This document shows positions 1 through 64,000 of a stretch of 64,000 bases of DNA, piece after piece. Positions within the stretch are counted from its first letter, which is position 1. The number at the start of each line of letters is the position of its first letter. The notes under the pieces are model-generated. The model made no database searches and was not told the DNA's origin. It saw nothing but the letters and a program-made list of their open reading frames with translations. The stretch spans positions 186,001 through 250,000 of the forward strand of contig NZ_JAAMOW010000005.1 in assembly GCF_011067135.1 (NCBI RefSeq), in the 5' to 3' direction. The position numbers and the translations under genes were made by a program. Source of the stretch: Solimonas terrae. GTDB lineage: Bacteria; Pseudomonadota; Gammaproteobacteria; Nevskiales; Nevskiaceae.

Positions 1-354
1 GTCGCGCCGATCGGCTATGGGCACATCAATCTCGCGACGATCGTCGGCGCGTGCGCACTGTTGTACTACTTCCGCCTGTCCTGGCGCCTCGCGCTGGGCA
101 TGACGGTGATCTTCCTGCTCGCGTACTGGCTGATCGCAGCGTTGCATGCTGCTCTGGGTGTGGAACTCCTGTGGCTGTCGGTCGCCGTGTTCGTGCTCGC
201 CTGGGTCGGCCAGTTCATCGGCCATCATCTCGAGCGCGCACGCCCGTCGTTCTTCAAAGACCTGCAGTTCCTGCTGATCGGTCCGCTGTGGTTGCTCGAC
301 GCGGCCTATCGCAGCATGTCGATACCCACCGGGCGCAGCGTCGCAGCGCACTGA
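1..354 (+). CDS. Mpo1-like (DUF962) membrane protein, 3' part
   Basis: The reading frame is open from the first base, so the start lies outside the window; 117 codons plus the stop are present. The visible part has three hydrophobic segments and the histidine motif QFIGHHLE followed by a conserved RARPSFFKDL-type loop and a last hydrophobic stretch (FLLIGPLWLL). This is the pattern of the DUF962/YGL010w family, whose yeast member Mpo1 is an iron-dependent 2-hydroxy-fatty-acid dioxygenase. The bacterial function is inferred only from that similarity. A strong terminator follows 15 bp after the stop. Confidence 0.75.
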   Translation, partial: VAPIGYGHINLATIVGACALLYYFRLSWRLALGMTVIFLLAYWLIAALHAALGVELLWLSVAVFVLAWVGQFIGHHLERARPSFFKDLQFLLIGPLWLLDAAYRSMSIPTGRSVAAH

Positions 355-368
355 GGCGGCGCAAGCAC

Positions 369-399
369 AAAAAAGGCCCGCGGATCGCGGGCCTTTTTT
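369..399. terminator. Bidirectional intrinsic terminator
   Basis: Perfect inverted repeat AAAAAAGGCCCGCG / CGCGGGCCTTTTTT with a 3-nt loop lies between two convergent genes, with a T-run on both strands. Confidence 0.9.
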
Positions 400-423
400 G
401 TGGGCGATACGTGTGCTTTCCAT

Positions 424-1014
424 TCAGCGCTGCGCGTAGTCCAGCGCGTCTTCCAGGCGGTCGTTGCCCCAGAACAGCTCGCCGTCGACGACGAAGCTCG
501 GTGCGCCGAACAGGCCACGCTGCGCTGCCTGCTCGCCCTGTTCGCGCAGACGGGGCTTCTCGGCCGCGCTCGTGACATGGGCGAGCACCGCATCCGCGTC
601 GAGTCCGAGCGCGATCAGGCAATCGCGAACGACGGCGTCGTCGCCGATGTCGCGATCCTGCGCGAAGTTGGCGTGATAGATCGCGCGCACGAAGGCCGGC
701 AGCCAGGCCGCGTCGCCGTAACTGCAGGCGATGCGTGCGGCCGTGACGCTGGTGCGCGGGAAGCGGGTCGGCTGCCGCCAGTCGAGACCGTACTTCGCAC
801 TGAGGCGTTCGATGTCGCGCCACATGTAACGGCCCTTGACCGGAAATGCGACGAACGGCGAGCTCTCGTAGCCCTGCGCCTTGAAGATCGGTCCGAGCAG
901 GAAGGCCTTCCACTGCACCGTCACACCGACCGCGCGGGCCGCCGCTTCGACGCGCATCGCCGCCGGATAGGAATAGGTGCTGGCGAACTCGAACCAGAAT
1001 TCCATCGTCTTCAT
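424..1014 (-). CDS. DsbA-family oxidoreductase / 2-hydroxychromene-2-carboxylate isomerase-like
   Basis: The 196-residue protein begins MKTMEFWFEFASTYSY. That opening and the FKAQG and KGRYMWRDI segments are typical of the kappa-GST/HCCA-isomerase group of the DsbA thioredoxin-like fold, which uses a catalytic Ser near the N-terminus and glutathione instead of a CXXC pair. The start at 1014 has a GGAGG Shine-Dalgarno and overlaps the stop of the upstream mutarotase gene as ATGA, so the two are translationally coupled. An upstream in-frame start at 1044 lies inside that gene and is rejected. The real substrate is unknown; isomerisation of a naphthalene-type intermediate is only the family prototype. 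It could also be a general glutathione-dependent isomerase. Confidence 0.8.
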   Translation of the reverse strand: MKTMEFWFEFASTYSYPAAMRVEAAARAVGVTVQWKAFLLGPIFKAQGYESSPFVAFPVKGRYMWRDIERLSAKYGLDWRQPTRFPRTSVTAARIACSYGDAAWLPAFVRAIYHANFAQDRDIGDDAVVRDCLIALGLDADAVLAHVTSAAEKPRLREQGEQAAQRGLFGAPSFVVDGELFWGNDRLEDALDYAQR

Positions 1015-1838
1015 CGTGCCTCCAGGGTTTGCGTGCCGCTCCATGCCTGTCCGGGCTGCAGCTCGACCGGTTCGCCGATGGCGGCGGCTTCGATGCAGAG
1101 CATCCGTTGCCAGCCGCCGTCGTCGAGGTCGTGCAGTTCGGCTGCCTTGTCCACGCCCGGATTCCAGACCACGGTGTCGGCGAAGCCCTCATGGCGAATG
1201 TCGAGTCCGTGCATGCCGTCGCGCATCGTCAAGGGCGACGTCGCATCGAAGTAGATGCGATCGACCTCACCGTCGATGCCGAGTTCTGCCCGTGATTCGA
1301 CGTGGTCAGAATCGCCGCGAACCTTGTCGCGATAGCGCAGCCCTTGCAGGCCGGCGATGCGCGCGCGGCCGATGTCCTCGACCCGCAGATAGCTGTGCAG
1401 GGCAGCCGTGAAGCGGAACGCGCGATCGCCGGTATTGCGGATCTTCAGGCCGATGCGGAGCGTGTCGCCGTGTACCTCCACCGACAGCTCGGCGGCGAAA
1501 GCATGCGGCCACAGCGCCAGCGTCCGCGCGTCTTCATGCAGGCCGTAGCGAACATGACCGTCGCCGTGCGCCAGCAGCGACCACGGTACATTGCGCACGA
1601 ATCCGTGCTTCGGCAGCTCGCCTTCGAACGCGAACTGCGGAAACACCACCGGCACGCCGCCGCGGATGGTCTGGCCGGGACCGGCCTGCGCCTTGCCGCT
1701 CAGGTAGAGACGTTCGCCGCCGCGTCGGGGCCTCCACGAGACTACCTGCGCGCCGTGCGCACTGATCTCGGCGCGAGCGCCGTCGGCGGAAACGAGCTCA
1801 AGTGTGGGCCAGGCCCGATGGGCGTCGATGGTGTTCAT
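1011..1838 (-). CDS. D-hexose-6-phosphate mutarotase (YeaD-type aldose 1-epimerase)
   Basis: A 275-residue cytosolic protein of the galactose-mutarotase fold. The YeaD signature GGVPVVFPQF, the segment KHGFVRN and a late WNPG motif match the glucose-6-phosphate 1-epimerase subgroup, which interconverts alpha and beta anomers of hexose phosphates. The length is normal for the group (about 270-300). It is divergent from the acyl-CoA dehydrogenase gene across 167 bp and is the first gene of a two-gene unit with the HCCA-isomerase-like gene. Confidence 0.85.
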   Translation of the reverse strand: MNTIDAHRAWPTLELVSADGARAEISAHGAQVVSWRPRRGGERLYLSGKAQAGPGQTIRGGVPVVFPQFAFEGELPKHGFVRNVPWSLLAHGDGHVRYGLHEDARTLALWPHAFAAELSVEVHGDTLRIGLKIRNTGDRAFRFTAALHSYLRVEDIGRARIAGLQGLRYRDKVRGDSDHVESRAELGIDGEVDRIYFDATSPLTMRDGMHGLDIRHEGFADTVVWNPGVDKAAELHDLDDGGWQRMLCIEAAAIGEPVELQPGQAWSGTQTLEAR

Positions 1839-1883
1839 TTCGGCTCCGGAGCATAAACCGCCAGCATGATGATCGCCGCCTGT

Positions 1884-1898
1884 CTGTACGCGGTACAG
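1884..1898. promoter_or_regulatory. Palindrome CTGTAC-gcg-GTACAG in divergent intergenic region
   Basis: A perfect 6-bp inverted repeat with a 3-nt centre lies in the 167-bp gap between divergent genes. It could be an operator for a dimeric repressor of the acyl-CoA dehydrogenase gene. It is one base too short to be a standard LexA box (CTG-N10-CAG). No regulator gene is adjacent. Confidence 0.35.
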
Positions 1899-2005
1899 TG
1901 GTTCGCATGCCTGCGGAATTGCCTGCCCGGCGGGTCACTCAGGCCAATGGCGGCGCCGTGCGGCAGAGGCACAATCCCCCTGTTCAACTATCGTGGTTAC
2001 CCCCA

Positions 2006-3823
2006 ATGCCTACCTACAAAGCGCCCCTGCGCGACGTGCGTTTTCTGCTCAACGAAGTTTTCGACTATCCCGCGCACTACGCCGGCATGCCGAACGGCAA
2101 GGACGCCGATCCCGACACGGTCGACGCCATCCTCGACGAATGCGCGAAGTTCTGCGAAGAAGTGCTGGCGCCGATCAACCTCTCCGGCGACGAGGAAGGC
2201 TGCCGCATCGAAAACGGCGCCGTCACCACGCCCAAGGGTTTCAAGGACGCCTACGAGCAGTACGTCGCCGGCGGCTGGCAGGGCCTCTCGCATCCTGCCG
2301 AATACGGCGGCCAGGGGCTGCCGATGTCGATGGGTCTGTTCAAGACCGAAATGATGGGTACGGCCAACTGGTCGTTCAACATGTATCCGGGTCTGTCGCT
2401 CGGCGCCATGAACACGATCATGCAGCACGCCTCGGACGAGCTGAAGAACATCTACATGCCGCCGCTGACCGAAGGTCGCTGGACCGGCACGATGTGCCTG
2501 ACGGAGCCGCAATGCGGTACCGATCTCGGCCAGGTCAAGACCCGCGCCGAACCGCAGGCCGACGGCACCTACCGGATCACCGGCACCAAGATCTTCATCT
2601 CGGCCGGCGAACATGACCTGGCCGAGAACATCGTCCACGTCGTGCTCGCGCGCCTGCCGGACGCGCCGGCCGGCACCCGCGGCATTTCACTGTTCATCAT
2701 TCCCAAGCACCGCCCGGCGGCCGATGGCGCGGTCGGCGAGTTCAACAACGTCGTCTGCAGCGCCCTCGAACACAAGATGGGCATCAAGGCGTCGGCCACC
2801 GCCGTCATCAACTTCGAGGACTCGGTCGGCTGGATGATCGCCGAGGAGAACAAGGGCCTGGAGGCGATGTTCACGTTCATGAACACCGCGCGCATCGGCA
2901 CCGCGATCCAGGGTGTCTGCCACGCCGAGCTGTCGTTCCAGGGCGCGCTGGCGTACGCCAAGGATCGCCGTTCGATGCGTGCGCTCGGTGGCAAGAAGGA
3001 ACCGGACAAGGTCGCCGACGCGATCATCCATCACGCCGACGTGCGGCGCATGCTGCTGACGCAGAAGGCCGTCGCCGAAGGCGGTCGCGCGATGATCTAC
3101 TTCGCCGCGCAGTATGCCGACCACATGACCAATGGCATCGTCGAGAACGACGCCAGGAAGTACAAGCACTGGGACGACAAGCTCGGCTTTCTGACGCCGA
3201 TCATGAAGGGCTTTCTCACCGAGATGGGTCTCGAATCCGCGAACCAGGGCATTCAGGTGTTCGGCGGTCACGGCTACATCAAGGAACACGGAATGGAGCA
3301 GATCGCGCGCGACGCGCGCATCGCCACGCTCTATGAAGGCACCACCGGCATCCAGGCGCTCGACCTGCTCGGTCGCAAGGTGCTGGTGATGACGCGCGGC
3401 GGCGCGGTGCGTGAATTCACCGGCATGATTGCCAAGTTTGCCGTCGAGCACATGGCCAATGCCAAGATGCGCCGTTACGCGACGCCGCTGGCGCGCTACG
3501 CCGCCGAGTGGAATGTGCTGACGATGCGTCTCATGCTGATGGCGCGCAAGGATCGCGATCAGGTCAGCGCCGCCAGCCATCACTTCCTGATGTACTCGGG
3601 CTACGTCACCATGGCGTACTTCTGGGGCCTGCAGGCAGCCGTCGCCAGCGACAAGCTCGCCAATGGCGGCAAGGAATCAGCGGAGTTCTACAAGGCCAAG
3701 CTGGCCACCGCGCGCTTCTACTTCGATCACCTGCTGCCGCGCGCCAAGGGTCATGCGAGCTCGATGCTCAAGCCCAGCCGTTCGTTGACCAAGCTGCCCG
3801 TCGAACATTTTGCGTTCGAGTGA
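2006..3823 (+). CDS. Acyl-CoA dehydrogenase (600-residue type)
   Basis: This 605-residue flavoprotein carries out the first step of beta-oxidation, alpha,beta-dehydrogenation of an acyl-CoA with electrons going to ETF. Visible features are an N-terminal extension (MPTYKAPLRDVRFLL), the middle-domain flavin-binding region (CLTEPQCGTDLG), the QVFGGHGYIKEHGMEQIARDARI block, and YEGTTGIQALDLLGRK, whose Glu is the usual catalytic base. The last ~130 residues are the extra C-terminal domain of the long FadE/DmdC-like subfamily. The start at 2006 was chosen because it begins the conserved MPTYKAP segment; upstream codons to 1802 are not conserved-looking. A terminator follows. Chain-length specificity cannot be read from the sequence. 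Confidence 0.93.
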   Translation: MPTYKAPLRDVRFLLNEVFDYPAHYAGMPNGKDADPDTVDAILDECAKFCEEVLAPINLSGDEEGCRIENGAVTTPKGFKDAYEQYVAGGWQGLSHPAEYGGQGLPMSMGLFKTEMMGTANWSFNMYPGLSLGAMNTIMQHASDELKNIYMPPLTEGRWTGTMCLTEPQCGTDLGQVKTRAEPQADGTYRITGTKIFISAGEHDLAENIVHVVLARLPDAPAGTRGISLFIIPKHRPAADGAVGEFNNVVCSALEHKMGIKASATAVINFEDSVGWMIAEENKGLEAMFTFMNTARIGTAIQGVCHAELSFQGALAYAKDRRSMRALGGKKEPDKVADAIIHHADVRRMLLTQKAVAEGGRAMIYFAAQYADHMTNGIVENDARKYKHWDDKLGFLTPIMKGFLTEMGLESANQGIQVFGGHGYIKEHGMEQIARDARIATLYEGTTGIQALDLLGRKVLVMTRGGAVREFTGMIAKFAVEHMANAKMRRYATPLARYAAEWNVLTMRLMLMARKDRDQVSAASHHFLMYSGYVTMAYFWGLQAAVASDKLANGGKESAEFYKAKLATARFYFDHLLPRAKGHASSMLKPSRSLTKLPVEHFAFE

Positions 3824-3841
3824 GTATCGGTTGATGGCAGG

Positions 3842-3875
3842 AACAACAAAGGCGCCGCAGGGCGCCTTTGTTGTT
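3842..3875. terminator. Intrinsic terminator after acyl-CoA dehydrogenase
   Basis: Perfect 15-bp inverted repeat AACAACAAAGGCGCC / GGCGCCTTTGTTGTT with a gcag loop, 19 bp after the stop. Confidence 0.75.
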
Positions 3876-3961
3876 CTCAGCTTGTGCAACCAGCGTGACC
3901 GGACTCCGAGAGTACATGCGATCGGCCAATGACCTTGTCGTTCTCCGGACTCACCGCACAC

Positions 3962-5299
3962 TCAGAAATACTTTGCACACTCACCGAGCGCTGCCTGCAG
4001 GGACTCTGGTGTCGAATAGTTCGTTGTCTTCGATGTGCTGTCGACGACGGTCAGCGAGCCGTCTTCGTTGAAGCTCAAGCGCGCGGTCTGGTCATCCTGC
4101 TGTATTTCGACGACGCCGCCAACGATATGAAGTGGCGTCGCGGTTGCGGGGTCTGTTGTGTAGTGAACCGGTTCGATCATGTGGACGGTGTAGCTACCCA
4201 GATCACAGTCAACGGCTCTGAACGATTCGACGCCATCGTGCTCATACGTGTCCGTGCCGTCCTCGTAGCTGGTCTCGAGTACGCGGGACGGTGAATCGCG
4301 CGTGCCATCTGAATAGTCCGCCTGCAGTTGCAGCACGCCGTCGATCGGAAGGCGGGTGATGTTATGGACGAAATGCAGTATTTCGTAGCGAAAGCGACCG
4401 AAGACACCGTCAACGCTTGCCGTGTAGAGGCGATTGCTCGGGCCGCCGAGATACTGGGTCTCGCGCTGAATGCTTTCGACGCCATTGTCGACCGTGCTTT
4501 CGGTGATGATGAGCGGCACGCCGGACGCGCCGGATTCGCTGTATTTGACCAGCGTCTGCTCATCGCCATCGTCCTTGTAGCGGCATGAGAGGCCGTCCGT
4601 GGTCGTACTTTGCGGACAAGCATAGAGTTGTAAGCCGTCGTACATGAGGAGGCTGCCATCGCGCTGCTTGCTCTTGCAGTGATCGAAGTGAATATAGGTT
4701 CCGACGAATGACTCGGTCGTGTAGGGTGAGTTCACGTCGATCAGCGTCGGATCGTCATCGGTCTCGGTGCCGCTATCGCAATCGTAGGTTGTCGATTTGG
4801 CCGGCACCGACACGGCGGCTGCTTTCGATCTGCGCGCAGCCTTGGTCGACGCGTTGCCAGTCGCAAACGCGACCGCCAGATCATGCAGATCGCCGAGCAT
4901 GGCGCGGGAAAGTACTTTCTCGGGTGTATCGAGCGCGTTCGCTGCCGCTGCGGCAATGCCGATCGTCACCGTCGAACTGGCACTGCCGCCGGGGCCAATA
5001 CAAACAAGCGTGTAGCTCGTGGTACTTGACGGCTGTACGTCAACACTGCCGCTGGTCGCTTGCGCCCCGGTCAAGCCGTCGGATGCGGTACAGCTCGTTG
5101 CATCGGTACTGCTCCAGGTCAGAGTCGACGATGCGCCGGGCGCGACCGTCGTCGGCTCGGCGGTCAGTGTCAGGTTTGGCGGTGTCCCTTCGCCACCGAA
5201 GCCAGCGAATTGGTCGTTGCTTCCGCCGCAAGCCGCCAGTGCCAGCACGACCGTCAGTCCAGCGCCCAGCCAAGCGCCGCTGTAATTTGCGAATTTCAT
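3962..5299 (-). CDS. Lipoprotein with one Ig-like domain, function unknown
   Basis: The 445-residue protein starts with a lipoprotein signal (VVLALAACGGS, lipidated Cys at residue 24). An Ig-like domain at about residues 40-115 follows (TLTWSSTDATSCTAS ... TTSYTLVC), a type common in surface lipoproteins. The remaining ~320 residues, rich in Ser, Thr, Asp and aromatic residues, match no family I can name. The start at 5299 is the only one giving an intact lipobox. The gene has visibly more AT-rich codons than its neighbours, which may mean relaxed selection or transfer. It lies downstream of fadH on the same strand, 82 bp away, probably with its own promoter. Confidence 0.7.
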   Translation of the reverse strand: MKFANYSGAWLGAGLTVVLALAACGGSNDQFAGFGGEGTPPNLTLTAEPTTVAPGASSTLTWSSTDATSCTASDGLTGAQATSGSVDVQPSSTTSYTLVCIGPGGSASSTVTIGIAAAAANALDTPEKVLSRAMLGDLHDLAVAFATGNASTKAARRSKAAAVSVPAKSTTYDCDSGTETDDDPTLIDVNSPYTTESFVGTYIHFDHCKSKQRDGSLLMYDGLQLYACPQSTTTDGLSCRYKDDGDEQTLVKYSESGASGVPLIITESTVDNGVESIQRETQYLGGPSNRLYTASVDGVFGRFRYEILHFVHNITRLPIDGVLQLQADYSDGTRDSPSRVLETSYEDGTDTYEHDGVESFRAVDCDLGSYTVHMIEPVHYTTDPATATPLHIVGGVVEIQQDDQTARLSFNEDGSLTVVDSTSKTTNYSTPESLQAALGECAKYF

Positions 5300-5381
5300 G
5301 AGTCCCCCCCTGATTGGTGGCCCGATGTTAACCGGATCAATCGACCAACTCATGAAGGAGGCGCCCTCGGTCCCCGCGGCT

Positions 5382-7472
<2,091 letters not shown>

Positions 7473-8021
7473 TCAGTGGCGTGCGGCGTATTCGGCCTTC
7501 AGCACACTGGTGATGCGGTCCTGCGTGTCGCTCCAGCGCAGCACCCAGTCGGGCAGCGTCGGCGTCTGCGGCTCGCTGCCGGACAATGCCATCACTTTCG
7601 ACGGCGGCACCGGCCCGCGCTTGCTGACGAACAGGTAGCGCACGACGACCATTGCGCAGACGCGTTCATCGCGGACGAAACGGTGTTCGCAGAAAATCCA
7701 TTTCTGGTTCCAGCCCAGCGTGCGGGTTTGCAGCTCGTAGCGACGGAACGGTTGCAGCGAACTCGAAAAGCGCGCATTCGAATCGCCGGCCATCGGCCGC
7801 CAGCCACGCCGGAACGCGCGCAGCCAGACGCGGTTGCGCAGGCCCAGATCAAGGCGGCCGAGATCGGCCACCGAGAAATAGCGGCCATTGTTCATGTGCA
7901 GGTTCATGTCGATGTCGCCCGGCCAGACATGCAGGCGCAGGTGGCCCGTATCGAGCGCGCCCAGCGGCCCGCGCAGGCGAAACGACAGCCAGATCCACAG
8001 GCTGCGGCAGAGCATCATCAT
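7473..8021 (-). CDS. THEM6-like hotdog thioesterase family protein
   Basis: A 182-residue hotdog-fold protein. The segment GDIDMNLHMNNGRYFSVADLGR is the typical active-site region of acyl-CoA thioesterases of the 4HBT/THEM6 type, where the Asp and the HMNNGRY helix bind and hydrolyse the thioester. A short hydrophobic N-terminus (MMMLCRSLWIWLSF) may associate with the membrane. The start at 8021 is preceded by GGGGAA at about 10 bp; an alternative start at 8099 would add 26 poorly conserved residues. The gene is 39 bp upstream of fadH on the same strand, so the two are probably co-transcribed. Confidence 0.8.
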   Translation of the reverse strand: MMMLCRSLWIWLSFRLRGPLGALDTGHLRLHVWPGDIDMNLHMNNGRYFSVADLGRLDLGLRNRVWLRAFRRGWRPMAGDSNARFSSSLQPFRRYELQTRTLGWNQKWIFCEHRFVRDERVCAMVVVRYLFVSKRGPVPPSKVMALSGSEPQTPTLPDWVLRWSDTQDRITSVLKAEYAARH

Positions 8022-8155
8022 GGCAAGCGGGTTCCCCGAATCGGCAGGCGACGCTAGCGCATGCGTCATTGCGCTGCCAATGGCGGTAGCGACAATCACG
8101 CGAGACGCCGACGACGGGACGCGGCAAACTGCGCGTCACATTCCGGGGGCTGTAC

Positions 8156-9406
8156 ATGAATGCCGAGACCCAGCACGCCGCGCGGCGCGGTGCCTTGATC
8201 TTCATCTTCGTCACCGTCGTGCTCGACATGCTGGCGTTCGGCATCATCATTCCGGTGCTGCCGAAGCTGGTCGAGCAGTTCCTCAATGGCGACACCGCGC
8301 GCGCGGCACAGGTCTACGGCCTGTTCACCATGGCCTGGGCGGCGATGCAGTTCGCGTTCTCGCCGCTGCTCGGCGCGATGTCCGATCGCTACGGCCGCCG
8401 GCCGCTGATCCTGCTGTCGTGCTTCGGCCTGGGGGTCGATTTCCTGTTCATGGCCTATGCGCCGACCCTGATCTGGCTGTTTGTCGGCCGCGTCGTCAGC
8501 GGCATCACCGCGTCGAGTTTTTCGATGGCCAGTGCCTACATCGCCGACGTCACCGTGCCCGAGAAACGCGCCGGTGCCTACGGCTTGCTCGGTGCGGCGT
8601 TCGGCATCGGTTTCATCTTCGGGCCGGCACTGGGCGGCGTGCTCGGCCACAACGATCCACGCCTGCCGTTCATGATCGCCGGTGCGCTGGCGGTGATGAA
8701 TGCGCTATACGGCTTTTTCGTGCTGCCGGAGTCGCTGCCGCGCGAGCGGCGCACGACGCGGATTTCCTGGACGCGCGCCAACCCGGTCGGCGCATTGAAA
8801 CTGCTGCGCTCGCATCCGGAGCTGTCGGGGCTGGCGATCGTGTACTTTCTCTATCAATTCGCGCACTACGTGCTGCCGAGCACCTGCATTCTCTACGCGA
8901 GCTATCGATATGGCTGGGACGCGCGCGCCCTCGGCCTGATGATGGCGGCCACCGGCGTCTGCAGCATCGTCGTGCAATCCGTGCTGGTCAGGCCGATCGT
9001 CGCGAGGCTTGGCGAACGCCGCACGCTGCTGACCGGACTGGTTTTCGCGACGCTCGGCTTTGCCGGATTCGGCCTCGCGCCCAGCGGCACCTGGTTCCTC
9101 GCCGCGGTGCCGGTATTTTCGCTGTTCGGCCTGGTCAACCCCAGCCTGCAGGCCTTGATGACAGCGCGCGTCGGCAAGCAGGAGCAGGGTCAGTTGCAGG
9201 GCGCCAATGCCAGCATGATGGGCATCACCGGCATGCTGGCGCCGATCGCATTCACCCAGGTCTTCGCGACGTTCATCAGTGGCAGCGCGCCGCATCTGCC
9301 GGGCGCACCGATGCTGCTGGCGGCGACGATTACCGCGCTGGCCGGCGTCCTGGTCGGCCGCGCGCTGCGTCGTGCCGACCATGCTTCGCTGGCGACGGCG
9401 GGCTGA
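8156..9406 (+). CDS. MFS efflux transporter of the TetA/TCR type
   Basis: A 416-residue inner-membrane protein with about 12 hydrophobic segments. The first segment carries VLDMLAFGIIIPVLP, and loop 2-3 has SPLLGAMSDRYGRRPLILLS, the classical motif A of drug:H+ antiporters. GIGFIFGPALGGVLG is the motif C of exporters with 12-14 helices. This places it in the TetA-like branch. Substrate cannot be inferred; chromosomal members often export unrelated compounds. The start has a GGGGG ribosome-binding site 8 bp upstream. It is divergent from the thioesterase gene and no TetR gene is adjacent. Confidence 0.85.
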   Translation: MNAETQHAARRGALIFIFVTVVLDMLAFGIIIPVLPKLVEQFLNGDTARAAQVYGLFTMAWAAMQFAFSPLLGAMSDRYGRRPLILLSCFGLGVDFLFMAYAPTLIWLFVGRVVSGITASSFSMASAYIADVTVPEKRAGAYGLLGAAFGIGFIFGPALGGVLGHNDPRLPFMIAGALAVMNALYGFFVLPESLPRERRTTRISWTRANPVGALKLLRSHPELSGLAIVYFLYQFAHYVLPSTCILYASYRYGWDARALGLMMAATGVCSIVVQSVLVRPIVARLGERRTLLTGLVFATLGFAGFGLAPSGTWFLAAVPVFSLFGLVNPSLQALMTARVGKQEQGQLQGANASMMGITGMLAPIAFTQVFATFISGSAPHLPGAPMLLAATITALAGVLVGRALRRADHASLATAG

Positions 9407-9424
9407 AGCGATGTCGCGCGTGCG

Positions 9425-9868
9425 TCACGCGACGCTGGTGGCGTTCGGGAACAGTGCGCGAAAGCTCGCCGGCATCGGCACGACCTTCGACGCCCGGTAG
9501 TCGAAGAACACGAAGCCGGATTTGGCGATCGCGATCAGCGTGCCGTCGGCCGGCCGCGTGATGCGGAAGATGATGTCGGCGCCGTAACGGTTCATGTCGG
9601 TGATGCCGATCTCGAACTGCAGCTGGTCGCGGGCGTGGGCCTCGGCGCGGTAGGTCGTCGCCAGGTCGGTGACGATCACGCTGGCGTCGCCGGTCGCCGG
9701 TTCGGTGATGCCGAAGTCATACAGAAAACGCGCACGCGCCTCGGAGATCATCGAGATCATCGCGTCGTTGCTGAGATGGTTCGCCGCGTTGATGTCGGTG
9801 ATACGCACCGTCAACGTGGTCTTGTAGCAGTACTGGTCTTCGGCGAACTGCAGGATCAGGCGGGCCAT
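9425..9868 (-). CDS. Hotdog acyl-CoA thioesterase (YbgC/4HBT type)
   Basis: A 147-residue single hotdog domain. The segment TDINAANHLSNDAMISMISEARARFLYDFG corresponds to the Asp-containing active-site loop and central helix of 4HBT-family acyl-CoA thioesterases. The length is normal for the family, which acts as a homotetramer in the cytosol. The start at 9868 is the first Met of the conserved region. The gene is convergent with the MFS gene (18 bp) and divergent from the SDR gene. Substrate chain length is unknown. Confidence 0.8.
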   Translation of the reverse strand: MARLILQFAEDQYCYKTTLTVRITDINAANHLSNDAMISMISEARARFLYDFGITEPATGDASVIVTDLATTYRAEAHARDQLQFEIGITDMNRYGADIIFRITRPADGTLIAIAKSGFVFFDYRASKVVPMPASFRALFPNATSVA

Positions 9869-9981
9869 CGCGGGGGCTCGGCAATGCTGGGCGCGCGATT
9901 GTAGGGCTTCACCGCGTCGTTCGCCGGCCGTTCCGGCCTCGTGATATGTCAATATCGTCCGCATCCGCAAGGGAGCAGACG

Positions 9982-10824
9982 ATGGAAATCCGCAAGGGCG
10001 ACACGGCGCTGGTGACCGGCGCATCCAAGGGCATGGGCCGGCACATCGTGCGGACGCTTGCCGGACGCGGACTGCGCTTCGTGATCGCCGCGCGTTCGAT
10101 GACGGAACTGGACGAAACGGCGAACGAGCTGCGCGATCTCGGCTGCGACGTGGCGATCGTGCAGGCCGACATGGGCAGCCGCGATTCGGTGACCGAGCTG
10201 GCGGAGCGCGCGCTCGCGGCATACGGCGGCATCGACATCCTGGTCAACAATGCCGGCGTCGAATCGGCGCTGCGCTTCGATCAGCGCAGTCTCGACGACA
10301 TCGACAGCATGATCGCCATCAACCTCACCGGCCCGCTGCTGCTGAGCCGACTGCTGCTGCCGCGCATGTTGGAGCGCGGCCGCGGGCACTTCGTCAACAT
10401 TTCCTCGGCGGCGGGCGTGGTGCCGACCGCCTACGAGGAGGTCTATTCGGGCTCCAAGGCCGGGCTGATGAGTTTCACGCGCGCACTGCGCCTCAGTGCG
10501 CAGGACATGAAGTGGCCGGTCAGCGCGTCGGTGATCCTGCCCGGATTCATGACCGGCACCGGCATGTACGAGAACGCGCGCAATGCGTTCGGCGGCAGCG
10601 CACCGGCTTTCGCCGGCACCATGGATGCCAAAGCCCTCGGCGACGCGGTGCTTCGCGTGATCGAAGCGGATTTGCCGGATCTGTATCTGATGCCGGGCCC
10701 GGCGCGGCTCAACGCCGCGACCAGCATCGTCGCGCCGCGTTTCTTCGAGTGGCTGATGGCGAAGCTTGATATCGCCGCGTTCTTCCGCGGTGTCGCAAAG
10801 AAGCGGGCTGCCGACCCGCAATGA
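9982..10824 (+). CDS. SDR-family NAD(P)-dependent oxidoreductase
   Basis: A 280-residue classical short-chain dehydrogenase. The coenzyme-binding TGASKGMG motif is at residues ~13-20, NNAG at ~90, the catalytic Ser in NISSAAG and the YSGSK motif (YxxxK) at ~155-159. The start at 9982 was chosen for the GGGAG site directly upstream and because MEIRKGDTALVTG is a normal SDR opening. The likely reaction is reversible oxidation of an alcohol or 3-hydroxyacyl group; the substrate is not evident. It sits among lipid-catabolic genes. Confidence 0.88.
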   Translation: MEIRKGDTALVTGASKGMGRHIVRTLAGRGLRFVIAARSMTELDETANELRDLGCDVAIVQADMGSRDSVTELAERALAAYGGIDILVNNAGVESALRFDQRSLDDIDSMIAINLTGPLLLSRLLLPRMLERGRGHFVNISSAAGVVPTAYEEVYSGSKAGLMSFTRALRLSAQDMKWPVSASVILPGFMTGTGMYENARNAFGGSAPAFAGTMDAKALGDAVLRVIEADLPDLYLMPGPARLNAATSIVAPRFFEWLMAKLDIAAFFRGVAKKRAADPQ

Positions 10825-10840
10825 GTCGCCGCGCGCCGGC

Positions 10841-11836
10841 TCAAGCGCCGGGCTTGCGGCGAAACAATGACAGGCGATTGCCGATCGGTGAGCTGTTGTC
10901 GCCGAGAATGCCTTTTTCGGTGACGAGCAGATCGTCCGCTGAAAACAGCGGCGGCTTCCCGACCTTGACCTGCGACGGAAAGCTGAAGCTGAAGACGGCG
11001 GTGCTCGATTGCGGCTGGCCGTCGGCATCGAGCAACGCGATCTGGCCGGTCCCGTAGTACGCCACCAGCACCTCATCGCCGACGAAGCTGAAGTCGTCCG
11101 GCACGCTCGGCAGGCTCGCGAACTGCGTGCCGGTTCCGGCGCTGCCATCGGCCTCGATCGGGTAGCGACGAATCTCGCCGAGGCCGCCAAGACCGGTATT
11201 GCTGACGTAGACGGCGCCGTCGTGAATCTGCAGGCCGTTCGGTCCGAGCAGACCGGCGCTGGTCCAGTCGCTCTGATCGATGACGTGAAACGGGTCCTGC
11301 GGGTCGAGAAGCAGGCGGACGATCTTCGGTGCCGGCAGCGAGCTGGTGCTGAGCGGGCCGTTGACCAGATACAGTGCGCCGTCGGCGTCCGCTGCCAGGC
11401 CGTTTGGCGCGCCGAGGCCGAGATCGTGGATCGGCTGCAGCGCCGGGTGCGCGCCGAGCTGCGCAGCATAGAGCCGTCCGTCGAAGCAGTTCGCGTAGAG
11501 AACGTCGCCGACGATGGCGAGGCCGGTGAAATTGCAGCTGCCATCGTACAGCGGGGTCGCCGCATAGCCGTCGCCGGTGCGGCTGATCTCGAAGACATTG
11601 GTGCCGCCGGATACGAACAGCCGGCCGTCGTCGGCGAACAGCAGATTCTCGGCACTGGGAATGGTCAGCAGGACGGTCTTCTCGCCACAGTCGCTGGCAA
11701 CGCACAGCGACGCCGGGTCGATCGTCGCGCCGCTGCCGCCGGGCTCCGTGTGCCGGTCGCTCGAACACGCTGCGACAAAAAGAAATCCGCACGTGAACCA
11801 CGTGCGGATCGCGATGTTCCTCCGATCTTTGTTCAT
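10841..11836 (-). CDS. Beta-propeller lipoprotein (SMP-30/NHL-like)
   Basis: A 331-residue lipoprotein with the signal FTCGFLFVAACSSD (lipidated Cys at residue 24). It has repeated short blocks such as LLFADDGRLFVSG, LYANCFDGRLYAA, NGLAADADGALYLVNG and GPNGLQIHDGAVYVSNTG. These DG-x-hydrophobic-hydrophobic-V repeats indicate a six-bladed beta-propeller like SMP-30/gluconolactonase or NHL proteins, probably periplasmic. Several Cys in the mature N-terminus could form disulfides. No catalytic assignment is possible. The start at 11836 is the only one giving a lipobox. Confidence 0.7.
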   Translation of the reverse strand: MNKDRRNIAIRTWFTCGFLFVAACSSDRHTEPGGSGATIDPASLCVASDCGEKTVLLTIPSAENLLFADDGRLFVSGGTNVFEISRTGDGYAATPLYDGSCNFTGLAIVGDVLYANCFDGRLYAAQLGAHPALQPIHDLGLGAPNGLAADADGALYLVNGPLSTSSLPAPKIVRLLLDPQDPFHVIDQSDWTSAGLLGPNGLQIHDGAVYVSNTGLGGLGEIRRYPIEADGSAGTGTQFASLPSVPDDFSFVGDEVLVAYYGTGQIALLDADGQPQSSTAVFSFSFPSQVKVGKPPLFSADDLLVTEKGILGDNSSPIGNRLSLFRRKPGA

Positions 11837-11885
11837 GCAGAGACCCCCCGATCTCCGGGCGCCCCTGCGGCGCCGTCGACCCGTT

Positions 11886-13070
11886 TTACAGCATCTCGAT
11901 CGCCAGCGCCGTCGCCTCGCCGCCGCCGATGCACAGCGTCGCGACACCGCGCTTCAGACCGCGCTTCTTGAGCGCGCCGATCAGCGTGGTGACGATGCGC
12001 GTGCCCGACGCGCCGATCGGGTGGCCGAGCGCACAGGCCCCGCCGTGCACATTGACCTTGTCATGAGGCAGCTTGTGTTCCTGCATCGCTGCCATTGTCA
12101 CGATCGCGAACGCTTCGTTGATCTCCCAGAGATCGACATCGGCTACGCTCCAGCCGGCCTTCTTGAGCAGCGTCGTGATCGCCGGGACCGGTGCGATCGT
12201 GAACTCGGCCGGCAGGCGCGCGGCGCCGGCGTGCGCGACGATTCTGGCGATCGGCGTGATGCCGCGCTTCACGGCCTCGGACTGGCGCATCAGCACGGTC
12301 GCCGCCGCGCCGTCGGAGATCGAACTGGCGTTGGCAGCGGTGATCGTGCCGTCTTTCTTGAACGCCGGCTTCAGGGTCGGAATCTTGTCCGGCATCGCCT
12401 TGAACGGCTGCTCGTCGCGCGTGATCGTCTCGGTGCCCTTCTTGCTGCTGACTTCGATGCCGACCATCTCGAAGTCGAAGCTGCCGTCCTCGTTGGCACG
12501 CTTCGCACGGCTCAGCGATTCGATCGCGAACGCATCCTGCTGCTCGCGCGTGAAGCCGTACTTCTCTGCGGTGCGCTCGGCGAACGCGCCCATCGGCGTG
12601 CGTTTCTCATAGGCGTCTTCGAGACCGTCGAGCGCCATGTGATCGAGGATCTCGCCGTGACCGAATCGGTAGCCGCCACGCGCCTTGCCGAGCAGGTAGG
12701 GCGCATTGCTCATGCTCTCCATGCCGCCGGCCACGACGATGTCGGCGCTGCCGGCCGCGATCGCGTCGTGCGCCATCATCATGGTCTTCATGCCGGAGCC
12801 GCAGACCTTGTTGACGGTTGCGCAGACCACGCTGTCGGGCAGACCGGCACCGCGCGAAGCCTGGCGCGCCGGCGCCTGGCCCTGGCCGGCCGGCAGCACG
12901 CAGCCCATCAGCACTTCCTGCACGTCGCCGGCGGCAAGGCCGGAGCGTTCGACGGCGGCCTTGATCGCCTGCGCGCCGAGCTGGCTGGCCGTGAAGCCGG
13001 ACAGCATGCCCAGCAGGCCACCCATCGGAGTACGGGCGATACCGGTGATGACGATCGGGTCGGACGACAT
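11886..13070 (-). CDS. Acetyl-CoA C-acetyltransferase (thiolase)
   Basis: A 394-residue thiolase. The acyl-accepting Cys is residue 90 in NKVCGSGMKT, the catalytic His lies in GGACALGHPIGASG, and the second catalytic Cys is in CIGGGEATAL near the C-terminus. The arrangement fits the AtoB/PhaA biosynthetic/degradative acetoacetyl-CoA thiolase group, acting on short chains in the cytosol. The beta-propeller lipoprotein gene lies 49 bp downstream on the same strand. A second, FadI-like thiolase is at 45844-47133. Confidence 0.92.
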   Translation of the reverse strand: MSSDPIVITGIARTPMGGLLGMLSGFTASQLGAQAIKAAVERSGLAAGDVQEVLMGCVLPAGQGQAPARQASRGAGLPDSVVCATVNKVCGSGMKTMMMAHDAIAAGSADIVVAGGMESMSNAPYLLGKARGGYRFGHGEILDHMALDGLEDAYEKRTPMGAFAERTAEKYGFTREQQDAFAIESLSRAKRANEDGSFDFEMVGIEVSSKKGTETITRDEQPFKAMPDKIPTLKPAFKKDGTITAANASSISDGAAATVLMRQSEAVKRGITPIARIVAHAGAARLPAEFTIAPVPAITTLLKKAGWSVADVDLWEINEAFAIVTMAAMQEHKLPHDKVNVHGGACALGHPIGASGTRIVTTLIGALKKRGLKRGVATLCIGGGEATALAIEML

Positions 13071-13232
13071 TGGGGGAAGCTCCTCGCGCGGCGGCGATGT
13101 GGCGAATAAATGAATGGAAGTTCGCTATTTTAGCAAGCCGCGCGCCGCTTGCGGACTGAGGAATCCACCGACTGGTCGTGCGGCGGGTGCTGGCTACAAT
13201 TCACTCCCGATTTCGACCGCGCGGATTTTCCG

Positions 13233-14288
13233 ATGACGCCGTTCACGCATCCCGAGTTCGACCAGCACGAAACCGTCAGTTTCTGCCACGACGCCGCGAC
13301 GGGCCTGCGCGCGATCATTGCCGTGCACAACACCCATCTCGGCAAGGGGCTCGGCGGTTGTCGCATGTGGCCGTACGCCAGCGAAGACGAGGCGCTGACC
13401 GACGTGCTGCGCCTGTCGCGCGGCATGACCTACAAGGCGGCGCTCGCCGGTCTGCCGCAGGGCGGCGGCAAGTCGGTGATCATCGGCGATCCGCGCCGCG
13501 ACAAGACGCCGGCGCTGATGCGTGCGATGGGACGCGCGGTGGAGCGTCTCAACGGTGCCTACGTGGTCGCCGAGGATTCGGGCACGAGCGTCGCCGACAT
13601 CCGCCTGATGGCCGAACAGACGCGGCATGTCGGGGGTCTGGCGGATGCCAAGTCGGTGGCCGCCGGGCGTACCGGCGATCCGTCGCCGGCAACCGCGCTG
13701 GGCGTGTTCATCGGCCTGCAGGCGGCGGTGCGGCATCGGCTCGGACGCAATGAGCTGAAGGGGCTGTGCGTGGCGATCCAGGGTGTCGGCAATGTCGGCT
13801 ACCGGCTGGCGAAGCATTTGCACGAGGCCGGCGCACAGCTGTGGGTCACGGACATCTACGCGCCGGCGGTCGAACGCTGCGTGCAGGATTTCGGCGCGAC
13901 GGCGGTGACGATGGAAGACATCCACGCGCTCGATGTCGACGTGTTCGCGCCGTGCGCGCTCGGCGCGATCCTCAACGATGCGACGATTCCGCAATTGCGC
14001 GCGAAGGTGATCGCGGGCGCTGCCAACAATCAGCTCGCGGTGCCGGCCACGCACGGCGCAGCGCTGTCGGCGCGCGAGATTCTCTACGCGCCGGACTACT
14101 GCATCAATGCCGGCGGCATCATCGACATTCACTACGAGGGCCCGGCATATCACGCGCCGGTGGTCGAGGCGCATCTGCAGCGCATCGGCCTGACGCTGAC
14201 GCAGATCTTCGAGCGCGCCGCGCGCGAGGCGCTGCCCACGCATGTGGTCGCCGACCGCATGGCCGAGGAAATTTTCCGCCGCGACTGA
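13233..14288 (+). CDS. Leucine dehydrogenase-type amino-acid dehydrogenase
   Basis: A 351-residue NAD-dependent Glu/Leu/Phe/Val dehydrogenase. Motifs are GLGGCRMWPY, the Lys-containing segment MTYKAALAGLPQGGGK (Lys68 and catalytic Lys80), a Rossmann GVGNVG, and GAANNQL. These match leucine/valine dehydrogenases, which deaminate branched-chain amino acids to 2-oxo acids. The start at 13233 was chosen because the conserved sequence begins there; the in-frame extension to 13149 is not conserved-looking. It is followed 45 bp later by pncC. Exact amino-acid preference cannot be told. Confidence 0.9.
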   Translation: MTPFTHPEFDQHETVSFCHDAATGLRAIIAVHNTHLGKGLGGCRMWPYASEDEALTDVLRLSRGMTYKAALAGLPQGGGKSVIIGDPRRDKTPALMRAMGRAVERLNGAYVVAEDSGTSVADIRLMAEQTRHVGGLADAKSVAAGRTGDPSPATALGVFIGLQAAVRHRLGRNELKGLCVAIQGVGNVGYRLAKHLHEAGAQLWVTDIYAPAVERCVQDFGATAVTMEDIHALDVDVFAPCALGAILNDATIPQLRAKVIAGAANNQLAVPATHGAALSAREILYAPDYCINAGGIIDIHYEGPAYHAPVVEAHLQRIGLTLTQIFERAAREALPTHVVADRMAEEIFRRD

Positions 14289-14333
14289 TGCGCCGCGTAG
14301 ACTGTCGGGCCACCCGGTTCACGGATCGAGCCC

Positions 14334-14819
14334 ATGAGTGACCGTCTGATCGAGCGTCTGGCACAGGTGCTGCTGGCCCGCGGCGAATGGCTGGCGACTG
14401 CCGAGTCCTGCACCGGCGGCCTGATCGCCACGCAGATCACCGATCTGGCCGGTTCCTCAGGCTGGTTCGAGCGCGGCCTGGTGACGTATTCGAATCTCGC
14501 GAAGATGGAAATGCTCGCGGTGCCCGACACCGTGATTGCACAGCATGGCGCGGTCAGCGGTGAGTGTGCGGCGGCAATGGCGCGCGGCGTGTTGCGCGCC
14601 TGCCCGGTCGATTGGGGGTTGGCGGTGACGGGCATTGCCGGTCCGGGCGGCGGCAGCGAGGACAAGCCGGTCGGCACGGTGTGGATCGCGTGGATCCGTC
14701 GCGGCCATGGCCCGGAAACACATCGCTTCTTCTTCGAAGGCAGCCGCGAGAACGTGCGGCGTCAGGCCGCACAATCCGCGCTCGAAGGCCTGCTGTACCG
14801 GGTTCGCGAAGCCGGCTGA
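14334..14819 (+). CDS. pncC: Nicotinamide-nucleotide amidohydrolase (CinA C-terminal family)
   Basis: A 161-residue stand-alone CinA C-terminal domain. Signatures are LATAESCTGGLIATQITD (active-site Ser/Thr region), GWFERGLVTYSN, VSGECAAAMARG and GIAGPGGGSEDKPVGTVWIA. PncC deamidates NMN to NaMN in the pyridine-nucleotide salvage cycle. The length matches E. coli PncC/YgaD, which also lies near recA. The gene is in the same orientation as the amino-acid dehydrogenase and thpR. Confidence 0.93.
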   Translation: MSDRLIERLAQVLLARGEWLATAESCTGGLIATQITDLAGSSGWFERGLVTYSNLAKMEMLAVPDTVIAQHGAVSGECAAAMARGVLRACPVDWGLAVTGIAGPGGGSEDKPVGTVWIAWIRRGHGPETHRFFFEGSRENVRRQAAQSALEGLLYRVREAG

Positions 14820-14901
14820 ACTCAGCCGCTAGAATTCCGCTGCCCGTCGTTCACGGCCGTCATGCCGGCGGCGATCACTCACGACTCTGCAGACCGGATC
14901 C

Positions 14902-15489
14902 ATGCAGCTCAACCGACTGTTCTTTGCCCTGTGGCCCGACGAAGTGGCGCGCAAGGCCTGCTTCGAGGCCACCCGCGAGCTGAAGGTCAAATTGCAGCCA
15001 TCCGGGTACGCGACGGCGTCCGATCGCTACCACATGACGATGCTGTTTCTCGGCGATCAGGTGTCGGCGGCACACGAAGCGTCGGCCGTGCAGGCGGCGC
15101 GGCTGGTGCGGATGGCGCCGTTCACGCTGACACTCGATCACGCCGGCTCGTTTCGCAACAGCCGCAATGTGCCTTGGTGGCTGGGGCCACGCCGAACGCC
15201 GCCGCAACTGAACCTGCTGCACGATCGCCTGCGCGACGCGATGCTGCGCACCGACACGCCGATCGAGCGCATGCGTTTCACGCCGCATCTGACGGTACTG
15301 CGCGCCGACCGGCCGCTGCCGCCGACGCCGATCGCGCCGATCGAATGGCGCGTCGAGGAATTCGTGCTGATCCGCAGCCGCCTGGACCTGCAGCCGATCG
15401 CCTACGAGATCGTCGCGCGCTGGCCGCTGGACGGGGACGACGACGAGGCGCCGCCGCCGGCGCGTACGCAGCTCGATCTCGACTTCTGA
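14902..15489 (+). CDS. thpR: RNA 2',3'-cyclic phosphodiesterase
   Basis: A 195-residue 2H phosphoesterase of the LigT/ThpR family. The two catalytic HxT motifs are HMT at residues 44-46 and HLT at 129-131, with the usual spacing. The family opens 2',3'-cyclic phosphate ends of RNA and can ligate tRNA halves in vitro. The N-terminal LNRLFFALWPD is typical. It ends 24 bp before the convergent esterase gene. The physiological substrate is not established. Confidence 0.9.
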   Translation: MQLNRLFFALWPDEVARKACFEATRELKVKLQPSGYATASDRYHMTMLFLGDQVSAAHEASAVQAARLVRMAPFTLTLDHAGSFRNSRNVPWWLGPRRTPPQLNLLHDRLRDAMLRTDTPIERMRFTPHLTVLRADRPLPPTPIAPIEWRVEEFVLIRSRLDLQPIAYEIVARWPLDGDDDEAPPPARTQLDLDF

Positions 15490-15513
15490 CTCCGCGGCCG
15501 CGCTGCGCCTGCT

Positions 15514-16527
15514 TCAGGGCAGGTGCAGAGGTTCGAAGAAGTCCCAGATCGCGTCGGTCGCGTTGAAATCCTGCGCGACCTTGCCGAGCAGCGAGACGCC
15601 GGTGTAGTTGCCCTGCGGCCAGGTGTGCCCCCCGTTTTCGATCGCGTAATAGCGCACCGCGCCGCCGGACGCGCAGCCGCCGGCCTCCTCCAGCGTCGTC
15701 ACCGTGCCGTCGTTGGCGATGTCGGGCAGCTGGCTGCTGATGGTCTGCGCCGGATTGCAGCCATTGAGGGCGACGAAGCGATCGAAAGTCCCCTGACCGG
15801 TCAGCAGGCCGAGGTTCAGATTGGCCTCGAGATTGATGCGTGAATCGCGGCTGCCCAGCATGATCGTCATCGGCACCACGCGCAGCGGCGCGCAGACCGC
15901 GTTTTCCGACTTGCGCAGGGTGGCAGCGACGATCGCGGTGCCGGCAACCAGGTCAGAGCGTTCGCAGGCAAAGCGTTCGGCCATGAAGCCGCCGTTCGAC
16001 ATGCCGGCCATGTAGATGCGCTTGGCGTCGAGCGGGCGCACCGCGATCGCGTGCGCGATCAGTGCCGACAGAAAGCCGACATCATCGGTGCCGGAGGTCT
16101 TGCTCGGGTCTTCCTGCCATTCGCCGTCGGCCTTGGGGATGATGACCCAGGCGCCATGCTCGGCCGCCAGGCGGCCGGCTTCGACCAGATTGGCCATCAC
16201 TTCGGGCGTGCCGTAGTGGTAGTGCAGCAGCACGACGGCCGGCGCCAGCGGCGCGGTCTGCACGTTCGGCATGATGTACAGCACTTCGCGCGTGACGCCC
16301 TGATAGACGAAATCTTCCTCGAAGCTGCTGGTACCGTCGGTCGGTTCGAGATATTTCTGGCTCAGGTGCTGGAAGGTCAGCTGCAGGCCGCCGCCGAGCG
16401 TACCGAGCGTCGTGCCCAGCCCGCCCGCAAGCGTCTTCAGGCCGTCGCCGAACGCGGCGTGGGCGGACAGCGGCAACAGCAACGCCAGTGACGCGGTCAG
16501 CGCCCGGCGCAGGAAACGAGACGACAT
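15514..16527 (-). CDS. Secreted PHB-depolymerase/LpqC-like esterase
   Basis: A 337-residue alpha/beta hydrolase with a Sec signal peptide (SLALLLPLSAHA, cleavage near residue 25). The nucleophile Ser is in the elbow YMAGMSNGGFMAER. The region VVLLHYHYGTPEV is the oxyanion strand, and NGGHTWPQ near the C-terminus carries the His. Esterases of this family hydrolyse extracellular polyesters or feruloyl esters. The start at 16527 is the Met that gives a complete signal peptide; the frame is open to 16767 but that part overlaps recA antisense. Substrate unknown. Confidence 0.75.
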   Translation of the reverse strand: MSSRFLRRALTASLALLLPLSAHAAFGDGLKTLAGGLGTTLGTLGGGLQLTFQHLSQKYLEPTDGTSSFEEDFVYQGVTREVLYIMPNVQTAPLAPAVVLLHYHYGTPEVMANLVEAGRLAAEHGAWVIIPKADGEWQEDPSKTSGTDDVGFLSALIAHAIAVRPLDAKRIYMAGMSNGGFMAERFACERSDLVAGTAIVAATLRKSENAVCAPLRVVPMTIMLGSRDSRINLEANLNLGLLTGQGTFDRFVALNGCNPAQTISSQLPDIANDGTVTTLEEAGGCASGGAVRYYAIENGGHTWPQGNYTGVSLLGKVAQDFNATDAIWDFFEPLHLP

Positions 16528-16750
16528 CGATACCCCCGGTAAGCTCGAAGCAACGGTGCAAGTGTAGCGGCTGCCGGGTCTGCGGTCGCCAGCCGTCGGC
16601 ACGACCGTTTGTGGGACAATGCCGCGCCGCCGCCGCATCGCCGACGCGCGTGCCCCGAAAAGGGTGCGCGAAGCTGCCGGAAGTCTCAGTTTTTGAGCCC
16701 GGGTCGGTGCATCATGCGCGCGAACTTTCCATACGAATTGCAGAGAACCC

Positions 16751-17788
16751 ATGGACGATAACCGCAAGAAAGCCCTCGAAGCCGCGCTCTCTCAGATCGA
16801 AAAGCAGTTCGGCAAGGGCGCCATCATGAAGATGACGCCAGGGATGCAGGTCCCCGACGTTGAAGTGATTTCGACCGGCTCGTTGACGCTCGACACGGCG
16901 CTGGGCATCGGCGGCCTGCCGCGCGGCCGCGTCGTCGAGATCTACGGCCCGGAGTCGTCGGGCAAGACCACGCTGACCTTGCATGCCGTCGCCGAATGCC
17001 AGAAGGCCGGCGGCGTCGCCGCGTTCATCGACGCCGAGCATGCGCTCGATGTCGGCTATGCGCAGAAGCTCGGCGTGAAGGTCGAGGATCTGGTGATCTC
17101 GCAGCCGGATACCGGCGAACAGGCGCTGGAAATCTGCGACATGCTGGTGCGCTCGAACAGCGTCGACATCGTCGTCATCGATTCGGTCGCGGCGCTGGTG
17201 CCGAAGGCGGAAATCGAAGGCGAGATGGGCGATTCCAGCGTCGGCGTGCAGGCGCGCCTGATGAGCCAGGCCCTGCGCAAGCTGACCGGCAACATTTCGC
17301 GCTCGAAGTGCATGGTCGTGTTCATCAACCAGATCCGCATGAAGATCGGCGTCATGTACGGCTCGCCGGAAACGACGACCGGCGGCAACGCCCTGAAGTT
17401 CTACGCGTCCGTACGCCTCGACATCCGCCGTACCGGCGCCATCAAGAAAGGCGATGAGGTGATCGGCAACGAAACCCGCGTCAAGGTCGTCAAGAACAAG
17501 ATGGCGCCGCCGTTCAAGGAAGCGCATTTCGAGATCCTCTACAACGAAGGCATCTCCAAGCTCGGCGAACTGATCGATCTGGGTGTCGACAACGGCGTCG
17601 TCGACAAGTCCGGCGCCTGGTTCGCCTACAAGGGCGACAAGATCGGTCAGGGCAAGGAGAACGCGCGCAATTATCTGCGCGAAAACCCGGCCGTTGCCGA
17701 CGAGATCGAGGCGGCGATCCGTGCCAAGCTCAATCCGGAGCGCGCCGAGCGGGCCGCCGCGCGTGCGGAAGCCGCGGCCGCCAAGTAA
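16751..17788 (+). CDS. recA: Recombinase RecA
   Basis: A 345-residue protein with Walker A GPESSGKT at residues 66-73, Walker B ([12 protein letters not shown]), and the MAW/loop segments [12 protein letters not shown] and [19 protein letters not shown]. RecA forms filaments on single-stranded DNA, drives strand exchange and triggers LexA self-cleavage. Length and sequence are nearly invariant for gammaproteobacteria. I could not find a recognisable LexA box in the upstream 200 bp; the box type of this lineage may differ. recX follows directly. Confidence 0.99.
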
Positions 17789-18287
17789 GCGGACGGCGGA
17801 ACGCACGCCGCTCGATGCCGGGGCGGCGCGCGAGCGCGCGCTGAAGCTGCTGTCACGGCGCGAGCATTCCGCCGCCGAACTGGCGTTCAAGCTGCAGCGT
17901 CGCGGCGCCGAAGCCGGGATCGCGCTGGCGGCGGTCGCGAAGGTTCAGGATGCCGGGCTGCAGTCCGATGCCCGCTACGCGGAAATGCTGGTCCGCAACC
18001 GCATCGAACAGGGTTACGGGCCGCTGCGCATCCGCGCCGAGCTGGCGGCGGCCGGTATCGCCGAGTCGGTGGCGCGTGACGCACTGACGGCGGCCGGCTG
18101 TGACTGGGGCGCGCGCTGCGCCGAGCTGCGTCGGCGCAAGTTTCGCACGGCCCCGAAAGGCGCCGCCGAGTGGCAGAAGCAATACCGGTATCTCGCCAGT
18201 CACGGCTATACCGCCGACACCATCCGCGCGGTGCTGAAAACTAGTCCAATGCCGGAGGAGGATTGGACGGAGCCGTTCGAGGGGTAG
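17763..18287 (+). CDS. recX: Recombination regulatory protein RecX
   Basis: RecX binds and limits RecA filaments. The three-helix RecX repeats are visible ([66 protein letters not shown]). There is no ATG in the frame before the conserved part. The GTG at 17763 lies 26 bp inside the recA 3' end and gives 174 residues, close to the family length, with a basic N-terminal tail. The start is therefore likely but not certain. The last 47 bp overlap tail-to-tail with the patatin gene on the other strand. Confidence 0.85.
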
Positions 18288-19212
18288 CCGTCGCCGGCAG
18301 GCCCGGCTGAAACGGAATCCGGGTTGGCAGTGGCGGGCTCATGCGCGCCGCCAGTTTGGCGCGGATCTGCGGCATCGCCGCGAGCGCCGCCCGCTCGCCC
18401 TGCAGGATTGCCTGCTGTTTCGACTCGAAATTGCTGGAACTGATGCCGGTCAGGTCCGGGCGGATCACGACGTCGGCCTGCGGGAGTTCGGCGTCGCGGA
18501 TCGACTGGCCCATGATCTCGAAACTGCGCATCAGCAGATCCAGCTTGCCGGTGCTCGCCGTGCTCGCCGGCGGCGTCGAAACGTCGACCGCGATCACGAA
18601 ATCGGCGCCAAGCTGTCGTGCGTAGCGGATCGGCAACGGACTGACGAGGCCCCCGTCGACATATTCGTTGCCGCCGATCACGACCGGCTCGAACACGCCC
18701 GGCACCGACGATGATGCGCGCACCGCCTGGCCGACATTGCCGCGCTGGAACAGCACGGCCTGGCCGGTGTCGACCCGCGTGGCGACGCAGGCGAACGGGA
18801 CGTCGAGAGCCTCGATCGGCCGGTTCTTGACCGCCTGGTTGACGAAATTCTGCAGCGCCTCGCCGCGGATCAGGCCTTTGCCGAACATCGACCAGTCGGC
18901 GATCGTCGCGCGATCGAGCGCGAACGCCATCTCCTGCAGGTCGAAGCCGCTGTAGCCGGCTGCATAGAGCGCGCCGGCCACGCTGCCGGCGCTGGTGCCG
19001 ACGATCAGGTCCGGCTTGAGGCCCTGCGTGTCGAGCAGCTTGAGCACGCCGACGTGCGCGAAGCCGCGTGCGCCGCCGCCGCCGAGCACAAGCGCCACCT
19101 TGGGCGGCGGTGGGAGCGGCGGCGGCGCTTCGACGACAGGGGCCGGCGGGGGCGTTGCGCAGGCCGGGCAGAGGGCGAGCAGGACACAGGCGAAAATACG
19201 AATCGGCTTCAT
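18241..19212 (-). CDS. Patatin-like phospholipase lipoprotein (RssA type)
   Basis: A 323-residue protein with lipobox LCPAC (Cys18), a Pro-rich linker, and a patatin domain. The oxyanion motif GGGGARG is at residues 44-50, the nucleophile elbow GTSAG at 72-76 (Ser74), and the catalytic Asp in DGG at 186-188. All catalytic residues are present. These serve as Ser-Asp dyad acyl hydrolases, here predicted to be anchored in the envelope. The C-terminal tail is Pro-rich and low in complexity. The start at 19212 is the Met that gives a full lipoprotein signal. Confidence 0.88.
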   Translation of the reverse strand: MKPIRIFACVLLALCPACATPPPAPVVEAPPPLPPPPKVALVLGGGGARGFAHVGVLKLLDTQGLKPDLIVGTSAGSVAGALYAAGYSGFDLQEMAFALDRATIADWSMFGKGLIRGEALQNFVNQAVKNRPIEALDVPFACVATRVDTGQAVLFQRGNVGQAVRASSSVPGVFEPVVIGGNEYVDGGLVSPLPIRYARQLGADFVIAVDVSTPPASTASTGKLDLLMRSFEIMGQSIRDAELPQADVVIRPDLTGISSSNFESKQQAILQGERAALAAMPQIRAKLAARMSPPLPTRIPFQPGLPATATPRTAPSNPPPALD

Positions 19213-19329
19213 GCGCTGGGATTCTACGGATAAGCGGCCGGTTGACGGGCCGGTCGATGGCGATGGCGTGGCCACTTGTTTACCATATCGCCCCTTTTGC
19301 CGACCCTTTCCCCGCGGATTGCAGAGCCG

Positions 19330-21966
19330 ATGAGCAGCAAGCCCATGTCCAGCAACGATTTGCGCGCAAAGTTCCTGGAGTTCTTCCGGAGCAAGGGGCA
19401 CACGATCGTGCCCTCGTCGCCGCTCGTGCCCGGCAATGATCCGACGCTGCTGTTCACCAATGCCGGCATGGTGCAGTTCAAGGACGTCTTCACCGGCCAG
19501 GAAAAGCGGCCGTACACCCGTGCAGCAAGTTCGCAGAAATGCGTGCGCGCAGGCGGCAAGCACAACGATCTCGAAAATGTCGGCTATACGGCGCGGCATC
19601 ACACCTTCTTCGAGATGCTCGGCAATTTCAGCTTCGGCGACTACTTCAAGCAGGACGCGATCGCCTACGCCTGGGAGTTCATCACCTCGCAGGACTGGCT
19701 CGGCATCGACAAGAACCGCCTGCTCGTCACCGTCTATCACGACGACGACGAGGCCTACAGCATCTGGCGCGACACGGTCGGCGTGCCGGCCGAACGCATC
19801 GTGCGCATCGGCGACAACAAGGGCGCCAAGTACGCGTCGGACAATTTCTGGGCGATGGGCGACACCGGGCCCTGCGGCCCGTGCACCGAGATCTTCTACG
19901 ACCACGATCCGGACGGCTCCAAGGGCATCTGGGGCGGCCCGCCGGGATCGGCCGAGGAAGACGGCGATCGCTGGATCGAGATCTGGAACGTCGTCTTCAT
20001 GCAGTTCGAGCGTGGCAGCGATGGCACGATGGCACCACTGCCGGCGCCGAGCGTCGATACCGGCATGGGCCTCGAGCGCATCGCCGCGTTGCTGCAGGGC
20101 TACAACGACAACTACCGCACCGACACGTTCGCGCACCTGATCGGCGCTGTTGCGAAACTGGCGGGGCAGGCGCCGTACGCGAACGCCTCGCAGAAAGTGA
20201 TCGCCGATCACATCCGCGCCACCAGCTTTCTGATCAGCGACGGCGTGATGCCGTCGAACGAAGGTCGCGGTTACGTCCTGCGCCGCATCATGCGCCGCGC
20301 GATCCGTCACGGCTACAAGCTGGGCCTCAACGACGCGTTCTTCTACAAGCTGGTGGCGCCGCTGGCCGAGATCATGGGCGGCGCCTATCCGGAGCTGAAC
20401 GAGAAGCGTGCGCTGATCGAGAAGACGATTCGTGCCGAGGAAGACAGCTTTGCGATCACGCTCGACAAGGGCATGAAGCTGCTGGAAGACGCGATCGCCA
20501 GGCTGCAGGACAAGACGATCCCCGGCGATGTCGTGTTCAAGCTCTACGACACCTACGGCTTTCCGTTCGACCTGACGGCGGATATCGCGCGTGAGCGCGG
20601 TCTGTCACTCGACGAGGCCGGCTATGAGCGCGAGATGGGTGCGCAGCGTGAGCGCGCGCGCGCCGCGAGCAGCTTCAAGACGGCCGGCACGCTCGCCTAT
20701 GAAGGTGCCGACACCTGTTTCGTCGGCTACGAAAGCCTGAGCGGCGATGGCAAGGTGCTGGCGCTGTATCGCGACGGCCAGGCCGTCGACGCGTTGAGCG
20801 CGGGCGATGCCGGCGTCGTCGTGTTGAGCAACACGCCGTTCTATGCCGAGTCCGGCGGACAGGTCGGCGATCGCGGCACGATCGGCGGTTTCGATGTGCA
20901 GGACACCTTGAAGCTCAAGGGCAGCGTGTTCGGCCATCACGGCGTGCAGACGCAAGGCACGCTGAAAATCGGCGACACCGTCCACGCGGTCGTTACCGAG
21001 AGCATCCGCCGCGCGACGATGCGCAATCATTCGGCGACGCATCTGCTGCATCGCGCGCTGCGCGATGTGCTGGGGACGCATGTCGCGCAGAAGGGATCGC
21101 TGGTCGACGAGCAGCGCACGCGCTTCGACTTCGCGCATAACGCGCCGCTGACGGCCGACGAGATCGCCGAGATCGAGGATCGCGTCAATCGTGCCGTGCT
21201 GGCCAACGTACCAGTCAGCACTGACTTGATGAGCTACGACGAGGCGATCAAGGCCGGTGCGATGGCGCTGTTCGGTGAGAAGTACGGCGACGAAGTCCGT
21301 GTGTTGGCGATGGGGGAGTTTTCGACTGAACTGTGCGGCGGCACGCATGTATCGCGCACCGGCGATATCGGCCTGTTCAAGATCATTTCCGAAGGCGGCG
21401 TTGCGGCCGGCGTGCGCCGTATCGAAGCGATCACCGGCGAGAATGCGCTGGCCTATCTACGCGCGACCGAAAACAAGCTGAAGAAGGTCGGTGAACTGGT
21501 GCGCGGCGGTGCCGACGAGGTCTACGCCAAGGTCGAGCAGTTGCTCGAACGCGGCAAGCAGCTCGACAAGGAAATCGCGGCGCTGAAGAACAAGCTGGCG
21601 TCCAGCGCCGGCACCGATCTGGCCTCGCAGGCGCAGGACATCAAGGGTGTGAAACTGCTTGCCGCCAGGCTCGATGGCATGGCCGGCAATGATCTGCGCA
21701 CGCTGATGGATCAGCTCAAGAACAAGCTCGGCTCCGGCATCGTCCTGCTGGGCAGCGCCAGCGACGGCAAGGTCAGCCTGATCGCCGGTGTCACCGCCGA
21801 CCTGACGGCGAAGGTGAAGGCCGGTGAGCTCGTCAACTTCGTTGCCCAGCAGGTTGGCGGCAAGGGCGGCGGGCGGCCGGACATGGCGCAGGCAGGGGGT
21901 ACGCAGCCGGATGCCTTGCCGGCGGCGATTGCCTCGGTGGCCGGCTGGATCGAGGCAAAACTGTAG
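19330..21966 (+). CDS. alaS: Alanine-tRNA ligase
   Basis: An 878-residue class II synthetase (E. coli 876). Visible parts are the catalytic core ([36 protein letters not shown]), the editing domain with zinc-binding HSATH around residues 567-571 and CGGTH around 667-671, and the C-terminal dimerisation/C-Ala domain ([15 protein letters not shown]). The start at 19330 gives [15 protein letters not shown]; 19345 is an alternative. The TAG stop falls inside the first arm of a REP-like palindrome. The order alaS-lysC-csrA-tRNAs is conserved in many gammaproteobacteria. Confidence 0.98.
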
Positions 21967-22031
21967 GGCGGGAGTAGCGAAGCGAATCCCGCCTCCCGCA
22001 CAGCATGAATGGCGGGATGCTCCCGCCCTAC
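21963..22031. repeat. REP-like palindromic element between alaS and lysC
   Basis: Outer arms GTAGGGCGGGAG (21963-21974) and CTCCCGCCCTAC (22020-22031) are perfect inverted repeats. Inner arms ATCCCGCC and GGCGGGAT repeat the theme. The structure fits a dispersed REP-type element. It supplies the alaS stop codon and leaves 16 bp before lysC. Confidence 0.7.
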
Positions 22032-22047
22032 GAAAGAAACTGGAAAC

Positions 22048-23280
22048 ATGGCACTCATCGTTCACAAATACGGCGGCACGTCGATGGGCTCGGTCGAGCG
22101 TATCGAGCACGTCGCGCGCAAGGTTGCGGGCTTCCGCCAGCAGGGGCACCAGGTCGTGGTGGTGGTCTCGGCGATGTCGGGCGAGACCGATCGCCTGCTG
22201 AAGCTGGCGAAATCGATTGCGCCGCGCGGCAATCAGCGCGAGTTCGACCAGATCGCGGCGACCGGCGAACAGGTGACGATTGGCCTGCTGGCGCTCGCGC
22301 TCGAGAAGATGGGCGTGCCGGCGAAGTCGTATACCGGCTGGCAGGTACCGATCCGTACCGACAGTGCGCATATGAAGGCGCGCATCGAGAGCATCGACGC
22401 CGAAAAGCTGCGTGCCGACTGTGACGCCGGCCTGGTGCCGGTCGTGGCCGGGTTCCAGGGCATCGACGAGAACGGCGCGATCACGACGCTGGGGCGCGGC
22501 GGTTCGGACACCACCGGCGTGGCGCTGGCGGCGGCGCTGAAAGCCGACGAATGTCAGATCTATACCGACGTCGATGGCGTCTATACGACCGATCCGCGCG
22601 TAGAACCCAAAGCGAGGCGGCTCGACAAGATCACGTTCGAGGAGATGCTGGAACTGGCGAGCCTCGGCTCCAAGGTCCTGCAGATCCGTTCCGTTGAATT
22701 CGCGGGCAAGTACAAGGTCCCGCTGCGCGTGGTGTCGACCTTCGTCGACGGCCCCGGCACCCTGATCACGCTTGAGGACAGCACGATGATGGAAGAACCG
22801 CTTATCTCCGGTATCGCGTTCAATCGCGACGAGGCCCAGCTGACGGTGGCCGGTGTGCCGGATCGTCCCGGTATCGCGGCGGCGATCCTGGGGCCGATCG
22901 GCGAGGCCAACATCGAAATCGACATGATCGTGCAGAACGTCGGCGCCGACGGCACCACGGATTTCACGTTCACCGTCCATCGCAACGACTACGAGCGCGC
23001 GCTTGAAATCGGGCGTCGGCTGGCCACCGAATTGGGCGCCAAGGGCGTGAACAGCGCGACCGACATCGTCAAGGTTTCGCTGGTCGGCGTCGGCATGCGC
23101 AGCCATGCCGGCATTGCCTCGAAGATGTTCACGGCGCTGGCCGCCGCCGGCATCAATATCCGCATGATCTCGACGTCGGAGATCAAGATCTCGGTCGTGA
23201 TCGAGGAAATCTACATGGAACTGGCGGTGCGCACGCTGCACAAGGCGTTCGGCCTGGAAGCTGCACCGTCCGTCGCCTGA
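22048..23280 (+). CDS. lysC: Aspartate kinase
   Basis: A 410-residue monofunctional aspartate kinase that phosphorylates aspartate as the first step to Lys, Thr, Met and diaminopimelate. The ATP/aspartate motif KYGGTSMGS is at residues 7-15; FQGIDENGAITTLGRGGSDTTAV-like and TDVDGVYTTDPR blocks follow. Two ACT domains lie in about residues 265-410 (VPDRPGIAA; GMRSHAGIASKMF), indicating feedback control by lysine and/or threonine. The start has an ATG directly after the REP-like element. It joins functionally with metX and ilvA in the same window. Confidence 0.96.
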   Translation: MALIVHKYGGTSMGSVERIEHVARKVAGFRQQGHQVVVVVSAMSGETDRLLKLAKSIAPRGNQREFDQIAATGEQVTIGLLALALEKMGVPAKSYTGWQVPIRTDSAHMKARIESIDAEKLRADCDAGLVPVVAGFQGIDENGAITTLGRGGSDTTGVALAAALKADECQIYTDVDGVYTTDPRVEPKARRLDKITFEEMLELASLGSKVLQIRSVEFAGKYKVPLRVVSTFVDGPGTLITLEDSTMMEEPLISGIAFNRDEAQLTVAGVPDRPGIAAAILGPIGEANIEIDMIVQNVGADGTTDFTFTVHRNDYERALEIGRRLATELGAKGVNSATDIVKVSLVGVGMRSHAGIASKMFTALAAAGINIRMISTSEIKISVVIEEIYMELAVRTLHKAFGLEAAPSVA

Positions 23281-23306
23281 TATCCACAGGCCCATGGTCT
23301 ACCTGT

Positions 23307-23360
23307 CAGGATGGTTTCGTGCAGGGGCAGGGCAGAAACTGTGCGGGAGTCCATGGAGGG
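23307..23360 (+). promoter_or_regulatory. csrA leader with GGA motifs
   Basis: Three GGA motifs (CAGGATG at 23307-23313, GGGAG at 23345-23349, and TGGAGGG at 23354-23360, the last being the Shine-Dalgarno) precede the csrA start. CsrA proteins repress translation through such motifs, so autoregulation is plausible but inferred. Confidence 0.4.
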
Positions 23361-23367
23361 CAATCCC

Positions 23368-23562
23368 ATGCTTATTTTGACGAGACGTGTTGGTGAAACC
23401 GTGGTGATCGGCGAGGACATCGTCGTCACGGTGCTCGGAGTCAAGGGCAATCAGGTACGGATCGGCGTCAAGGCGCCGCGCGAGGTTGCCGTGCACCGCG
23501 AGGAAATCTTCGAGCGCATCAAGCGCGAAGGCGACGAGGGCGAGGTTTCCGTCGCAGCCTGA
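23368..23562 (+). CDS. csrA: Carbon storage regulator CsrA/RsmA
   Basis: A 64-residue RNA-binding homodimer that binds GGA motifs in mRNA leaders. The [15 protein letters not shown] opening, [13 protein letters not shown] and the VHREEI helix with Arg44 are all present. The start at 23368 has GGAGGG 6-12 bp upstream. The gene is followed by two tRNA genes, a conserved arrangement. The leader contains GGA motifs, one of them in the ribosome-binding site, consistent with autoregulation. Confidence 0.98.
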
Positions 23563-23711
23563 GCGGCGTTTACCGTGCGCGGGTGCCGCGCTCGCGGCCG
23601 CTCGATTTTCTGCTTTCCTTTCGTCATCCGCCTCGTTAGAATTGCGCCCCTTGCCGGGGCAGCCGACCGGTATGGAGAGTGAGCCGGGCGGTCGCTCGGC
23701 CTTGCAGTCCC

Positions 23712-23803
23712 GGAGTGATGGCCGAGTGGACGAAGGCGCGCCCCTGCTAAGGGCGTATATGGTTTATCCCGTATCGAGGGTTCGAATCCCTCTCACTCCG
23801 CCA
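23712..23803 (+). tRNA. tRNA-Ser(GCU)
   Basis: A 92-nt class II tRNA. The acceptor stem GGAGTGA/TCACTCC pairs fully. The anticodon stem CGCCC/GGGCG encloses loop CTGCTAA with anticodon GCT. It has a long variable arm, the T-loop GGTTCGAATCC, and an encoded CCA. It follows csrA as in many gammaproteobacteria. Confidence 0.97.
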
Positions 23804-23855
23804 GATTTTTTGCAGTTGGCTCGTCGCCAGCTCTAGCTGTAAATCGTTTTAGTGT

Positions 23856-23932
23856 GCGCCCGTAGCTCAGCTGGATAGAGCACTTGGCTACGAACTAAGG
23901 GGTCGGAGGTTCGAATCCTTCCGGGCGCACCA
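23856..23932 (+). tRNA. tRNA-Arg(ACG), integration target
   Basis: A 77-nt tRNA with acceptor stem GCGCCCG/CGGGCGC, anticodon loop CTACGAA (ACG) and encoded CCA. It stays intact because the element inserted in the 3' half restores it. The part from 23888 on is repeated at 27111-27158. Confidence 0.97.
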
Positions 23933-23935
23933 TTT
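23888..23935 (+). repeat. attL: 48-bp direct repeat inside tRNA-Arg
   Basis: Identical to 27111-27158, from the anticodon-loop CTACGAA through the CCA and three more bases. The sequences diverge immediately on both sides, which defines the maximal crossover region. Confidence 0.95.
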
Positions 23936-23938
23936 ATA

Positions 23939-25000
23939 TCAGTGAGTTAGACGGCCCTTCGGGGCCGTTTCCTTTTCCAGCGTAGCTAAATCGTAACCGA
24001 TAGCGAGTTCCGACAACCGCGCTTGCTCGGCATACCGTTCGAGATGCTCCATGCTCAAGTGCGCGTAGCGCTGGACCATCTCTGAAGTTCGCCAGCCGCC
24101 GAGTTCCTGAAGCACGTTCATCGGTGTACCGTTCTGTGCGTGCCAGCTCGCCCATGTGTGCCGCAGATCGTGCCAGCGGAAATTTTCAATTCCCGCCCGC
24201 TTGACTGCAGAGCGCCATGCCTTCGTGCTGATTTGCGTAACCGGTTCGCCCTGAAATGTGAACACGAACTCCGGGTGTCGCCCTATCTGTTCCTCGATTA
24301 CCTGCATCGCTTCGGCGTTAAGCGGGACTGAAATAGCCCGCCGTGCCTTGGCTTCTTCCGCGAGTATCCAAGCCCTCCGTCGTTCCCGATCAACCTGCGC
24401 CCACCGCAGCCGCTTGACGTTGCCCTGTCGCAATCCCGTTGCCAACGAGAATCGCGCCATCGCTCGCAAGTGCTCCGGCAGCTCAGTCAGTAACCGCATC
24501 GCCTCCTGTCGCGTCAGGAAGCGCACGCGTCCTTGTGGTTCATTTAGCATCCGAAAGCGCGGCACCTTGTCGAGCCATTCCCACTCATGCGCAGCTCTGC
24601 GAAGGATGGCCCGCAACACCTGAACCCGTCGATTGACGGTTGTGTTCGTAACGCCCTCCCGCAGACCTGTCTGAATGATTCGCTCGACGACATCGCGGTC
24701 GATCTCCGTCAGGTCCATGCCCTCCAGATGCGGCTGCATCCAGCGGAGATGAAACCGGAACGTGACGATCCCCGGTTTGTCGGCGCTTTCTTCCAGATAC
24801 CTCAGCACCGCTTCCTCCCACTTCCGGCGCGGCTTTACGCCGAGCCGGTGTTGCTCCCACACTTCAGCACGTCGCCTGTCGTGGTATTCCCGAGCTTGCC
24901 GCTTGTTGGCAGTCCCAGTGCTTTCCTGCAACGGACAATGTCCTTGGCGTGAGATTTTGACCCACCAGAACGGTGAGTCCTTGCGCTTGTAGAGTGACAT
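23939..25000 (-). CDS. Tyrosine recombinase integrase
   Basis: A 353-residue integrase with an N-terminal arm-binding region (YKRKDSPFWWVKI), a SAM-like core-binding domain at about 60-150 and a catalytic domain. Catalytic residues visible are Arg191 in ATGLRQGN, His277 and Arg280 in HDLRH, and the nucleophile Tyr312 in QRYAHL, following GGW. All are intact, so the enzyme may be active. The gene is adjacent to attL and reads toward the tRNA. Its first 166 bp overlap the HTH gene in another frame. Confidence 0.95.
   Translation of the reverse strand: MSLYKRKDSPFWWVKISRQGHCPLQESTGTANKRQAREYHDRRRAEVWEQHRLGVKPRRKWEEAVLRYLEESADKPGIVTFRFHLRWMQPHLEGMDLTEIDRDVVERIIQTGLREGVTNTTVNRRVQVLRAILRRAAHEWEWLDKVPRFRMLNEPQGRVRFLTRQEAMRLLTELPEHLRAMARFSLATGLRQGNVKRLRWAQVDRERRRAWILAEEAKARRAISVPLNAEAMQVIEEQIGRHPEFVFTFQGEPVTQISTKAWRSAVKRAGIENFRWHDLRHTWASWHAQNGTPMNVLQELGGWRTSEMVQRYAHLSMEHLERYAEQARLSELAIGYDLATLEKETAPKGRLTH
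23951..23968 (+). terminator. Hairpin terminator within the 3' end of int
   Basis: ACGGCCC-ttcg-GGGCCGT, a perfect 7-bp stem with a UUCG tetraloop, is followed by TTCCTTTTCC on the plus strand. It lies 18 bp after the tRNA-Arg 3' end and inside the last codons of the integrase gene. It probably ends tRNA transcription now that the native terminator has been moved to 27172. Confidence 0.65.
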
Positions 25001-25200
25001 TCATGAATCTCCGAGCTGTCACCCTGCAACGCTCGCCGGCTGTAGTGTGCCCGAACGTAGCCGAGCAGATCGTCTGCGACGAACACCCACCGTTTGCCGA
25101 GCTTGGCACCGGGGATGCGCCCCTGACTCGCCCATGACGCAAGCGTCACTGGATGGAGCTTGAGCAGGCTGGCGGCTTCTTGCAGGGTGAGCGTGTTCAC
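24835..25200 (-). CDS. HTH protein, probable excisionase/regulator
   Basis: A 121-residue protein. Residues 1-50 form a MerR-like winged HTH of the excisionase type (LTLQEAASLLKLHPVTLASWASQGRIPGAKLGKRW). The rest is polar and unassigned (CHSTSARTHRSGG region). The start is GTG at 25200 and overlaps the rep stop as GTGA, so the two are coupled. The C-terminal ~55 codons overlap the start of int in another frame. Such small HTH proteins bind att arms or element promoters. Whether the overlapping tail is functional is unknown. Confidence 0.8.
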   Translation of the reverse strand: MNTLTLQEAASLLKLHPVTLASWASQGRIPGAKLGKRWVFVADDLLGYVRAHYSRRALQGDSSEIHECHSTSARTHRSGGSKSHAKDIVRCRKALGLPTSGKLGNTTTGDVLKCGSNTGSA

Positions 25201-26249
25201 GCCGTGTCCCCTGCGCTGCTTTCCCCCCGTGGTAGGGGGAGGTTAGTTAGCCGTCGTGGCGTGCCCGGCCGCATGACTTGTTCAAGCACCGCGAAGGCAT
25301 CGCCGCCTTCGACCTTAGCCATAACCGTCAATGCAGGGCCGTACTGCGTTCGCAGACAGCGGACGAGGTGTTCGTAGCTGACCTCGAAGGACTTGGACAG
25401 GGTCTTGACCTTGTCCTGCCGTTTTGTCAGGAAGCTGAGGCACGGATACGCGCCGGCCAGATAGTCACCCGGCCGCGTCACGACATCGTTGGGGATCAGG
25501 CGGGACTTCCCCCGGAACTCGACCTCAACACGGCACCACGGGCTTTGCGGATCGCCCTGTTCCTTGCCTTTTTCGTAGACACGGCAGAGCTTGCCGTTCT
25601 GACGCTTGCCGACATACAGCGTCTTGCCGTTGTTCGATCCGAGATCGTCGATCAGGCGTGCGGATGGGGGACGACCACCCGTCGTGAACTGACCGTCCTG
25701 CAGCCATGCGAGGGCCGTGATGATGCTGACGGCTTCGGCGTCGAAATCATCGTGTGCAAGATCGACGCGAGTGACGCGTGCGCCGTAGGTTTCGCACCAC
25801 ACGCGAATCGCGTTCCAGTCCTGAATGCGAGCACAGCCGTGGCCGTTCAGCTCAAGGTGTTCTGTGCCCCGTTGCGCATCGCCGCCGTAAGCGAGCAGAC
25901 CGAAACCGCCGAGATCGACACGATGCTTGTAGCCGTTCCATCCGCCCTCGCGATTGAGCCAGGTCGAACGAGGGATAAGGAACATGGAGGCGAGCACATC
26001 GTAAAACTCAGTGGTCGGCGCGCGGAAGGTGCATGCGAACCAATCGACGTGTGCAACGTCGGCTTTGCCCGTGCTGGGTACTTCGATGGGGTCGATAGAG
26101 GTTTTGCCCCGTGTTACTCGACGGGGCTCTAACTCGCGGCTGTACGTGCCGTGCTCATGCTCGCGCGCGGCATGCTCGCCGCGTGCTTCGCTATGCTCAG
26201 CACGCTGCGAGCGTGCCGCTTTCTTGTTGCGATGATGATGTGATGCCAT
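25197..26249 (-). CDS. Replication initiation protein (Rep_trans/RstA-like)
   Basis: A 350-residue protein with a basic, His/Glu-rich N-terminal tail (~50 residues) and then a Rep_trans-type domain. Recognisable blocks are VDWFACTF, GGWNGYKHRVDLGG, LELNGHGCARI, RVDLAHDDFD and TLYVGKRQNGKLCRVYEKGKEQGD, followed by WCRVEVEFRGKSR. These match initiators of CTX-type filamentous phages (RstA) and related rolling-circle elements, which nick an origin and start single-strand synthesis. The start at 26249 has GGAG 9 bp upstream; the frame is open to 26330 but without ribosome-binding sites. It is translationally coupled to the HTH gene. Confidence 0.85.
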   Translation of the reverse strand: MASHHHRNKKAARSQRAEHSEARGEHAAREHEHGTYSRELEPRRVTRGKTSIDPIEVPSTGKADVAHVDWFACTFRAPTTEFYDVLASMFLIPRSTWLNREGGWNGYKHRVDLGGFGLLAYGGDAQRGTEHLELNGHGCARIQDWNAIRVWCETYGARVTRVDLAHDDFDAEAVSIITALAWLQDGQFTTGGRPPSARLIDDLGSNNGKTLYVGKRQNGKLCRVYEKGKEQGDPQSPWCRVEVEFRGKSRLIPNDVVTRPGDYLAGAYPCLSFLTKRQDKVKTLSKSFEVSYEHLVRCLRTQYGPALTVMAKVEGGDAFAVLEQVMRPGTPRRLTNLPLPRGESSAGDTA

Positions 26250-26254
26250 GTCAC

Positions 26255-26323
26255 GTGACTCCGGATGACGCATGGAGTCACGGATAGAAGCCCTGACTCC
26301 AACGCGTAGTTGCGTGGAATCAC
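26255..26323. repeat. Iterated TGACTCC/GGAGTCA motifs upstream of rep
   Basis: GTGACTCC (26255-26262), its inverse GGAGTCAC (26274-26281), TGACTCC (26294-26300) and a one-mismatch inverse TGGAATCAC (26315-26323) alternate in orientation just upstream of the rep start. They may be an operator or Rep-binding iterons. Confidence 0.5.
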
Positions 26324-26539
26324 AAGCCACCGGGGTCTTCGGTTACCTTGCCTGCGCGTGAGGCACCTCGCATTGGCACTTCTCAGCGGCGGCTCGATGG
26401 CCCTTTACGAATCCGCTGGTGCTTCTTCAATGCGCTATTGACCGCGCTACGTTTCAAAGTGGAACAACTTGTGCCTGCGTAGGCTGACAACAGCTATATG
26501 GTGTGTCAAGTCCGCGTTCTCCCCGTGGGTCCACAGCCT

Positions 26540-26604
26540 CGCATCGCTCCACGATGCGACCTGCGCGGCGGTTCGGTTCGGCTTACGCCTCACCGCCGCG
26601 CAGG
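26540..26604. repeat. Twin hairpins, candidate replication origin
   Basis: Hairpin 1 is CGCATCG-ctcca-CGATGCG (26540-26558). Hairpin 2 is CCTGCGCGGCGGT (26560-26572) with its perfect complement ACCGCCGCGCAGG (26592-26604) and a 19-nt loop. Adjacent stable hairpins upstream of a Rep_trans gene suggest a rolling-circle origin or a single-strand origin. This is inference from position and structure. Confidence 0.5.
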
Positions 26605-26633
26605 CTTCGGGCTATGGACTACGGGGATAACGC

Positions 26634-26993
26634 TCAGTGAGTTTTCCCGTACGCAAACGATCCACTGGTGTTCGGTCCACCCAAGAGTTTGCGCGCCATC
26701 TCAATCGCATGTTCTCGATCGCGGTTTAGCTCTCGAAAGTTTGAGCTGAGCATCGGATGCGACACGCCATTTCGTCCGTGCAAGGCGCCCATTTGAGCGT
26801 AGACGGCTTCCGTCGCGAGCTTGAGCCATAGGAACGTGCCGATGGCCTCAGGGTCGCGGCCCGTCATTTTGACCAGAGCGGCGTTAAAGCCATCCCACCA
26901 ACCTTCAAGCTCCGACATCACCGCGTCCAGTTCATCGGCCTCTGCCTCGAACTGAGCGCGGGTTGTCTCGTCCATCCGTTCAAGTTCATTCAT
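26634..26993 (-). CDS. Unknown protein of the mobile element
   Basis: A 119-residue, acidic N-terminus, mostly helical-looking protein (MNELERMDETTRAQFEAEAD ... LEGWWDGFNAALVKMTGRDP). I do not recognise it. It has no signal peptide or membrane segment and no Cys. The ATG at 26993 has GAGGAA at good spacing; an in-frame TTG at 26999 is less likely. It is the gene nearest attR and the first of the minus-strand set, a position where regulators or host-interaction proteins are often found. Confidence 0.6.
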   Translation of the reverse strand: MNELERMDETTRAQFEAEADELDAVMSELEGWWDGFNAALVKMTGRDPEAIGTFLWLKLATEAVYAQMGALHGRNGVSHPMLSSNFRELNRDREHAIEMARKLLGGPNTSGSFAYGKTH

Positions 26994-27110
26994 TTGCAAT
27001 TCCTCGCGTAGCCAGAACGTAGCCGACCTCGACTTAAAACCCTTATGTTCGACGGTCTCAGACTGTGTGCGAACGTTGCAGGATGTGGAGTCTTGCAGTT
27101 CTGAAACCGC

Positions 27111-27158
27111 CTACGAACTAAGGGGTCGGAGGTTCGAATCCTTCCGGGCGCACCATTT
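27111..27158 (+). repeat. attR: 48-bp direct repeat of tRNA-Arg 3' half
   Basis: Exact copy of 23888-23935. It is the displaced original 3' half of the tRNA gene, followed by the native terminator. It is not a functional tRNA by itself. Confidence 0.95.
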
Positions 27159-27171
27159 TTTCAAACAGAAA

Positions 27172-27193
27172 GCCCCGCATCGCGGGGTTTTTT
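27172..27193 (+). terminator. Original tRNA-Arg terminator
   Basis: CCCCGC-atc-GCGGGG followed by six T, 14 bp after the displaced tRNA 3' end. Confidence 0.85.
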
Positions 27194-27351
27194 GTTTGGT
27201 GCCGAGCTCTGTCCCGGAAGGATTCGAAGCGCCGACAATTGACGGGGTTCGACGATCCGGCTCGCCGGATCGAACGCGTCGGCGTCCCGCAGGGCGAGGC
27301 GCCGAAGGCGTCGAACGATCCTTCCGGGCGCACCATTTTTTCGAACAGCAA

Positions 27352-27373
27352 GCCCCGCATCGCGGGGTTTTTT
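27352..27373 (+). terminator. Second copy of the tRNA terminator hairpin
   Basis: Same CCCCGC-atc-GCGGGG-TTTTTT structure as at 27172, upstream of fbp. Confidence 0.75.
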
Positions 27374-27490
27374 GCTGGGCACCGTGCTCCGTTGTCGTCA
27401 CTCGCTTGTGGCAGGTGAAGCGTCGCTGCCGCTTTGCAAAGCGGGCGCCAGCCGGGACAATAGCGCCCCCGCAGACAGACAGATCCGGCC

Positions 27491-28510
27491 ATGACGCCTG
27501 CCAACAAACCGATAGCCCTGACGCGTTTTCTGATCGAGGAGCAGCGCGCCGGCCATATCAACGCCGATTTGCGCCTGCTGATCGAAGTCGTCGCGCGGGC
27601 CTGCAAGTCGATTTCGCATGCGGTCAACAAGGGTGCGCTGGGCGGTGTGCTCGGGGATGCCGGCACCGGCAATATCCAGGGCGAGGCACAGAAAAAGCTC
27701 GATGTGCTGTCGAACGAGATCCTGCTCGAGGCCAATGAGTGGGGTGGCCATCTGGCCGGCTGCGCGTCCGAGGAAATGGACGACTTCAGCAAGATTCCGA
27801 ACGCCTACCCGAAGGGCCATTACCTGCTGCTGTTCGATCCGCTCGACGGCTCCAGCAATATCGATGTCAACATCAGCGTCGGCACGATCTTCTCGGTGCT
27901 GCGTTGCCCGGAAGGCATCGACGAACTCGAAACCAGGCATTTCCTGCAGTCCGGTTCGCAGCAGGTCGCCGCGGGCTACACCGTTTATGGTCCGAGCACG
28001 ATGCTGGTGCTGACGGTCGGCAGCGGCGTGCACGCCTTCACGCTCGATCGCGAAATGGGGTCGTTCCTGCTGACGGCGCGCGACATGAAGATTCCAGCGG
28101 ACACCAAGGAGTTCGCGATCAACATGTCGAACCAGCGGCACTGGTATCCGCCGATGCAGAAGTACATCGACGAACTGCTGGCCGGCAAGACCGGACCGCG
28201 CGGCAAGGACTTCAACATGCGCTGGGTGGCGTCGATGGTCGGCGACGTGCATCGCATTCTCACGCGCGGCGGCATCTTCATCTATCCGCGCGACAAGAAG
28301 GACCTCGACAAGCCGGGCAAGCTGCGCCTGCTTTACGAAGCCAACCCGATGAGTTTCATCGTCGAGCAGGCCGGCGGTGCGTCGACCACCGGCTACGAGC
28401 GGATCATGGACGTGCAGCCGTCCGCGCTGCACCAGCGCGTGCCGGTATTTCTCGGCTCGAAGAACGAGGTCGAGCTGGTGACGAAGTATCACCTCGACGC
28501 CGGACAGTAG
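27491..28510 (+). CDS. fbp: Fructose-1,6-bisphosphatase class 1
   Basis: A 339-residue gluconeogenic enzyme hydrolysing fructose-1,6-bisphosphate to fructose-6-phosphate in the cytosol. The metal-binding signature [14 protein letters not shown] is at about residues 115-128, the acidic ASEEMDD upstream (~93-99), and the late substrate loop ([20 protein letters not shown]) is present. Length is usual for class I. It is monocistronic, with a terminator 20 bp after the stop. Confidence 0.97.
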
Positions 28511-28529
28511 GCCGGCAAGCGAAAACAAG

Positions 28530-28552
28530 AATGCCCCGCCATGCGGGGCATT
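28530..28552. terminator. Terminator between fbp and cbpA
   Basis: AATGCCCCGC-cat-GCGGGGCATT, a perfect 10-bp stem between convergent genes. Confidence 0.75.
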
Positions 28553-28569
28553 CCTGCAAGGGCTGCCGC

Positions 28570-29451
28570 TCAGCTGCGCGGCTTGAACTCGGCGAAGTGC
28601 TTCGCCATGTCTTCGAAGACCTGGCGATCGGCGTCGTTGCCGACCGGCGGCACGACGATCTGCAGTGCGACGAACTGATCGCCCGGGGATTTGCCGGGCA
28701 GGCCGCGATTCTTCAGTCGCAACTTCTGGCCGCTGCGGCTGTTCGCCGGCAAGCTGATCTCGACGGTGCCGCCGAGCGTCGGCACTTCGATCTTGCCGCC
28801 CAGCGCGGCCTCCCAGGGCGCAACGTTGACGGTCGCGGTGATGTCGCGGCCTTCGAGCTTGAATTGCGGATGTGCCGCGAATTCGAGTTCCAGCAACAGA
28901 TCGCCACCCTGCGAGCCCTGTCCTGCGAGGCGTATCGTCTGACCCGAGGTGACGCCCTGCGGGATACGGACCTTCAGCGAGCGGCCACCAAGGCTGATCT
29001 GCCGCTCGGCGCCGGCATAGGAGTCTTCAAGCGCGATCGTCAGGCGCGCGCGGGTATCCGGCGCCGACGGTTCGCCGAAATCCTGGAAGCCGCCACCCAT
29101 GCCGCCGCCGAACATTTGCGAGAAAAAATCGGAAAAATCGGCGCCGCCGCCGCTGAAGCCTCCCGCGCCGCGGCCTCGGGCGCGACCAAAGCCGCCACCC
29201 CAACCCGGCGGCGGCGTGAACTGCTGGCCGGCCTTCCAGTTCGCGCCAAGCTCATCGTAGGCCTTGCGCTTGTCGGCATCGCCCAGCACTTCGTTGGCTT
29301 CGTTGATTTCCTTGAAGCGATCTTCGGCGCCCATGGCCTTGTTCTTGTCCGGATGGAATTCGCGCGCAAGTTTGCGATAGGCGCGCTTGATCTCTTCGGC
29401 CGAGGCCGAGCGGGAGACACCCAGTATCTTGTAGTAGTCCTTGTATTCCAT
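28570..29451 (-). CDS. cbpA: DnaJ-class co-chaperone CbpA
   Basis: A 293-residue Hsp40 without the zinc-finger domain. The J-domain is at residues 1-70 with HPD at 33-35, followed by a Gly/Phe-rich linker ([20 protein letters not shown]) and two C-terminal substrate-binding domains (DVYAGAE-like, [20 protein letters not shown]). This order fits CbpA, the DnaK partner that also binds curved DNA in E. coli. Divergent from the PrcB-like lipoprotein gene across 200 bp. Confidence 0.92.
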
Positions 29452-29651
29452 CGTGCTGTCGAGGCGGAAACGGCCGTCAATCTAAACCAAAGCAGGGCAT
29501 GAGCGCGCCCGGATGCGCTGCCGGATTGGCCGGGACCGTCGCGATCGGGAGCGATCCCGGTCGACACGATCCTGTCGCAAGCCTGCAACATTCAGGAAAT
29601 GAGGTTTTTCATGACGTGTTTCAAGGCCGCACAACCGGTACTATCCGGGTC

Positions 29652-30146
29652 ATGAGCAAGGCAAGAAAATCGGCAATCCTGATGGTTGCGGCGCTGGGAC
29701 TCGGTGGCTGCAGTTCGCTGGGCAATCTGTTCGGATCGGACGAGGTGGTCAAGGTCAGTGAAGTGGGGCGCGCGATGAACTGCGCCGCACCGACCGCCGA
29801 CACAAGCCTGCAGATGTTCGCCAGCGCTGATGCCGTGCGTGATTGGCAGCGCGGCAACGGCCTCGAATTGATCGGCGATCAGGCGATGTTGCCCGGCATG
29901 TATGTACTGGTCGAACTCGGACAGCGGACGACCGGTGGCTACGGGATCGTGATCGGCCCGGAGGCTCAGGTCGACGACAAACGCCTGGGGCTGCTCGGCA
30001 CGTTCTTCGAGCCGGACGTGAATGCGATGGCGAGCCAGGTCATGAACAGCCCCTGCGTGCTGATCCGCCTGCCTGCGGGCAATTGGCAGGGAGTCGATCT
30101 CTACGATCAGTCCGGCAAGCGGCGCGCGCGGACGGCGGCGCCGTGA
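29652..30146 (+). CDS. Lipoprotein with PrcB C-terminal-like domain
   Basis: A 164-residue lipoprotein (MVAALGLGGCSS, lipidated Cys20). The segment VELGQRTTGGYGIVIGPEAQ and the ending SPCVLIRLPAG match the PrcB_C domain first described in a spirochaete protease-stabilising protein. The domain is probably a small periplasmic interaction module. The start at 29652 gives the lipobox; the longer frame to 29499 does not. The stop overlaps the next gene's ATG (TGATG), so the pair is coupled. Function here unknown. Confidence 0.75.
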   Translation: MSKARKSAILMVAALGLGGCSSLGNLFGSDEVVKVSEVGRAMNCAAPTADTSLQMFASADAVRDWQRGNGLELIGDQAMLPGMYVLVELGQRTTGGYGIVIGPEAQVDDKRLGLLGTFFEPDVNAMASQVMNSPCVLIRLPAGNWQGVDLYDQSGKRRARTAAP

Positions 30147-30691
30147 TGTCGGGCAGGCATGGCCTGTGGGCGGCGTGTCTGCTGGCGCTGAGCGCGGCCG
30201 CTGCGGCACAGGCTCCGACGGATGGCACGACAGCCCCGCCGGCGGCGTCGGCGCCGGTGCCGGCCGCCGAGACCCCGATCGAAGTGGTGCCTGCTTCGGC
30301 TGCCGCTGCTGATGCGCAGGCAGTCGCCGCGATCGTCGGCGCCTTTCACGCCGATCTGCGCGACAACTGGCGGCAGGGCGTCCTGGATCTGTTGGCGCCC
30401 GATGTCGCGATCTTCGAGCAGGGTTTCACGGAAAGCTCGCGAGATGCCTACGCCGACGGGCATCTCGACGGCGATCTGGCGTTCGCCCAGGCTACCAAGT
30501 ACGACGTCGTGCACCGCGAGAGCTATGCCAGCGGCGACACCGCCTGGGTAATTACGCAGGCGCGCACCACCGGCAGTTTCGCGGACCAGAAGGTCGATAT
30601 CGACAACACCGAGACCATGATCCTGAAGCGCCGTGAGGGACACTGGCAGATCGTCCACATTCACTGGTCGGCGCACCCGCACGACAGCTGA
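30146..30691 (+). CDS. Secreted NTF2-like (SnoaL-type) protein
   Basis: A 181-residue protein with a signal peptide (LLALSAAAAAQA), an Ala/Pro-rich linker, and an NTF2-like domain at about 60-180 (FHADLRDNWRQGVLDLLAPDVAIFEQG ... GHWQIVHIHWSAH). The C-terminal WQIVHIHWS is typical of DUF4440/SnoaL-like folds. No catalytic residues can be assigned. It is translationally coupled to the PrcB-like lipoprotein, suggesting a shared periplasmic role. Confidence 0.75.
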   Translation: MSGRHGLWAACLLALSAAAAAQAPTDGTTAPPAASAPVPAAETPIEVVPASAAAADAQAVAAIVGAFHADLRDNWRQGVLDLLAPDVAIFEQGFTESSRDAYADGHLDGDLAFAQATKYDVVHRESYASGDTAWVITQARTTGSFADQKVDIDNTETMILKRREGHWQIVHIHWSAHPHDS

Positions 30692-30749
30692 CTTGCCCTG
30701 CCGCGCGGCGCCGCTAAGCTGTCGCTACAACAACAAGACCTGAACTGCC

Positions 30750-31655
30750 ATGTTCCACTGGTTACCGGCTCCCTTGCTTGGCGTGCTGAGCGCGCTGGCC
30801 CTGCTGATCAACACCCTGATCTGGTGCGTGCCCGTGTACAGCCTGATCCTCGTCAAGCTGATCACGCCGAAAGGGCGGGCGCGCAGCGCACTGTCGCGTG
30901 CGATCGCCTGGAGCGCCCAGCGCTGGGCCTTGGTCGATATCTGGCTGACGGACAGCCTGATGCGAGTCCGCTGGGACATTCGCATGAACGCCCAGGTCGA
31001 TCCGCAGGGGCAGTATCTGGTCTGCGCCAATCACCAGACCTGGAACGACATTCTGGTACTGATGCGGGCATTCGGCCGACGTGCACCCTTCTTCAAGTTC
31101 TTCCTGAAACGTGAACTGATCTGGGTACCGTTGCTCGGTCTGGCCTGGTGGGGGCTCGATTATCCGTTCATGGCGCGACACACCAAGGAACAGATCGCGA
31201 AGAACCCGACGCTGAAAGGCAAGGACATCGAGGCGACCCGCAAGGCCTGCGAAGCGTTCCGCGACCAGCCGGCACTGATCCTGAATTTCCTCGAAGGCAC
31301 TCGCTTCAACGAGATCAAGCGCGAGCGTCAGAAATCGCCATATCGCCATCTGCTGCGGCCGAAATCGGGTGGGTTCGCCTTCACCTTGTCGGCGCTCGGC
31401 GAACGTCTGCATTCATTGCTGGACGTGACGATCGTCTACCCCGAAGGCGCCAACGGGTTCTGGGACTTTCTCTGTGGCCGCATGCGCCACGTCATCGTCG
31501 AGATCCGTCAGCTGGAAGTGCCGCACGAACTGTTTCACGGCAGCTACGAGAACGACCCGGATTTCCGGGCGCGCTTCCATGCCTGGATCGCCGAGCTGTG
31601 GAAGGCCAAGGACCAGCGCATCGGCGAATTGCTCGCCGAGGGCAGGCCCGCCTGA
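30750..31655 (+). CDS. yihG: Acyltransferase of the YihG/PlsC family
   Basis: A 301-residue inner-membrane protein with an N-terminal hydrophobic region (LGVLSALALLINTLIWCVPVYSLIL). The catalytic HX4D motif appears as NHQTWNDI around residues 94-101, and FLEGTRF is the substrate-binding block. Order and length fit YihG of E. coli, a lysophosphatidic-acid acyltransferase paralogue. It would acylate a lysophospholipid at the cytoplasmic face. It converges with metW (2-bp gap). Confidence 0.85.
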   Translation: MFHWLPAPLLGVLSALALLINTLIWCVPVYSLILVKLITPKGRARSALSRAIAWSAQRWALVDIWLTDSLMRVRWDIRMNAQVDPQGQYLVCANHQTWNDILVLMRAFGRRAPFFKFFLKRELIWVPLLGLAWWGLDYPFMARHTKEQIAKNPTLKGKDIEATRKACEAFRDQPALILNFLEGTRFNEIKRERQKSPYRHLLRPKSGGFAFTLSALGERLHSLLDVTIVYPEGANGFWDFLCGRMRHVIVEIRQLEVPHELFHGSYENDPDFRARFHAWIAELWKAKDQRIGELLAEGRPA

Positions 31656-31657
31656 TT

Positions 31658-32275
31658 TCAGTCTGCCGCGCCGGCCGTCGCCGGGGCCTGCAGCAGATAC
31701 ATCGCCAGCTCGCTGAACAGGTTCGGTGCTATCCGGTTTGCCGGCCCGCTGCGATGGGCGTGATTGAGCAGCCGGCGGTCGAGAATCTTCCAGCGTCGCT
31801 GTGCGCACAGGGCCTCGAAGTCGCTGACCGTGCACAGGTGGATATTCGGCGTGTCGAACCAGCGTGACGGCAATGCCGGCGTGACCGGCATGCGGCCGCG
31901 CAGCAGCGCCATCCGCACGCGCCAGTGCCCGAAGTTCGGAAAAGTGACGATGCCGGTCCTGCCGACGCGCAGGATTTCCGCGATCGCCTCGTCGGGCCGC
32001 TGCAGTGCCTGCAGCGCCTGCGTCATCAGCACGTGATCGAACGACGCGGTTTCGAAGTCGTGCAGGCCTTCGTCGATGTCGCCCTGGATCACGTTGACGC
32101 CGGCGGCTATGCAGCTCGCGACATTCTGCGGATCGATGTCCATGCCGTAGCCGCGCACGCCATGGGCGTCGCGCAGGTGCGCGAGCAGCATGCCGTCGCC
32201 GCAGCCCAGATCGAGAATGCGCGAGCCGGGCTTGATCCAGTCGACGATCGGTTCGAGATCGGCGCGCAGCTTCAT
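31658..32275 (-). CDS. metW: Methionine biosynthesis protein MetW
   Basis: A 205-residue SAM-dependent methyltransferase-like protein with motif [13 protein letters not shown] near residues 19-30. MetW accompanies MetX in many proteobacteria and is needed for, or stimulates, homoserine acylation. The start at 32275 overlaps the metX stop (ATGA), so they are translationally coupled. Later blocks ([33 protein letters not shown]) are typical. Confidence 0.95.
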
Positions 32276-33435
32276 GCCGGCACTCCGATCGTGGCGCCGA
32301 CCTCGTCGCTGACGCGCAGCAGGTAGTTGCGCAGCACGGCGTGGTATTGCGGAATCGGCATCAGGAAGTCGTCGTGGCCGAGCTGCGAGTCGACTACCGC
32401 GTACGAGACATCGCGGCCGGCATCGACCAGCGCCTTGACGATTTCGCGCGAGCGTGCCGGCGAGAAGCGCCAGTCGCTGGAGAATGCGACCACCAGAAAA
32501 CGTGCGCGCGTGCGCGCAAATGCGAGTTCGAGGCGGTCGCCGAAATCGCGAGCCGGATCGAAGTAATCGAGCGCCTTGGTCATCAGCAGGTAAGTGTTGG
32601 CATCGAAGCGGTCGACGAACGCCTGGCCCTGATAACGCAGATAGCTTTCGACCTCGAACTCGATATCGAAATTGAAGCTTGGCACCGCGACCTTCAATTC
32701 GTTGCCGAACTTGGCGCGCATCGCCGCATCCGACAGATACGTGATGTGGCCGATCATCCGCGCCAGCATCAGCCCGCGCGATGGCACCACACCATGATCG
32801 TAGAAATGGCCGCCGTGGAACTCCGGATCGGACAGGATCGCCTGGCGGGCGATTTCGTTGAACGCGATGTTCTGCGCCGACAGCTGCGGCGCGGCGGCGA
32901 TGACGATGGCATTGGCGATGCGCTCGGGAAGATCGATCGCCCATTGCATGACCTGCATGCCGCCCAGCGAACCGCCGACCACGGCCGCCCAGCGCGCGAT
33001 GCCGAGCCTGTCGGCGAGCATCGCCTGCGAACGCACCCAGTCGCGCACGGTCAGCAGCGGGAAGTCCGGACCATAGGGTTTGCCGCTCTGCGGATCGACC
33101 GTGCTCGGGCCGGTCGAGCCGCGACAGCCGCCGAGGTTGTTGAGCGCAACGACGAAGAAGCGATTCGTGTCGATCGGCTTGCCCGGACCGATGCAGTTGT
33201 CCCACCAGCCCGGTTTGCGATCGGCGGCTTCGTGAAAACCGGCAGCGTGATGATCGCCGGACAGCGCATGACAGATCAGGACGGCGTTCGAACGTTCGGC
33301 GTTGAGCGTGCCGTAGGTCTCGATCATCAGTTCATGGCGCGACAGGCTGCGCCCGCAATCCAGCAGCAACGGCGTGTCGATGACGACGCGCTGTGCGGCG
33401 ACGATGCCGACCGAGCCTTCCGCCGCGTCGCTCAT
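32272..33435 (-). CDS. metX: Homoserine O-acyltransferase MetX
   Basis: A 387-residue alpha/beta hydrolase-fold transferase catalysing the first committed step of methionine synthesis. Seen are [27 protein letters not shown], the nucleophile elbow GGSLGGMQ, and the Asp/His region ([18 protein letters not shown]). The close match to the gammaproteobacterial MetX group suggests succinyl-CoA rather than acetyl-CoA as donor, but this needs biochemical confirmation. The start at 33435 follows the yggT gene by 8 bp. Confidence 0.95.
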
Positions 33436-33443
33436 CGAGTCCG

Positions 33444-34001
33444 TCAGCGGAACGCGCCCGGCAGCGGCAGCAGACGGTTCAGGACCTGCAGCACCAGGAT
33501 CACGACCAGCGGTGACAGGTCGAGTCCGGACATCGGCGGGATGTAGCGCCGCACCGGCCGCAGGATCGGCTCGTTGAGGCTCCACAGGATGTTGCTCGCC
33601 GGATTGTTCACGCCGGGTCCGAGCCAGGACATGATGGCCTGCACGAAGATCGTGAACGTGAACAGGTTCACCGCCAGCACCAGCAGCTTGAGCGCGGCGT
33701 ACCAGAGTGCCGACGGCAGATCGATCGAAAATCCGAGCAGGCCGGTGACGACATAGACGTAGAGCACGGCCAGCACCGCGAGCATCAGCGCCGCCGCCAG
33801 ATTGAGATTGCGCCAGTTCGGCAGATGCGGGCGCAGCCAGTCGCCGGGAAAGCGCGTCGCCTTCCAGATCGCCTGCGAGATCGGATTGTAGAAATCGGCG
33901 CGCGACCACTGCAGCAGCAGGCGCAGCAGATAGATCCACAATGCCAGATCGAACAGTGTGGTGACGAGGAACAGCATCGCGTTGGCGGCGTTGGCGCCCA
34001 T
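33444..34001 (-). CDS. YggT-family membrane protein
   Basis: A 185-residue integral membrane protein with two YggT domains, each with hydrophobic helices. Typical segments are [24 protein letters not shown] and the second-repeat copy [25 protein letters not shown]-like. Family members are linked to osmotic stress and cell-division-plane placement in other bacteria. The start at 34001 shares one base with the proC stop. The position after proC is conserved. Confidence 0.92.
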
Positions 34002-34828
34002 CAGGTTTCCTTTGCCAGTGAGGCGCCGAGCTCGCGGCCGCGGTCGGCCGCAGCCTGCAGCGCCGCATCGAAGATGGTACGCAGGCCGGCGATTTCAAGA
34101 TGACGCACGGCGGCTTCGGTGGTGCCGCCCCTGGACATGACATTGGCGCGCAGCTGGGCGATGTCGATCGACCTGGCGATGCCATCCTCCGCCATCTTCG
34201 CGGCACCGATGAAGGTCTGCAGTGCCAGCTGACCGGCCACGTCCGGCGACAGTCCGAGTTTCACGCCCGCCTCGCGCATCGCTTCGGTGACCAGGAAGAA
34301 GTAGGCGGGCCCGGAGCCGGACACGGCCGTGACCGCGTCGATCTGTGCCTCCGATTCGAGCCACACGCAGGTACCGGCGGCCCCGAGTACGTAGCTCGCG
34401 AGATCGCGGGCGGCGACCGGCACGGTCGCGTCGGCGTACAGACCGGAGATGCCGGCGCCGAGCAGCGCCGGGGTATTCGGCATGCTGCGGACCAGATGCA
34501 CATTCTCGCCGAGCCAGCGTGCCAGCGATGCCAGCTGGATGCCGGCAGCGATCGAGACCACGACGCAGCCGGCTTCGAGCCGCAGTCCGGCCAGCGCTTC
34601 GCGCATCTGCTGCGGCTTGACGGCCAGTACCACCAGCTCGGCGCCGGCGCAGGCCGGAGCGGCGCTGTCGGCCACTTGCAGCTCGAAGCTGCGACGCAGC
34701 CACGCCGCGCGCTCGGCGGAGGGTTCGGCGACCGAAATCCGCGCACGGGGATGGCCGGCCTGCAGCAGGCCGCCAATGAGGCTGGCCGCCATGTTGCCGC
34801 CACCGATGAACGCGATTTTTGCTGCCAT
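34001..34828 (-). CDS. proC: Pyrroline-5-carboxylate reductase
   Basis: A 275-residue NAD(P)H-dependent reductase for the last step of proline synthesis. The N-terminal [10 protein letters not shown] nucleotide-binding motif, VKPQQM, and the C-terminal signature ([33 protein letters not shown]) are present. The start at 34828 is the first Met before GGGNMA. It heads proC-yggT-metX-metW, and is divergent from ilvA. Confidence 0.97.
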
Positions 34829-34903
34829 CAGAACGAATCGGGAAAAGGTCGAAGCGAAGTGCGCAGTATCATAGGCGATACCGTTTCCCGACACGACGCC
34901 AAC

Positions 34904-36466
34904 GTGAGTTCCCGAGCCAACCCCTACGGCAGTGCGACCGTCCGCAAGCTGCTGCAGCAGTACCGTGCCCGCATCGAGAATGCGCGCGTCTACGATGTCG
35001 CCTGCATTTCGGGCCTGGAGCACGCCAGCCGGCTTTCGCAACGCCTCGACAACCGGGTGCTGTTCAAGCGAGAGGATCAGCAATCCGTGTACTCGTTCAA
35101 GCTGCGCGGCGCGTACAACAAGATTGCGCAGCTGACGGCCGCGCAGCGCGCGCGCGGCGTGGTGACGGCATCAGCCGGCAACCATGCCCAGGGCGTGGCG
35201 CTGGCGGCCCAGCATCTTGGCATGAGCGCGCACATCGTCATGCCGCGCACGACGCCCGCGCTGAAGGTGGAAGCGGTACGGGCGATGGGCGGCAAGGCGA
35301 TCCTGCACGGCGATGCCTACGACGATGCCCGCGAGCACGCCGAACAGCTGGTGCGCGACAAGGGCTGGACGATGATCCATCCGTACGACGATCCGGACGT
35401 GATCGCCGGCCAGGGCACGATCGGTCTGGAACTGTTGCAGCAGTGCGCTACGCTGGACGCGGTGTTCGTGCCGGTCGGCGGCGGCGGCCTGCTTGCCGGT
35501 GTGGCGGCTGCGATCAAGGCGGTGAACCCCGGGGTCAGAATCATTGCCGTCGAGCCCGACGACTCGAACTGCTTCGCCGCGGCAATGCAGGCTGGCCGGC
35601 GCGTCGTGCTGCCGCAGGTCGGACTGTTCGCCGACGGTGTTGCCGTGCGGCAGATCGGTGAAGAGACCTTTCGCGTCGCCCGGCATCTGGTGGACGGCAC
35701 GGTGCTGGTCAGCGTCGACGAGATCTGCGCGGCGACGCGCGACATCTTCTACGACAAGCGCGCATTGCCGGAGCCGGCCGGCGCCGTGGCCGTCGCCGGG
35801 CTCAAGCGCTGGGTGCATGAAAACGGCGTGCATGGCCAGACGCTGGCGGCGATCATCTCCGGGGCCAACGTCAACTTCGATCGCCTGCGCCATATCGCCG
35901 AACGCGCCGAGCTGGGCGACGACGCCGAAGCATTGCTTGCGGTGACCCTGCCGGAGCGGCCGGGTGCCTACAAGCAGTTCCTTCGACAGCTCGGCAAGCG
36001 GGTCATCACCGAGTTCAACTACCGCTATGCCGATGGCGGCAAGGCTCACGTCTTCCTCGGACTGCGTCTGGCGGGCGGCGCCGATGAGCTGGAGACACTG
36101 ACGACCGCACTGCGCGTGCAGGGTTACGAGGTGGTCGACATGCACGGCAACGAGATGGCCAAGGACCACGTGCGCTTCATGGTTGGCGGCCGTTGTCCGG
36201 GACTGCCGAACGAGCGCCTGTTCCGCTTCGAATTTCCGGAGCGGCCTGGCGCCTGTGCGGACTTCCTGCATGCGATCGGCTCGCGCTGGAACATCTCGCT
36301 GTTCCATTACCGCAATCATGGCGCGGCCTACGGCCGTGTGCTCTGCGGTTTGCAGATTCCGAAGAAGGAGTGGGCGGAGTGCCGCCGTTCGCTCGATGCT
36401 CTGGGCTACGAATATGCCGAGGAAACCGACAATCCGGCGTATCGGCTGTTCCTGGGCACGGACTGA
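34904..36466 (+). CDS. ilvA: Threonine ammonia-lyase, biosynthetic
   Basis: A 520-residue PLP enzyme (E. coli 514) turning threonine into 2-oxobutanoate for isoleucine. The PLP-binding Lys is residue 66 in SVYSFKLRGAYNK. The Gly-rich VPVGGGGLLAG binds the phosphate. Two ACT-like regulatory domains in the last ~190 residues (TLPERPGAYKQF; FEFPERPGACADF) give feedback control by isoleucine. The start is GTG at 34904; no ATG precedes the conserved region and upstream codons overlap proC antisense. Confidence 0.94.
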   Translation: MSSRANPYGSATVRKLLQQYRARIENARVYDVACISGLEHASRLSQRLDNRVLFKREDQQSVYSFKLRGAYNKIAQLTAAQRARGVVTASAGNHAQGVALAAQHLGMSAHIVMPRTTPALKVEAVRAMGGKAILHGDAYDDAREHAEQLVRDKGWTMIHPYDDPDVIAGQGTIGLELLQQCATLDAVFVPVGGGGLLAGVAAAIKAVNPGVRIIAVEPDDSNCFAAAMQAGRRVVLPQVGLFADGVAVRQIGEETFRVARHLVDGTVLVSVDEICAATRDIFYDKRALPEPAGAVAVAGLKRWVHENGVHGQTLAAIISGANVNFDRLRHIAERAELGDDAEALLAVTLPERPGAYKQFLRQLGKRVITEFNYRYADGGKAHVFLGLRLAGGADELETLTTALRVQGYEVVDMHGNEMAKDHVRFMVGGRCPGLPNERLFRFEFPERPGACADFLHAIGSRWNISLFHYRNHGAAYGRVLCGLQIPKKEWAECRRSLDALGYEYAEETDNPAYRLFLGTD

Positions 36467-36521
36467 GACAGCCGTTCGATCACGGCGCTCGCACCAGAGC
36501 CGCGCCGCTGCGGCGCCAGTC

Positions 36522-36992
36522 TCAGCTGCGCCCTTCGAGCTTGAGAATGTAGTTCCAGTGCGCCGGCTTGACCGGCGTGACCGACAGGCGGCTGCCCGGC
36601 GCCAGTAGCAAGAGGCCCTGCAGCTGCTTGTCGTGCTTGCGCAGTTCGGCGAGTGTGACCGGCGTTTTCAGCTTGCGTTCGAAGCGCACGTCGACCAGCA
36701 GCCAGCGCGGTTCTTCGGGCTTCGATTTCGGATCGTAGTGATCGGCCTTGGCATCGAACTGAGTCGGGTCCGGATAGGCGTTCGACGCGATCGTCATCAA
36801 GCCGTAGATGCCGGGCTCGGCGCAGCTCGAATGGTAGAAGAACGCCTGGTCGCCCTGTTTCATCTGATCACGGAACATGTTGCGCACCTGATAGTTGCGC
36901 ACACCGTCCCATTTTTCGGTCTGCCTCGGTCGCGACGCGAGGTCGTCGATGGAAAAGCAGTCCGGCTCCGATTTCATCAGCCAGTAGGCCAT
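36522..36992 (-). CDS. EVE-domain protein
   Basis: A 156-residue EVE domain, beginning MAYWLMKSEPDCFSIDDL with WDGVRNYQVRNMFRDQMKQGD and FYHSSCAEPGIYG. The fold is PUA-like and binds modified nucleobases in DNA or RNA; stand-alone members lack a known partner. The start overlaps the upstream cyclo-ligase by 16 bp. All hallmark residues appear present. Confidence 0.92.
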   Translation of the reverse strand: MAYWLMKSEPDCFSIDDLASRPRQTEKWDGVRNYQVRNMFRDQMKQGDQAFFYHSSCAEPGIYGLMTIASNAYPDPTQFDAKADHYDPKSKPEEPRWLLVDVRFERKLKTPVTLAELRKHDKQLQGLLLLAPGSRLSVTPVKPAHWNYILKLEGRS

Positions 36993-37588
36993 GTCACGCC
37001 CCAGGTAATTCCATTTTCCGTGATGACCGCGTCGAGCCGGATGTCCCAGGCTTCGCGCGGCAGTTGTTCGAGCTGCTGGAGCGCGTAAGCGTAGCCGAGA
37101 TAGCGCGGCCTTTGCGCGATGCGCGGGCGCGCCAGCCAGCGATCATAGTAACCACCACCGGCGCCGAGGCGGGTGCCGTGCCGGTCGAAGCCGAGCAGCG
37201 GCAGGATGACGGCATCGAACTCGGCGCGGCGCACACGCCGGCCGCGGCCTGCCGGCTCGGCGATGCCGTGGCGATTGCGTCGCAGTGCGGCGCAAGGCCG
37301 CAGCCATTCGAAGTGCATGCTGCCGGGTCCGTCGATACACGGGATCGCGATACGCAGGCCGCGCGCGACCATGCCGGTGATCAGCGGTGCGGTCGCAAGT
37401 TCGCTGCCGCAGGCCAGATAAACCGCGACCCGCCTCGCGCGCATCGCGCCGAGCAGACGCAGGGCGTGGCGGGCGGCACGATCAGCGGCACGCCGTCTTT
37501 GTGCCGGCACAACGCAAAGGCGCCGCGTGCGGAGTTCGCGACGCAGCGCCTGCTTGATTTGGTAGATGTCTCCCGCCTGTGCCGTCAT
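36977..37588 (-). CDS. ygfA: 5-formyltetrahydrofolate cyclo-ligase
   Basis: A 203-residue enzyme converting 5-formyl-THF to 5,10-methenyl-THF with ATP. The N-terminal KQALRRELRTRR, the folate/ATP region (LPLLGFDRHGTRLGAGGGYYDRWL) and a basic patch are typical. The start at 37588 was chosen because the further-upstream codons fall in the 6S RNA region. It sits downstream of 6S RNA, the conserved ssrS-ygfA arrangement of gammaproteobacteria. Confidence 0.93.
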   Translation of the reverse strand: MTAQAGDIYQIKQALRRELRTRRLCVVPAQRRRAADRAARHALRLLGAMRARRVAVYLACGSELATAPLITGMVARGLRIAIPCIDGPGSMHFEWLRPCAALRRNRHGIAEPAGRGRRVRRAEFDAVILPLLGFDRHGTRLGAGGGYYDRWLARPRIAQRPRYLGYAYALQQLEQLPREAWDIRLDAVITENGITWGVTWPTG

Positions 37589-37591
37589 CGA

Positions 37592-37745
37592 TTTTCGACC
37601 TTGAGACATAGTCTCAAGTGGGCACCACGCCACGCCTTCGGGCTTCCCACTGCGAGGTGGGCCTGCACGCCCGGCATGGTTACGGTTCCCGGGGTTTTTT
37701 AAATAGGCTCAAGGGTACCAAACCGATTCTCGAACACCGCAGGAG
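37592..37745 (-). ncRNA. ssrS: 6S RNA candidate
   Basis: The 205-bp gap between zapA and ygfA, all on the minus strand, is where 6S RNA lies in gammaproteobacteria. On the minus strand the sequence can form a closing stem ACCCTTGAG (37716-37708) with CTCAAGGT (37605-37598) and inner GC-rich arms flanking an open region. A local hairpin CTTGAGAC-tat-GTCTCAAG competes at the 3' end. Boundaries are approximate. 6S binds sigma70 RNA polymerase in stationary phase. Confidence 0.6.
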
Positions 37746-37793
37746 ACACGGCCAAAGAATATCACGCGGCGCGCGGCGTCCTTCGACCGCTCG

Positions 37794-38114
37794 TCATTCG
37801 AGCGACATCGTCGAGTCGATGTCGAGTGCCAGCTGGCGCAGACGCTGCACGGTTTCCGGGTTCGGCTGGGCGACGCCTTCGACTCCCTTCAGTTCGAGCA
37901 GCTCGCGTGCAATGTTGAGCGCGGCCATCACGGCGATGCGCTCCGCGCCCAGCGCCTTGCCGCGTTTGCGGATGCTGACCATGCGCTCGTTGAGGTAATC
38001 GGCCGATTTGACGAGCGCCTCGTGCTCCTCGGTCGGGCAGGCAACATTGTATTCCTTGCCCATGATGCGCACGGTGATACTCAGCGATTCGCCCGGATCC
38101 TTGCTCGCGATCAT
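37794..38114 (-). CDS. zapA: Cell division protein ZapA
   Basis: A 106-residue FtsZ-ring-associated protein. The N-terminal domain (LSITVRIMGKEYNVACPTEEHEAL) and the coiled-coil C-terminus (RIAVMAALNIARELLELK) are typical. It stabilises FtsZ filaments as a tetramer. The ATG overlaps the stop of the upstream ZapB-like gene (ATGA). Confidence 0.95.
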   Translation of the reverse strand: MIASKDPGESLSITVRIMGKEYNVACPTEEHEALVKSADYLNERMVSIRKRGKALGAERIAVMAALNIARELLELKGVEGVAQPNPETVQRLRQLALDIDSTMSLE

Positions 38115-38305
38115 GATTCCTGCTCCGATTCGAGCGAGCGCACGCGCTCGACGATGCCTTCGATGCGCCGCCGCAGCTCGGCATTCAGCGCCAGCAGACG
38201 ATCGCGTTCCTGCAGGGCACGTTTCTCTTCAAGGCGCGACTGGCGATACGCTGCCATCAGGCGCTGCACGCGATCTTCGAGCTGCTGGAGTTCGGCTTCG
38301 ATCAT
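38111..38305 (-). CDS. Small coiled-coil protein, TIGR02449/ZapB-like
   Basis: A 64-residue protein that is one continuous coiled coil (IEAELQQLEDRVQRLMAAYR ... LNAELRRRIEGIVERV). It matches the small family found directly upstream of zapA in many gammaproteobacteria and is thought to work in the division ring. The ATG at 38305 is taken; an in-frame TTG lies 15 bp further upstream. Translationally coupled to zapA. Confidence 0.85.
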   Translation of the reverse strand: MIEAELQQLEDRVQRLMAAYRQSRLEEKRALQERDRLLALNAELRRRIEGIVERVRSLESEQES

Positions 38306-38391
38306 TGCGGTCGACAACAAAAAAAGGCGGCGGCCCAGTATAGAACGTCTACCGGGACCGCCGCCTGCCGGAATACCGGCTTACGTCACGC

Positions 38392-39816
38392 TTACTGCAG
38401 GATCAGGAACAGGGCGCCCGGACCGCGGCGCAGCTGCAGCAGCAACTGGCCCTTGCCGGCCACCAGCTTGTTGAACTGCTCAAGCGACTCGATCGGCTGG
38501 CGGTTGATGGCGATGATGATGTCGCCCGGACGCAGGCCGACATTGGCGGCGGCCGAATTCGGCTGCACGTCCTTGACGACCACACCGCTGTCGACATCGG
38601 CCGCATTGGCCGTTTCCTCGTCGAGCGGCGCGAACGTGGCACCTGCCAGACGCGGCGAGACATCCTTGCTGATCGAGGCGGTCTCGGTCTTGTCGTCCTT
38701 GCCGATCTTGACCGAGACGTCCTTCGGCTTGCCGTCGCGGTAGAGCTTGAGGTCGACCTTGTCGCCGACCCGCATCAGGCCGACCAGACTGCGCAACTGG
38801 CCGAAGTCGATGATCGGCTTGCCATTGGCCTCGACGATCAGGTCGCCGGCCTTGATCCCGGCCTTGTCGGCCGGCGATTTCGGCAGGACGCGACCGACCA
38901 GCGCACCGCGGTTGCTTGGCAGATTGAGCGCCTTGGCGAGTTCGGGCGTGACTTCCTGGCCGCCGACGATGCCGATGTGGCCGCGCTCGACCGAGCCGTG
39001 GTCGATCAGCTGCGTCATGATCGTGTGTACGAGATTGACCGGGATCGCGAAGCCGATGCCGACGTTGCCGCCGGACTGCGAGTAGATCATCGACGGCACG
39101 CCGACCAGCTCGCCCTTCAGATTGACGAGCGCGCCGCCGGAATTGCCGGGATTGATCGAAGCGTCGGTCTGGATGAAATCGCCGAGCCCGTCGCTGATGC
39201 CGGTGCGGCCGAGCGCCGAGACGATGCCGCTGGTGACGGTCTGGCGCAGGTTGTATGGCGAGCCGATCGCGACCACGAAGTCGCCGACCTGCAGGCTGTC
39301 GGAATCGCCCAACGGCAGCGCTGTGAGATTGTCCGCCTTGATCTGCAGCACGGCGACATCGGTACCTTCGTCACGGCCGACCAGCTTTGCATCGAATTCG
39401 CGATCGTCGTTGAGGCGGACCTTGATCTCCTTGGCATCCTTGACGACGTGGTTGTTGGTGATCACGTAGCCTTTGCCGGCGTCGACGATCACGCCCGAGC
39501 CGACCGACTGGAATTCGCGTTCCTGCGGCTGATCCGGTGCGTTGAAGAAGCGACGGAAGAACGGATCGTCCATCAGCGGGTTGTGGACTTCGACTTCGCC
39601 CGTCACGGAAATGTTGACGATTGCCGGCATCACCGGCTTCAGCATCGGCGCAAGCGACGGCACGCCCCCTTGTACCGGCAGCTGCTGGTTGGTTGGCGTG
39701 GCGGGAATGTCAGCGTGTGCCGGTGGCGGCGCCGACGACATCATGAAGGCGGCAGCGAGGATGGACGCAGAGACCGCGAGCGGCGCAATGAGCTTGACGG
39801 TGAATTCTTTGGACAT
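38392..39816 (-). CDS. Periplasmic Do-family serine endoprotease (DegP/DegQ/MucD)
   Basis: A 474-residue HtrA protease with a signal peptide ending near ADI (residue ~36). The catalytic triad is His123 (NNHVV), Asp153 (GTDVAVL) and Ser226 (GNSGG). Two PDZ domains follow (about 280-360 and 385-470: VLPKSPADKAGIKAGDLI; VQPNSAAANVGLRPGDII). It degrades misfolded envelope proteins. The length equals that of Pseudomonas MucD, but the exact orthologue cannot be fixed here. Confidence 0.94.
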   Translation of the reverse strand: MSKEFTVKLIAPLAVSASILAAAFMMSSAPPPAHADIPATPTNQQLPVQGGVPSLAPMLKPVMPAIVNISVTGEVEVHNPLMDDPFFRRFFNAPDQPQEREFQSVGSGVIVDAGKGYVITNNHVVKDAKEIKVRLNDDREFDAKLVGRDEGTDVAVLQIKADNLTALPLGDSDSLQVGDFVVAIGSPYNLRQTVTSGIVSALGRTGISDGLGDFIQTDASINPGNSGGALVNLKGELVGVPSMIYSQSGGNVGIGFAIPVNLVHTIMTQLIDHGSVERGHIGIVGGQEVTPELAKALNLPSNRGALVGRVLPKSPADKAGIKAGDLIVEANGKPIIDFGQLRSLVGLMRVGDKVDLKLYRDGKPKDVSVKIGKDDKTETASISKDVSPRLAGATFAPLDEETANAADVDSGVVVKDVQPNSAAANVGLRPGDIIIAINRQPIESLEQFNKLVAGKGQLLLQLRRGPGALFLILQ

Positions 39817-39898
39817 CGAAAAAATCTCGGATCACGCTGCAACAGGCAGCGGCGGATAGACCGCGGGTGGACGCAATAGTTTCAGCGTGGCGCCGGAC

Positions 39899-40531
39899 TC
39901 AGCGCAGCTGTATGGCCGGATTCAGGCTGTAACGCCCGACCAGCGAGCCGCGCGCCAGCACATGTCCGTCGACGACCTGCCGCAGTTCCGAGACCGAAAA
40001 ACCGCTCTTCAGGCCGCAGCTGTCGAGATCCAGCGCCAGCACCTCGAAGCGGTAGCGGTGCGTCAGCGCATCGTTCCAGGGCGGGCACGGGCCATCGTAG
40101 CCGAGATATGTGCCTTCCATGGCCGCGTCGCCCTTGAACCAGCCGCTGTAGTCGTTGACGCCCTGCACGGTGCCCTCCGGGCCGCGCGGCTGCGCCTTGC
40201 CGTGCGCGGTGACGCAATCGCAGCAGCTGCCTTCGGCAATCTCGGTCACGGCGGCGGGCATGTCGGCGAGCAGCCAGTGCACGAATTCGGCGCGCGGCAG
40301 TGCAGCAGGCACGACACGGCCTTCGCGATTGACATCGTCCGGACGCGTCGGTGCGTCACCATCGATCATCGTCAATGCAAAGCTTCGCGTTGTCGCCGGC
40401 GCTCCGGCCCAGGCCAGATGCGGATTGCGATTGTGGCCGAGGCGGACATGGCCGAACGGTGCCTGGACCGCAAACGCGCAGCGCCCGGCGATGCGGCCAC
40501 TCGATGTCAGGCTGCGACTGGACAGTTTCAT
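39899..40531 (-). CDS. YbhB/YbcL-family (PEBP-like) protein
   Basis: A 210-residue phosphatidylethanolamine-binding-protein-like fold. The family blocks are seen (NPHLAWAGAPATTRSFALTMIDGDAP; EFVHWLLADMPA; YLGYDGPCPPW; HRYRFEVLALD). Bacterial members bind small anionic ligands; the biological role is unclear. The start at 40531 begins MKLSSRSLTSSGRI, a normal opening. It is 28 bp downstream of sohB. Confidence 0.88.
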   Translation of the reverse strand: MKLSSRSLTSSGRIAGRCAFAVQAPFGHVRLGHNRNPHLAWAGAPATTRSFALTMIDGDAPTRPDDVNREGRVVPAALPRAEFVHWLLADMPAAVTEIAEGSCCDCVTAHGKAQPRGPEGTVQGVNDYSGWFKGDAAMEGTYLGYDGPCPPWNDALTHRYRFEVLALDLDSCGLKSGFSVSELRQVVDGHVLARGSLVGRYSLNPAIQLR

Positions 40532-40559
40532 GCAATCTCCTTGACGAATGACAGCGGTT

Positions 40560-41603
40560 TCAGTGCCAGCGCGGCATGGTGGTTTCCTGGACGCTGCGAC
40601 GCAAGCCGACACCGAGTTTGACCAGACCCTCGGCAAGCCGTTGCGCGAGGCGCTGACGGCGTCGGAAGCTGAGCGAGAACAGCTCGGCGTCCTTGACCCG
40701 CTGCAACAGATAGTCGTCACTGGTCTGCAGCTGATCGACGAGCTTGAGTTCCAGCGCCTGGGTACCGAACCAGTGTTCGCCGGTGGCGACGCGTTCGATG
40801 TCGAGTTGCGGGCGATATTCGCGCACGAAGCGCTTGAACAGGGCGTGGGTTTCCTCGATCTCGACGCGGAATTTCTCGCGGCCGGCGTCGGTGTTTTCGC
40901 CGAACAGGGTCAGAGTGCGCTTGTAATCGCCGGCCGTATGCAGTTCGTAATCGACATCGAGGCGTTTCAGCAGGCGATGGAAATTCGGCAGCTGCGCGAC
41001 GACGCCGATCGAGCCGACGATCGCGAATGGCGCGGCCAGTACCTGATCGGCAACGCAGGCCATCAGATACCCGCCGCTGGCCGCAACCTTGTCGACGGCA
41101 ACGGTCAGCTTGATGCCGGCACTGCGCAGGCGGGCCAGCTGCGAGGCGGCAAGTCCGTAGCCGTGCACCATGCCGCCCTCGCTGTCGAGCTGCAGCAGGA
41201 CCTCGTCCTGTCCGGCGCGGGCAACCTGCAGCACCGCACTGATCTCCTCGCGCAGGGAGTCGACTGCCGAGGCCTGAAGGTCGCCATGGAATCGCAGCGC
41301 GTAAACCCGCGGCCGGTCCGGCGCCTTGCCCTTTTTGGCCAGCTTATTGCGTGATTTGGATTCGCCCTTGCGCGTCTTGTCGAGCGCCTTGAGTTGCGCC
41401 TGGTCGAGGACCTCGTCGCGAACGGAGTCGGCGAGGCCTTCGTAGCGCCGATTGAGATTGCGGACATCCAGACGTTCCGGGCCGCCGGCGCTGCGCGCGC
41501 CGCGGGCCAGACCGGCCAGCGTGGCGGCCAGCACGATCAGGGCCGTGACCCAGGTCACGGTTTTGGCGAGAAACAATGCGTAAGGAATCAGGAATTCGGT
41601 CAT
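40560..41603 (-). CDS. sohB: Inner-membrane serine protease SohB
   Basis: A 347-residue S49-family protease with an N-terminal membrane anchor (FLAKTVTWVTALIVLAATLAG). Conserved blocks are QLDSEGGMVHGYG, KLTVAVDKVAASGGYLMACVAD (nucleophile Ser in ASGGY) and the GSIGVVAQLPNFHRLLKRL segment. The catalytic Lys is in the ADYKRTLTLFG-type loop (GDYKRTLTLFGEN). It degrades peptides or membrane-associated substrates in the periplasm. Divergent from the ompA-like gene. Confidence 0.94.
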   Translation of the reverse strand: MTEFLIPYALFLAKTVTWVTALIVLAATLAGLARGARSAGGPERLDVRNLNRRYEGLADSVRDEVLDQAQLKALDKTRKGESKSRNKLAKKGKAPDRPRVYALRFHGDLQASAVDSLREEISAVLQVARAGQDEVLLQLDSEGGMVHGYGLAASQLARLRSAGIKLTVAVDKVAASGGYLMACVADQVLAAPFAIVGSIGVVAQLPNFHRLLKRLDVDYELHTAGDYKRTLTLFGENTDAGREKFRVEIEETHALFKRFVREYRPQLDIERVATGEHWFGTQALELKLVDQLQTSDDYLLQRVKDAELFSLSFRRRQRLAQRLAEGLVKLGVGLRRSVQETTMPRWH

Positions 41604-41714
41604 TTAGCGGTTTTGAGCGGGGGGTAGAAGCTGGAAAACTTCGGATTCGCGCGGCAGAATCGTTGCTGAAGCCAAGGAAGGCAAGTGCGACCGTGAGCGA
41701 AATTTTCAATTTAC

Positions 41715-41743
41715 GCTGCAGTGCAAAATGGCTTGCGTATACT
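41715..41743 (+). promoter_or_regulatory. Candidate promoter of the OmpA-like gene
   Basis: TATACT at 41738-41743 is a good -10 in an AT-richer stretch 62 bp before the start codon; the -35 is poor. Confidence 0.35.
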
Positions 41744-41805
41744 AATAGGGCTTTCGTAGCGCTTTTCGGGCTGTCTGGACAATCAAGAGGTTGGGAGATT
41801 CGGCG

Positions 41806-42966
41806 ATGAAAACAATGCACCGTGCCGGTCTGGCACTCGTGCTCGCTGCCTGTGCCATGCCGGCGCTTGCGCAGGAATCCGAGCAGGAGATGCGGCCGTA
41901 TGTCAGTGGCGGTTATACGTACACGTTCGAAGACAGTGACCGCAATTCGGACAACGGGAATGGCTGGTTCGTCGGTGTCGGCAAGGCGATCAACCAGTAC
42001 TGGGGCTGGGAACTGAGCGGCTCCTGGGACCAGTTCGACAAGGACGGCGCTGCCAATCCGAACAACTGGCGCCAGTACGGTGCCAAGCTCGACGGCATGT
42101 TCTTCTATTCGCGTGATCGCAAGTTCTCGCCCTACGTCGGTATCGGCGTCGGCGGCATGCGCAGCGAGCTGAAGAACACCGGCGACAAGTCGACCGACCC
42201 GTTCGTCGACGCCGGCGTCGGCTTCTTCAAGTATTTCGGCGACAGCAATTACGGCCTGCGCGCCGATGTCCGCTATCGCTGGCTCGATGCCAATGACGTG
42301 CCGGGCTCGAACAGCTTCGGCGAACCTGTCGTCAAGATCGGTCTGGTCGCGGCACTCGGACCGAAGCCGGTCAGCGCAGCCGAAACGGTCAAGGATTCGG
42401 ACGGCGACGGTGTGCCGGACGACGCCGATCTCTGCCCGGGTACCCCGAAGGGCGTCAAGGTCGATGCCAAGGGTTGCCCGATGGATTCCGACGGCGATGG
42501 CGTGCCGGACGGCATCGATCAGTGCCCGGGAACGCCGCCCGGCGTTGCGGTTGACGACAAGGGCTGCCCGACCACGCTGGGTTCCGGTCGCTTCAAGATC
42601 ACCGGCACCGGTGCGGACCTGCGCTTCGAAGACGTGCACTTCGCGTTCGACAAGTCGGATCTGACCGACTACTCGAAGCAGATGCTCGATGACGCTGCCA
42701 ATGTCATCAACAAGGTTTCCGAGCAGTATCCGAGCCTGAAGGTCGACATCTCCGGTCATACCGACTCGGTCGGTACCGAAGGCTACAACCAGGGTCTGTC
42801 CGAGCGTCGTGCCAATGCAGTCAAGGAATATCTGCTGCGCAAAGGCGTCGAGGCTGGTCGCCTGAGCACTTACGCCTACGGCGAGTCCAAGCCGGTCGCG
42901 ACCAACGACACGGAAGAGGGACGCGCACAGAACCGTCGTGCCGAAACCCGCACCCGCGGCGAGTAA
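41806..42966 (+). CDS. OmpA-family outer-membrane protein with thrombospondin-3-like repeats
   Basis: A 386-residue protein with signal peptide (LVLAACAMPALAQ), an 8-stranded OmpA-like beta-barrel (about 25-190), two calcium-binding TSP3-type repeats (DSDGDGVPDDADLCPGTPKG; DSDGDGVPDGIDQCPGTPPG), and a C-terminal OmpA/peptidoglycan-binding domain (FDKSDLTDYSKQ; ISGHTDSVGTEGYN). It anchors the outer membrane to peptidoglycan, and the DxDxDG loops bind calcium. A terminator follows. The layout matches Pseudomonas OprF. Confidence 0.93.
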   Translation: MKTMHRAGLALVLAACAMPALAQESEQEMRPYVSGGYTYTFEDSDRNSDNGNGWFVGVGKAINQYWGWELSGSWDQFDKDGAANPNNWRQYGAKLDGMFFYSRDRKFSPYVGIGVGGMRSELKNTGDKSTDPFVDAGVGFFKYFGDSNYGLRADVRYRWLDANDVPGSNSFGEPVVKIGLVAALGPKPVSAAETVKDSDGDGVPDDADLCPGTPKGVKVDAKGCPMDSDGDGVPDGIDQCPGTPPGVAVDDKGCPTTLGSGRFKITGTGADLRFEDVHFAFDKSDLTDYSKQMLDDAANVINKVSEQYPSLKVDISGHTDSVGTEGYNQGLSERRANAVKEYLLRKGVEAGRLSTYAYGESKPVATNDTEEGRAQNRRAETRTRGE

Positions 42967-42989
42967 GTTCGCACTGCCGTAGATCAAGG

Positions 42990-43013
42990 CCCCCGCTGCG
43001 TGAGCAGCGGGGG
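42990..43013 (+). terminator. Terminator after OmpA-like gene
   Basis: CCCCCGCTGC-gtga-GCAGCGGGGG followed by TTTTCTTTG, 23 bp after the stop. Confidence 0.85.
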
Positions 43014-43087
43014 TTTTCTTTGTCTCGTCGTTACGGCTCTGCAGCGTGCGGCAAGCGGGGTGCGTCGCTGGGCGCCGCGATCGCGAA

Positions 43088-44167
43088 TCAGAAACCGCGT
43101 TGCAACATCGCAACGCGCTCGGCCGCACTTGCATGCGGGTCGGCAACTTGCGCAGTGAGCCGGCCGCCGAACTGCCTGTGTACCAGATCGGCGAGAAAAT
43201 CCAGGTGGGCATCGTCGGCATTGAGCGCCGGGATGTAACGCAGCGCGCTGCCGCCGGCGTCGCGGAACTGCTCATTGTAGCGCTGCGCCACTTCTTCGAG
43301 CGTTTCGAGACAGTCTGCCGAAAATCCAGGACAGATCGTGTCGACGGTCTTGATGCCGCTGCGGGCGAGTCGTGTGATGACCAGATCGGTGTAGGGTGAC
43401 AGCCACTTCGCGCGCCCGATGCGGGACTGGAAAGACAAGGTCCAGGCGTCGGGTGGCAGATCCAGCGCGGCGGCGAGCAGTCTTGCGGTTTTCTGACTGA
43501 AGCAATAGTACGGATCGCCAGCTTGCAGGCAGCGCACCGGGATCGAGTGAAACGACATCAACAGATGTTCGCCGCGCCCGTTTCGTGCCCAATGCGCGCG
43601 TACCGACTCGGCGAGCGCATCGATATATGCACTCTCGTCGTGATAGCCATTGACGAAGCGCAGTTCCGGCCACCAGCGCATCGGCCGCACGCGATCGACC
43701 ACGGCCTCGAAGACCGTGGCGGTGGTGGTGGCCGAATACTGCGGATACAGGGGCAGCACCGCGATGCGCCGCGCGCCGCGCTCCAGCAGTTCGTCCAGCG
43801 CTGCGCCGATCGACGGTGTGCCGTAGCGCATGCCGAGCGCAACCGGTACGGCATCTCCGAGCCGGGATTGCAGGCCGCGCTGCTGTGCGCGACTGATCGC
43901 GAGCAGCGGCGAACCTTCTGCTGTCCAGATCGACTGATAGGCGTGCGCCAGACGCCGCGGGCGAAATGGCAGGATGAAGCCGTACAGGATCGGCCACCAC
44001 AGCGCGCGCGGAATTTCGACGACGCGCGGATCGCCGAGGAACTCGGCGAGGTAGCGGCGGATTGCGGCAGGCGTCGGTGCGTCGGGCGTGCCGAGATTGG
44101 CCAGCAGGACGCCACAGCGCTGCGCCTGATCGTGTGCGCGGACGGGATCGGATGGGGCGGTGTTCAT
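43088..44167 (-). CDS. hemH: Ferrochelatase
   Basis: A 359-residue enzyme inserting Fe2+ into protoporphyrin IX, the last step of haem synthesis. LLANLGTPDAPTPAAIRRYL opens the fold, the catalytic His lies in LLMSFHSIPVR and the Glu in CPGFSADCLETLEEV. The C-terminal stretch lacks Fe-S Cys. Length fits the proteobacterial form, probably associated with the inner face of the membrane. Confidence 0.96.
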   Translation of the reverse strand: MNTAPSDPVRAHDQAQRCGVLLANLGTPDAPTPAAIRRYLAEFLGDPRVVEIPRALWWPILYGFILPFRPRRLAHAYQSIWTAEGSPLLAISRAQQRGLQSRLGDAVPVALGMRYGTPSIGAALDELLERGARRIAVLPLYPQYSATTTATVFEAVVDRVRPMRWWPELRFVNGYHDESAYIDALAESVRAHWARNGRGEHLLMSFHSIPVRCLQAGDPYYCFSQKTARLLAAALDLPPDAWTLSFQSRIGRAKWLSPYTDLVITRLARSGIKTVDTICPGFSADCLETLEEVAQRYNEQFRDAGGSALRYIPALNADDAHLDFLADLVHRQFGGRLTAQVADPHASAAERVAMLQRGF

Positions 44168-44225
44168 CGCCTGGATTTTACGCAGCTGCCGTGCCGGACG
44201 ACGCCGATGATCCTCTGGACATCGG

Positions 44226-45716
44226 TCAATGCTTTGCCGTCGCCAGCGCGCTGTGTGATCGCGAATACGCGAAGTAGACGAGCAGGCCGATCAGCATCCA
44301 GGCGCCGAACGCGGTCCACGTGAACGTCGCGAGATTGAGCATCAGGTAGCCGCAGGACAGGACGCCGAGCAACGGCACGAGCGGCGAGGCCGGCGTCTTG
44401 AACGGGCGCGGCAGGCCGGGGTGGGTACGGCGCATGACGATGACGCCTGCGCAGACCACCACGAATGCGCCCAGCGTGCCGATGTTGGCCAGCTCGGCCA
44501 GCCGACCCAGGGGCACGAAGCCGGAGAACGCGAGCATGATCACGCCGGCGGCGGCGATCGAGCCGACCGGTGTTCCGGTCTTCGGGTTCACGTAGGCAAA
44601 GAACTTTGGCAGCAGCCCATCGTGGGCGATCGCGAACAGCACGCGCGTGAGGCCGAAATACATGACGAGGATCACGGTCGTGAGGCCGGCGATGGCGCCG
44701 ATCGAGATGATGCCGGCGACCGTGGTCTGGCCGATCTGCAGCAGCGCATGCGCGACCGGCGACGGAACATTGAGTTCTCGGTAGCTGACCATGCCGGTCA
44801 GCAGCAGCGAGACGATGATGTACAGCGCCGTGCAGATCGCCAGCGAGCCGAGGATGCCGATCGGCAGATCGCGCTGCGGATTGCGGGTTTCCTCGGCGGC
44901 GGTCGACACCGCGTCGAAGCCGAGATAAGCGAAGAAGATCGTTGCCGCGCCGGTCATGATGCCGACGCCGCCGAAATGCGTTTCGCCGCCGACACCGAAG
45001 CCCAGACCCAGCTGGATTGCATCGAGCAGGCGCATTTCCCAGCTGAAACCGCTGGCTGCGCCACTGGTGGTTTCCAGCGGCGGAATGAACGGTGTCCAGT
45101 TCTCGGCATGGATATGAAATGCCGCGACACCGATGAACAGCAGGATCGCTGCCACCTTGACCGCCACCATCACGGCATTGAACAGTGCGCTCATCTTGGC
45201 GCCGGAGGCCAGCAACAGGCCGATTGCCAGCACGACCAGAAACGCCGGCAGATTGATCAGGCCCGGTGTGAGTTTGTCGATCGGTCCGTGTGTCAGGAAA
45301 TCCGGCAGCCCCGAGCCCATGGACTGCAGGAAGTTGACGACGTAGCCCGACCAGCCGGTCGCTACCGCCGGGATCGCAACCATGTATTCGCAGAGCAGCA
45401 TCCAGCCGATGATCCAGGCCGGCAGTTCACCGAGGCTGGCGTAGCCGTAACCGTAGGCCGATCCGGCGCCGCCGATCGAACTGGCGAGCTCGGCGTACGA
45501 CAGCGCAGCACAGGCACAGGCGAAACCGGCAATCAGGAACGACAGCACGACGGCCGGTCCGGCCTGCGTGGCGGCGGTGATGCCGGTGAGCACGAAGATG
45601 CCGGCGCCGATCACCGCACCGACGCCCAGCAGAGTCAGATCCCAGGCGCCCAGCACGCGTTTGAGGCCGCGGTCGTTGGCGTCCGGCAGTACCGGCTTGG
45701 TGCGCAGCAGGCTCAT
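44226..45716 (-). CDS. APC-superfamily amino-acid permease
   Basis: A 496-residue inner-membrane protein with 12 predicted helices. The opening (LGAWDLTLLGVGAVIGAGIFVLTG) carries the GxGAVIGAGIF substrate motif, and SYAELASSIGGAGSAYGYGYASLGE is typical of the cationic-amino-acid (CAT/YfnA) subgroup. The start at 45716 avoids 14 non-conserved residues present in an upstream frame. Specific amino acid unknown. Confidence 0.9.
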   Translation of the reverse strand: MSLLRTKPVLPDANDRGLKRVLGAWDLTLLGVGAVIGAGIFVLTGITAATQAGPAVVLSFLIAGFACACAALSYAELASSIGGAGSAYGYGYASLGELPAWIIGWMLLCEYMVAIPAVATGWSGYVVNFLQSMGSGLPDFLTHGPIDKLTPGLINLPAFLVVLAIGLLLASGAKMSALFNAVMVAVKVAAILLFIGVAAFHIHAENWTPFIPPLETTSGAASGFSWEMRLLDAIQLGLGFGVGGETHFGGVGIMTGAATIFFAYLGFDAVSTAAEETRNPQRDLPIGILGSLAICTALYIIVSLLLTGMVSYRELNVPSPVAHALLQIGQTTVAGIISIGAIAGLTTVILVMYFGLTRVLFAIAHDGLLPKFFAYVNPKTGTPVGSIAAAGVIMLAFSGFVPLGRLAELANIGTLGAFVVVCAGVIVMRRTHPGLPRPFKTPASPLVPLLGVLSCGYLMLNLATFTWTAFGAWMLIGLLVYFAYSRSHSALATAKH

Positions 45717-45796
45717 CGGTGCAAATCCCCCAGATCGCAGTAGCGTTCGATTATGCACAAAGCCTGCGCAGCGTCTGAAGAGGAAAAGCCCCGGAA

Positions 45797-45832
45797 ACGC
45801 AAAAGCCCGGCGCGAGGACCGGGCTCTTGCGT
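45797..45832. terminator. Terminator downstream of the FadI-like thiolase gene
   Basis: ACGCAAAAGCCCGG / CCGGGCTCTTGCGT with one mismatch and an 8-nt loop, 11 bp after the thiolase stop. Confidence 0.75.
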
Positions 45833-45843
45833 CAGAACATCGA

Positions 45844-47133
45844 TCAGGCGCGCTCGACGATCGCCGTCACGCCGAGTCCGCCAGCCGCGCAGATCGAGAT
45901 CAGGCCGCGACCACCCTTGTTCTCGTCGATGATCTTGGCCAGCGTCGCGAGGATGCGCCCACCGGTGGCGGCAAACGGATGGCCCGCTGCCAGACTGCCA
46001 CCCTTGACGTTCATCTTGGCGCGATCGATGGAGCCGAGCGGCGCGGACAGGCCGAGTTTTTCCTTGCAGAATTTCGGGTCTTCCCAGGCCTTCAGCGTGC
46101 ACAGCACCTGGCCGGCGAAGGCTTCGTGAATCTCGTAGAAATCGAAATCCTGGAGGCTCAGGCCCGCGCGTTCGAGCATGCGGGCGACTGCATAGGCCGG
46201 TGCCATCAACAGGCCTTCATGCTTGCTGCCGGCAAAATCGACGGCCGCGGTTTCCGCATGCGTGATGTAGGCGAGCGGCTTGAAGCCATGTGCCTTGGCC
46301 CAGTCTTCCGAGGCGAGCAATACCGCCGATGCACCGTCGGTCAGCGGCGTGGAGTTGCCGGCGGTCAGCGTGCCCTGGCCCGACTTGCGATCGAACGCCG
46401 GGCTCAACGACGCCAGCTTTTCGAGCGTGATGTCCGGACGCAGGTTGTTGTCGCGCTCCAGGCCCGCAAACGGCACGATTAGGTCGTCATAGAAGCCGGC
46501 GTCGTAGGCCGCCGCCGCTTTCTTGTGCGATTCATAGGCCAGCAGGTCCTGCGCCTCGCGCGGAATCTTCCATTCCTTGACCATCACTTCCGTGTGCTGG
46601 CCCATGCTCATTCTTGTGCGCGGCTCGCCATTGGTCGGAATCTGCGGGGCAAGCATCGCCGGCCGGAACTTGGCCAGCGCGGCCAGGCGCTGGCCCGTGG
46701 TCTTGGCGCGGTTCACTTCGAGCAGGATCTTGCGCAGCTTCTCGCCGACTGCGATCGGTGCATCCGAGGTCGTGTCGACGCCGCCGCCGATGCCGGACTC
46801 GATCTGGCCGAGTGCGATCTTGTTGGCAACGTTGATCGCCGCCTGCAGACCCGTGCCGCAGGCCATCTGCAAGTCATACGCGGCCGTTTCCGGCGCCAGC
46901 CCGGACGACAGCACGGACTCGCGGCACAAATTGAAATCGCGCGAATGCTTGAGCACGGCGCCGGCAGCGACCTCGCCAAGGCGTTCGCCATGCAGCTGGA
47001 ACTTGTCGACCACGCCCTTCAGGGCCGCGGTCAGCATGTCCTGATTCGACTTCGTCGCGTACGCGGTGTTTGAGCGCGCGAACGGAATACGCGAGCCACC
47101 GAGAATCGCCACCTTGCGGCCGTAGGGTTTCAT
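45844..47133 (-). CDS. Acetyl-CoA C-acyltransferase (FadI-like thiolase)
   Basis: A 429-residue thiolase (E. coli FadI 436). The acyl-accepting Cys is in QMACGTGLQAAI (about residue 92), the His in GGSLAAGHPFAATGG, and the second catalytic Cys appears as SICAAGGLG near the C-terminus. FadI performs the last step of beta-oxidation on medium and long chains. No fadJ partner is adjacent, unlike the classical fadIJ operon. Confidence 0.92.
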   Translation of the reverse strand: MKPYGRKVAILGGSRIPFARSNTAYATKSNQDMLTAALKGVVDKFQLHGERLGEVAAGAVLKHSRDFNLCRESVLSSGLAPETAAYDLQMACGTGLQAAINVANKIALGQIESGIGGGVDTTSDAPIAVGEKLRKILLEVNRAKTTGQRLAALAKFRPAMLAPQIPTNGEPRTRMSMGQHTEVMVKEWKIPREAQDLLAYESHKKAAAAYDAGFYDDLIVPFAGLERDNNLRPDITLEKLASLSPAFDRKSGQGTLTAGNSTPLTDGASAVLLASEDWAKAHGFKPLAYITHAETAAVDFAGSKHEGLLMAPAYAVARMLERAGLSLQDFDFYEIHEAFAGQVLCTLKAWEDPKFCKEKLGLSAPLGSIDRAKMNVKGGSLAAGHPFAATGGRILATLAKIIDENKGGRGLISICAAGGLGVTAIVERA

Positions 47134-47246
47134 GTCAAATCTCCTGCAATGGAAAAGAAATCGTCGGCGAGCTTAGTCCCGGCTCGTCGGGCTGGCTATT
47201 GCTGCGCCGCCACGAAGTGTGGTCATCAAGTGTTGCCTGCCATAGA

Positions 47247-47275
47247 CGAAAAGCCCCGCAGGGCGGGGCTTTTCG
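47247..47275. terminator. Terminator downstream of accC
   Basis: CGAAAAGCCCCGC-agg-GCGGGGCTTTTCG, a perfect 13-bp stem with T-run, serving accC. Confidence 0.9.
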
Positions 47276-47307
47276 TACGCGTTCCGGAAACTGCTGCTTG
47301 AGTGGTC

Positions 47308-48669
47308 TCAGGACTCCGACGCCCACTGCTCCAGCATCTTCTCCAGGTAGTGGATGTGGTGCGTGCCTTCCTTGAAGACCGGATCGCGCATGATGCGGCT
47401 CTGCAGCGGGATGTTGGTCTGGATGCCTTCGATGACCATCTCGGCAAGGGCCTGGCGCATGCGAGCGATTGCCGACTTGCGATCGGACCCATAAGCGACC
47501 AGCTTGCCGATCATCGAATCGTAGTGTGGCGGCACCTTGTAGCCCGCGTAGCAATGAGAATCGAGACGGATGCCGGGGCCACCGGGTTGGTGGTACTTCT
47601 TGATCTCGCCGGGCGAGGGGATGAAGCTGCGCGCGTTCTCGGCATTGATACGGCATTCGATCGCGTGACCGCGGAAGCGGATGTTGCTCTGCTTCTTCTT
47701 CAGCGGCTTGCCGTCGGCGATGCGTATCATTTCCTTGATCAGGTCGACGCCCGTCACCATCTCAGTAACCGGATGTTCGACCTGGATGCGCGTGTTCATT
47801 TCGATGAAGTAGAAGTGCCCTTCTTCGTAGAGGAACTCGAAGGTGCCGGCACCACGGTAGCCGATGCGCTTGCAGGCCTCGACGCAGAGATGGCCGATCT
47901 CGGCGCGCTGCTCGTCGGTGATGCCGGGCGCCGGGGATTCCTCGACCACCTTCTGGTTGCGGCGCTGCATCGAGCAATCGCGCTCGCCGAGATGGATGGC
48001 GTTGCCCTGGCCGTCGGACAGCACCTGAAACTCGATATGGCGGGGCGTCTCCAGGTATTTCTCCATGAACACCGAGCCGTCCTTGAACGCGGCGAGCGCC
48101 TCGCTGCGTGCGAGATGGACTTTCTGCACCAGGTCGACTTCGCTGCGCACGACGTGCATGCCGCGGCCGCCGCCACCGCAGGCGGCCTTGATCAGTACCG
48201 GATACCCGACCTGCTCGGCAATGCGGACGCACTCGTCATCGTCGTCCGGCAGGACGCCGTTGCTGCCGGGTACGCAGGGCACGCCGGCGGCAATCATCTC
48301 CGCCTTGGCGTTGGTCTTCGAGCCCATCAGACGTATCGTCTCGGCCTTGGGGCCGATGAAGATGAAGCCGGACTTTTCGACGGATTCCGCAAAGTCCGCG
48401 TTCTCGGACAGGAAGCCGTAGCCCGGATGAATCGCGTCGGCCTGCGTGACCTCGGCGGCCGAGATGATCGCGGCCATGTTCAGGTACGAGCGGCCGGCCT
48501 GCGGCGGTCCGATGCAGACGGCCTCGTCGGCCAGCGCGACGTGCTTCTGCTCACGGTCGGCGGTCGAATAGACGGCGACGGTCTTGATGCCGAGTTCCCG
48601 GCAGCAGCGCAGGATGCGGAGGGCGATTTCGCCACGATTGGCGATCAGGATTTTCTTGATTTCTTTCAT
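47308..48669 (-). CDS. accC: Acetyl-CoA carboxylase, biotin carboxylase subunit
   Basis: A 453-residue ATP-grasp enzyme. The N-terminal [15 protein letters not shown], the glycine-rich ACGGGGRGM and the biotin carboxylase active-site block [15 protein letters not shown] are present. It carboxylates the biotin on AccB to start fatty-acid synthesis. It forms an operon with accB (46 bp upstream) and probably aroQ. Confidence 0.98.
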
Positions 48670-48715
48670 GGCCGCGGCTTCAGGCCATCTGTCGGGGGAG
48701 CTGGTTCATCGCGCA

Positions 48716-49180
48716 TCACTCAATGGCGAACAGCGGCTGATCGAATTCCACCGGCTTCTCGTTGTCGGCGAAGACTTCGACGACGACGCCGGCCTTGTCC
48801 GACTCGATCTGGTTGAGCATCTTCATTGCCTCGATGATGCACAGCACCTGACCGGCCTTGACCGTCTGTCCGACTTCGACGAACGACTTGGCACCCGGCG
48901 ACGGCGAACGATAGAACGTGCCGACCATCGGCGCCTTGACGATGTGGCGGTTGTCGGCTGCCGGCGCGGCAACTGCGGCTGCGGCCGGTGCCGCAGCCGC
49001 CGGTGCCGTGACGGCAGCGGTCTGCGGCGCGGCGACTTGCGGCGCCTGCATGTACGTGACCGGCGCCTGCGCGATCTGGCGGCTGATGCGAACCGACTCT
49101 TCGCCTTCGCGCACTTCGAGCTCGGAAATGCCCGACTGCTCGACGAGATCGATCAGCGTCTTGATCTTGCGTAAATCCAT
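48716..49180 (-). CDS. accB: Acetyl-CoA carboxylase biotin carboxyl carrier protein
   Basis: A 154-residue carrier. The N-terminus ([23 protein letters not shown]) and the Ala/Pro linker ([16 protein letters not shown]) precede the biotinyl domain. The biotinylated Lys lies in [10 protein letters not shown]; the thumb [16 protein letters not shown] is present. It shuttles carboxylate between AccC and the carboxyltransferase. Confidence 0.97.
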
Positions 49181-49204
49181 TGCTCCCTCCCTGGGGATGC
49201 GTTT

Positions 49205-49648
49205 TCAGGTTTGCGAGAGGCGCTCATGCGCAGCCTGCAAGGCGAGCTGGTAACCCAGCGCACCGCAGCCGGCAATCACGCCCAAGGCGATGTCGGAAAG
49301 ATAGGAATGCTTGCGGAACGTCTCACGGGCGTGGACGTTCGACAGGTGAATTTCGATGAACGGGATTGCCACCGCCAGCAGCGCATCGCGCAGGGCAACG
49401 CTGGTATGGGTGTAGGCGCCCGGATTGATCAGGATGAACGCAACCGCCTCCGACCTGGCCTGCTGCACGCGATCGACCAGTGCGCCTTCGTGGTTGCTCT
49501 GGAAGCAGCTCAGCTGGTGGCCCAGTCGCGCAGCGGCCGAACTCAGCGCAGATTCGATGTCCGCCAGCGTCCGGCGTCCATAAACCTCGGGTTCACGGCT
49601 GCCCAGCAGGTTCAGATTGGGGCCGTTGATCAGCAGCAGCTGGCTCAA
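49205..49648 (-). CDS. aroQ: 3-dehydroquinate dehydratase type II
   Basis: A 147-residue dodecameric enzyme of the shikimate pathway. [21 protein letters not shown] with catalytic Tyr, [13 protein letters not shown], and the late [18 protein letters not shown] with catalytic His are seen. The start is TTG at 49648; no ATG is available before the conserved NGPNLNLLG. The order aroQ-accB-accC is widely conserved. Confidence 0.95.
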
Positions 49649-49778
49649 GCGCGTCGGTCTCGTTCGCGGGAGTCACCGATTCTGCAGGGACGCTCCTGCG
49701 AATACAAGCTCAAGATCGATTTGCAGGAAGTTGCCGACAAGATCGAGGCTTTTTCGTACGTTTTAGACGAACGATCGT

Positions 49779-50315
49779 TCAGGATTTGCCGAGGTGGCGT
49801 TGCAGCAGTCCGTCCAACTCGTCGCTGCTCAATCCGCCGAGATTGCGTTCGACGATAAAGCCGTCGGGATCGATCAGCACGGTAAACGGCAAGGCACCCT
49901 TGTCGTTGCCGAAGGCGCGCATCGCCAGATCGCCGCTGGCGAAGTCTGCGGTCACCGGATAATTGATCTTGAAGCGCGCCAGCATCGGACGCACCGCGTC
50001 GGCTTCGTCGAGTGCGGGGCCGATGACTTTCAGACCCAAGCCGCTGTACTGGTCCTGCGCACGCACGAAGTTCGGCAACTCGTCGATGCAGGGCGCACAC
50101 CAGGATGCCCAGAAATTGATCAATACCCAGTGCCCGTGCAGCGACGCCAGGCTCAGCGTGCGGCCGTCGAGCGTGATGAAGTTCACCGCCGGTGCCGCTG
50201 CCGATACCGGTTCCGAGGTCGTGTTGGCCGCGAGATGGCGATACAGCAGAGCGCCGCCGGCCAGGGCGGCGAGCGACAGCACGATGGCGACGGGTACGGA
50301 CTTGCGCATGTTCAT
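49779..50315 (-). CDS. TlpA-family thiol-disulfide oxidoreductase
   Basis: A 178-residue membrane-anchored thioredoxin-fold protein (signal anchor VAIVLSLAALAGGALL). The active site FWASWCAPC has Cys73 and Cys76, and the cis-Pro segment is LPFTVLIDPDG. These proteins keep periplasmic thiols reduced, for example for cytochrome c maturation, and take electrons from DsbD. Its ATG overlaps the stop of the DsbD-alpha gene (ATGA). Confidence 0.9.
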   Translation of the reverse strand: MNMRKSVPVAIVLSLAALAGGALLYRHLAANTTSEPVSAAAPAVNFITLDGRTLSLASLHGHWVLINFWASWCAPCIDELPNFVRAQDQYSGLGLKVIGPALDEADAVRPMLARFKINYPVTADFASGDLAMRAFGNDKGALPFTVLIDPDGFIVERNLGGLSSDELDGLLQRHLGKS

Positions 50316-50755
50316 CGGCGAATGGTCTGGACGACGGTTTGCGGGGGATAGCAGACGCCGGCATCGGCGCAGCCCTGATAGCTGACGCGCAGGCGCAATG
50401 GCGCGTTCAGGGGGCCGATGGTCGGCACATCGGCGTCGAGCAGCTCGCGATAAATCTGCACCGAACCGAAATGCTCGTCGACGTGAGCAATGCCCTGCGG
50501 CAGACGGATGGCTTGCAGTCCGACGCGACTCGGCGCCAGCACTTCAACGCGAATGCGCTGGCGATACAGGTAGTAGCCAGGGGCAATGTTCCAGCTCAGA
50601 TGCAGATGGTGGTCATGGTATTCGACCGGCAGCAGCGAGAACGCCTGCGCCGCCGGCAGCAGATCGTCGGTCGACGACAGTCTTTCGAACGGTCGCGCCG
50701 ACGCGCTCAGCACGATGCCAAGCGCAGCGGTGCCGAGCCAGCGGATCAGGAGCAC
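50312..50755 (-). CDS. Stand-alone DsbD N-terminal (alpha) domain protein
   Basis: A 147-residue protein with an N-terminal signal sequence (WLGTAALGIVLSASA) and a domain equal to DsbD-alpha: SWNIAPGYYLYRQRI and the redox pair in GCADAGVCYPP (Cys129, Cys135, CX5C as in E. coli DsbD). The eight-helix beta domain and the thioredoxin-like gamma domain of DsbD are absent. The gene ends cleanly, overlapping the tlpA-like start, so it does not look like a frameshift. It could relay electrons to or from the coupled TlpA-like protein. The electron source is unknown. Confidence 0.82.
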   Translation of the reverse strand: MLLIRWLGTAALGIVLSASARPFERLSSTDDLLPAAQAFSLLPVEYHDHHLHLSWNIAPGYYLYRQRIRVEVLAPSRVGLQAIRLPQGIAHVDEHFGSVQIYRELLDADVPTIGPLNAPLRLRVSYQGCADAGVCYPPQTVVQTIRR

Positions 50756-51054
50756 GAAGCGAGTATCCAGTCGAGATAGGGGGGATGAACCTTGTCGACA
50801 CTGACCGCGACGATCTCGGGAAGTTCGTAGGGATGTGCCTGCAGCACCGCGCTGCGCACGGCCTCGAACGCCGCGCTTGGATGCTTGATCACCAGCAGGG
50901 CTTCGTCAGCGTGTTCGACCGCGTTCTGCCAGCGATAGACCGAGCGAAGCCGCGGCAGCACGCTGACGCAGGCGGCGACTCGTGCATCGACCAGCGACCG
51001 CGCGAGACAGTCCGCGTGCTCGGGCGGACAGCTGACGAGCGTGATGGACATCAT
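50746..51054 (-). CDS. cutA: Divalent-cation tolerance protein CutA
   Basis: A 102-residue trimeric ferredoxin-like protein. ACVSVLPRLRSVYRWQ and the C-terminal HPYELPEIVAVSV...YLDWI are typical. Linked to copper tolerance in E. coli, though the mechanism is unclear. It overlaps the DsbD-alpha gene by 10 bp. CutA-DsbD adjacency is conserved. Confidence 0.93.
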   Translation of the reverse strand: MMSITLVSCPPEHADCLARSLVDARVAACVSVLPRLRSVYRWQNAVEHADEALLVIKHPSAAFEAVRSAVLQAHPYELPEIVAVSVDKVHPPYLDWILASCS

Positions 51055-51256
51055 GGATCAGGCGACCGGGGAGTGACGCATGCCGCGCAGCTTAAATCGT
51101 TCGCTGCGGGCGCGTCGCCGTCCGCGTCGGTCCGAGCGGAGCCGCCATCCGCGCGCTGGCATCCCTGAGCGAAAATGCCCAGACTACGCGCCCCGTCGCT
51201 CCTGGCGGTCGTTTTCGTTCCCGCCGACGGCGGGAGATCACCTGCGGTCCATCGTC

Positions 51257-52618
51257 ATGCAGCACCTCGAACCCTCTGCTCTGCGCCGCGAATTGCGCGA
51301 GTATTTCCGTCTGGCCTGGCCGATCGTTGCCGCGCAGCTGTCGTTCGTCAGCATGGGCACGGTCGATACCATACTCGCCGGACGTCTCGGCGCGCCGCAG
51401 CTGGCTGCGGTCGCGGTCGGCGCCAACGTCTTCTTCCTGATGTTCGTGTTCTTCTCCGGCCTGTTCATGGCCGTTTCGCCGATCGTTGCGCAGAAGGTCG
51501 GTGCGGATGAGGACGCGCAGGCGATCGGGCGCTTCGTGCGGGGTGCGCTGGTGCTGGCACTGCTGATGGGCGGTGTGTGGGTCTTGCTGCTGCATCTGGT
51601 CCGCGAGCCGGTACTCGATCTGCTGTCGCTCACCACCGATACGCGCGTCTATGCGGATGGCTACCTGCGCGCGCTGGTCTGGGCTCCGGTTCCGACCTGC
51701 ATCAACTTCGCGCAGCGCAACGCCGCCGACGCGCACGGACTCACGCGATTGTCGCTGGTCGCAGGCCTGGTCGGCCTGCTGGTCAACGGCACGCTCGGGT
51801 ACGGATTCATGTATGGCCATTTCGGTTTGCCGAACCTTGGTCCGCGCGGCGCCGGCTACGCGCTGTCGATCGCCAGTTGCGCGATGGTGTTCGTCTATGC
51901 GGCCCAGTATCGGCGTACGCCGCGTCTGCATGCACTGCGGGTACTGGGCGGCGGACCGTGGTCGTGGCGCGTTGCGGCGGCGCAGGTCTTGCGCCTCGGT
52001 CTGCCGATCGCCGCGATCCTGACGGCCGAGGCCAGCCTGTTCCAGATCGGCGCGCTGCTGATCGCGCGTTTCGGTGCCGAGACCATGGCGGCGCACCAGA
52101 TCGCGATCAACTGGGCGTCGCTGATGTTCATGATTCCGCTGTCGATCGGCATGGCGGCGACCGTGCGTGTCGGTCACGCGGTCGGTGCCGGCAATGCAGC
52201 GGCGATCGCACTGCGCGGTCGCGCCGGCATGTTGATCGGCGTCTGCTTCGCGCTGTTCTCGGCGAGCCTGATGCTGCTGGCGCCGCGCGCGATCGTTGCG
52301 CTGTACACCAACGTCGATGCGGTCGCGCATATCGCCGTCGGCTTCCTCGCCTATGCCGCGCTGTTCCAGATCGTCGACTGCATCCAGGCGACGTCGGGCG
52401 GTGCGCTGCGCGGCATCAAGGACACACGCGTGCCGATGATGATCACCGTCGCCGCGTACTGGGTGGTCGGCCTGCCGCTCGCGACGACGCTGACGTTCAG
52501 GACGGCGCTCGGTCCATCCGGTGTCTGGTGCGGATTCATCGGCGGCCTCAGCATCGCCGCAGTCGGTCTGTCGACGCGCTTTCTGCGCCAGACGCGCGCA
52601 GCCTGGCGCGCCGCGTGA
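51257..52618 (+). CDS. MATE-family efflux pump (NorM-like)
   Basis: A 453-residue inner-membrane protein with 12 hydrophobic segments in two similar halves. AWPIVAAQLSFVSMGTVDTILAGRLGAPQLAAVAVG is the family opening, with the repeat version LGLPIAAILTAEASLFQIGALLIARFG in the second half. It exports cationic drugs with Na+ or H+. The start at 51257 was preferred because the in-frame extension to 51080 is a non-conserved, Arg-rich stretch. Confidence 0.92.
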   Translation: MQHLEPSALRRELREYFRLAWPIVAAQLSFVSMGTVDTILAGRLGAPQLAAVAVGANVFFLMFVFFSGLFMAVSPIVAQKVGADEDAQAIGRFVRGALVLALLMGGVWVLLLHLVREPVLDLLSLTTDTRVYADGYLRALVWAPVPTCINFAQRNAADAHGLTRLSLVAGLVGLLVNGTLGYGFMYGHFGLPNLGPRGAGYALSIASCAMVFVYAAQYRRTPRLHALRVLGGGPWSWRVAAAQVLRLGLPIAAILTAEASLFQIGALLIARFGAETMAAHQIAINWASLMFMIPLSIGMAATVRVGHAVGAGNAAAIALRGRAGMLIGVCFALFSASLMLLAPRAIVALYTNVDAVAHIAVGFLAYAALFQIVDCIQATSGGALRGIKDTRVPMMITVAAYWVVGLPLATTLTFRTALGPSGVWCGFIGGLSIAAVGLSTRFLRQTRAAWRAA

Positions 52619-52623
52619 CAGCC

Positions 52624-52653
52624 AAGCAAAGACCGCCAAAGCTGTCTTTGCTT
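52624..52653. terminator. Hairpin between the MATE and peroxiredoxin genes
   Basis: AAGCAAAGAC / GTCTTTGCTT, a perfect 10-bp inverted repeat with a 10-nt loop just after the MATE gene; no long T-run, so terminator strength is uncertain. Confidence 0.45.
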
Positions 52654-52717
52654 ATGCCTTGAACTCGCTCGGCTGAAGGTCCTTAATAGGCGCCTTCCCC
52701 CGGACGGAGAACCAGAC

Positions 52718-53350
52718 ATGAGCCTCAGACTCGGCGATACCGCACCAGATTTCGAGACCGAAACGACCGAAGGGCGCATCCGCTTCCACGACTGGCTCGG
52801 CGATTCCTGGGGTGTACTGTTTTCGCACCCGAAGAACTACACGCCGGTGTGCACGACCGAACTGGGCTACACCGCCAGGCTCAAGCCGGAATTCGACAAG
52901 CGCCACGTCAAGGCGATCGGCCTGTCGGTTGACAAGCTCGAAGACCATCATGGCTGGAGCAAGGACATCGAGGAGACGCAGGGCGCTGCGCTGAATTTTC
53001 CGCTGATCGCCGACCCCGACCGCAAGGTCGCTGATCTCTACGATATGATCCATCCGAACGCCAGCGACACCTTCACCGTGCGCAGCGTGTTCATCATCGA
53101 TCCGAACAAGAAGATCCGCCTGACGCTGACCTATCCGGCCTCGACCGGCCGCAATTTCGAGGAGATCCTGCGCGTGATCGATTCGCTGCAACTGACCGAC
53201 CGGCAGAAGCTCGCGACGCCGGTGAACTGGAAGCCGGGCGATGACGCGATCATCGTTCCTGCGCTCAAGGACGAAGAGGCGAAGAAGCTGTTTCCGCAGG
53301 GCTGGAAGACGCTCAAGCCTTATCTGCGCATCGTCAAGCCGTCGCCGTGA
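52718..53350 (+). CDS. 1-Cys peroxiredoxin (Prx6 type)
   Basis: A 210-residue peroxidase with the peroxidatic Cys45 in YTPVCTTELG. The C-terminal extension (VNWKPGDDAIIVPALKDEEAKKLFPQGWKTLKPYLRI) is diagnostic of the Prx6/AhpC-TSA 1-Cys group. It lacks a signal peptide, so it acts in the cytosol against hydroperoxides. It overlaps the next gene by 4 bp (GTGA). Confidence 0.95.
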   Translation: MSLRLGDTAPDFETETTEGRIRFHDWLGDSWGVLFSHPKNYTPVCTTELGYTARLKPEFDKRHVKAIGLSVDKLEDHHGWSKDIEETQGAALNFPLIADPDRKVADLYDMIHPNASDTFTVRSVFIIDPNKKIRLTLTYPASTGRNFEEILRVIDSLQLTDRQKLATPVNWKPGDDAIIVPALKDEEAKKLFPQGWKTLKPYLRIVKPSP

Positions 53351-53865
53351 AGCGGGTCGCCGCGGCCTTGCTGCTCGTCACCGGCGCCGCCCACGGCGGC
53401 CCGGCGTCTCCGGCGCCGTGCGCCGCTGCCGAAATGCACCAGTTCGACTTCTGGGCCGGGCGCTGGCAGGTCAGCAGCGCGGATGGCAGGACCACACTCG
53501 GTGCCAGCGAAGTCGAAGCGGTTGCAGGCGGTTGTGCGCTGCACGAGCACTGGCACGGCAGCAAGGGCGCGGAAGGCGAGAGTCTCAACATCTACGATGC
53601 TGCCAGCGGGCACTGGCACCAGACCTGGGTCGACAACAGTGGCGCCCTGTTGCAACTCGATGGCGGTCTGGTCGGCAAGGCGATGGTGCTCGAAAACGTG
53701 CATGGCCCGGCGGCTGCGCGCGTCACCGAACGCATCACCTGGACGCCGCTGCCGGACGGTCGCGTCAACCAGCGCTGGGAAACGATTCCGGCCGGAAAGC
53801 CTGCGACGATCAGCTTCGATGGCTACTACCGGCGCCGGGCGGAAACCTCCGGTGCGAGTCCGTGA
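53347..53865 (+). CDS. Secreted protein of DUF1579-like type, unknown function
   Basis: A 172-residue protein with a short signal peptide (VAAALLLVTGAAHGGPA) and the motif FDFWAGRWQV, typical of a lipocalin-like barrel family seen as DUF1579-like in many bacteria. Trp-rich later blocks (HWHQTWVDNSGALLQLDGG; RVNQRWETI) fit such a barrel. The GTG start at 53347 overlaps the peroxiredoxin stop. No enzyme function can be assigned. It is co-transcribed with the peroxiredoxin and TlpA-like genes. Confidence 0.65.
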   Translation: MKRVAAALLLVTGAAHGGPASPAPCAAAEMHQFDFWAGRWQVSSADGRTTLGASEVEAVAGGCALHEHWHGSKGAEGESLNIYDAASGHWHQTWVDNSGALLQLDGGLVGKAMVLENVHGPAAARVTERITWTPLPDGRVNQRWETIPAGKPATISFDGYYRRRAETSGASP

Positions 53866-54485
53866 GCCATGCGCCGGAAGCGGGGGTGCTCGACCCTGCT
53901 TCCTCTGCAATCCGGCCGGCGACGGTTGCCGGTAGCGTCCGCGCCGCTGAGCGCGCGAAGCGATCGGCTTGCCGTCGCGGCGTCGCGGTCGGCGGCCGGG
54001 CCTTTCTGTTTGCCGCCATGCTGCTGGCGTCACCGGGCTGGGCGGCCAGCCTTGCCGGCAAGCCGGCGCCGCCGCTGACCGCGACCACACTCGACGGCCT
54101 GAAGTACAGCTTGCAGCAGCATCGCGGCGAAGTCGTGATCGTCAATTTCTGGGCGACCTGGTGTGGTCCCTGTCGCGTCGAGCTGCCGGCATTCGAAGCG
54201 TTCTATCAGGCGCACCACGACGACGGCCTGAGTGTACTGGCCATCAGCGTCGACGATGCCGACCAGACAGCGCGTGTACGTGCGCTCGCTCAGGATTTCG
54301 ATTTTCCGGTCGCGCTCGGCGCCGACGTGCAGGCCGGTGGCTACGGGCGCATCTGGCGTCTGCCGATCACCTTCGTGATCGATCGCGCCGGTGTGCTGCG
54401 CATCGACGGTGGTGTCGGTGCGCGCGTCACCTGGGACCTGTCGTCGCTGGAAAAGCAGGTCGGACCGCTGCTGCGCGAACGCTGA
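53862..54485 (+). CDS. Secreted TlpA-like thioredoxin-fold protein
   Basis: A 207-residue protein with a long N-terminal tail, a hydrophobic segment (AFLFAAMLLASPGWAAS) and a thioredoxin domain with WATWCGPC active site and cis-Pro in RLPITFVID. The GTG start at 53862 overlaps the previous stop (GTGA); no other start gives a full signal region except a too-short ATG at 54018. It is probably a periplasmic thiol reductase acting on the exported neighbour or on other substrates. Confidence 0.8.
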   Translation: MSHAPEAGVLDPASSAIRPATVAGSVRAAERAKRSACRRGVAVGGRAFLFAAMLLASPGWAASLAGKPAPPLTATTLDGLKYSLQQHRGEVVIVNFWATWCGPCRVELPAFEAFYQAHHDDGLSVLAISVDDADQTARVRALAQDFDFPVALGADVQAGGYGRIWRLPITFVIDRAGVLRIDGGVGARVTWDLSSLEKQVGPLLRER

Positions 54486-54533
54486 AGCAGTCCGGCCGGC
54501 TCCGGCTGTCGCTTCAGGAGACTTGCGGCGGTC

Positions 54534-55514
54534 TCAGAAGCGATAGCCGAGGTTGACGCTGGCGATGTAGTGCGGCGCCAGTTGGTAGCCCGTGTAGTGC
54601 TGGTACACCGGCAGCTGCAGGAAGCCGGACAACGAAACCTGCCCGCCGATGCCGGCGCTGACGCCCGGACTCAGCGCGATCACCTGGCTGCCGCTGTTCT
54701 GGTAATCCGCCTCTGCTCCGGTCTCGTGGCCTTCGATCCGGCTGTTGATCTGCAATTGCGGGATGAAGCCCGTGAAGCCCACGTAGCGCAGTCCGGCATT
54801 GAGGCTGATCTGCGTTCCCGGCCGGAAACCGTCCCGCGTATCGAGCGCCTGCTTCAGCTGCAGCTGCTCGAAGCGATCCCAGTCGCGGCTCAACGCGGCG
54901 TAGTGGTACACGCCGACGATGAGGTCGGTCGTGCCGGTGCCATTCTGCAGTCCGCGATCGAGGGTCTCGCCCGCCTCCGCGCCGCGATCGAAGCGATCAT
55001 CGATTTTGCCGGTCGGCAGTTGCAGGCCGAACTGCAAGCCCCAGCTGTGATCGGCGAAGAAGCCCTGGTAGCGGCCGATGACGCGCAAGTCGCCGATGCC
55101 GCTGGTCGACGAGCCTGTGATCCCGGTATCGCCTTCGTCGATGGTCTGGTGCTCGCGCTGCAGCGTCGGCAGTTGCACGCTGAGCCCCCAGTCGTGATCG
55201 ATGCTGTAGTCGAGACCCAGCGTGTAGAAGCGCGTCAGCGTGCCTTGCTGGATTTCCTCCTCGTTGGGAATTTCGACGTCGCGGCGTCGTACCGCATGCG
55301 CGCCGTAGCGCAACTGGTCCTGGTTGATGAAGTCATAGCGCAGATCGAGGCGCAGGCCGGCGGCAGTGGAATAGCCGGAGTCGGCCCATTCGACGCCGAT
55401 GTTGCAGCCGCAACTGGAGCAGGCCGAGGCCCGCAACGGCAGCGACGACGTGCCGGCGGCAATCAGCGACAGAACAAGCGCGCGCAGGGGGGCGTTGGAG
55501 TGTGAGTGAATCAT
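54534..55514 (-). CDS. Outer-membrane beta-barrel protein with CSSCGCN motif
   Basis: A 326-residue protein with signal peptide (LVLSLIAAGTSSLPLRASA). Just after the cleavage site is CSSCGCNIGVEW, a dense Cys cluster that could bind a metal. The rest alternates like a beta-barrel and ends in YRF, the outer-membrane sorting signal. The pattern is like Phenol_MetA_deg/transporter-type barrels. The gene follows a DUF2946 gene on the same strand (78 bp). DUF2946 proteins are often copper-linked, so metal transport is a guess. Confidence 0.72.
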   Translation of the reverse strand: MIHSHSNAPLRALVLSLIAAGTSSLPLRASACSSCGCNIGVEWADSGYSTAAGLRLDLRYDFINQDQLRYGAHAVRRRDVEIPNEEEIQQGTLTRFYTLGLDYSIDHDWGLSVQLPTLQREHQTIDEGDTGITGSSTSGIGDLRVIGRYQGFFADHSWGLQFGLQLPTGKIDDRFDRGAEAGETLDRGLQNGTGTTDLIVGVYHYAALSRDWDRFEQLQLKQALDTRDGFRPGTQISLNAGLRYVGFTGFIPQLQINSRIEGHETGAEADYQNSGSQVIALSPGVSAGIGGQVSLSGFLQLPVYQHYTGYQLAPHYIASVNLGYRF

Positions 55515-55592
55515 GAGGTGTCCGGAATTGACGGGCGTGCGGGTGCACGCAAAGGTTCCGCGCGTCGCGGAACCGCAAACCAGCGTCGGAAT

Positions 55593-55997
55593 TCAGGACT
55601 GCTCGGGTGGCGCCCGGCTTGGCGGCCGCAGGTAATTCGCCGTGTCGTTCGCCGCGCTCTCGACGACGGGTTCCTGTTGCCGTGCCGGCGCGGCTGCCGG
55701 CGCCGGCGACAGGCTGGCAACGTATGGCAGAGCCGGAGTCGCAGCCGCCGCAAACGGGCATTGCGGCTCCTGTCGATCGGCGCCGTGCCCGGTGTGGCCG
55801 GCGTCGCCCGATCTTGCCGGGTTCTGACCGATCGTGACCGGGCCCTGGCCGTAGCACATCGCGAGGCCGAGCACCGTGCCCCGAGCGGTGTGCGTCATGA
55901 CCGGCATGAAGCCCGGCGGAATCAGCGCGCGATACAGCACGCCCAGCAGTGCAAGCCAGAGCAGGATGGTGTGACGGTGGCGGCGGACGCTCGACAT
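55593..55997 (-). CDS. DUF2946 family protein
   Basis: A 134-residue small exported protein. N-terminal hydrophobic helix, ALIPPGFMPV, and a Cys/His region (AMCYG ... HTGHG ... CPFAAAATPALP) are DUF2946 hallmarks. The Cys and His residues are potential metal ligands. Found with TonB receptors or copper genes elsewhere. Paired here with the CSSCGCN barrel gene. Function unknown. Confidence 0.75.
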   Translation of the reverse strand: MSSVRRHRHTILLWLALLGVLYRALIPPGFMPVMTHTARGTVLGLAMCYGQGPVTIGQNPARSGDAGHTGHGADRQEPQCPFAAAATPALPYVASLSPAPAAAPARQQEPVVESAANDTANYLRPPSRAPPEQS

Positions 55998-56178
55998 CGG
56001 CCGCGATCATAGCAGCGGAGAAGGCGGCGCCGTTACCGCGCGCCGGTCCCCGACCGCGGGTAGACGGGCGCCTTGTCGACGGTCGGCTTCCGGCGTGCAT
56101 CACGGCAGGGCGATCGCCGTTCCGGCCGAGTCGGTCAGCCGTCAACAACCGCAGCCGTTGCCGACAGTGCGGCGCAGG

Positions 56179-57009
56179 TCAGCGGGGCAGGGGCAGAGCA
56201 AAAAAGCGCCGCGCGTTGTTGCTGGTCAGCCGCGCCAGTTCGGCTGCATGCTGCCCGCGCGCGGTCGCAACGGCGCGCAGCACCCAGGGCAACAGCGCCG
56301 GCTCGTTGCGGCGATTGGCGCCGACGACAGCCTTGGGCGCCGTGCGCGGCAGCAGATAGGGCGCATCGGTCTCCAGCAACAGGCGTTGATCGCCGATGTC
56401 GGCAACGGCGTCGAGCAGATGCCGGCCGCGGCGCTCATCGCAGATCCAGCCGGTGATGCCAATGTGGCAGTCGAGCGCGAGGTAGTCGGCGAGCGCGTCG
56501 CGTGTGTCGGTGAAGCAGTGCACGACGACGGCGCCGAGTTGCGGACGATGCTCGCGCAGTATCGCCAGGAAATCGTCGTGCGCATCGCGCTGGTGCAGGA
56601 ACAGCGGCTTGCGCAGTTCGATCGCCATGCGCAGTTGCGCGGCAAAAGCCCGGCGCTGGTCGGCGTGCGGCGAGTAGTTGCGGTTGTAATCGAGTCCGCA
56701 TTCGCCGAGCGCAACCACTTCCGGTGCCATCGCCAGTTCGCGAATCCGTGCCGCGAGCGCTTCGTTCCATTCCGATGCGTGATGCGGATGCAGGCCGGCG
56801 GTCGCGAACAGCTGGCCGCGATGTCGGTTTGCCAGCTCGATGGCGCGGGCGCTGCTGTCGAGCGAGCTGCCGGTGACGACGATCTGCGCGACGCCGGCGT
56901 CGCGCGCACGACCGAGCACCGCGTCGAGGTCGGCATCGAAACTGTCGTGTGCGAGATTGGCGCCGATGTCGATCAGATCGAGCGGCGGGTCCGCGGCTTC
57001 CCGGCTCAC
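56179..57009 (-). CDS. tatD: TatD-family metal-dependent DNase
   Basis: A 276-residue TIM-barrel hydrolase. Metal and catalytic motifs are LIDIGANLAH (where the usual second His is replaced by Asn), ATAGLHPHHA, ALGECGLDYNRNYS, FLHQRDAHDDF, VVHCFTD and LLLETDAPYL. TatD has 3'-5' exonuclease activity. The GTG start at 57009 overlaps the stop of the HTTM gene (GTGA); there is no ATG before the conserved part. Confidence 0.9.
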   Translation of the reverse strand: MSREAADPPLDLIDIGANLAHDSFDADLDAVLGRARDAGVAQIVVTGSSLDSSARAIELANRHRGQLFATAGLHPHHASEWNEALAARIRELAMAPEVVALGECGLDYNRNYSPHADQRRAFAAQLRMAIELRKPLFLHQRDAHDDFLAILREHRPQLGAVVVHCFTDTRDALADYLALDCHIGITGWICDERRGRHLLDAVADIGDQRLLLETDAPYLLPRTAPKAVVGANRRNEPALLPWVLRAVATARGQHAAELARLTSNNARRFFALPLPR

Positions 57010-58853
57010 GGCGTGCTGCGCGCCGTGTCCGGATAGCAGTCCTGGCGCCAGGTGATGACCTGCTCGACGTGCGCGGCCTCGCCGGGTGGGGGCGTGCGTT
57101 CCAGCATGTAGATCATCTGGAAGCTCATCAGGCGCTTGCTCTGCGCGGCGGGACTGCCGTTCTTGTCGGCATTCCACTGCCGGCACAGATAGCGTCCGTA
57201 CCAGCCGCGGTGCGCCGCGTACTGCTTCTCCCAGAGCCGGCCGCGATAGGTCAGCCAGCGGATGTTTTCCTGCTCGGTAGCGTAGTTCTCCGGCTTGCTG
57301 TAGTCCGGCGCAGCACGCTGCGGGTGCAGCAGGTCGATCTCCGAGCCGTCCGCGAGCCGCGCCGGGAAGACCCACCAGCCGTCTTCCTTGAGCGGATACG
57401 GCGCAAACATGTTCCACAGCTGATCGATGCGCAGCACGCGGAACAGCGGCGTCATGGCGTGATAGCTGCGCGCCGGCAGTACGCGGATCGTGTGCAGGTT
57501 CCAGACGAACACCAGCACCACGAACACGCCGGCGATCCGGTACCAGTTGCGCGAGACCTCGAAGCGCGTGTCGCGCAAGGGCAGCAGCGCGGCACTGAGG
57601 CGCCCGAGCCATTCGCGTCGGCGTCCGACGAAGTCGTAGGCGGCGTTCCCGGGTGCGGTCAGCGCACCGATCCGCAGCAGTGGCGACAGCCAGCCGAACA
57701 GCGGCGAGTGTCGCAGCAGCACCGTGAACACGGACCACTTCAGATAGGCCTGTTCGTCGCTGTCGATCAGCACCCAGGAGTAGTTCGCCTCCAGGAGGGT
57801 CTTCGCGCGCGGCGTGTCCTGCGCCGGGGCGATCTGCAGCTCCGGGATGATCAGCAGCTGGCGCAGCAGAAGGCAGGACTTCACGCAAAAGCCGCAGTCG
57901 CGGTCGTAATAGAGTCGCGGCGCGGCCGCCAGCCTGGTGCTGCGTCGCCGTGCCGCGGCGTCCCACAACCAGCCGCCGGTGAAGATGGTCAACGACGCGA
58001 AGCTGACGAACGGAAAGTGACCGAGCTGCAGGCACAGCAGGAAGCCGAAGTGCATCGCCATCAGGCACAGCATCAGCAGCAGCCGCACCGGACGCAGGAA
58101 ATACGGCGTGAAGATCAGGATCGGCGCCAGCATTTCCAGGAAATAGACGTAGGCCGACAGCAGCTTCAGCAGATGGGGAAAATTCAGCAGCCAGTGGCCG
58201 AACGGCAGCGCATGGCGGTCGAGCATCAGCGCGTAGTACACCGCCGTGAAATCCGGATACCACTCGTGCCCGGTCTTCAGCATGGCGCTGAAGAAGTACA
58301 CCGACATCGCCTGCAGCAGCAGGCCCAGCGAAGCCCAGGACACGTGCAGATTGTCCTGCGGCGGCGGTGTGGTGCTGAGCGCGGCATCAACCGAATAGCG
58401 CGCCGCCAGCGGCAGGAACATCGCCCAGAACAGCAGGCAGCAGAGCAGCAGATCGCCGCCGATCAGCACCATGGGATCGCGATTGATCAGCGAGGCCCAC
58501 AGCACGAACGACGCGATCGCGGCAAAACGCATGCGCCAGCCGAGCGCGAACATCAGCGCGAAGCCGGCCTGCACGATCAGCAGGCTGGCGACGAACCAGG
58601 CCTGGCCGTTGACCAGATACAGCGACAGGCGCCAATGGCTGTCGCTTTCGATCATCCAGATCCGCGGCATCACGCCGGCGTCGGTCCAGAACGCGTTCAG
58701 ATCGCGGAAGCAGCTCAGCACGCACCACAGCAGCACGAGGCCGAGCACGACGCGGAACAAGGCCAGCGTGCGCAGGTCGATGCCGATCATTTCGGCGAGC
58801 CGCGGGTAGCGCTGGGTCAGCGGAGCGGGCGAGGAGCGTGGCGCGGCGTTCAT
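57006..58853 (-). CDS. HTTM-DCC (DUF393) fusion membrane protein
   Basis: A 615-residue protein with two parts. Residues 1-300 are a multi-helix HTTM domain (FRVVLGLVLLWCVLS; SYFFSAMLKTGHEWYPDFTAVYYALMLDR), related to vitamin-K-dependent gamma-carboxylase. At about 310-430 is a DCC/DUF393 domain with LYYDRDCGFCVKSC, a thiol-oxidoreductase-like CXXC. More membrane segments and a hydrophilic tail end the protein. The start at 58853 is chosen over 58913 because of better N-terminal sense. The role is unknown; coupled with tatD by a GTGA overlap. Confidence 0.82.
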   Translation of the reverse strand: MNAAPRSSPAPLTQRYPRLAEMIGIDLRTLALFRVVLGLVLLWCVLSCFRDLNAFWTDAGVMPRIWMIESDSHWRLSLYLVNGQAWFVASLLIVQAGFALMFALGWRMRFAAIASFVLWASLINRDPMVLIGGDLLLCCLLFWAMFLPLAARYSVDAALSTTPPPQDNLHVSWASLGLLLQAMSVYFFSAMLKTGHEWYPDFTAVYYALMLDRHALPFGHWLLNFPHLLKLLSAYVYFLEMLAPILIFTPYFLRPVRLLLMLCLMAMHFGFLLCLQLGHFPFVSFASLTIFTGGWLWDAAARRRSTRLAAAPRLYYDRDCGFCVKSCLLLRQLLIIPELQIAPAQDTPRAKTLLEANYSWVLIDSDEQAYLKWSVFTVLLRHSPLFGWLSPLLRIGALTAPGNAAYDFVGRRREWLGRLSAALLPLRDTRFEVSRNWYRIAGVFVVLVFVWNLHTIRVLPARSYHAMTPLFRVLRIDQLWNMFAPYPLKEDGWWVFPARLADGSEIDLLHPQRAAPDYSKPENYATEQENIRWLTYRGRLWEKQYAAHRGWYGRYLCRQWNADKNGSPAAQSKRLMSFQMIYMLERTPPPGEAAHVEQVITWRQDCYPDTARSTP

Positions 58854-58945
58854 GAGCGCGGATGCTGACCTTTCCGCGTGGCGGCTGGCAAGCAGATTCT
58901 GCCGATCGGGCAAAATGCCCGTTCCATTTGTTCGTTCGAGACCTC

Positions 58946-59611
58946 ATGTCCGATTCGCTGCCCGCCGCCGGCGAAAGCCGCACCGAATTGATCCGCGGCC
59001 CTGCCGGCCTGATCGAGGCCAGCATTGCCGGTCCGCGCCTGCCGCTCGCCAACCCAGGCTACGCGCTGATCTGTCACCCGCATCCGTTGCTCGGCGGCGC
59101 GCTCAGCAACAAGGTCGTCTACACGCTGGCGTCCTGCGCACAGAAAGCCGGGCTGTACGCCCTGCGCTTCAACTTCCGCGGTGTCGGCCGCAGCGAAGGT
59201 GTCCACGACGAAGGGCGGGGTGAAACCGACGACGTGGTGTTTCTCGCCGAATGGCTGCGCGAGCGTCTGCCGGCCGGACCTCTGGTGCTGATGGGCTTTT
59301 CGTTCGGTGCCTGGGTCAGCACCAACGCCGCGGTGCGTCTCGCGCCGCACGCGCAGGTCAGCATCGCCCCGCCGTTCGCGAAATATTTCGACCATCTGCC
59401 GAAGCCGGCGCGACCGCCGTGCCCGTGGCTGGTCGTGCACAGCACGGACGACGATGTCGTCGAATACGAGGCGACGCGGACCATGCTGGACAGCTACGAT
59501 CCACCGCCGCAGCTGGTGAGCTTCGAAGGCGCGGGGCATTTCTTCCACGGGCGCCTCAACGATCTGAGCGACACCGTGTTGCCGTTCCTGCAAACCCAGC
59601 TTGCGAGCTGA
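58946..59611 (+). CDS. Alpha/beta hydrolase (YfhR/DLH-like)
   Basis: A 221-residue cytosolic alpha/beta hydrolase. HPHPLLGG is the oxyanion region, GFSFGAW the nucleophile elbow (Ser), HSTDDDVV gives the Asp, and GAGHFF the His. All catalytic residues are present. Proteins of this kind are esterases or carboxylesterases of unknown physiological substrate. The start at 58946 avoids the non-conserved upstream stretch. Divergent from the HTTM gene. Confidence 0.85.
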   Translation: MSDSLPAAGESRTELIRGPAGLIEASIAGPRLPLANPGYALICHPHPLLGGALSNKVVYTLASCAQKAGLYALRFNFRGVGRSEGVHDEGRGETDDVVFLAEWLRERLPAGPLVLMGFSFGAWVSTNAAVRLAPHAQVSIAPPFAKYFDHLPKPARPPCPWLVVHSTDDDVVEYEATRTMLDSYDPPPQLVSFEGAGHFFHGRLNDLSDTVLPFLQTQLAS

Positions 59612-59672
59612 GCCGCTGGTATCCTGCAGGCGCTGACTGACTGCCATCGCAAACGTTCCACCGGGAGAGCCC

Positions 59673-60410
59673 ATGATCCGCCGTCTTCTTTCCGTCGTAC
59701 TTTTGCTCGGTGCCGCGCCGAGCGCGTTTGCCAACGACCTTCAGATCAGCTGCGGGTCCTTGCTCGAGTGCAACACGGCTTTCCAAGGTGCCGCCAAGGA
59801 CATCGCTGCGGCCTTCAACTACAAAATCGTAGCGCCGGCCGAAGCGACCGGCGTGCTCGGCTTCGGCATCGCGGCGATCGCCAGCTACGCGCCGACCGAG
59901 CATCGCAGCGACTGGCGCACGCTGACCGGCGACAGCGTCGATCAGCTGGGCATGGTCGGGGCGGTGGTCAACAAGGGGCTGCCGTTCGGGTTCGATGCCG
60001 GCGCCTTCTACGCGAGCGTGCCGACTGCCGGCGGGGCCGGTGCCTACGGTTTCCAGCTGCGTTATGCAATTCTCGAAGGCGGCGTGGCCGAGCCCGCGCT
60101 CGCCGTAGAAGCGAACTACACCAAAGGCACCGGCATCGATGATTTCGATTACGACGCCTGGGGGGGCGACGCGATCTTGTCGAAAGGCTTTGCGTTCCTG
60201 ACCCCGTATCTCGGCATTGGCTATGTCTCGGCGAGCGTCGATCCGCACAAGGATGTCTCGCAGACCTACGGTTTGATGAAGGAGAACGTCAAGCAGAGCC
60301 GCCTCTTCATCGGTTCGCGCATCGCACTGGGTTTCCTCGAGCTGACGCCCGAATACGAACGTTTCGGCAGCAACAATGTCTATAACGTCCGACTCGGGCT
60401 TTCGTTCTGA
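59673..60410 (+). CDS. Predicted outer-membrane beta-barrel protein
   Basis: A 245-residue protein with a signal peptide (LLSVVLLLGAAPSAFAN) and alternating strands ending RLGLSF, the outer-membrane C-terminal signature. Blocks such as GFGIAAIASYAPTEHR, YGFQLRYAILEGG and LAVEANYTKGTG resemble small 8-10-stranded barrels. Not recognised beyond this. It is upstream of a TerB-like gene and a DUF1134 gene in the same direction, likely as one group. Confidence 0.65.
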   Translation: MIRRLLSVVLLLGAAPSAFANDLQISCGSLLECNTAFQGAAKDIAAAFNYKIVAPAEATGVLGFGIAAIASYAPTEHRSDWRTLTGDSVDQLGMVGAVVNKGLPFGFDAGAFYASVPTAGGAGAYGFQLRYAILEGGVAEPALAVEANYTKGTGIDDFDYDAWGGDAILSKGFAFLTPYLGIGYVSASVDPHKDVSQTYGLMKENVKQSRLFIGSRIALGFLELTPEYERFGSNNVYNVRLGLSF

Positions 60411-60425
60411 TACGCATGTCTTGTC

Positions 60426-60860
60426 ATGAGTTTTCTTCGCAAATTGTCGGCTGCTTTTGCAACGCCCCCGCCCAAGGCGGCCGTTGATCGGCATCTGGCG
60501 ATGGCGGTGCTGCTGCTGGAAACGGCGCGTGCCGATTTCGAGCGCAGCCCGGAAGAGCTGGAGCTGATTCGCCAGCAGCTGGCGCGTGGCCTGCAACTCG
60601 ATGCCGTGCAGACTGATGCGCTGATCGAGCGCGCGGCCGACAGTGCCGGCACCGCCGTATCGCTGCATGAATTCGTGGCCGCGCTCAATCACGAACTCGA
60701 CGCCGACGGCAAGCGCGAGCTGCTGGTCTGGTTGTGGCAGGTCGCCCTGGCGGACGGTCACATCGAGCCGCGTGAAGAAGCGTTGATCCGTCAGCTTGCC
60801 GACCTGCTGTTCGTGCCGCACGCCGACTTCGTGCGCACGCGCATCGCGGCCGGTGGCTAG
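60426..60860 (+). CDS. TerB-like (tellurite resistance TerB family) protein
   Basis: A 144-residue helical protein with the TerB fold (MAVLLLETARADFERSPEELELI; LLVWLWQVALADGHIEPREEALIRQLADLL). The conserved acidic ADGHIEPREE in the C-terminal half may bind a metal. TerB-type domains occur in membrane-associated stress complexes. No other ter gene is nearby, so tellurite resistance should not be assumed. Confidence 0.8.
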   Translation: MSFLRKLSAAFATPPPKAAVDRHLAMAVLLLETARADFERSPEELELIRQQLARGLQLDAVQTDALIERAADSAGTAVSLHEFVAALNHELDADGKRELLVWLWQVALADGHIEPREEALIRQLADLLFVPHADFVRTRIAAGG

Positions 60861-60935
60861 CAATTGGCGTACAGTTCAGGCTCGATTAAGAGCCGTCGTT
60901 CACGATTTCCCGTCAACGCTCCCGAGGAACCAGCC

Positions 60936-61580
60936 ATGAATGCTTTCCGCAAAATCCGTCAGGTGGGACTTGGTGTCGGGCTCGCCCTGTTGATGGGCAT
61001 GGCATCGACGTCGACCAGCTTCGCCGAAGGCGACCAGCCGGCCAACGGTGATATCCAGGCTCCGCACACTGCGGACAACGGTGCACCGGCGAACACCGAT
61101 ACCTACAGTGCCGACGAAGTCCGCGATGCGGCGACCAAGTTCTTCGGTTCGTCGAGCGAAGGTCTGGCCAAGGCGATCGAGAAGGCGTTCGCCGATCACG
61201 GCCGGCCCAATGCCTACATTGCCGGCACCGAAGGCGGCGGCGCGATCGTCGTCGGCCTGCGCTACGGCAAGGGCGTCCTGCAATACAAGGGCGGCGACAG
61301 CCAGAAGGTCTACTGGCAGGGCCCATCGATCGGCTGGGATTTCGGCGGCAACGCATCGAAGGTGTTCACGCTGGTCTACAACCTGCGCTCCTCGAGCCAG
61401 CTGTTCCAGCGGTTCCCGGCGGTCGACGGCAGCCTGTATGTCGTCGCCGGTGTCGGCATCAACTACCAGAAGAGTGGCGATATCGTGCTCGCGCCGATCC
61501 GCGCCGGCGTCGGCCTGCGCGCCGGTGCCAGCCTCGGCTACGTGCACTACACGCGCGAAGCGTCCGTCATTCCGCTCTGA
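60936..61580 (+). CDS. EipA-like (DUF1134) envelope protein
   Basis: A 214-residue exported protein with signal peptide (LGVGLALLMGMASTSTSFAEG). After a flexible linker comes the DUF1134 fold (DEVRDAATKFFGSSSEGLAKAIEKAF; GPSIGWDFGGNASKVFTLVYNLRSS). The family includes EipA of Brucella, which preserves envelope integrity. The start at 60936 gives the signal peptide. A terminator follows. Confidence 0.85.
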   Translation: MNAFRKIRQVGLGVGLALLMGMASTSTSFAEGDQPANGDIQAPHTADNGAPANTDTYSADEVRDAATKFFGSSSEGLAKAIEKAFADHGRPNAYIAGTEGGGAIVVGLRYGKGVLQYKGGDSQKVYWQGPSIGWDFGGNASKVFTLVYNLRSSSQLFQRFPAVDGSLYVVAGVGINYQKSGDIVLAPIRAGVGLRAGASLGYVHYTREASVIPL

Positions 61581-61592
61581 CGCGAGGATCGC

Positions 61593-61620
61593 AAAGGCCG
61601 GCATGATTGCCGGCCTTTTT
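61593..61620 (+). terminator. Terminator after DUF1134 gene
   Basis: AAAGGCCGGC-atgatt-GCCGGCCTTTTT, 13 bp after the stop. Confidence 0.85.
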
Positions 61621-61661
61621 CATGCGCGGCAGACTGCATCGTCTCCGACGGATTCACGACC

Positions 61662-62015
61662 ATGCCCTTTGCCTTGCCGGTGATTGCCCAGACCGCTGGA
61701 CTGCTGGTGCTGTCGAACGTGTTCATGACGTTCGCGTGGTACGCCCACCTGAAGAATCTGGAGAATCGCGCCTGGTATGTGGCGGCGGCGATTTCCTGGT
61801 CGATCGCGTTCTTCGAATACCTGTTCCAGGTGCCGGCCAACCGCATCGGCTACACGACGCTGACGCTGCCGCAACTGAAGATCATGCAGGAGGTGATCAC
61901 GCTGACGGTGTTCGTGCCGTTCGTCGTGATCTACATGAAGCAGCCGATCAAGCTCGACTATCTCTGGGCGGCGCTGTGCATGTGCGGCGCGGTCTACTTC
62001 ATCTTCCGATCCTGA
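61662..62015 (+). CDS. DMT-type DUF486 membrane protein
   Basis: A 117-residue integral membrane protein with four helices (VIAQTAGLLVLSNVFMTFAWYAHL; AWYVAAAISWSIAFFEYLFQVPANRIGY; ITLTVFVPFVVIYM; WAALCMCGAVYFIF). It is the DUF486 family of the drug/metabolite transporter superfamily. Substrate unknown. The length and conserved PANRIGY motif are typical. Confidence 0.93.
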   Translation: MPFALPVIAQTAGLLVLSNVFMTFAWYAHLKNLENRAWYVAAAISWSIAFFEYLFQVPANRIGYTTLTLPQLKIMQEVITLTVFVPFVVIYMKQPIKLDYLWAALCMCGAVYFIFRS

Positions 62016-62035
62016 AGCCGGCATCGGCACGGCGT

Positions 62036-62800
62036 TCAGAACACGCCCGGCAGCAGCCACCAGCTGTGCTTGCGATAGGCAGCCCATTGCGGATAGCGCG
62101 ACATGCTGGCCTCCTTCATCGCCATGTTGGTGGCGAACAGCGTGCTCCAGATGATGGCCAGCCAGACCCACGGCAGCCAGTGGCCCACCATCAGCGCGAA
62201 GCCGCCGTAGATCATCATCTCGCCGAGATAATTCGGATGGCGTATGTAGCGGTGCATGCCGTCTGTGATCAGGCCGCGCTGCATGCGCAGCGTGAAGTAT
62301 TTCTGTGCGTCGGCGGCGATCATGATCACGCTGCCGAGCATGCACAGGCTGATGCACAGGCAGAATCACGCTGCATCCGGCAGCGGATAGTGCGGCTGTG
62401 CCGTGCCGGAGATCAGCAGCCAGCCGAAGCTCCAGTACATCGCCAGACCGAACATGCCGCACAGTGCGGCGCCCCAGGTCACGCGCTTCTGCCAGCCCGG
62501 ATCGGGGAACGCGAGATCCTTGGTCAGCCACACCAGTCCGTAGCTGCCGTGCAGGGCGAGATAGATCCACGCGGCAGTGGAGGTGGCCGCCGCCGTGCGG
62601 TCGGCGTAGTACAGCATCAGCGCGCCGAGAAAGAAGAACGTGCCGGCCTTCTGGGTGTTGATGATCCACGCGAACTTGAGCACGCGCGGGCCGCCGCCGA
62701 TGTCGGTCAGCCACCAGTCGTTGAAGCGGCGCAGGGTTCGCGCCCAGGCCGGTGCCGAGCCTGGCGTTGCGGTCAATGGTGCAGCGGTCGAGTGATTCAT
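62036..62800 (-). pseudogene. DUF1295/steroid-5-alpha-reductase-like methyltransferase-type membrane gene, broken by in-frame TGA
   Basis: Two open frames in the same phase are separated by a single TGA at 62368-62366. The N-terminal piece (144 residues, 62366-62800) has four membrane segments. The C-terminal piece carries the hallmark RHPNYLGEMMIYGGFALMVGHWLPW and ends SWWLLPGVF. Between them the translation continues normally as FCLCISLCMLGS, so reading through would give a full 254-residue protein. The residue lost is probably Trp (TGG). It may be a true nonsense mutation, a sequencing error or recoding. The C-terminal part would not be translated on its own. Confidence 0.8.
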
Positions 62801-62864
62801 GACGGACTCCGGTGACGCTGTTTGGACGCTACTCTATGGCGAACGACGACGCCTGGGGACAGAA

Positions 62865-64000
62865 ATGACGATTTCCGCAGCCGAATACGCGCGCCACGAC
62901 GCGCTCGGTCTGGCTGAACTGTTGCAACGCGGCGAGCTGGCGCCGCAGGAGCTGCTGGAGACCGCGATCGCCGCGGCGCAGAAACTCAATCCGCAGCTCA
63001 ATGCGATCGTGCGGCCGATGCACGAGATCGCGCGCGCGCGCGCCGCGGCGCCGCTGTCCGGACCATTCGCCGGTGTGCCGTTCCTGGTCAAGGATCTCTG
63101 TCAGGAATACGCCGGCGTGCCGACGTCGTACGGTACCCGCGTGCTCAAGGACGAGCGCTACGCTGCGAGCGAGCACGCCGAGATGGTGCAGCGCTGGCTG
63201 CGTGCCGGACTGGTCGTGTTCGGACGGACCAACACGCCGGAGTTCGGGGCCAAGGGCATCACCGAACCGGAAGCCTGGGGGCCGTGTCGCAATCCATGGA
63301 ATCCGGCGCACACGCCGGGCGGCTCCAGCGGCGGCTCGGCAGCGGCGGTGGCGGCCGGCATCGTGCCGGTTGCGGGCGCCAACGACGGTGGTGGTTCCAT
63401 CCGCCTGCCGGCGGCGCATTGCGGACTGTTCGGGCTCAAGCCCGGACGCGGTCGTACCCCGCAGGGGCCGCGCTATGTCGAGCGCATGCACGGCGCGGTG
63501 ATCGATCATGTGCTGACGCGCAGCGTGCGCGACAGCGCGGCGATGCTCGACGCGACCCACGGCCCCGAACACGGCGCGCTGTTTCATGTCGCCCCGCCGG
63601 AGCGGCCTTACATCGACGAAGTCGGTCGCGATCCCGGACGGCTGAAGATCGGGTTCACCGCGCGCTCGCCGATCGGTACCGCGGTCGATCCGGAAGCGGT
63701 GCAGGCGGTGCGCGATGCCGCGAAGCTGCTCGAATCGCTTGGGCATCATGTCGAGGAAGCGGAGCCGCAGATCGATGGTCCGCAACTCGGCAAGGACTTC
63801 ATCACGATGTGGTTCGCGACCTGCGCCGCGAACATGGACGACGTGCGTCGCGGCACCGGCTGCCGGGAAAGCGACTTCGAACTCGACACGAGGGCGATGG
63901 CAGGCTTCGGCCGCGCGCTGCGCGCGAATCTGTACGTGGAAGGCTATCTGCGCTGGAATGAATACGCGCGCCAGCTCGGCGATTTCCATCGCCGCCATGA
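62865..64000 (+). CDS. Amidase-signature enzyme, 5' part
   Basis: 378 codons of an amidase run past the end of the window. The Ser-cisSer-Lys triad is visible: Lys76 in FLVKD, cis-Ser154 in [10 protein letters not shown], and nucleophile Ser178 in [12 protein letters not shown]. The N-terminus ([23 protein letters not shown]) is typical. The start ATG at 62865 has GGGGA 8 bp upstream. It hydrolyses an amide bond; the group includes 6-aminohexanoate-dimer hydrolases and GatA relatives, and the substrate is unknown. It is divergent from the broken DUF1295 gene. Confidence 0.93.

Follow-up and report, generated by a model that had tools for sequence, protein, structure and literature searches.

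Within the window (the whole 64,000-nucleotide stretch of DNA analysed), the tRNA-Arg(ACG) gene predicted by ARAGORN at positions 23856..23932 (plus strand) is the target of the integration. Its 3′ part forms the left copy of a perfect 48-nt direct repeat running from the anticodon loop to the tRNA 3′ end (23888..23935, plus strand); the second copy lies at 27111..27158 (plus strand), at a spacing of 3,223 bp. The element so delimited has all of its genes on the minus strand: a tyrosine integrase, an overlapping HTH/excisionase-like gene, a Rep_trans replication initiator and an orphan reading frame, ORF4. Profile searches with Pfam, PHROG, NCBIfam and PADLOC identified no virion or transfer gene among the element ORFs. 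Coupling-protein families were likewise absent from these ORFs, as were primase, AlpA, packaging and capsid-hijack families. Thus, the preliminary description of an att-bounded 3.2-kb insertion with an integrase, an HTH gene and a Rep_trans initiator, lacking structural genes, was borne out by the perfect repeats and the profile matches. The HTH/integrase overlap, nick-site hairpin, three-way junction, arm-type repeats and cargo slot described below are additional to it.

The integrase (353 aa, 23939..25000, minus strand; PF00589, 1.3e-34) is 45-66% identical to five relatives and approximately 50% identical to the integrase of Burkholderia phage AP3. Residues R191, K218, H277, R280, W303 and Y312, which we take to be the catalytic set, are invariant in six aligned sequences, in agreement with the earlier claim that this set is intact. 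The adjacent protein (121 aa, 24835..25200, minus strand) matches HTH_17/excisionase profiles (3.3e-11) and exceeds the TIGR01764 cut-off (33.4 bits versus 28.8). The 3′ end of its gene overlaps the integrase gene by 166 nt, and comparable overlaps occur in four related loci (L016, L017, L018 and L022). Inspection by eye revealed possible arm-type integrase sites, with no strand assigned, at the integrase end (GCGTAGCTAAATCGTAACC, 23980..23998) and at the cargo end (CGTAGCCAGAACGTAGC, 27007..27023). Across 23 elements, GCTACG/CGTAGC reaches 12.7 per kb over the 130 bp of the integrase end and 7.2 per kb over the 200 bp of the cargo end, compared with 0.62 per kb in mid-element.

The replication initiator (377 aa, 25197..26330, minus strand) is an RstA-like Rep_trans protein by its profile matches (PF02486, 3.2e-24; phrog_453, 9e-73), as the preliminary description had proposed, and has a relative of known structure in PDB entry 4cij. 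Conservation begins at about residue 60, and the true start is uncertain; the RxDLAHDDF and YEKG motifs are invariant in six sequences. Within the start of rep lies a GC hairpin with an AGTAA loop (GCCCCGTCGAGTAACACGGGGC, 26106..26127, minus strand), the likely nick site and double-strand origin. To place these features, 178 Rep loci ("rows") were sorted by the genes found in flanks of up to about 7 kb: 36 carried a related integrase (INT rows), 118 the filamentous-phage assembly ATPase pI (PI rows), 24 neither and none both, so that pI was found in 0 of the 36 INT rows. The AGTAA-loop hairpin occurs in 27 of the 36 INT rows and 21 of the 118 PI rows, whereas five other five-letter loop cores used as controls were found in 0, 3, 0, 1 and 0 INT rows. 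In L107, L109 and L113, all 22 letters of the hairpin are identical to those of element L017. In the Rep tree, 28 of 33 INT proteins fall in one 53-row clade (SH-aLRT 98) together with 19 PI and 6 other rows; the INT proteins do not form a single clade, as the tree requires nine changes, at least five of them forced by starred branches. Judged from sequence comparison, then, Rep and the hairpin group with filamentous phages, and the hairpin is likely to represent a nick site common to the related phages. A TTGACA motif upstream of rep (26504..26509, minus strand), noticed by eye, could be the −35 box of its promoter. It adjoins the three-way junction in the window as well as in L031, L246 and L247, its place being taken by TTGACG in L017 and L029 (also by eye).

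The 36 INT rows, each with an integrase of the same kind downstream of a related Rep, correspond to 34 distinct loci, so the system is not a one-off. The description of it as uncharacterised holds in the literature reached. The layout Rep-HTH-integrase-tRNA recurs at different tRNA genes with varied cargo. The HTH gene was detected in 29 of the 34 loci and not in L040, L041, L048, L053 and L088. The integrase of L053 and the rep gene of L088 were each matched in two pieces, and both look broken. Exact repeats of 41-81 bp lying within a tRNA end were found in 23 of 35 loci examined (22 of them INT rows, the exception being L035). In three of ten congeners (L264, L265 and L266) the tRNA-Arg gene is uninterrupted and sits in the same gene neighbourhood without the element, contrary to the possibility, raised in the preliminary description, that these are fixed host genes. 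The tRNA-end repeats and the empty sites together set the att borders beyond chance. Two genomes carry a 3,030-bp member at 99.77% identity between flanks that have diverged: global alignment gave 84% identity for the 3 kb on the right and 57% for the left, and BLAST blocks wholly outside the element were 90.8, 91.2 and 77.7% identical. Since near-identical copies reside in diverged genomes and empty sites exist in congeners, the family is considered mobile; sequence comparison supports recent movement and site-specific integration at tRNA ends. An 81-bp repeat in L024 was considered as a possible circular joint. This was rejected because the left copy is flanked by the apparent integrase end of a second, diverged element, and the arrangement reads as a tandem.

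The region beyond rep behaves as a cargo slot. In the window it is occupied by ORF4 (121 aa, 26634..26999, minus strand), for which no Pfam, PHROG or PADLOC family, a single sub-threshold NCBIfam match and no relative among the loci compared were found. At least seven of 18 members sampled carry defence or toxin-antitoxin genes in the slot, anti-phage genes being present in several relatives. These figures derive from 28 cargo ORFs, ten annotated one by one, one more separately and the rest by tally.

Between rep and ORF4 lies a conserved DNA element predicted to form a three-way junction (26518..26630, minus strand), which we propose to be a single-strand origin. Folding of positions 26510-26640 as single-stranded DNA gave a z-score of −9.4, and the window junction matches a covariance model with 94 bits, a score to be read with the window sequence itself included in the model. 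No Rfam family matched. Covariance-model searches found the junction in 15 of the 34 distinct INT loci (nine that had built the model and six new), always on the rep strand, and no convincing copy in the remaining 19. It sits between the HTH and integrase genes in L038 and L039. Helix 3 shows two-sided changes in all four of its pairs; further pair types did not exceed shuffled controls in either of two covariation analyses of the junction, nor did pairs with two-sided change in one of them. A DnaA-box-like match (at most one mismatch) is present in 15 of 24 junctions, compared with 1.3% of shuffles. The junction also occurs, at about 35 bits, on two contigs of a single genome that carry conjugation genes, one with TrbI (L205) and the other with a coupling protein, ArdC and ParB (L206).

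Model R2 did not find the junction in any of 171 viral loci (91 of the Rep family and 80 of the Int family, one contig belonging to both sets), so a packaging signal common to element and phage was not found. Model R1 had given weak matches among the 91 Rep-family loci that disappeared with R2: L171 (14 bits) and L127 (18.3 bits), the latter with the coordinates and score of L071, in a filamentous prophage but past its pI region. R1 matches in L189 (E 1.8e-4) and L190 (9.1e-4) were not counted, core parts being mispaired or missing. Among 69 other genome loci, R2 matched only L042, at a long hairpin, on both strands and with borderline score (23.5 bits, E 0.011). BLASTN of the junctions against plasmids and phages yielded partial matches or none. 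A packaging site common to tailed phages was also considered: a loose junction pattern matched 28 viral contigs, all of which were dropped because 25 were near copies of one sequence and neither these nor the other three were junction-like. A reading as an integron attC site was dropped by eye, the box order being reversed relative to that of attC.

We favour, at roughly even confidence, the view that the element is a minimal tRNA-integrating rolling-circle hitch-hiker akin to the replication and integration half of a filamentous phage. The integrase and the HTH/Xis protein would excise a circle, and Rep would nick the GC hairpin at its AGTAA loop and peel off single-stranded circles. Complementary-strand synthesis would start at the three-way junction with host proteins, possibly including DnaA; the single strand would leave the cell through the export machinery of a helper, and anti-phage cargo would repay the host for keeping the element. 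Dependence on a helper, which the preliminary description had suggested in the form of a phage satellite or a helper-using integrating plasmid, stands as a fair inference from the genes missing from the element. In our view a filamentous phage is the most probable helper, since Rep and the origin are of the phage kind and the layout resembles the replication and integration half of a prophage. The relation of RS1 to CTX phage is an analogue: the element corresponds to a filamentous prophage with its virion genes swapped for a cargo slot. Between the phage satellite and the integrating plasmid of that description the evidence is divided: Rep and the hairpin are phage-like, yet the junction occurs on conjugation-gene contigs and was found in none of the viral loci. 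Host co-occurrence did not separate the candidates. A pI gene is present in 5 of 31 host genomes, near the order-wide 10 of 85, and pI (PF05707) was not found in host genome G000; a VirB4-type ATPase family occurs in 10 of the 31, G000 included, a count of hosts alone that indicates opportunity only.

An alternative is an integrative mobilisable element whose Rep doubles as relaxase and nicks the GC hairpin as oriT, with a co-resident conjugative element supplying the type IV secretion system for transfer and the junction priming the second strand in the recipient. Rep_trans-family relaxases drive such elements in Firmicutes, according to the accessible parts of two papers (PMC7563843, PMC5704250), and both the conjugation-gene contigs and the VirB4 hosts fit. 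We regard this as rather unlikely, however: the MobT model NF041493 gives Rep 17.7 bits, far under its cut-off of 600, the loop is AGTAA/TTACT instead of the CT'AA given for MOBT in the available text of PMC9371924, the ORFs include no coupling-protein family, and Rep and hairpin fall with filamentous phages. Rep, an origin and an integrase could also suffice for a circle, and a self-sufficient integrating plasmid, moved by occasional transformation, vesicles or generalised transduction, would need no dedicated helper; the frequency of pI, not clearly above the order level, and of VirB4, in a third of hosts, accords with this. Such a plasmid is improbable, as an efficient route is indicated by the conserved, orientation-fixed single-stranded structure in part of the family, by near-identical copies in diverged genomes and by the large number of host groups. 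Finally, a filamentous prophage that decayed by losing its virion genes would account for the phage-like Rep and hairpin and for at least two relatives that look broken. It is very hard to reconcile with a compact layout repeated in 34 distinct loci at different tRNAs, mostly with long integrase and rep matches, or with the sharp att ends of 23 of 35 loci, the varied cargo and the recent transfer of the 3,030-bp copy; we give it very little credence.

More tentatively, and with more doubt than confidence, the hitch-hiker reading can be extended to a class of undescribed tiny satellites (2.9-6.6 kb) that would combine a phage-type integrase and excisionase with a replication module of filamentous-phage type and with a mobile junction acting as a DnaA-dependent single-strand origin. 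The junction would be common to otherwise unrelated elements with a single-stranded DNA stage (the tRNA elements, a dif-adjacent 1.6-kb tandem and conjugative elements), and anti-phage genes would be spread by the tRNA elements as exchangeable cargo. If true, this would establish a very small class of hitch-hikers in Proteobacteria that integrate themselves, connect the replication of filamentous phages with mobile defence genes and provide a testable candidate single-strand origin for different elements with a single-stranded stage. An integrase after rep, an AGTAA hairpin and a three-way junction make up a computable signature for elements that searches for pI or known relaxases would miss.

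Several known systems resemble the element in part. PICI, P4 and PICMI satellites and tmRNA islands such as I55 also combine an integrase and a regulator, in some cases with defence genes, and lack autonomous transfer genes. PICI/P4-like satellites carry a primase or AlpA and a packaging or capsid-hijack gene, whereas the element ORFs include no primase, AlpA or packaging family. I55 and its kin have a region of about 18 kb in common, and a jumbo phage serves as the carrier of I55 (PMC12595487, accessible portion). Firmicutes mobilisable elements of the Rep_trans/MobT type share a tyrosine integrase, a Rep_trans-family protein and cargo with the element (PMC5704250 and PMC7563843, in the parts available). 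They differ in being Gram-positive, in their nick loop, in their sites (such as an ICE oriT or ribosomal protein genes) and in the MobT model, whose cut-off the element Rep does not reach. The MOBT nic site, CT'AA, lies in the loop of a GC hairpin (PMC9371924, same text); the element has such a hairpin with AGTAA/TTACT in the loop instead. The integration half is resembled by two pI-bearing filamentous-phage contigs, L281 and L275, in which the HTH gene immediately precedes an integrase 51-53% identical to that of the element. Here pI, found on 13 of the 80 Int-family viral loci, is followed by a 432-aa ORF, the HTH gene and the integrase (the order in these two of six pI contigs read closely), and a tRNA-Met gene adjoins the integrase in L281. 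Unlike the element, both contigs carry pI and other virion-type ORFs, and no Rep of the element family was found in either.

RS1 is a satellite of CTX phage, according to the accessible part of PMC11389934. Satellites of the RS1/TLC type resemble the element in their small size, RstA-like Rep, absence of virion genes and, presumably, need for a helper. RS1 itself, whose genes comprise an RstA-like Rep and none for the virion, integrates at dif through the host XerCD, whereas the element has its own tyrosine integrase acting at a tRNA 3′ end. To this plan the element adds an excisionase-like HTH protein and the three-way junction, and its relatives add defence cargo.

The window (positions 186001-250000 of contig C16 in the host genome, G000) carries an element of 3,223 bp enclosed by a perfect 48-nt repeat, the left copy of which completes a tRNA-Arg(ACG) gene. 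The gene order is rep, HTH, int, every gene lying on the minus strand and the int end abutting the tRNA; ORF4, on the side opposite to the int/tRNA end, is an orphan with no relative among the loci compared. The HTH gene and the start of int share 166 nt, and HTH matches of 119-121 aa extending into int are also found in loci L016, L017, L018 and L022. Int, HTH and Rep match the integrase, excisionase-type HTH and Rep_trans families; at E 0.01 the Rep profile has a single PDB relative, 4cij ('GST REP'). Repeat, gene and family searches bore out the preliminary description, which had claimed perfect 48-bp att repeats together with integrase, HTH/excisionase-like and Rep_trans genes. Inverted repeats in pairs, of the form TGACTYC / GRAGTCA, stand at the rep start (26249-26330) and were seen by eye also in L017, L018 and L034; they are possible Rep operators. 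Beyond the right att (stretch 27138-27392) lie a second copy of the tRNA 3' end with its terminator (27318-27392, 89%) and an inverted tRNA-end fragment (27213-27236). Could these extra copies be the scar of an earlier insertion at the same tRNA?

Within the genus, the element is present in one of 11 genomes (G000 alone). Three of ten congeners (L264, L265 and L266) have the same neighbourhood, lysC-csrA-tRNA-Ser-tRNA-Arg-fbp, without the element. In the other seven, fbp is found without these tRNAs in the preceding 12 kb; these genomes are therefore uninformative on the empty site. Two other genomes share a 3,030-bp element at tRNA-Asn (L245 and L246) that is 99.77% identical, with flanks 84% (right 3 kb) and 57% (left 3 kb) identical, the left value being lowered in part by a different arrangement of the left sides; outside the element, BLAST blocks stand at 90.8, 91.2 and 77.7%.

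An exact repeat of at least 41 bp in the tRNA end was found in 23 of 35 loci examined. Repeats are short or distant in L027 (24 bp), L032 (15 bp) and L041 (27 bp, far off); the repeat search returned none in L037, L046, L049, L053, L064 and L088, and the tRNA search none in L044, L047 and L056. Targets across loci comprise tRNAs for Asn, Thr, Pro, Lys, Leu, Phe, Arg, Val and Met. Twenty-three elements (a set including L027 and L246 and leaving out L035 and L048) have a median size of 3,844 bp (range 2,895-6,616 bp). In L051 and L055, 0.8-1.5 kb separates int from the tRNA beyond it, which makes the ends of these two less certain. The density of GCTACG repeats in the 23 elements is 7.2 and 12.7 per kb at the two ends versus 0.62 per kb mid-element, with repeats at both ends in 16. 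Such clustering at the ends is what arm sites of a tyrosine integrase would be expected to show. The left end of L024 (1-160) resembles the int terminus of another, diverged element, which would sit in tandem with L024 at one tRNA-Asn.

The genome collection was scanned with six Reps and the best 80 of 94 relatives were taken. Together with earlier loci and viral loci they make up 178 Rep rows, whose flanks, about 7 kb at the longest, restrict the gene-neighbour calls: a related integrase lies just downstream on the same strand in 36 (INT), the filamentous-phage assembly ATPase pI accompanies 118 (PI), neither is found in 24 and both in none. As L017 equals L028 and L022 equals L032, the INT loci number 34. 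The INT rule required int only; the HTH was detected in 29 of these 34 and not in L040, L041, L048, L053 and L088. Matches to the int of L053 and the rep of L088 are in two pieces. Named hosts are mostly Gamma- and Betaproteobacteria, including Lysobacter, Nevskiaceae, Gallionellaceae, Thiobacillaceae, Methylophilaceae, Rhodocyclaceae, Oxalobacteraceae, Comamonadaceae and Moraxellaceae; one locus, L026, comes from a MAG labelled Rhizobium, and for several others the label goes no further than Proteobacteria or Pseudomonadota. L016 is on an Azonexus plasmid, where a tRNA was looked for beside the element and none was found. Six of 85 genomes of the host's order have a Rep match, accompanied by the int module in G000, G020, G048 and G012, by pI in G027 and by neither in G047. 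No description of the tRNA-element family was found in the titles and abstract beginnings of the open-access literature searched, a scope that makes its novelty provisional.

The cargo slot, from the far att to rep, spans 0.8-3.0 kb in 23 loci. Sampling 28 ORFs, some perhaps spurious, from 19 loci revealed defence or toxin-antitoxin genes in at least seven of the 18 INT loci included: GmrSD/NsnA (L025), a BglII endonuclease plus methylase (L036), NACHT-SNaCT13 (L042), DUF5343/PDC-M34A (L043), HicB (L051), GmrSD (L052) and an AriA-like ATPase/NsnB (L055). Family searches gave no match for the cargo ORFs of L026, L034 and L048, and one of the 28 ORFs matched an integrase family. L023, with neither int nor pI, carries a 917-aa protein that combines Mrr and STAND. 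Twelve distinct loci, namely 7 INT loci, 4 loci with neither int nor pI, and L191, encode a member of a small protein family (106-131 aa, no Pfam match), usually immediately 5' of rep; none was found in the pI loci examined. Members include L022:4782-5102, L023:4250-4645 and L191:9416-9796.

On the rep strand, a conserved three-way junction combines an outer stem, an unpaired CGAAG and two hairpins, one long and variable and the other short. Folding scores (z) were -5.8 to -9.4 in the first five sequences and -6.9 to -8.8 in L026, L027 and L036; L034, cut without the outer stem, gave -3.1, and L039, from a stretch that did not contain its junction, -3.3. The covariance model R1, built from nine junction sequences, matches 15 distinct elements among 86 sources, all INT and six outside the model; an Rfam search to E 1 found nothing at the junction. 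Orientation is fixed and position is not, the junction lying between HTH and int in L038 and L039. In an alignment of 23 sequences, which was fitted to the model, 95.3% of cells pair and two-sided changes affect 6 of 16 pairs, including all four of helix 3; sliding by one to three columns lowers pairing to 38-54%, and further pair types do not exceed shuffles (190/500). In the first alignment (MAFFT, nine sequences), paired cells and covariation score lay above all shuffles, and two-sided-change pairs (134/500) and further pair types (500/500) did not. A DnaA-box-like TTATNCACA (at most one mismatch) is present in 15 of 24 junctions versus 1.3% of letter shuffles. Since a hairpin with a DnaA box loads DnaB onto ssDNA in the ABC-primosome assay (PMC6127211), one idea, by analogy, is that the junction might act as a single-strand origin. 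L042, an element without a convincing junction, has in the same slot (6445-6545) a long hairpin with GTTACCCACAGG arms (z -12), a borderline match to a further covariance model, R2.

Scanning the host's order at E 0.001 returned junction matches in six of 85 genomes. Those of G000, G020 and G048 lie in tRNA elements of this family; G061 has no Rep match, its junction lying in a contig-end stretch with int-like and HTH-like ORFs (by eye). The other two were judged spurious. L191:7500-10627, in a genome without Rep match, contains a junction, a toxin-antitoxin-like pair, a cg131-type protein, and, read by eye, HTH-like and integrase-like ORFs truncated where the contig stops. A class scan at E 1e-5 found the junction in 5 of 369 genomes, four of them new (G208, G415, G316 and G266), and no related rep or int was found in the junction loci of these four. 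In G208 the junction occurs twice, in a tandem 1.6-kb unit adjoining a dif-like site; at L201:7430-10640 each of two such units holds a junction and two small ORFs, the dif-like site having one mismatch to a dif sequence. Both G266 contigs score about 35 bits, L205 with TrbI and L206 with a coupling protein, ArdC and ParB. Scanning the order to which G455, the source of L031, belongs yielded matches in 5 of 399 genomes, of which three were new. Loci L245 and L246 have the int-HTH-rep layout and a junction, and L247 has rep, a 34% identical int and the junction, with no HTH match. R2 matched none of a first set of 91 viral loci (E 0.1) and none of a second set of 80 (E 0.01), one contig being common to both sets.

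The likely nick site lies near the Rep start, where a GC-rich inverted repeat whose loop reads AGTAA encodes a PRxVTRG stretch. An 86-aa ORF separates this hairpin from the Rep domain in L054, the hairpin being 367 nt 5' of the domain, which suggests that conservation acts on the DNA itself. Requiring a stem of at least 6 bp, we found it in 27 of 36 INT rows (25 of 34 distinct), 21 of 118 PI rows and 9 of 24 others, against 0, 3, 0, 1 and 0 INT rows and 0-5 PI rows for five other 5-letter cores; the three are GTAAA, which overlaps the AGTAA loop. Rep_trans origins and MOBT nic sites sit in the loop of such a hairpin (PMC9371924).

Which helper moves the element? Hosts are silent on this point: pI is present in 5 of 31 INT hosts versus 10 of 85 genomes of the order and 3 of 10 congeners, and the VirB4 family in 10 of the 31, a set that covers all 34 distinct loci except L016, L024 and L053. 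We rank a filamentous phage ahead of conjugation and give it an even chance, favoured by the Rep tree, the nick hairpin, the layout and the pI-bearing contigs with a related integrase. Among viral loci, pI accompanies 13 of the best 80 of 158 integrase relatives, and two of six such contigs examined also have the HTH. In the Rep tree, a smaller additional INT lineage stands next to a different pI clade; hence the module may have been assembled or swapped on more than one occasion. Transfer by conjugation we consider rather unlikely; in its favour count the junctions on contigs with conjugation genes and the Rep_trans-family relaxases found in integrative and mobilizable elements (IMEs) of Firmicutes (PMC7563843, PMC5704250).
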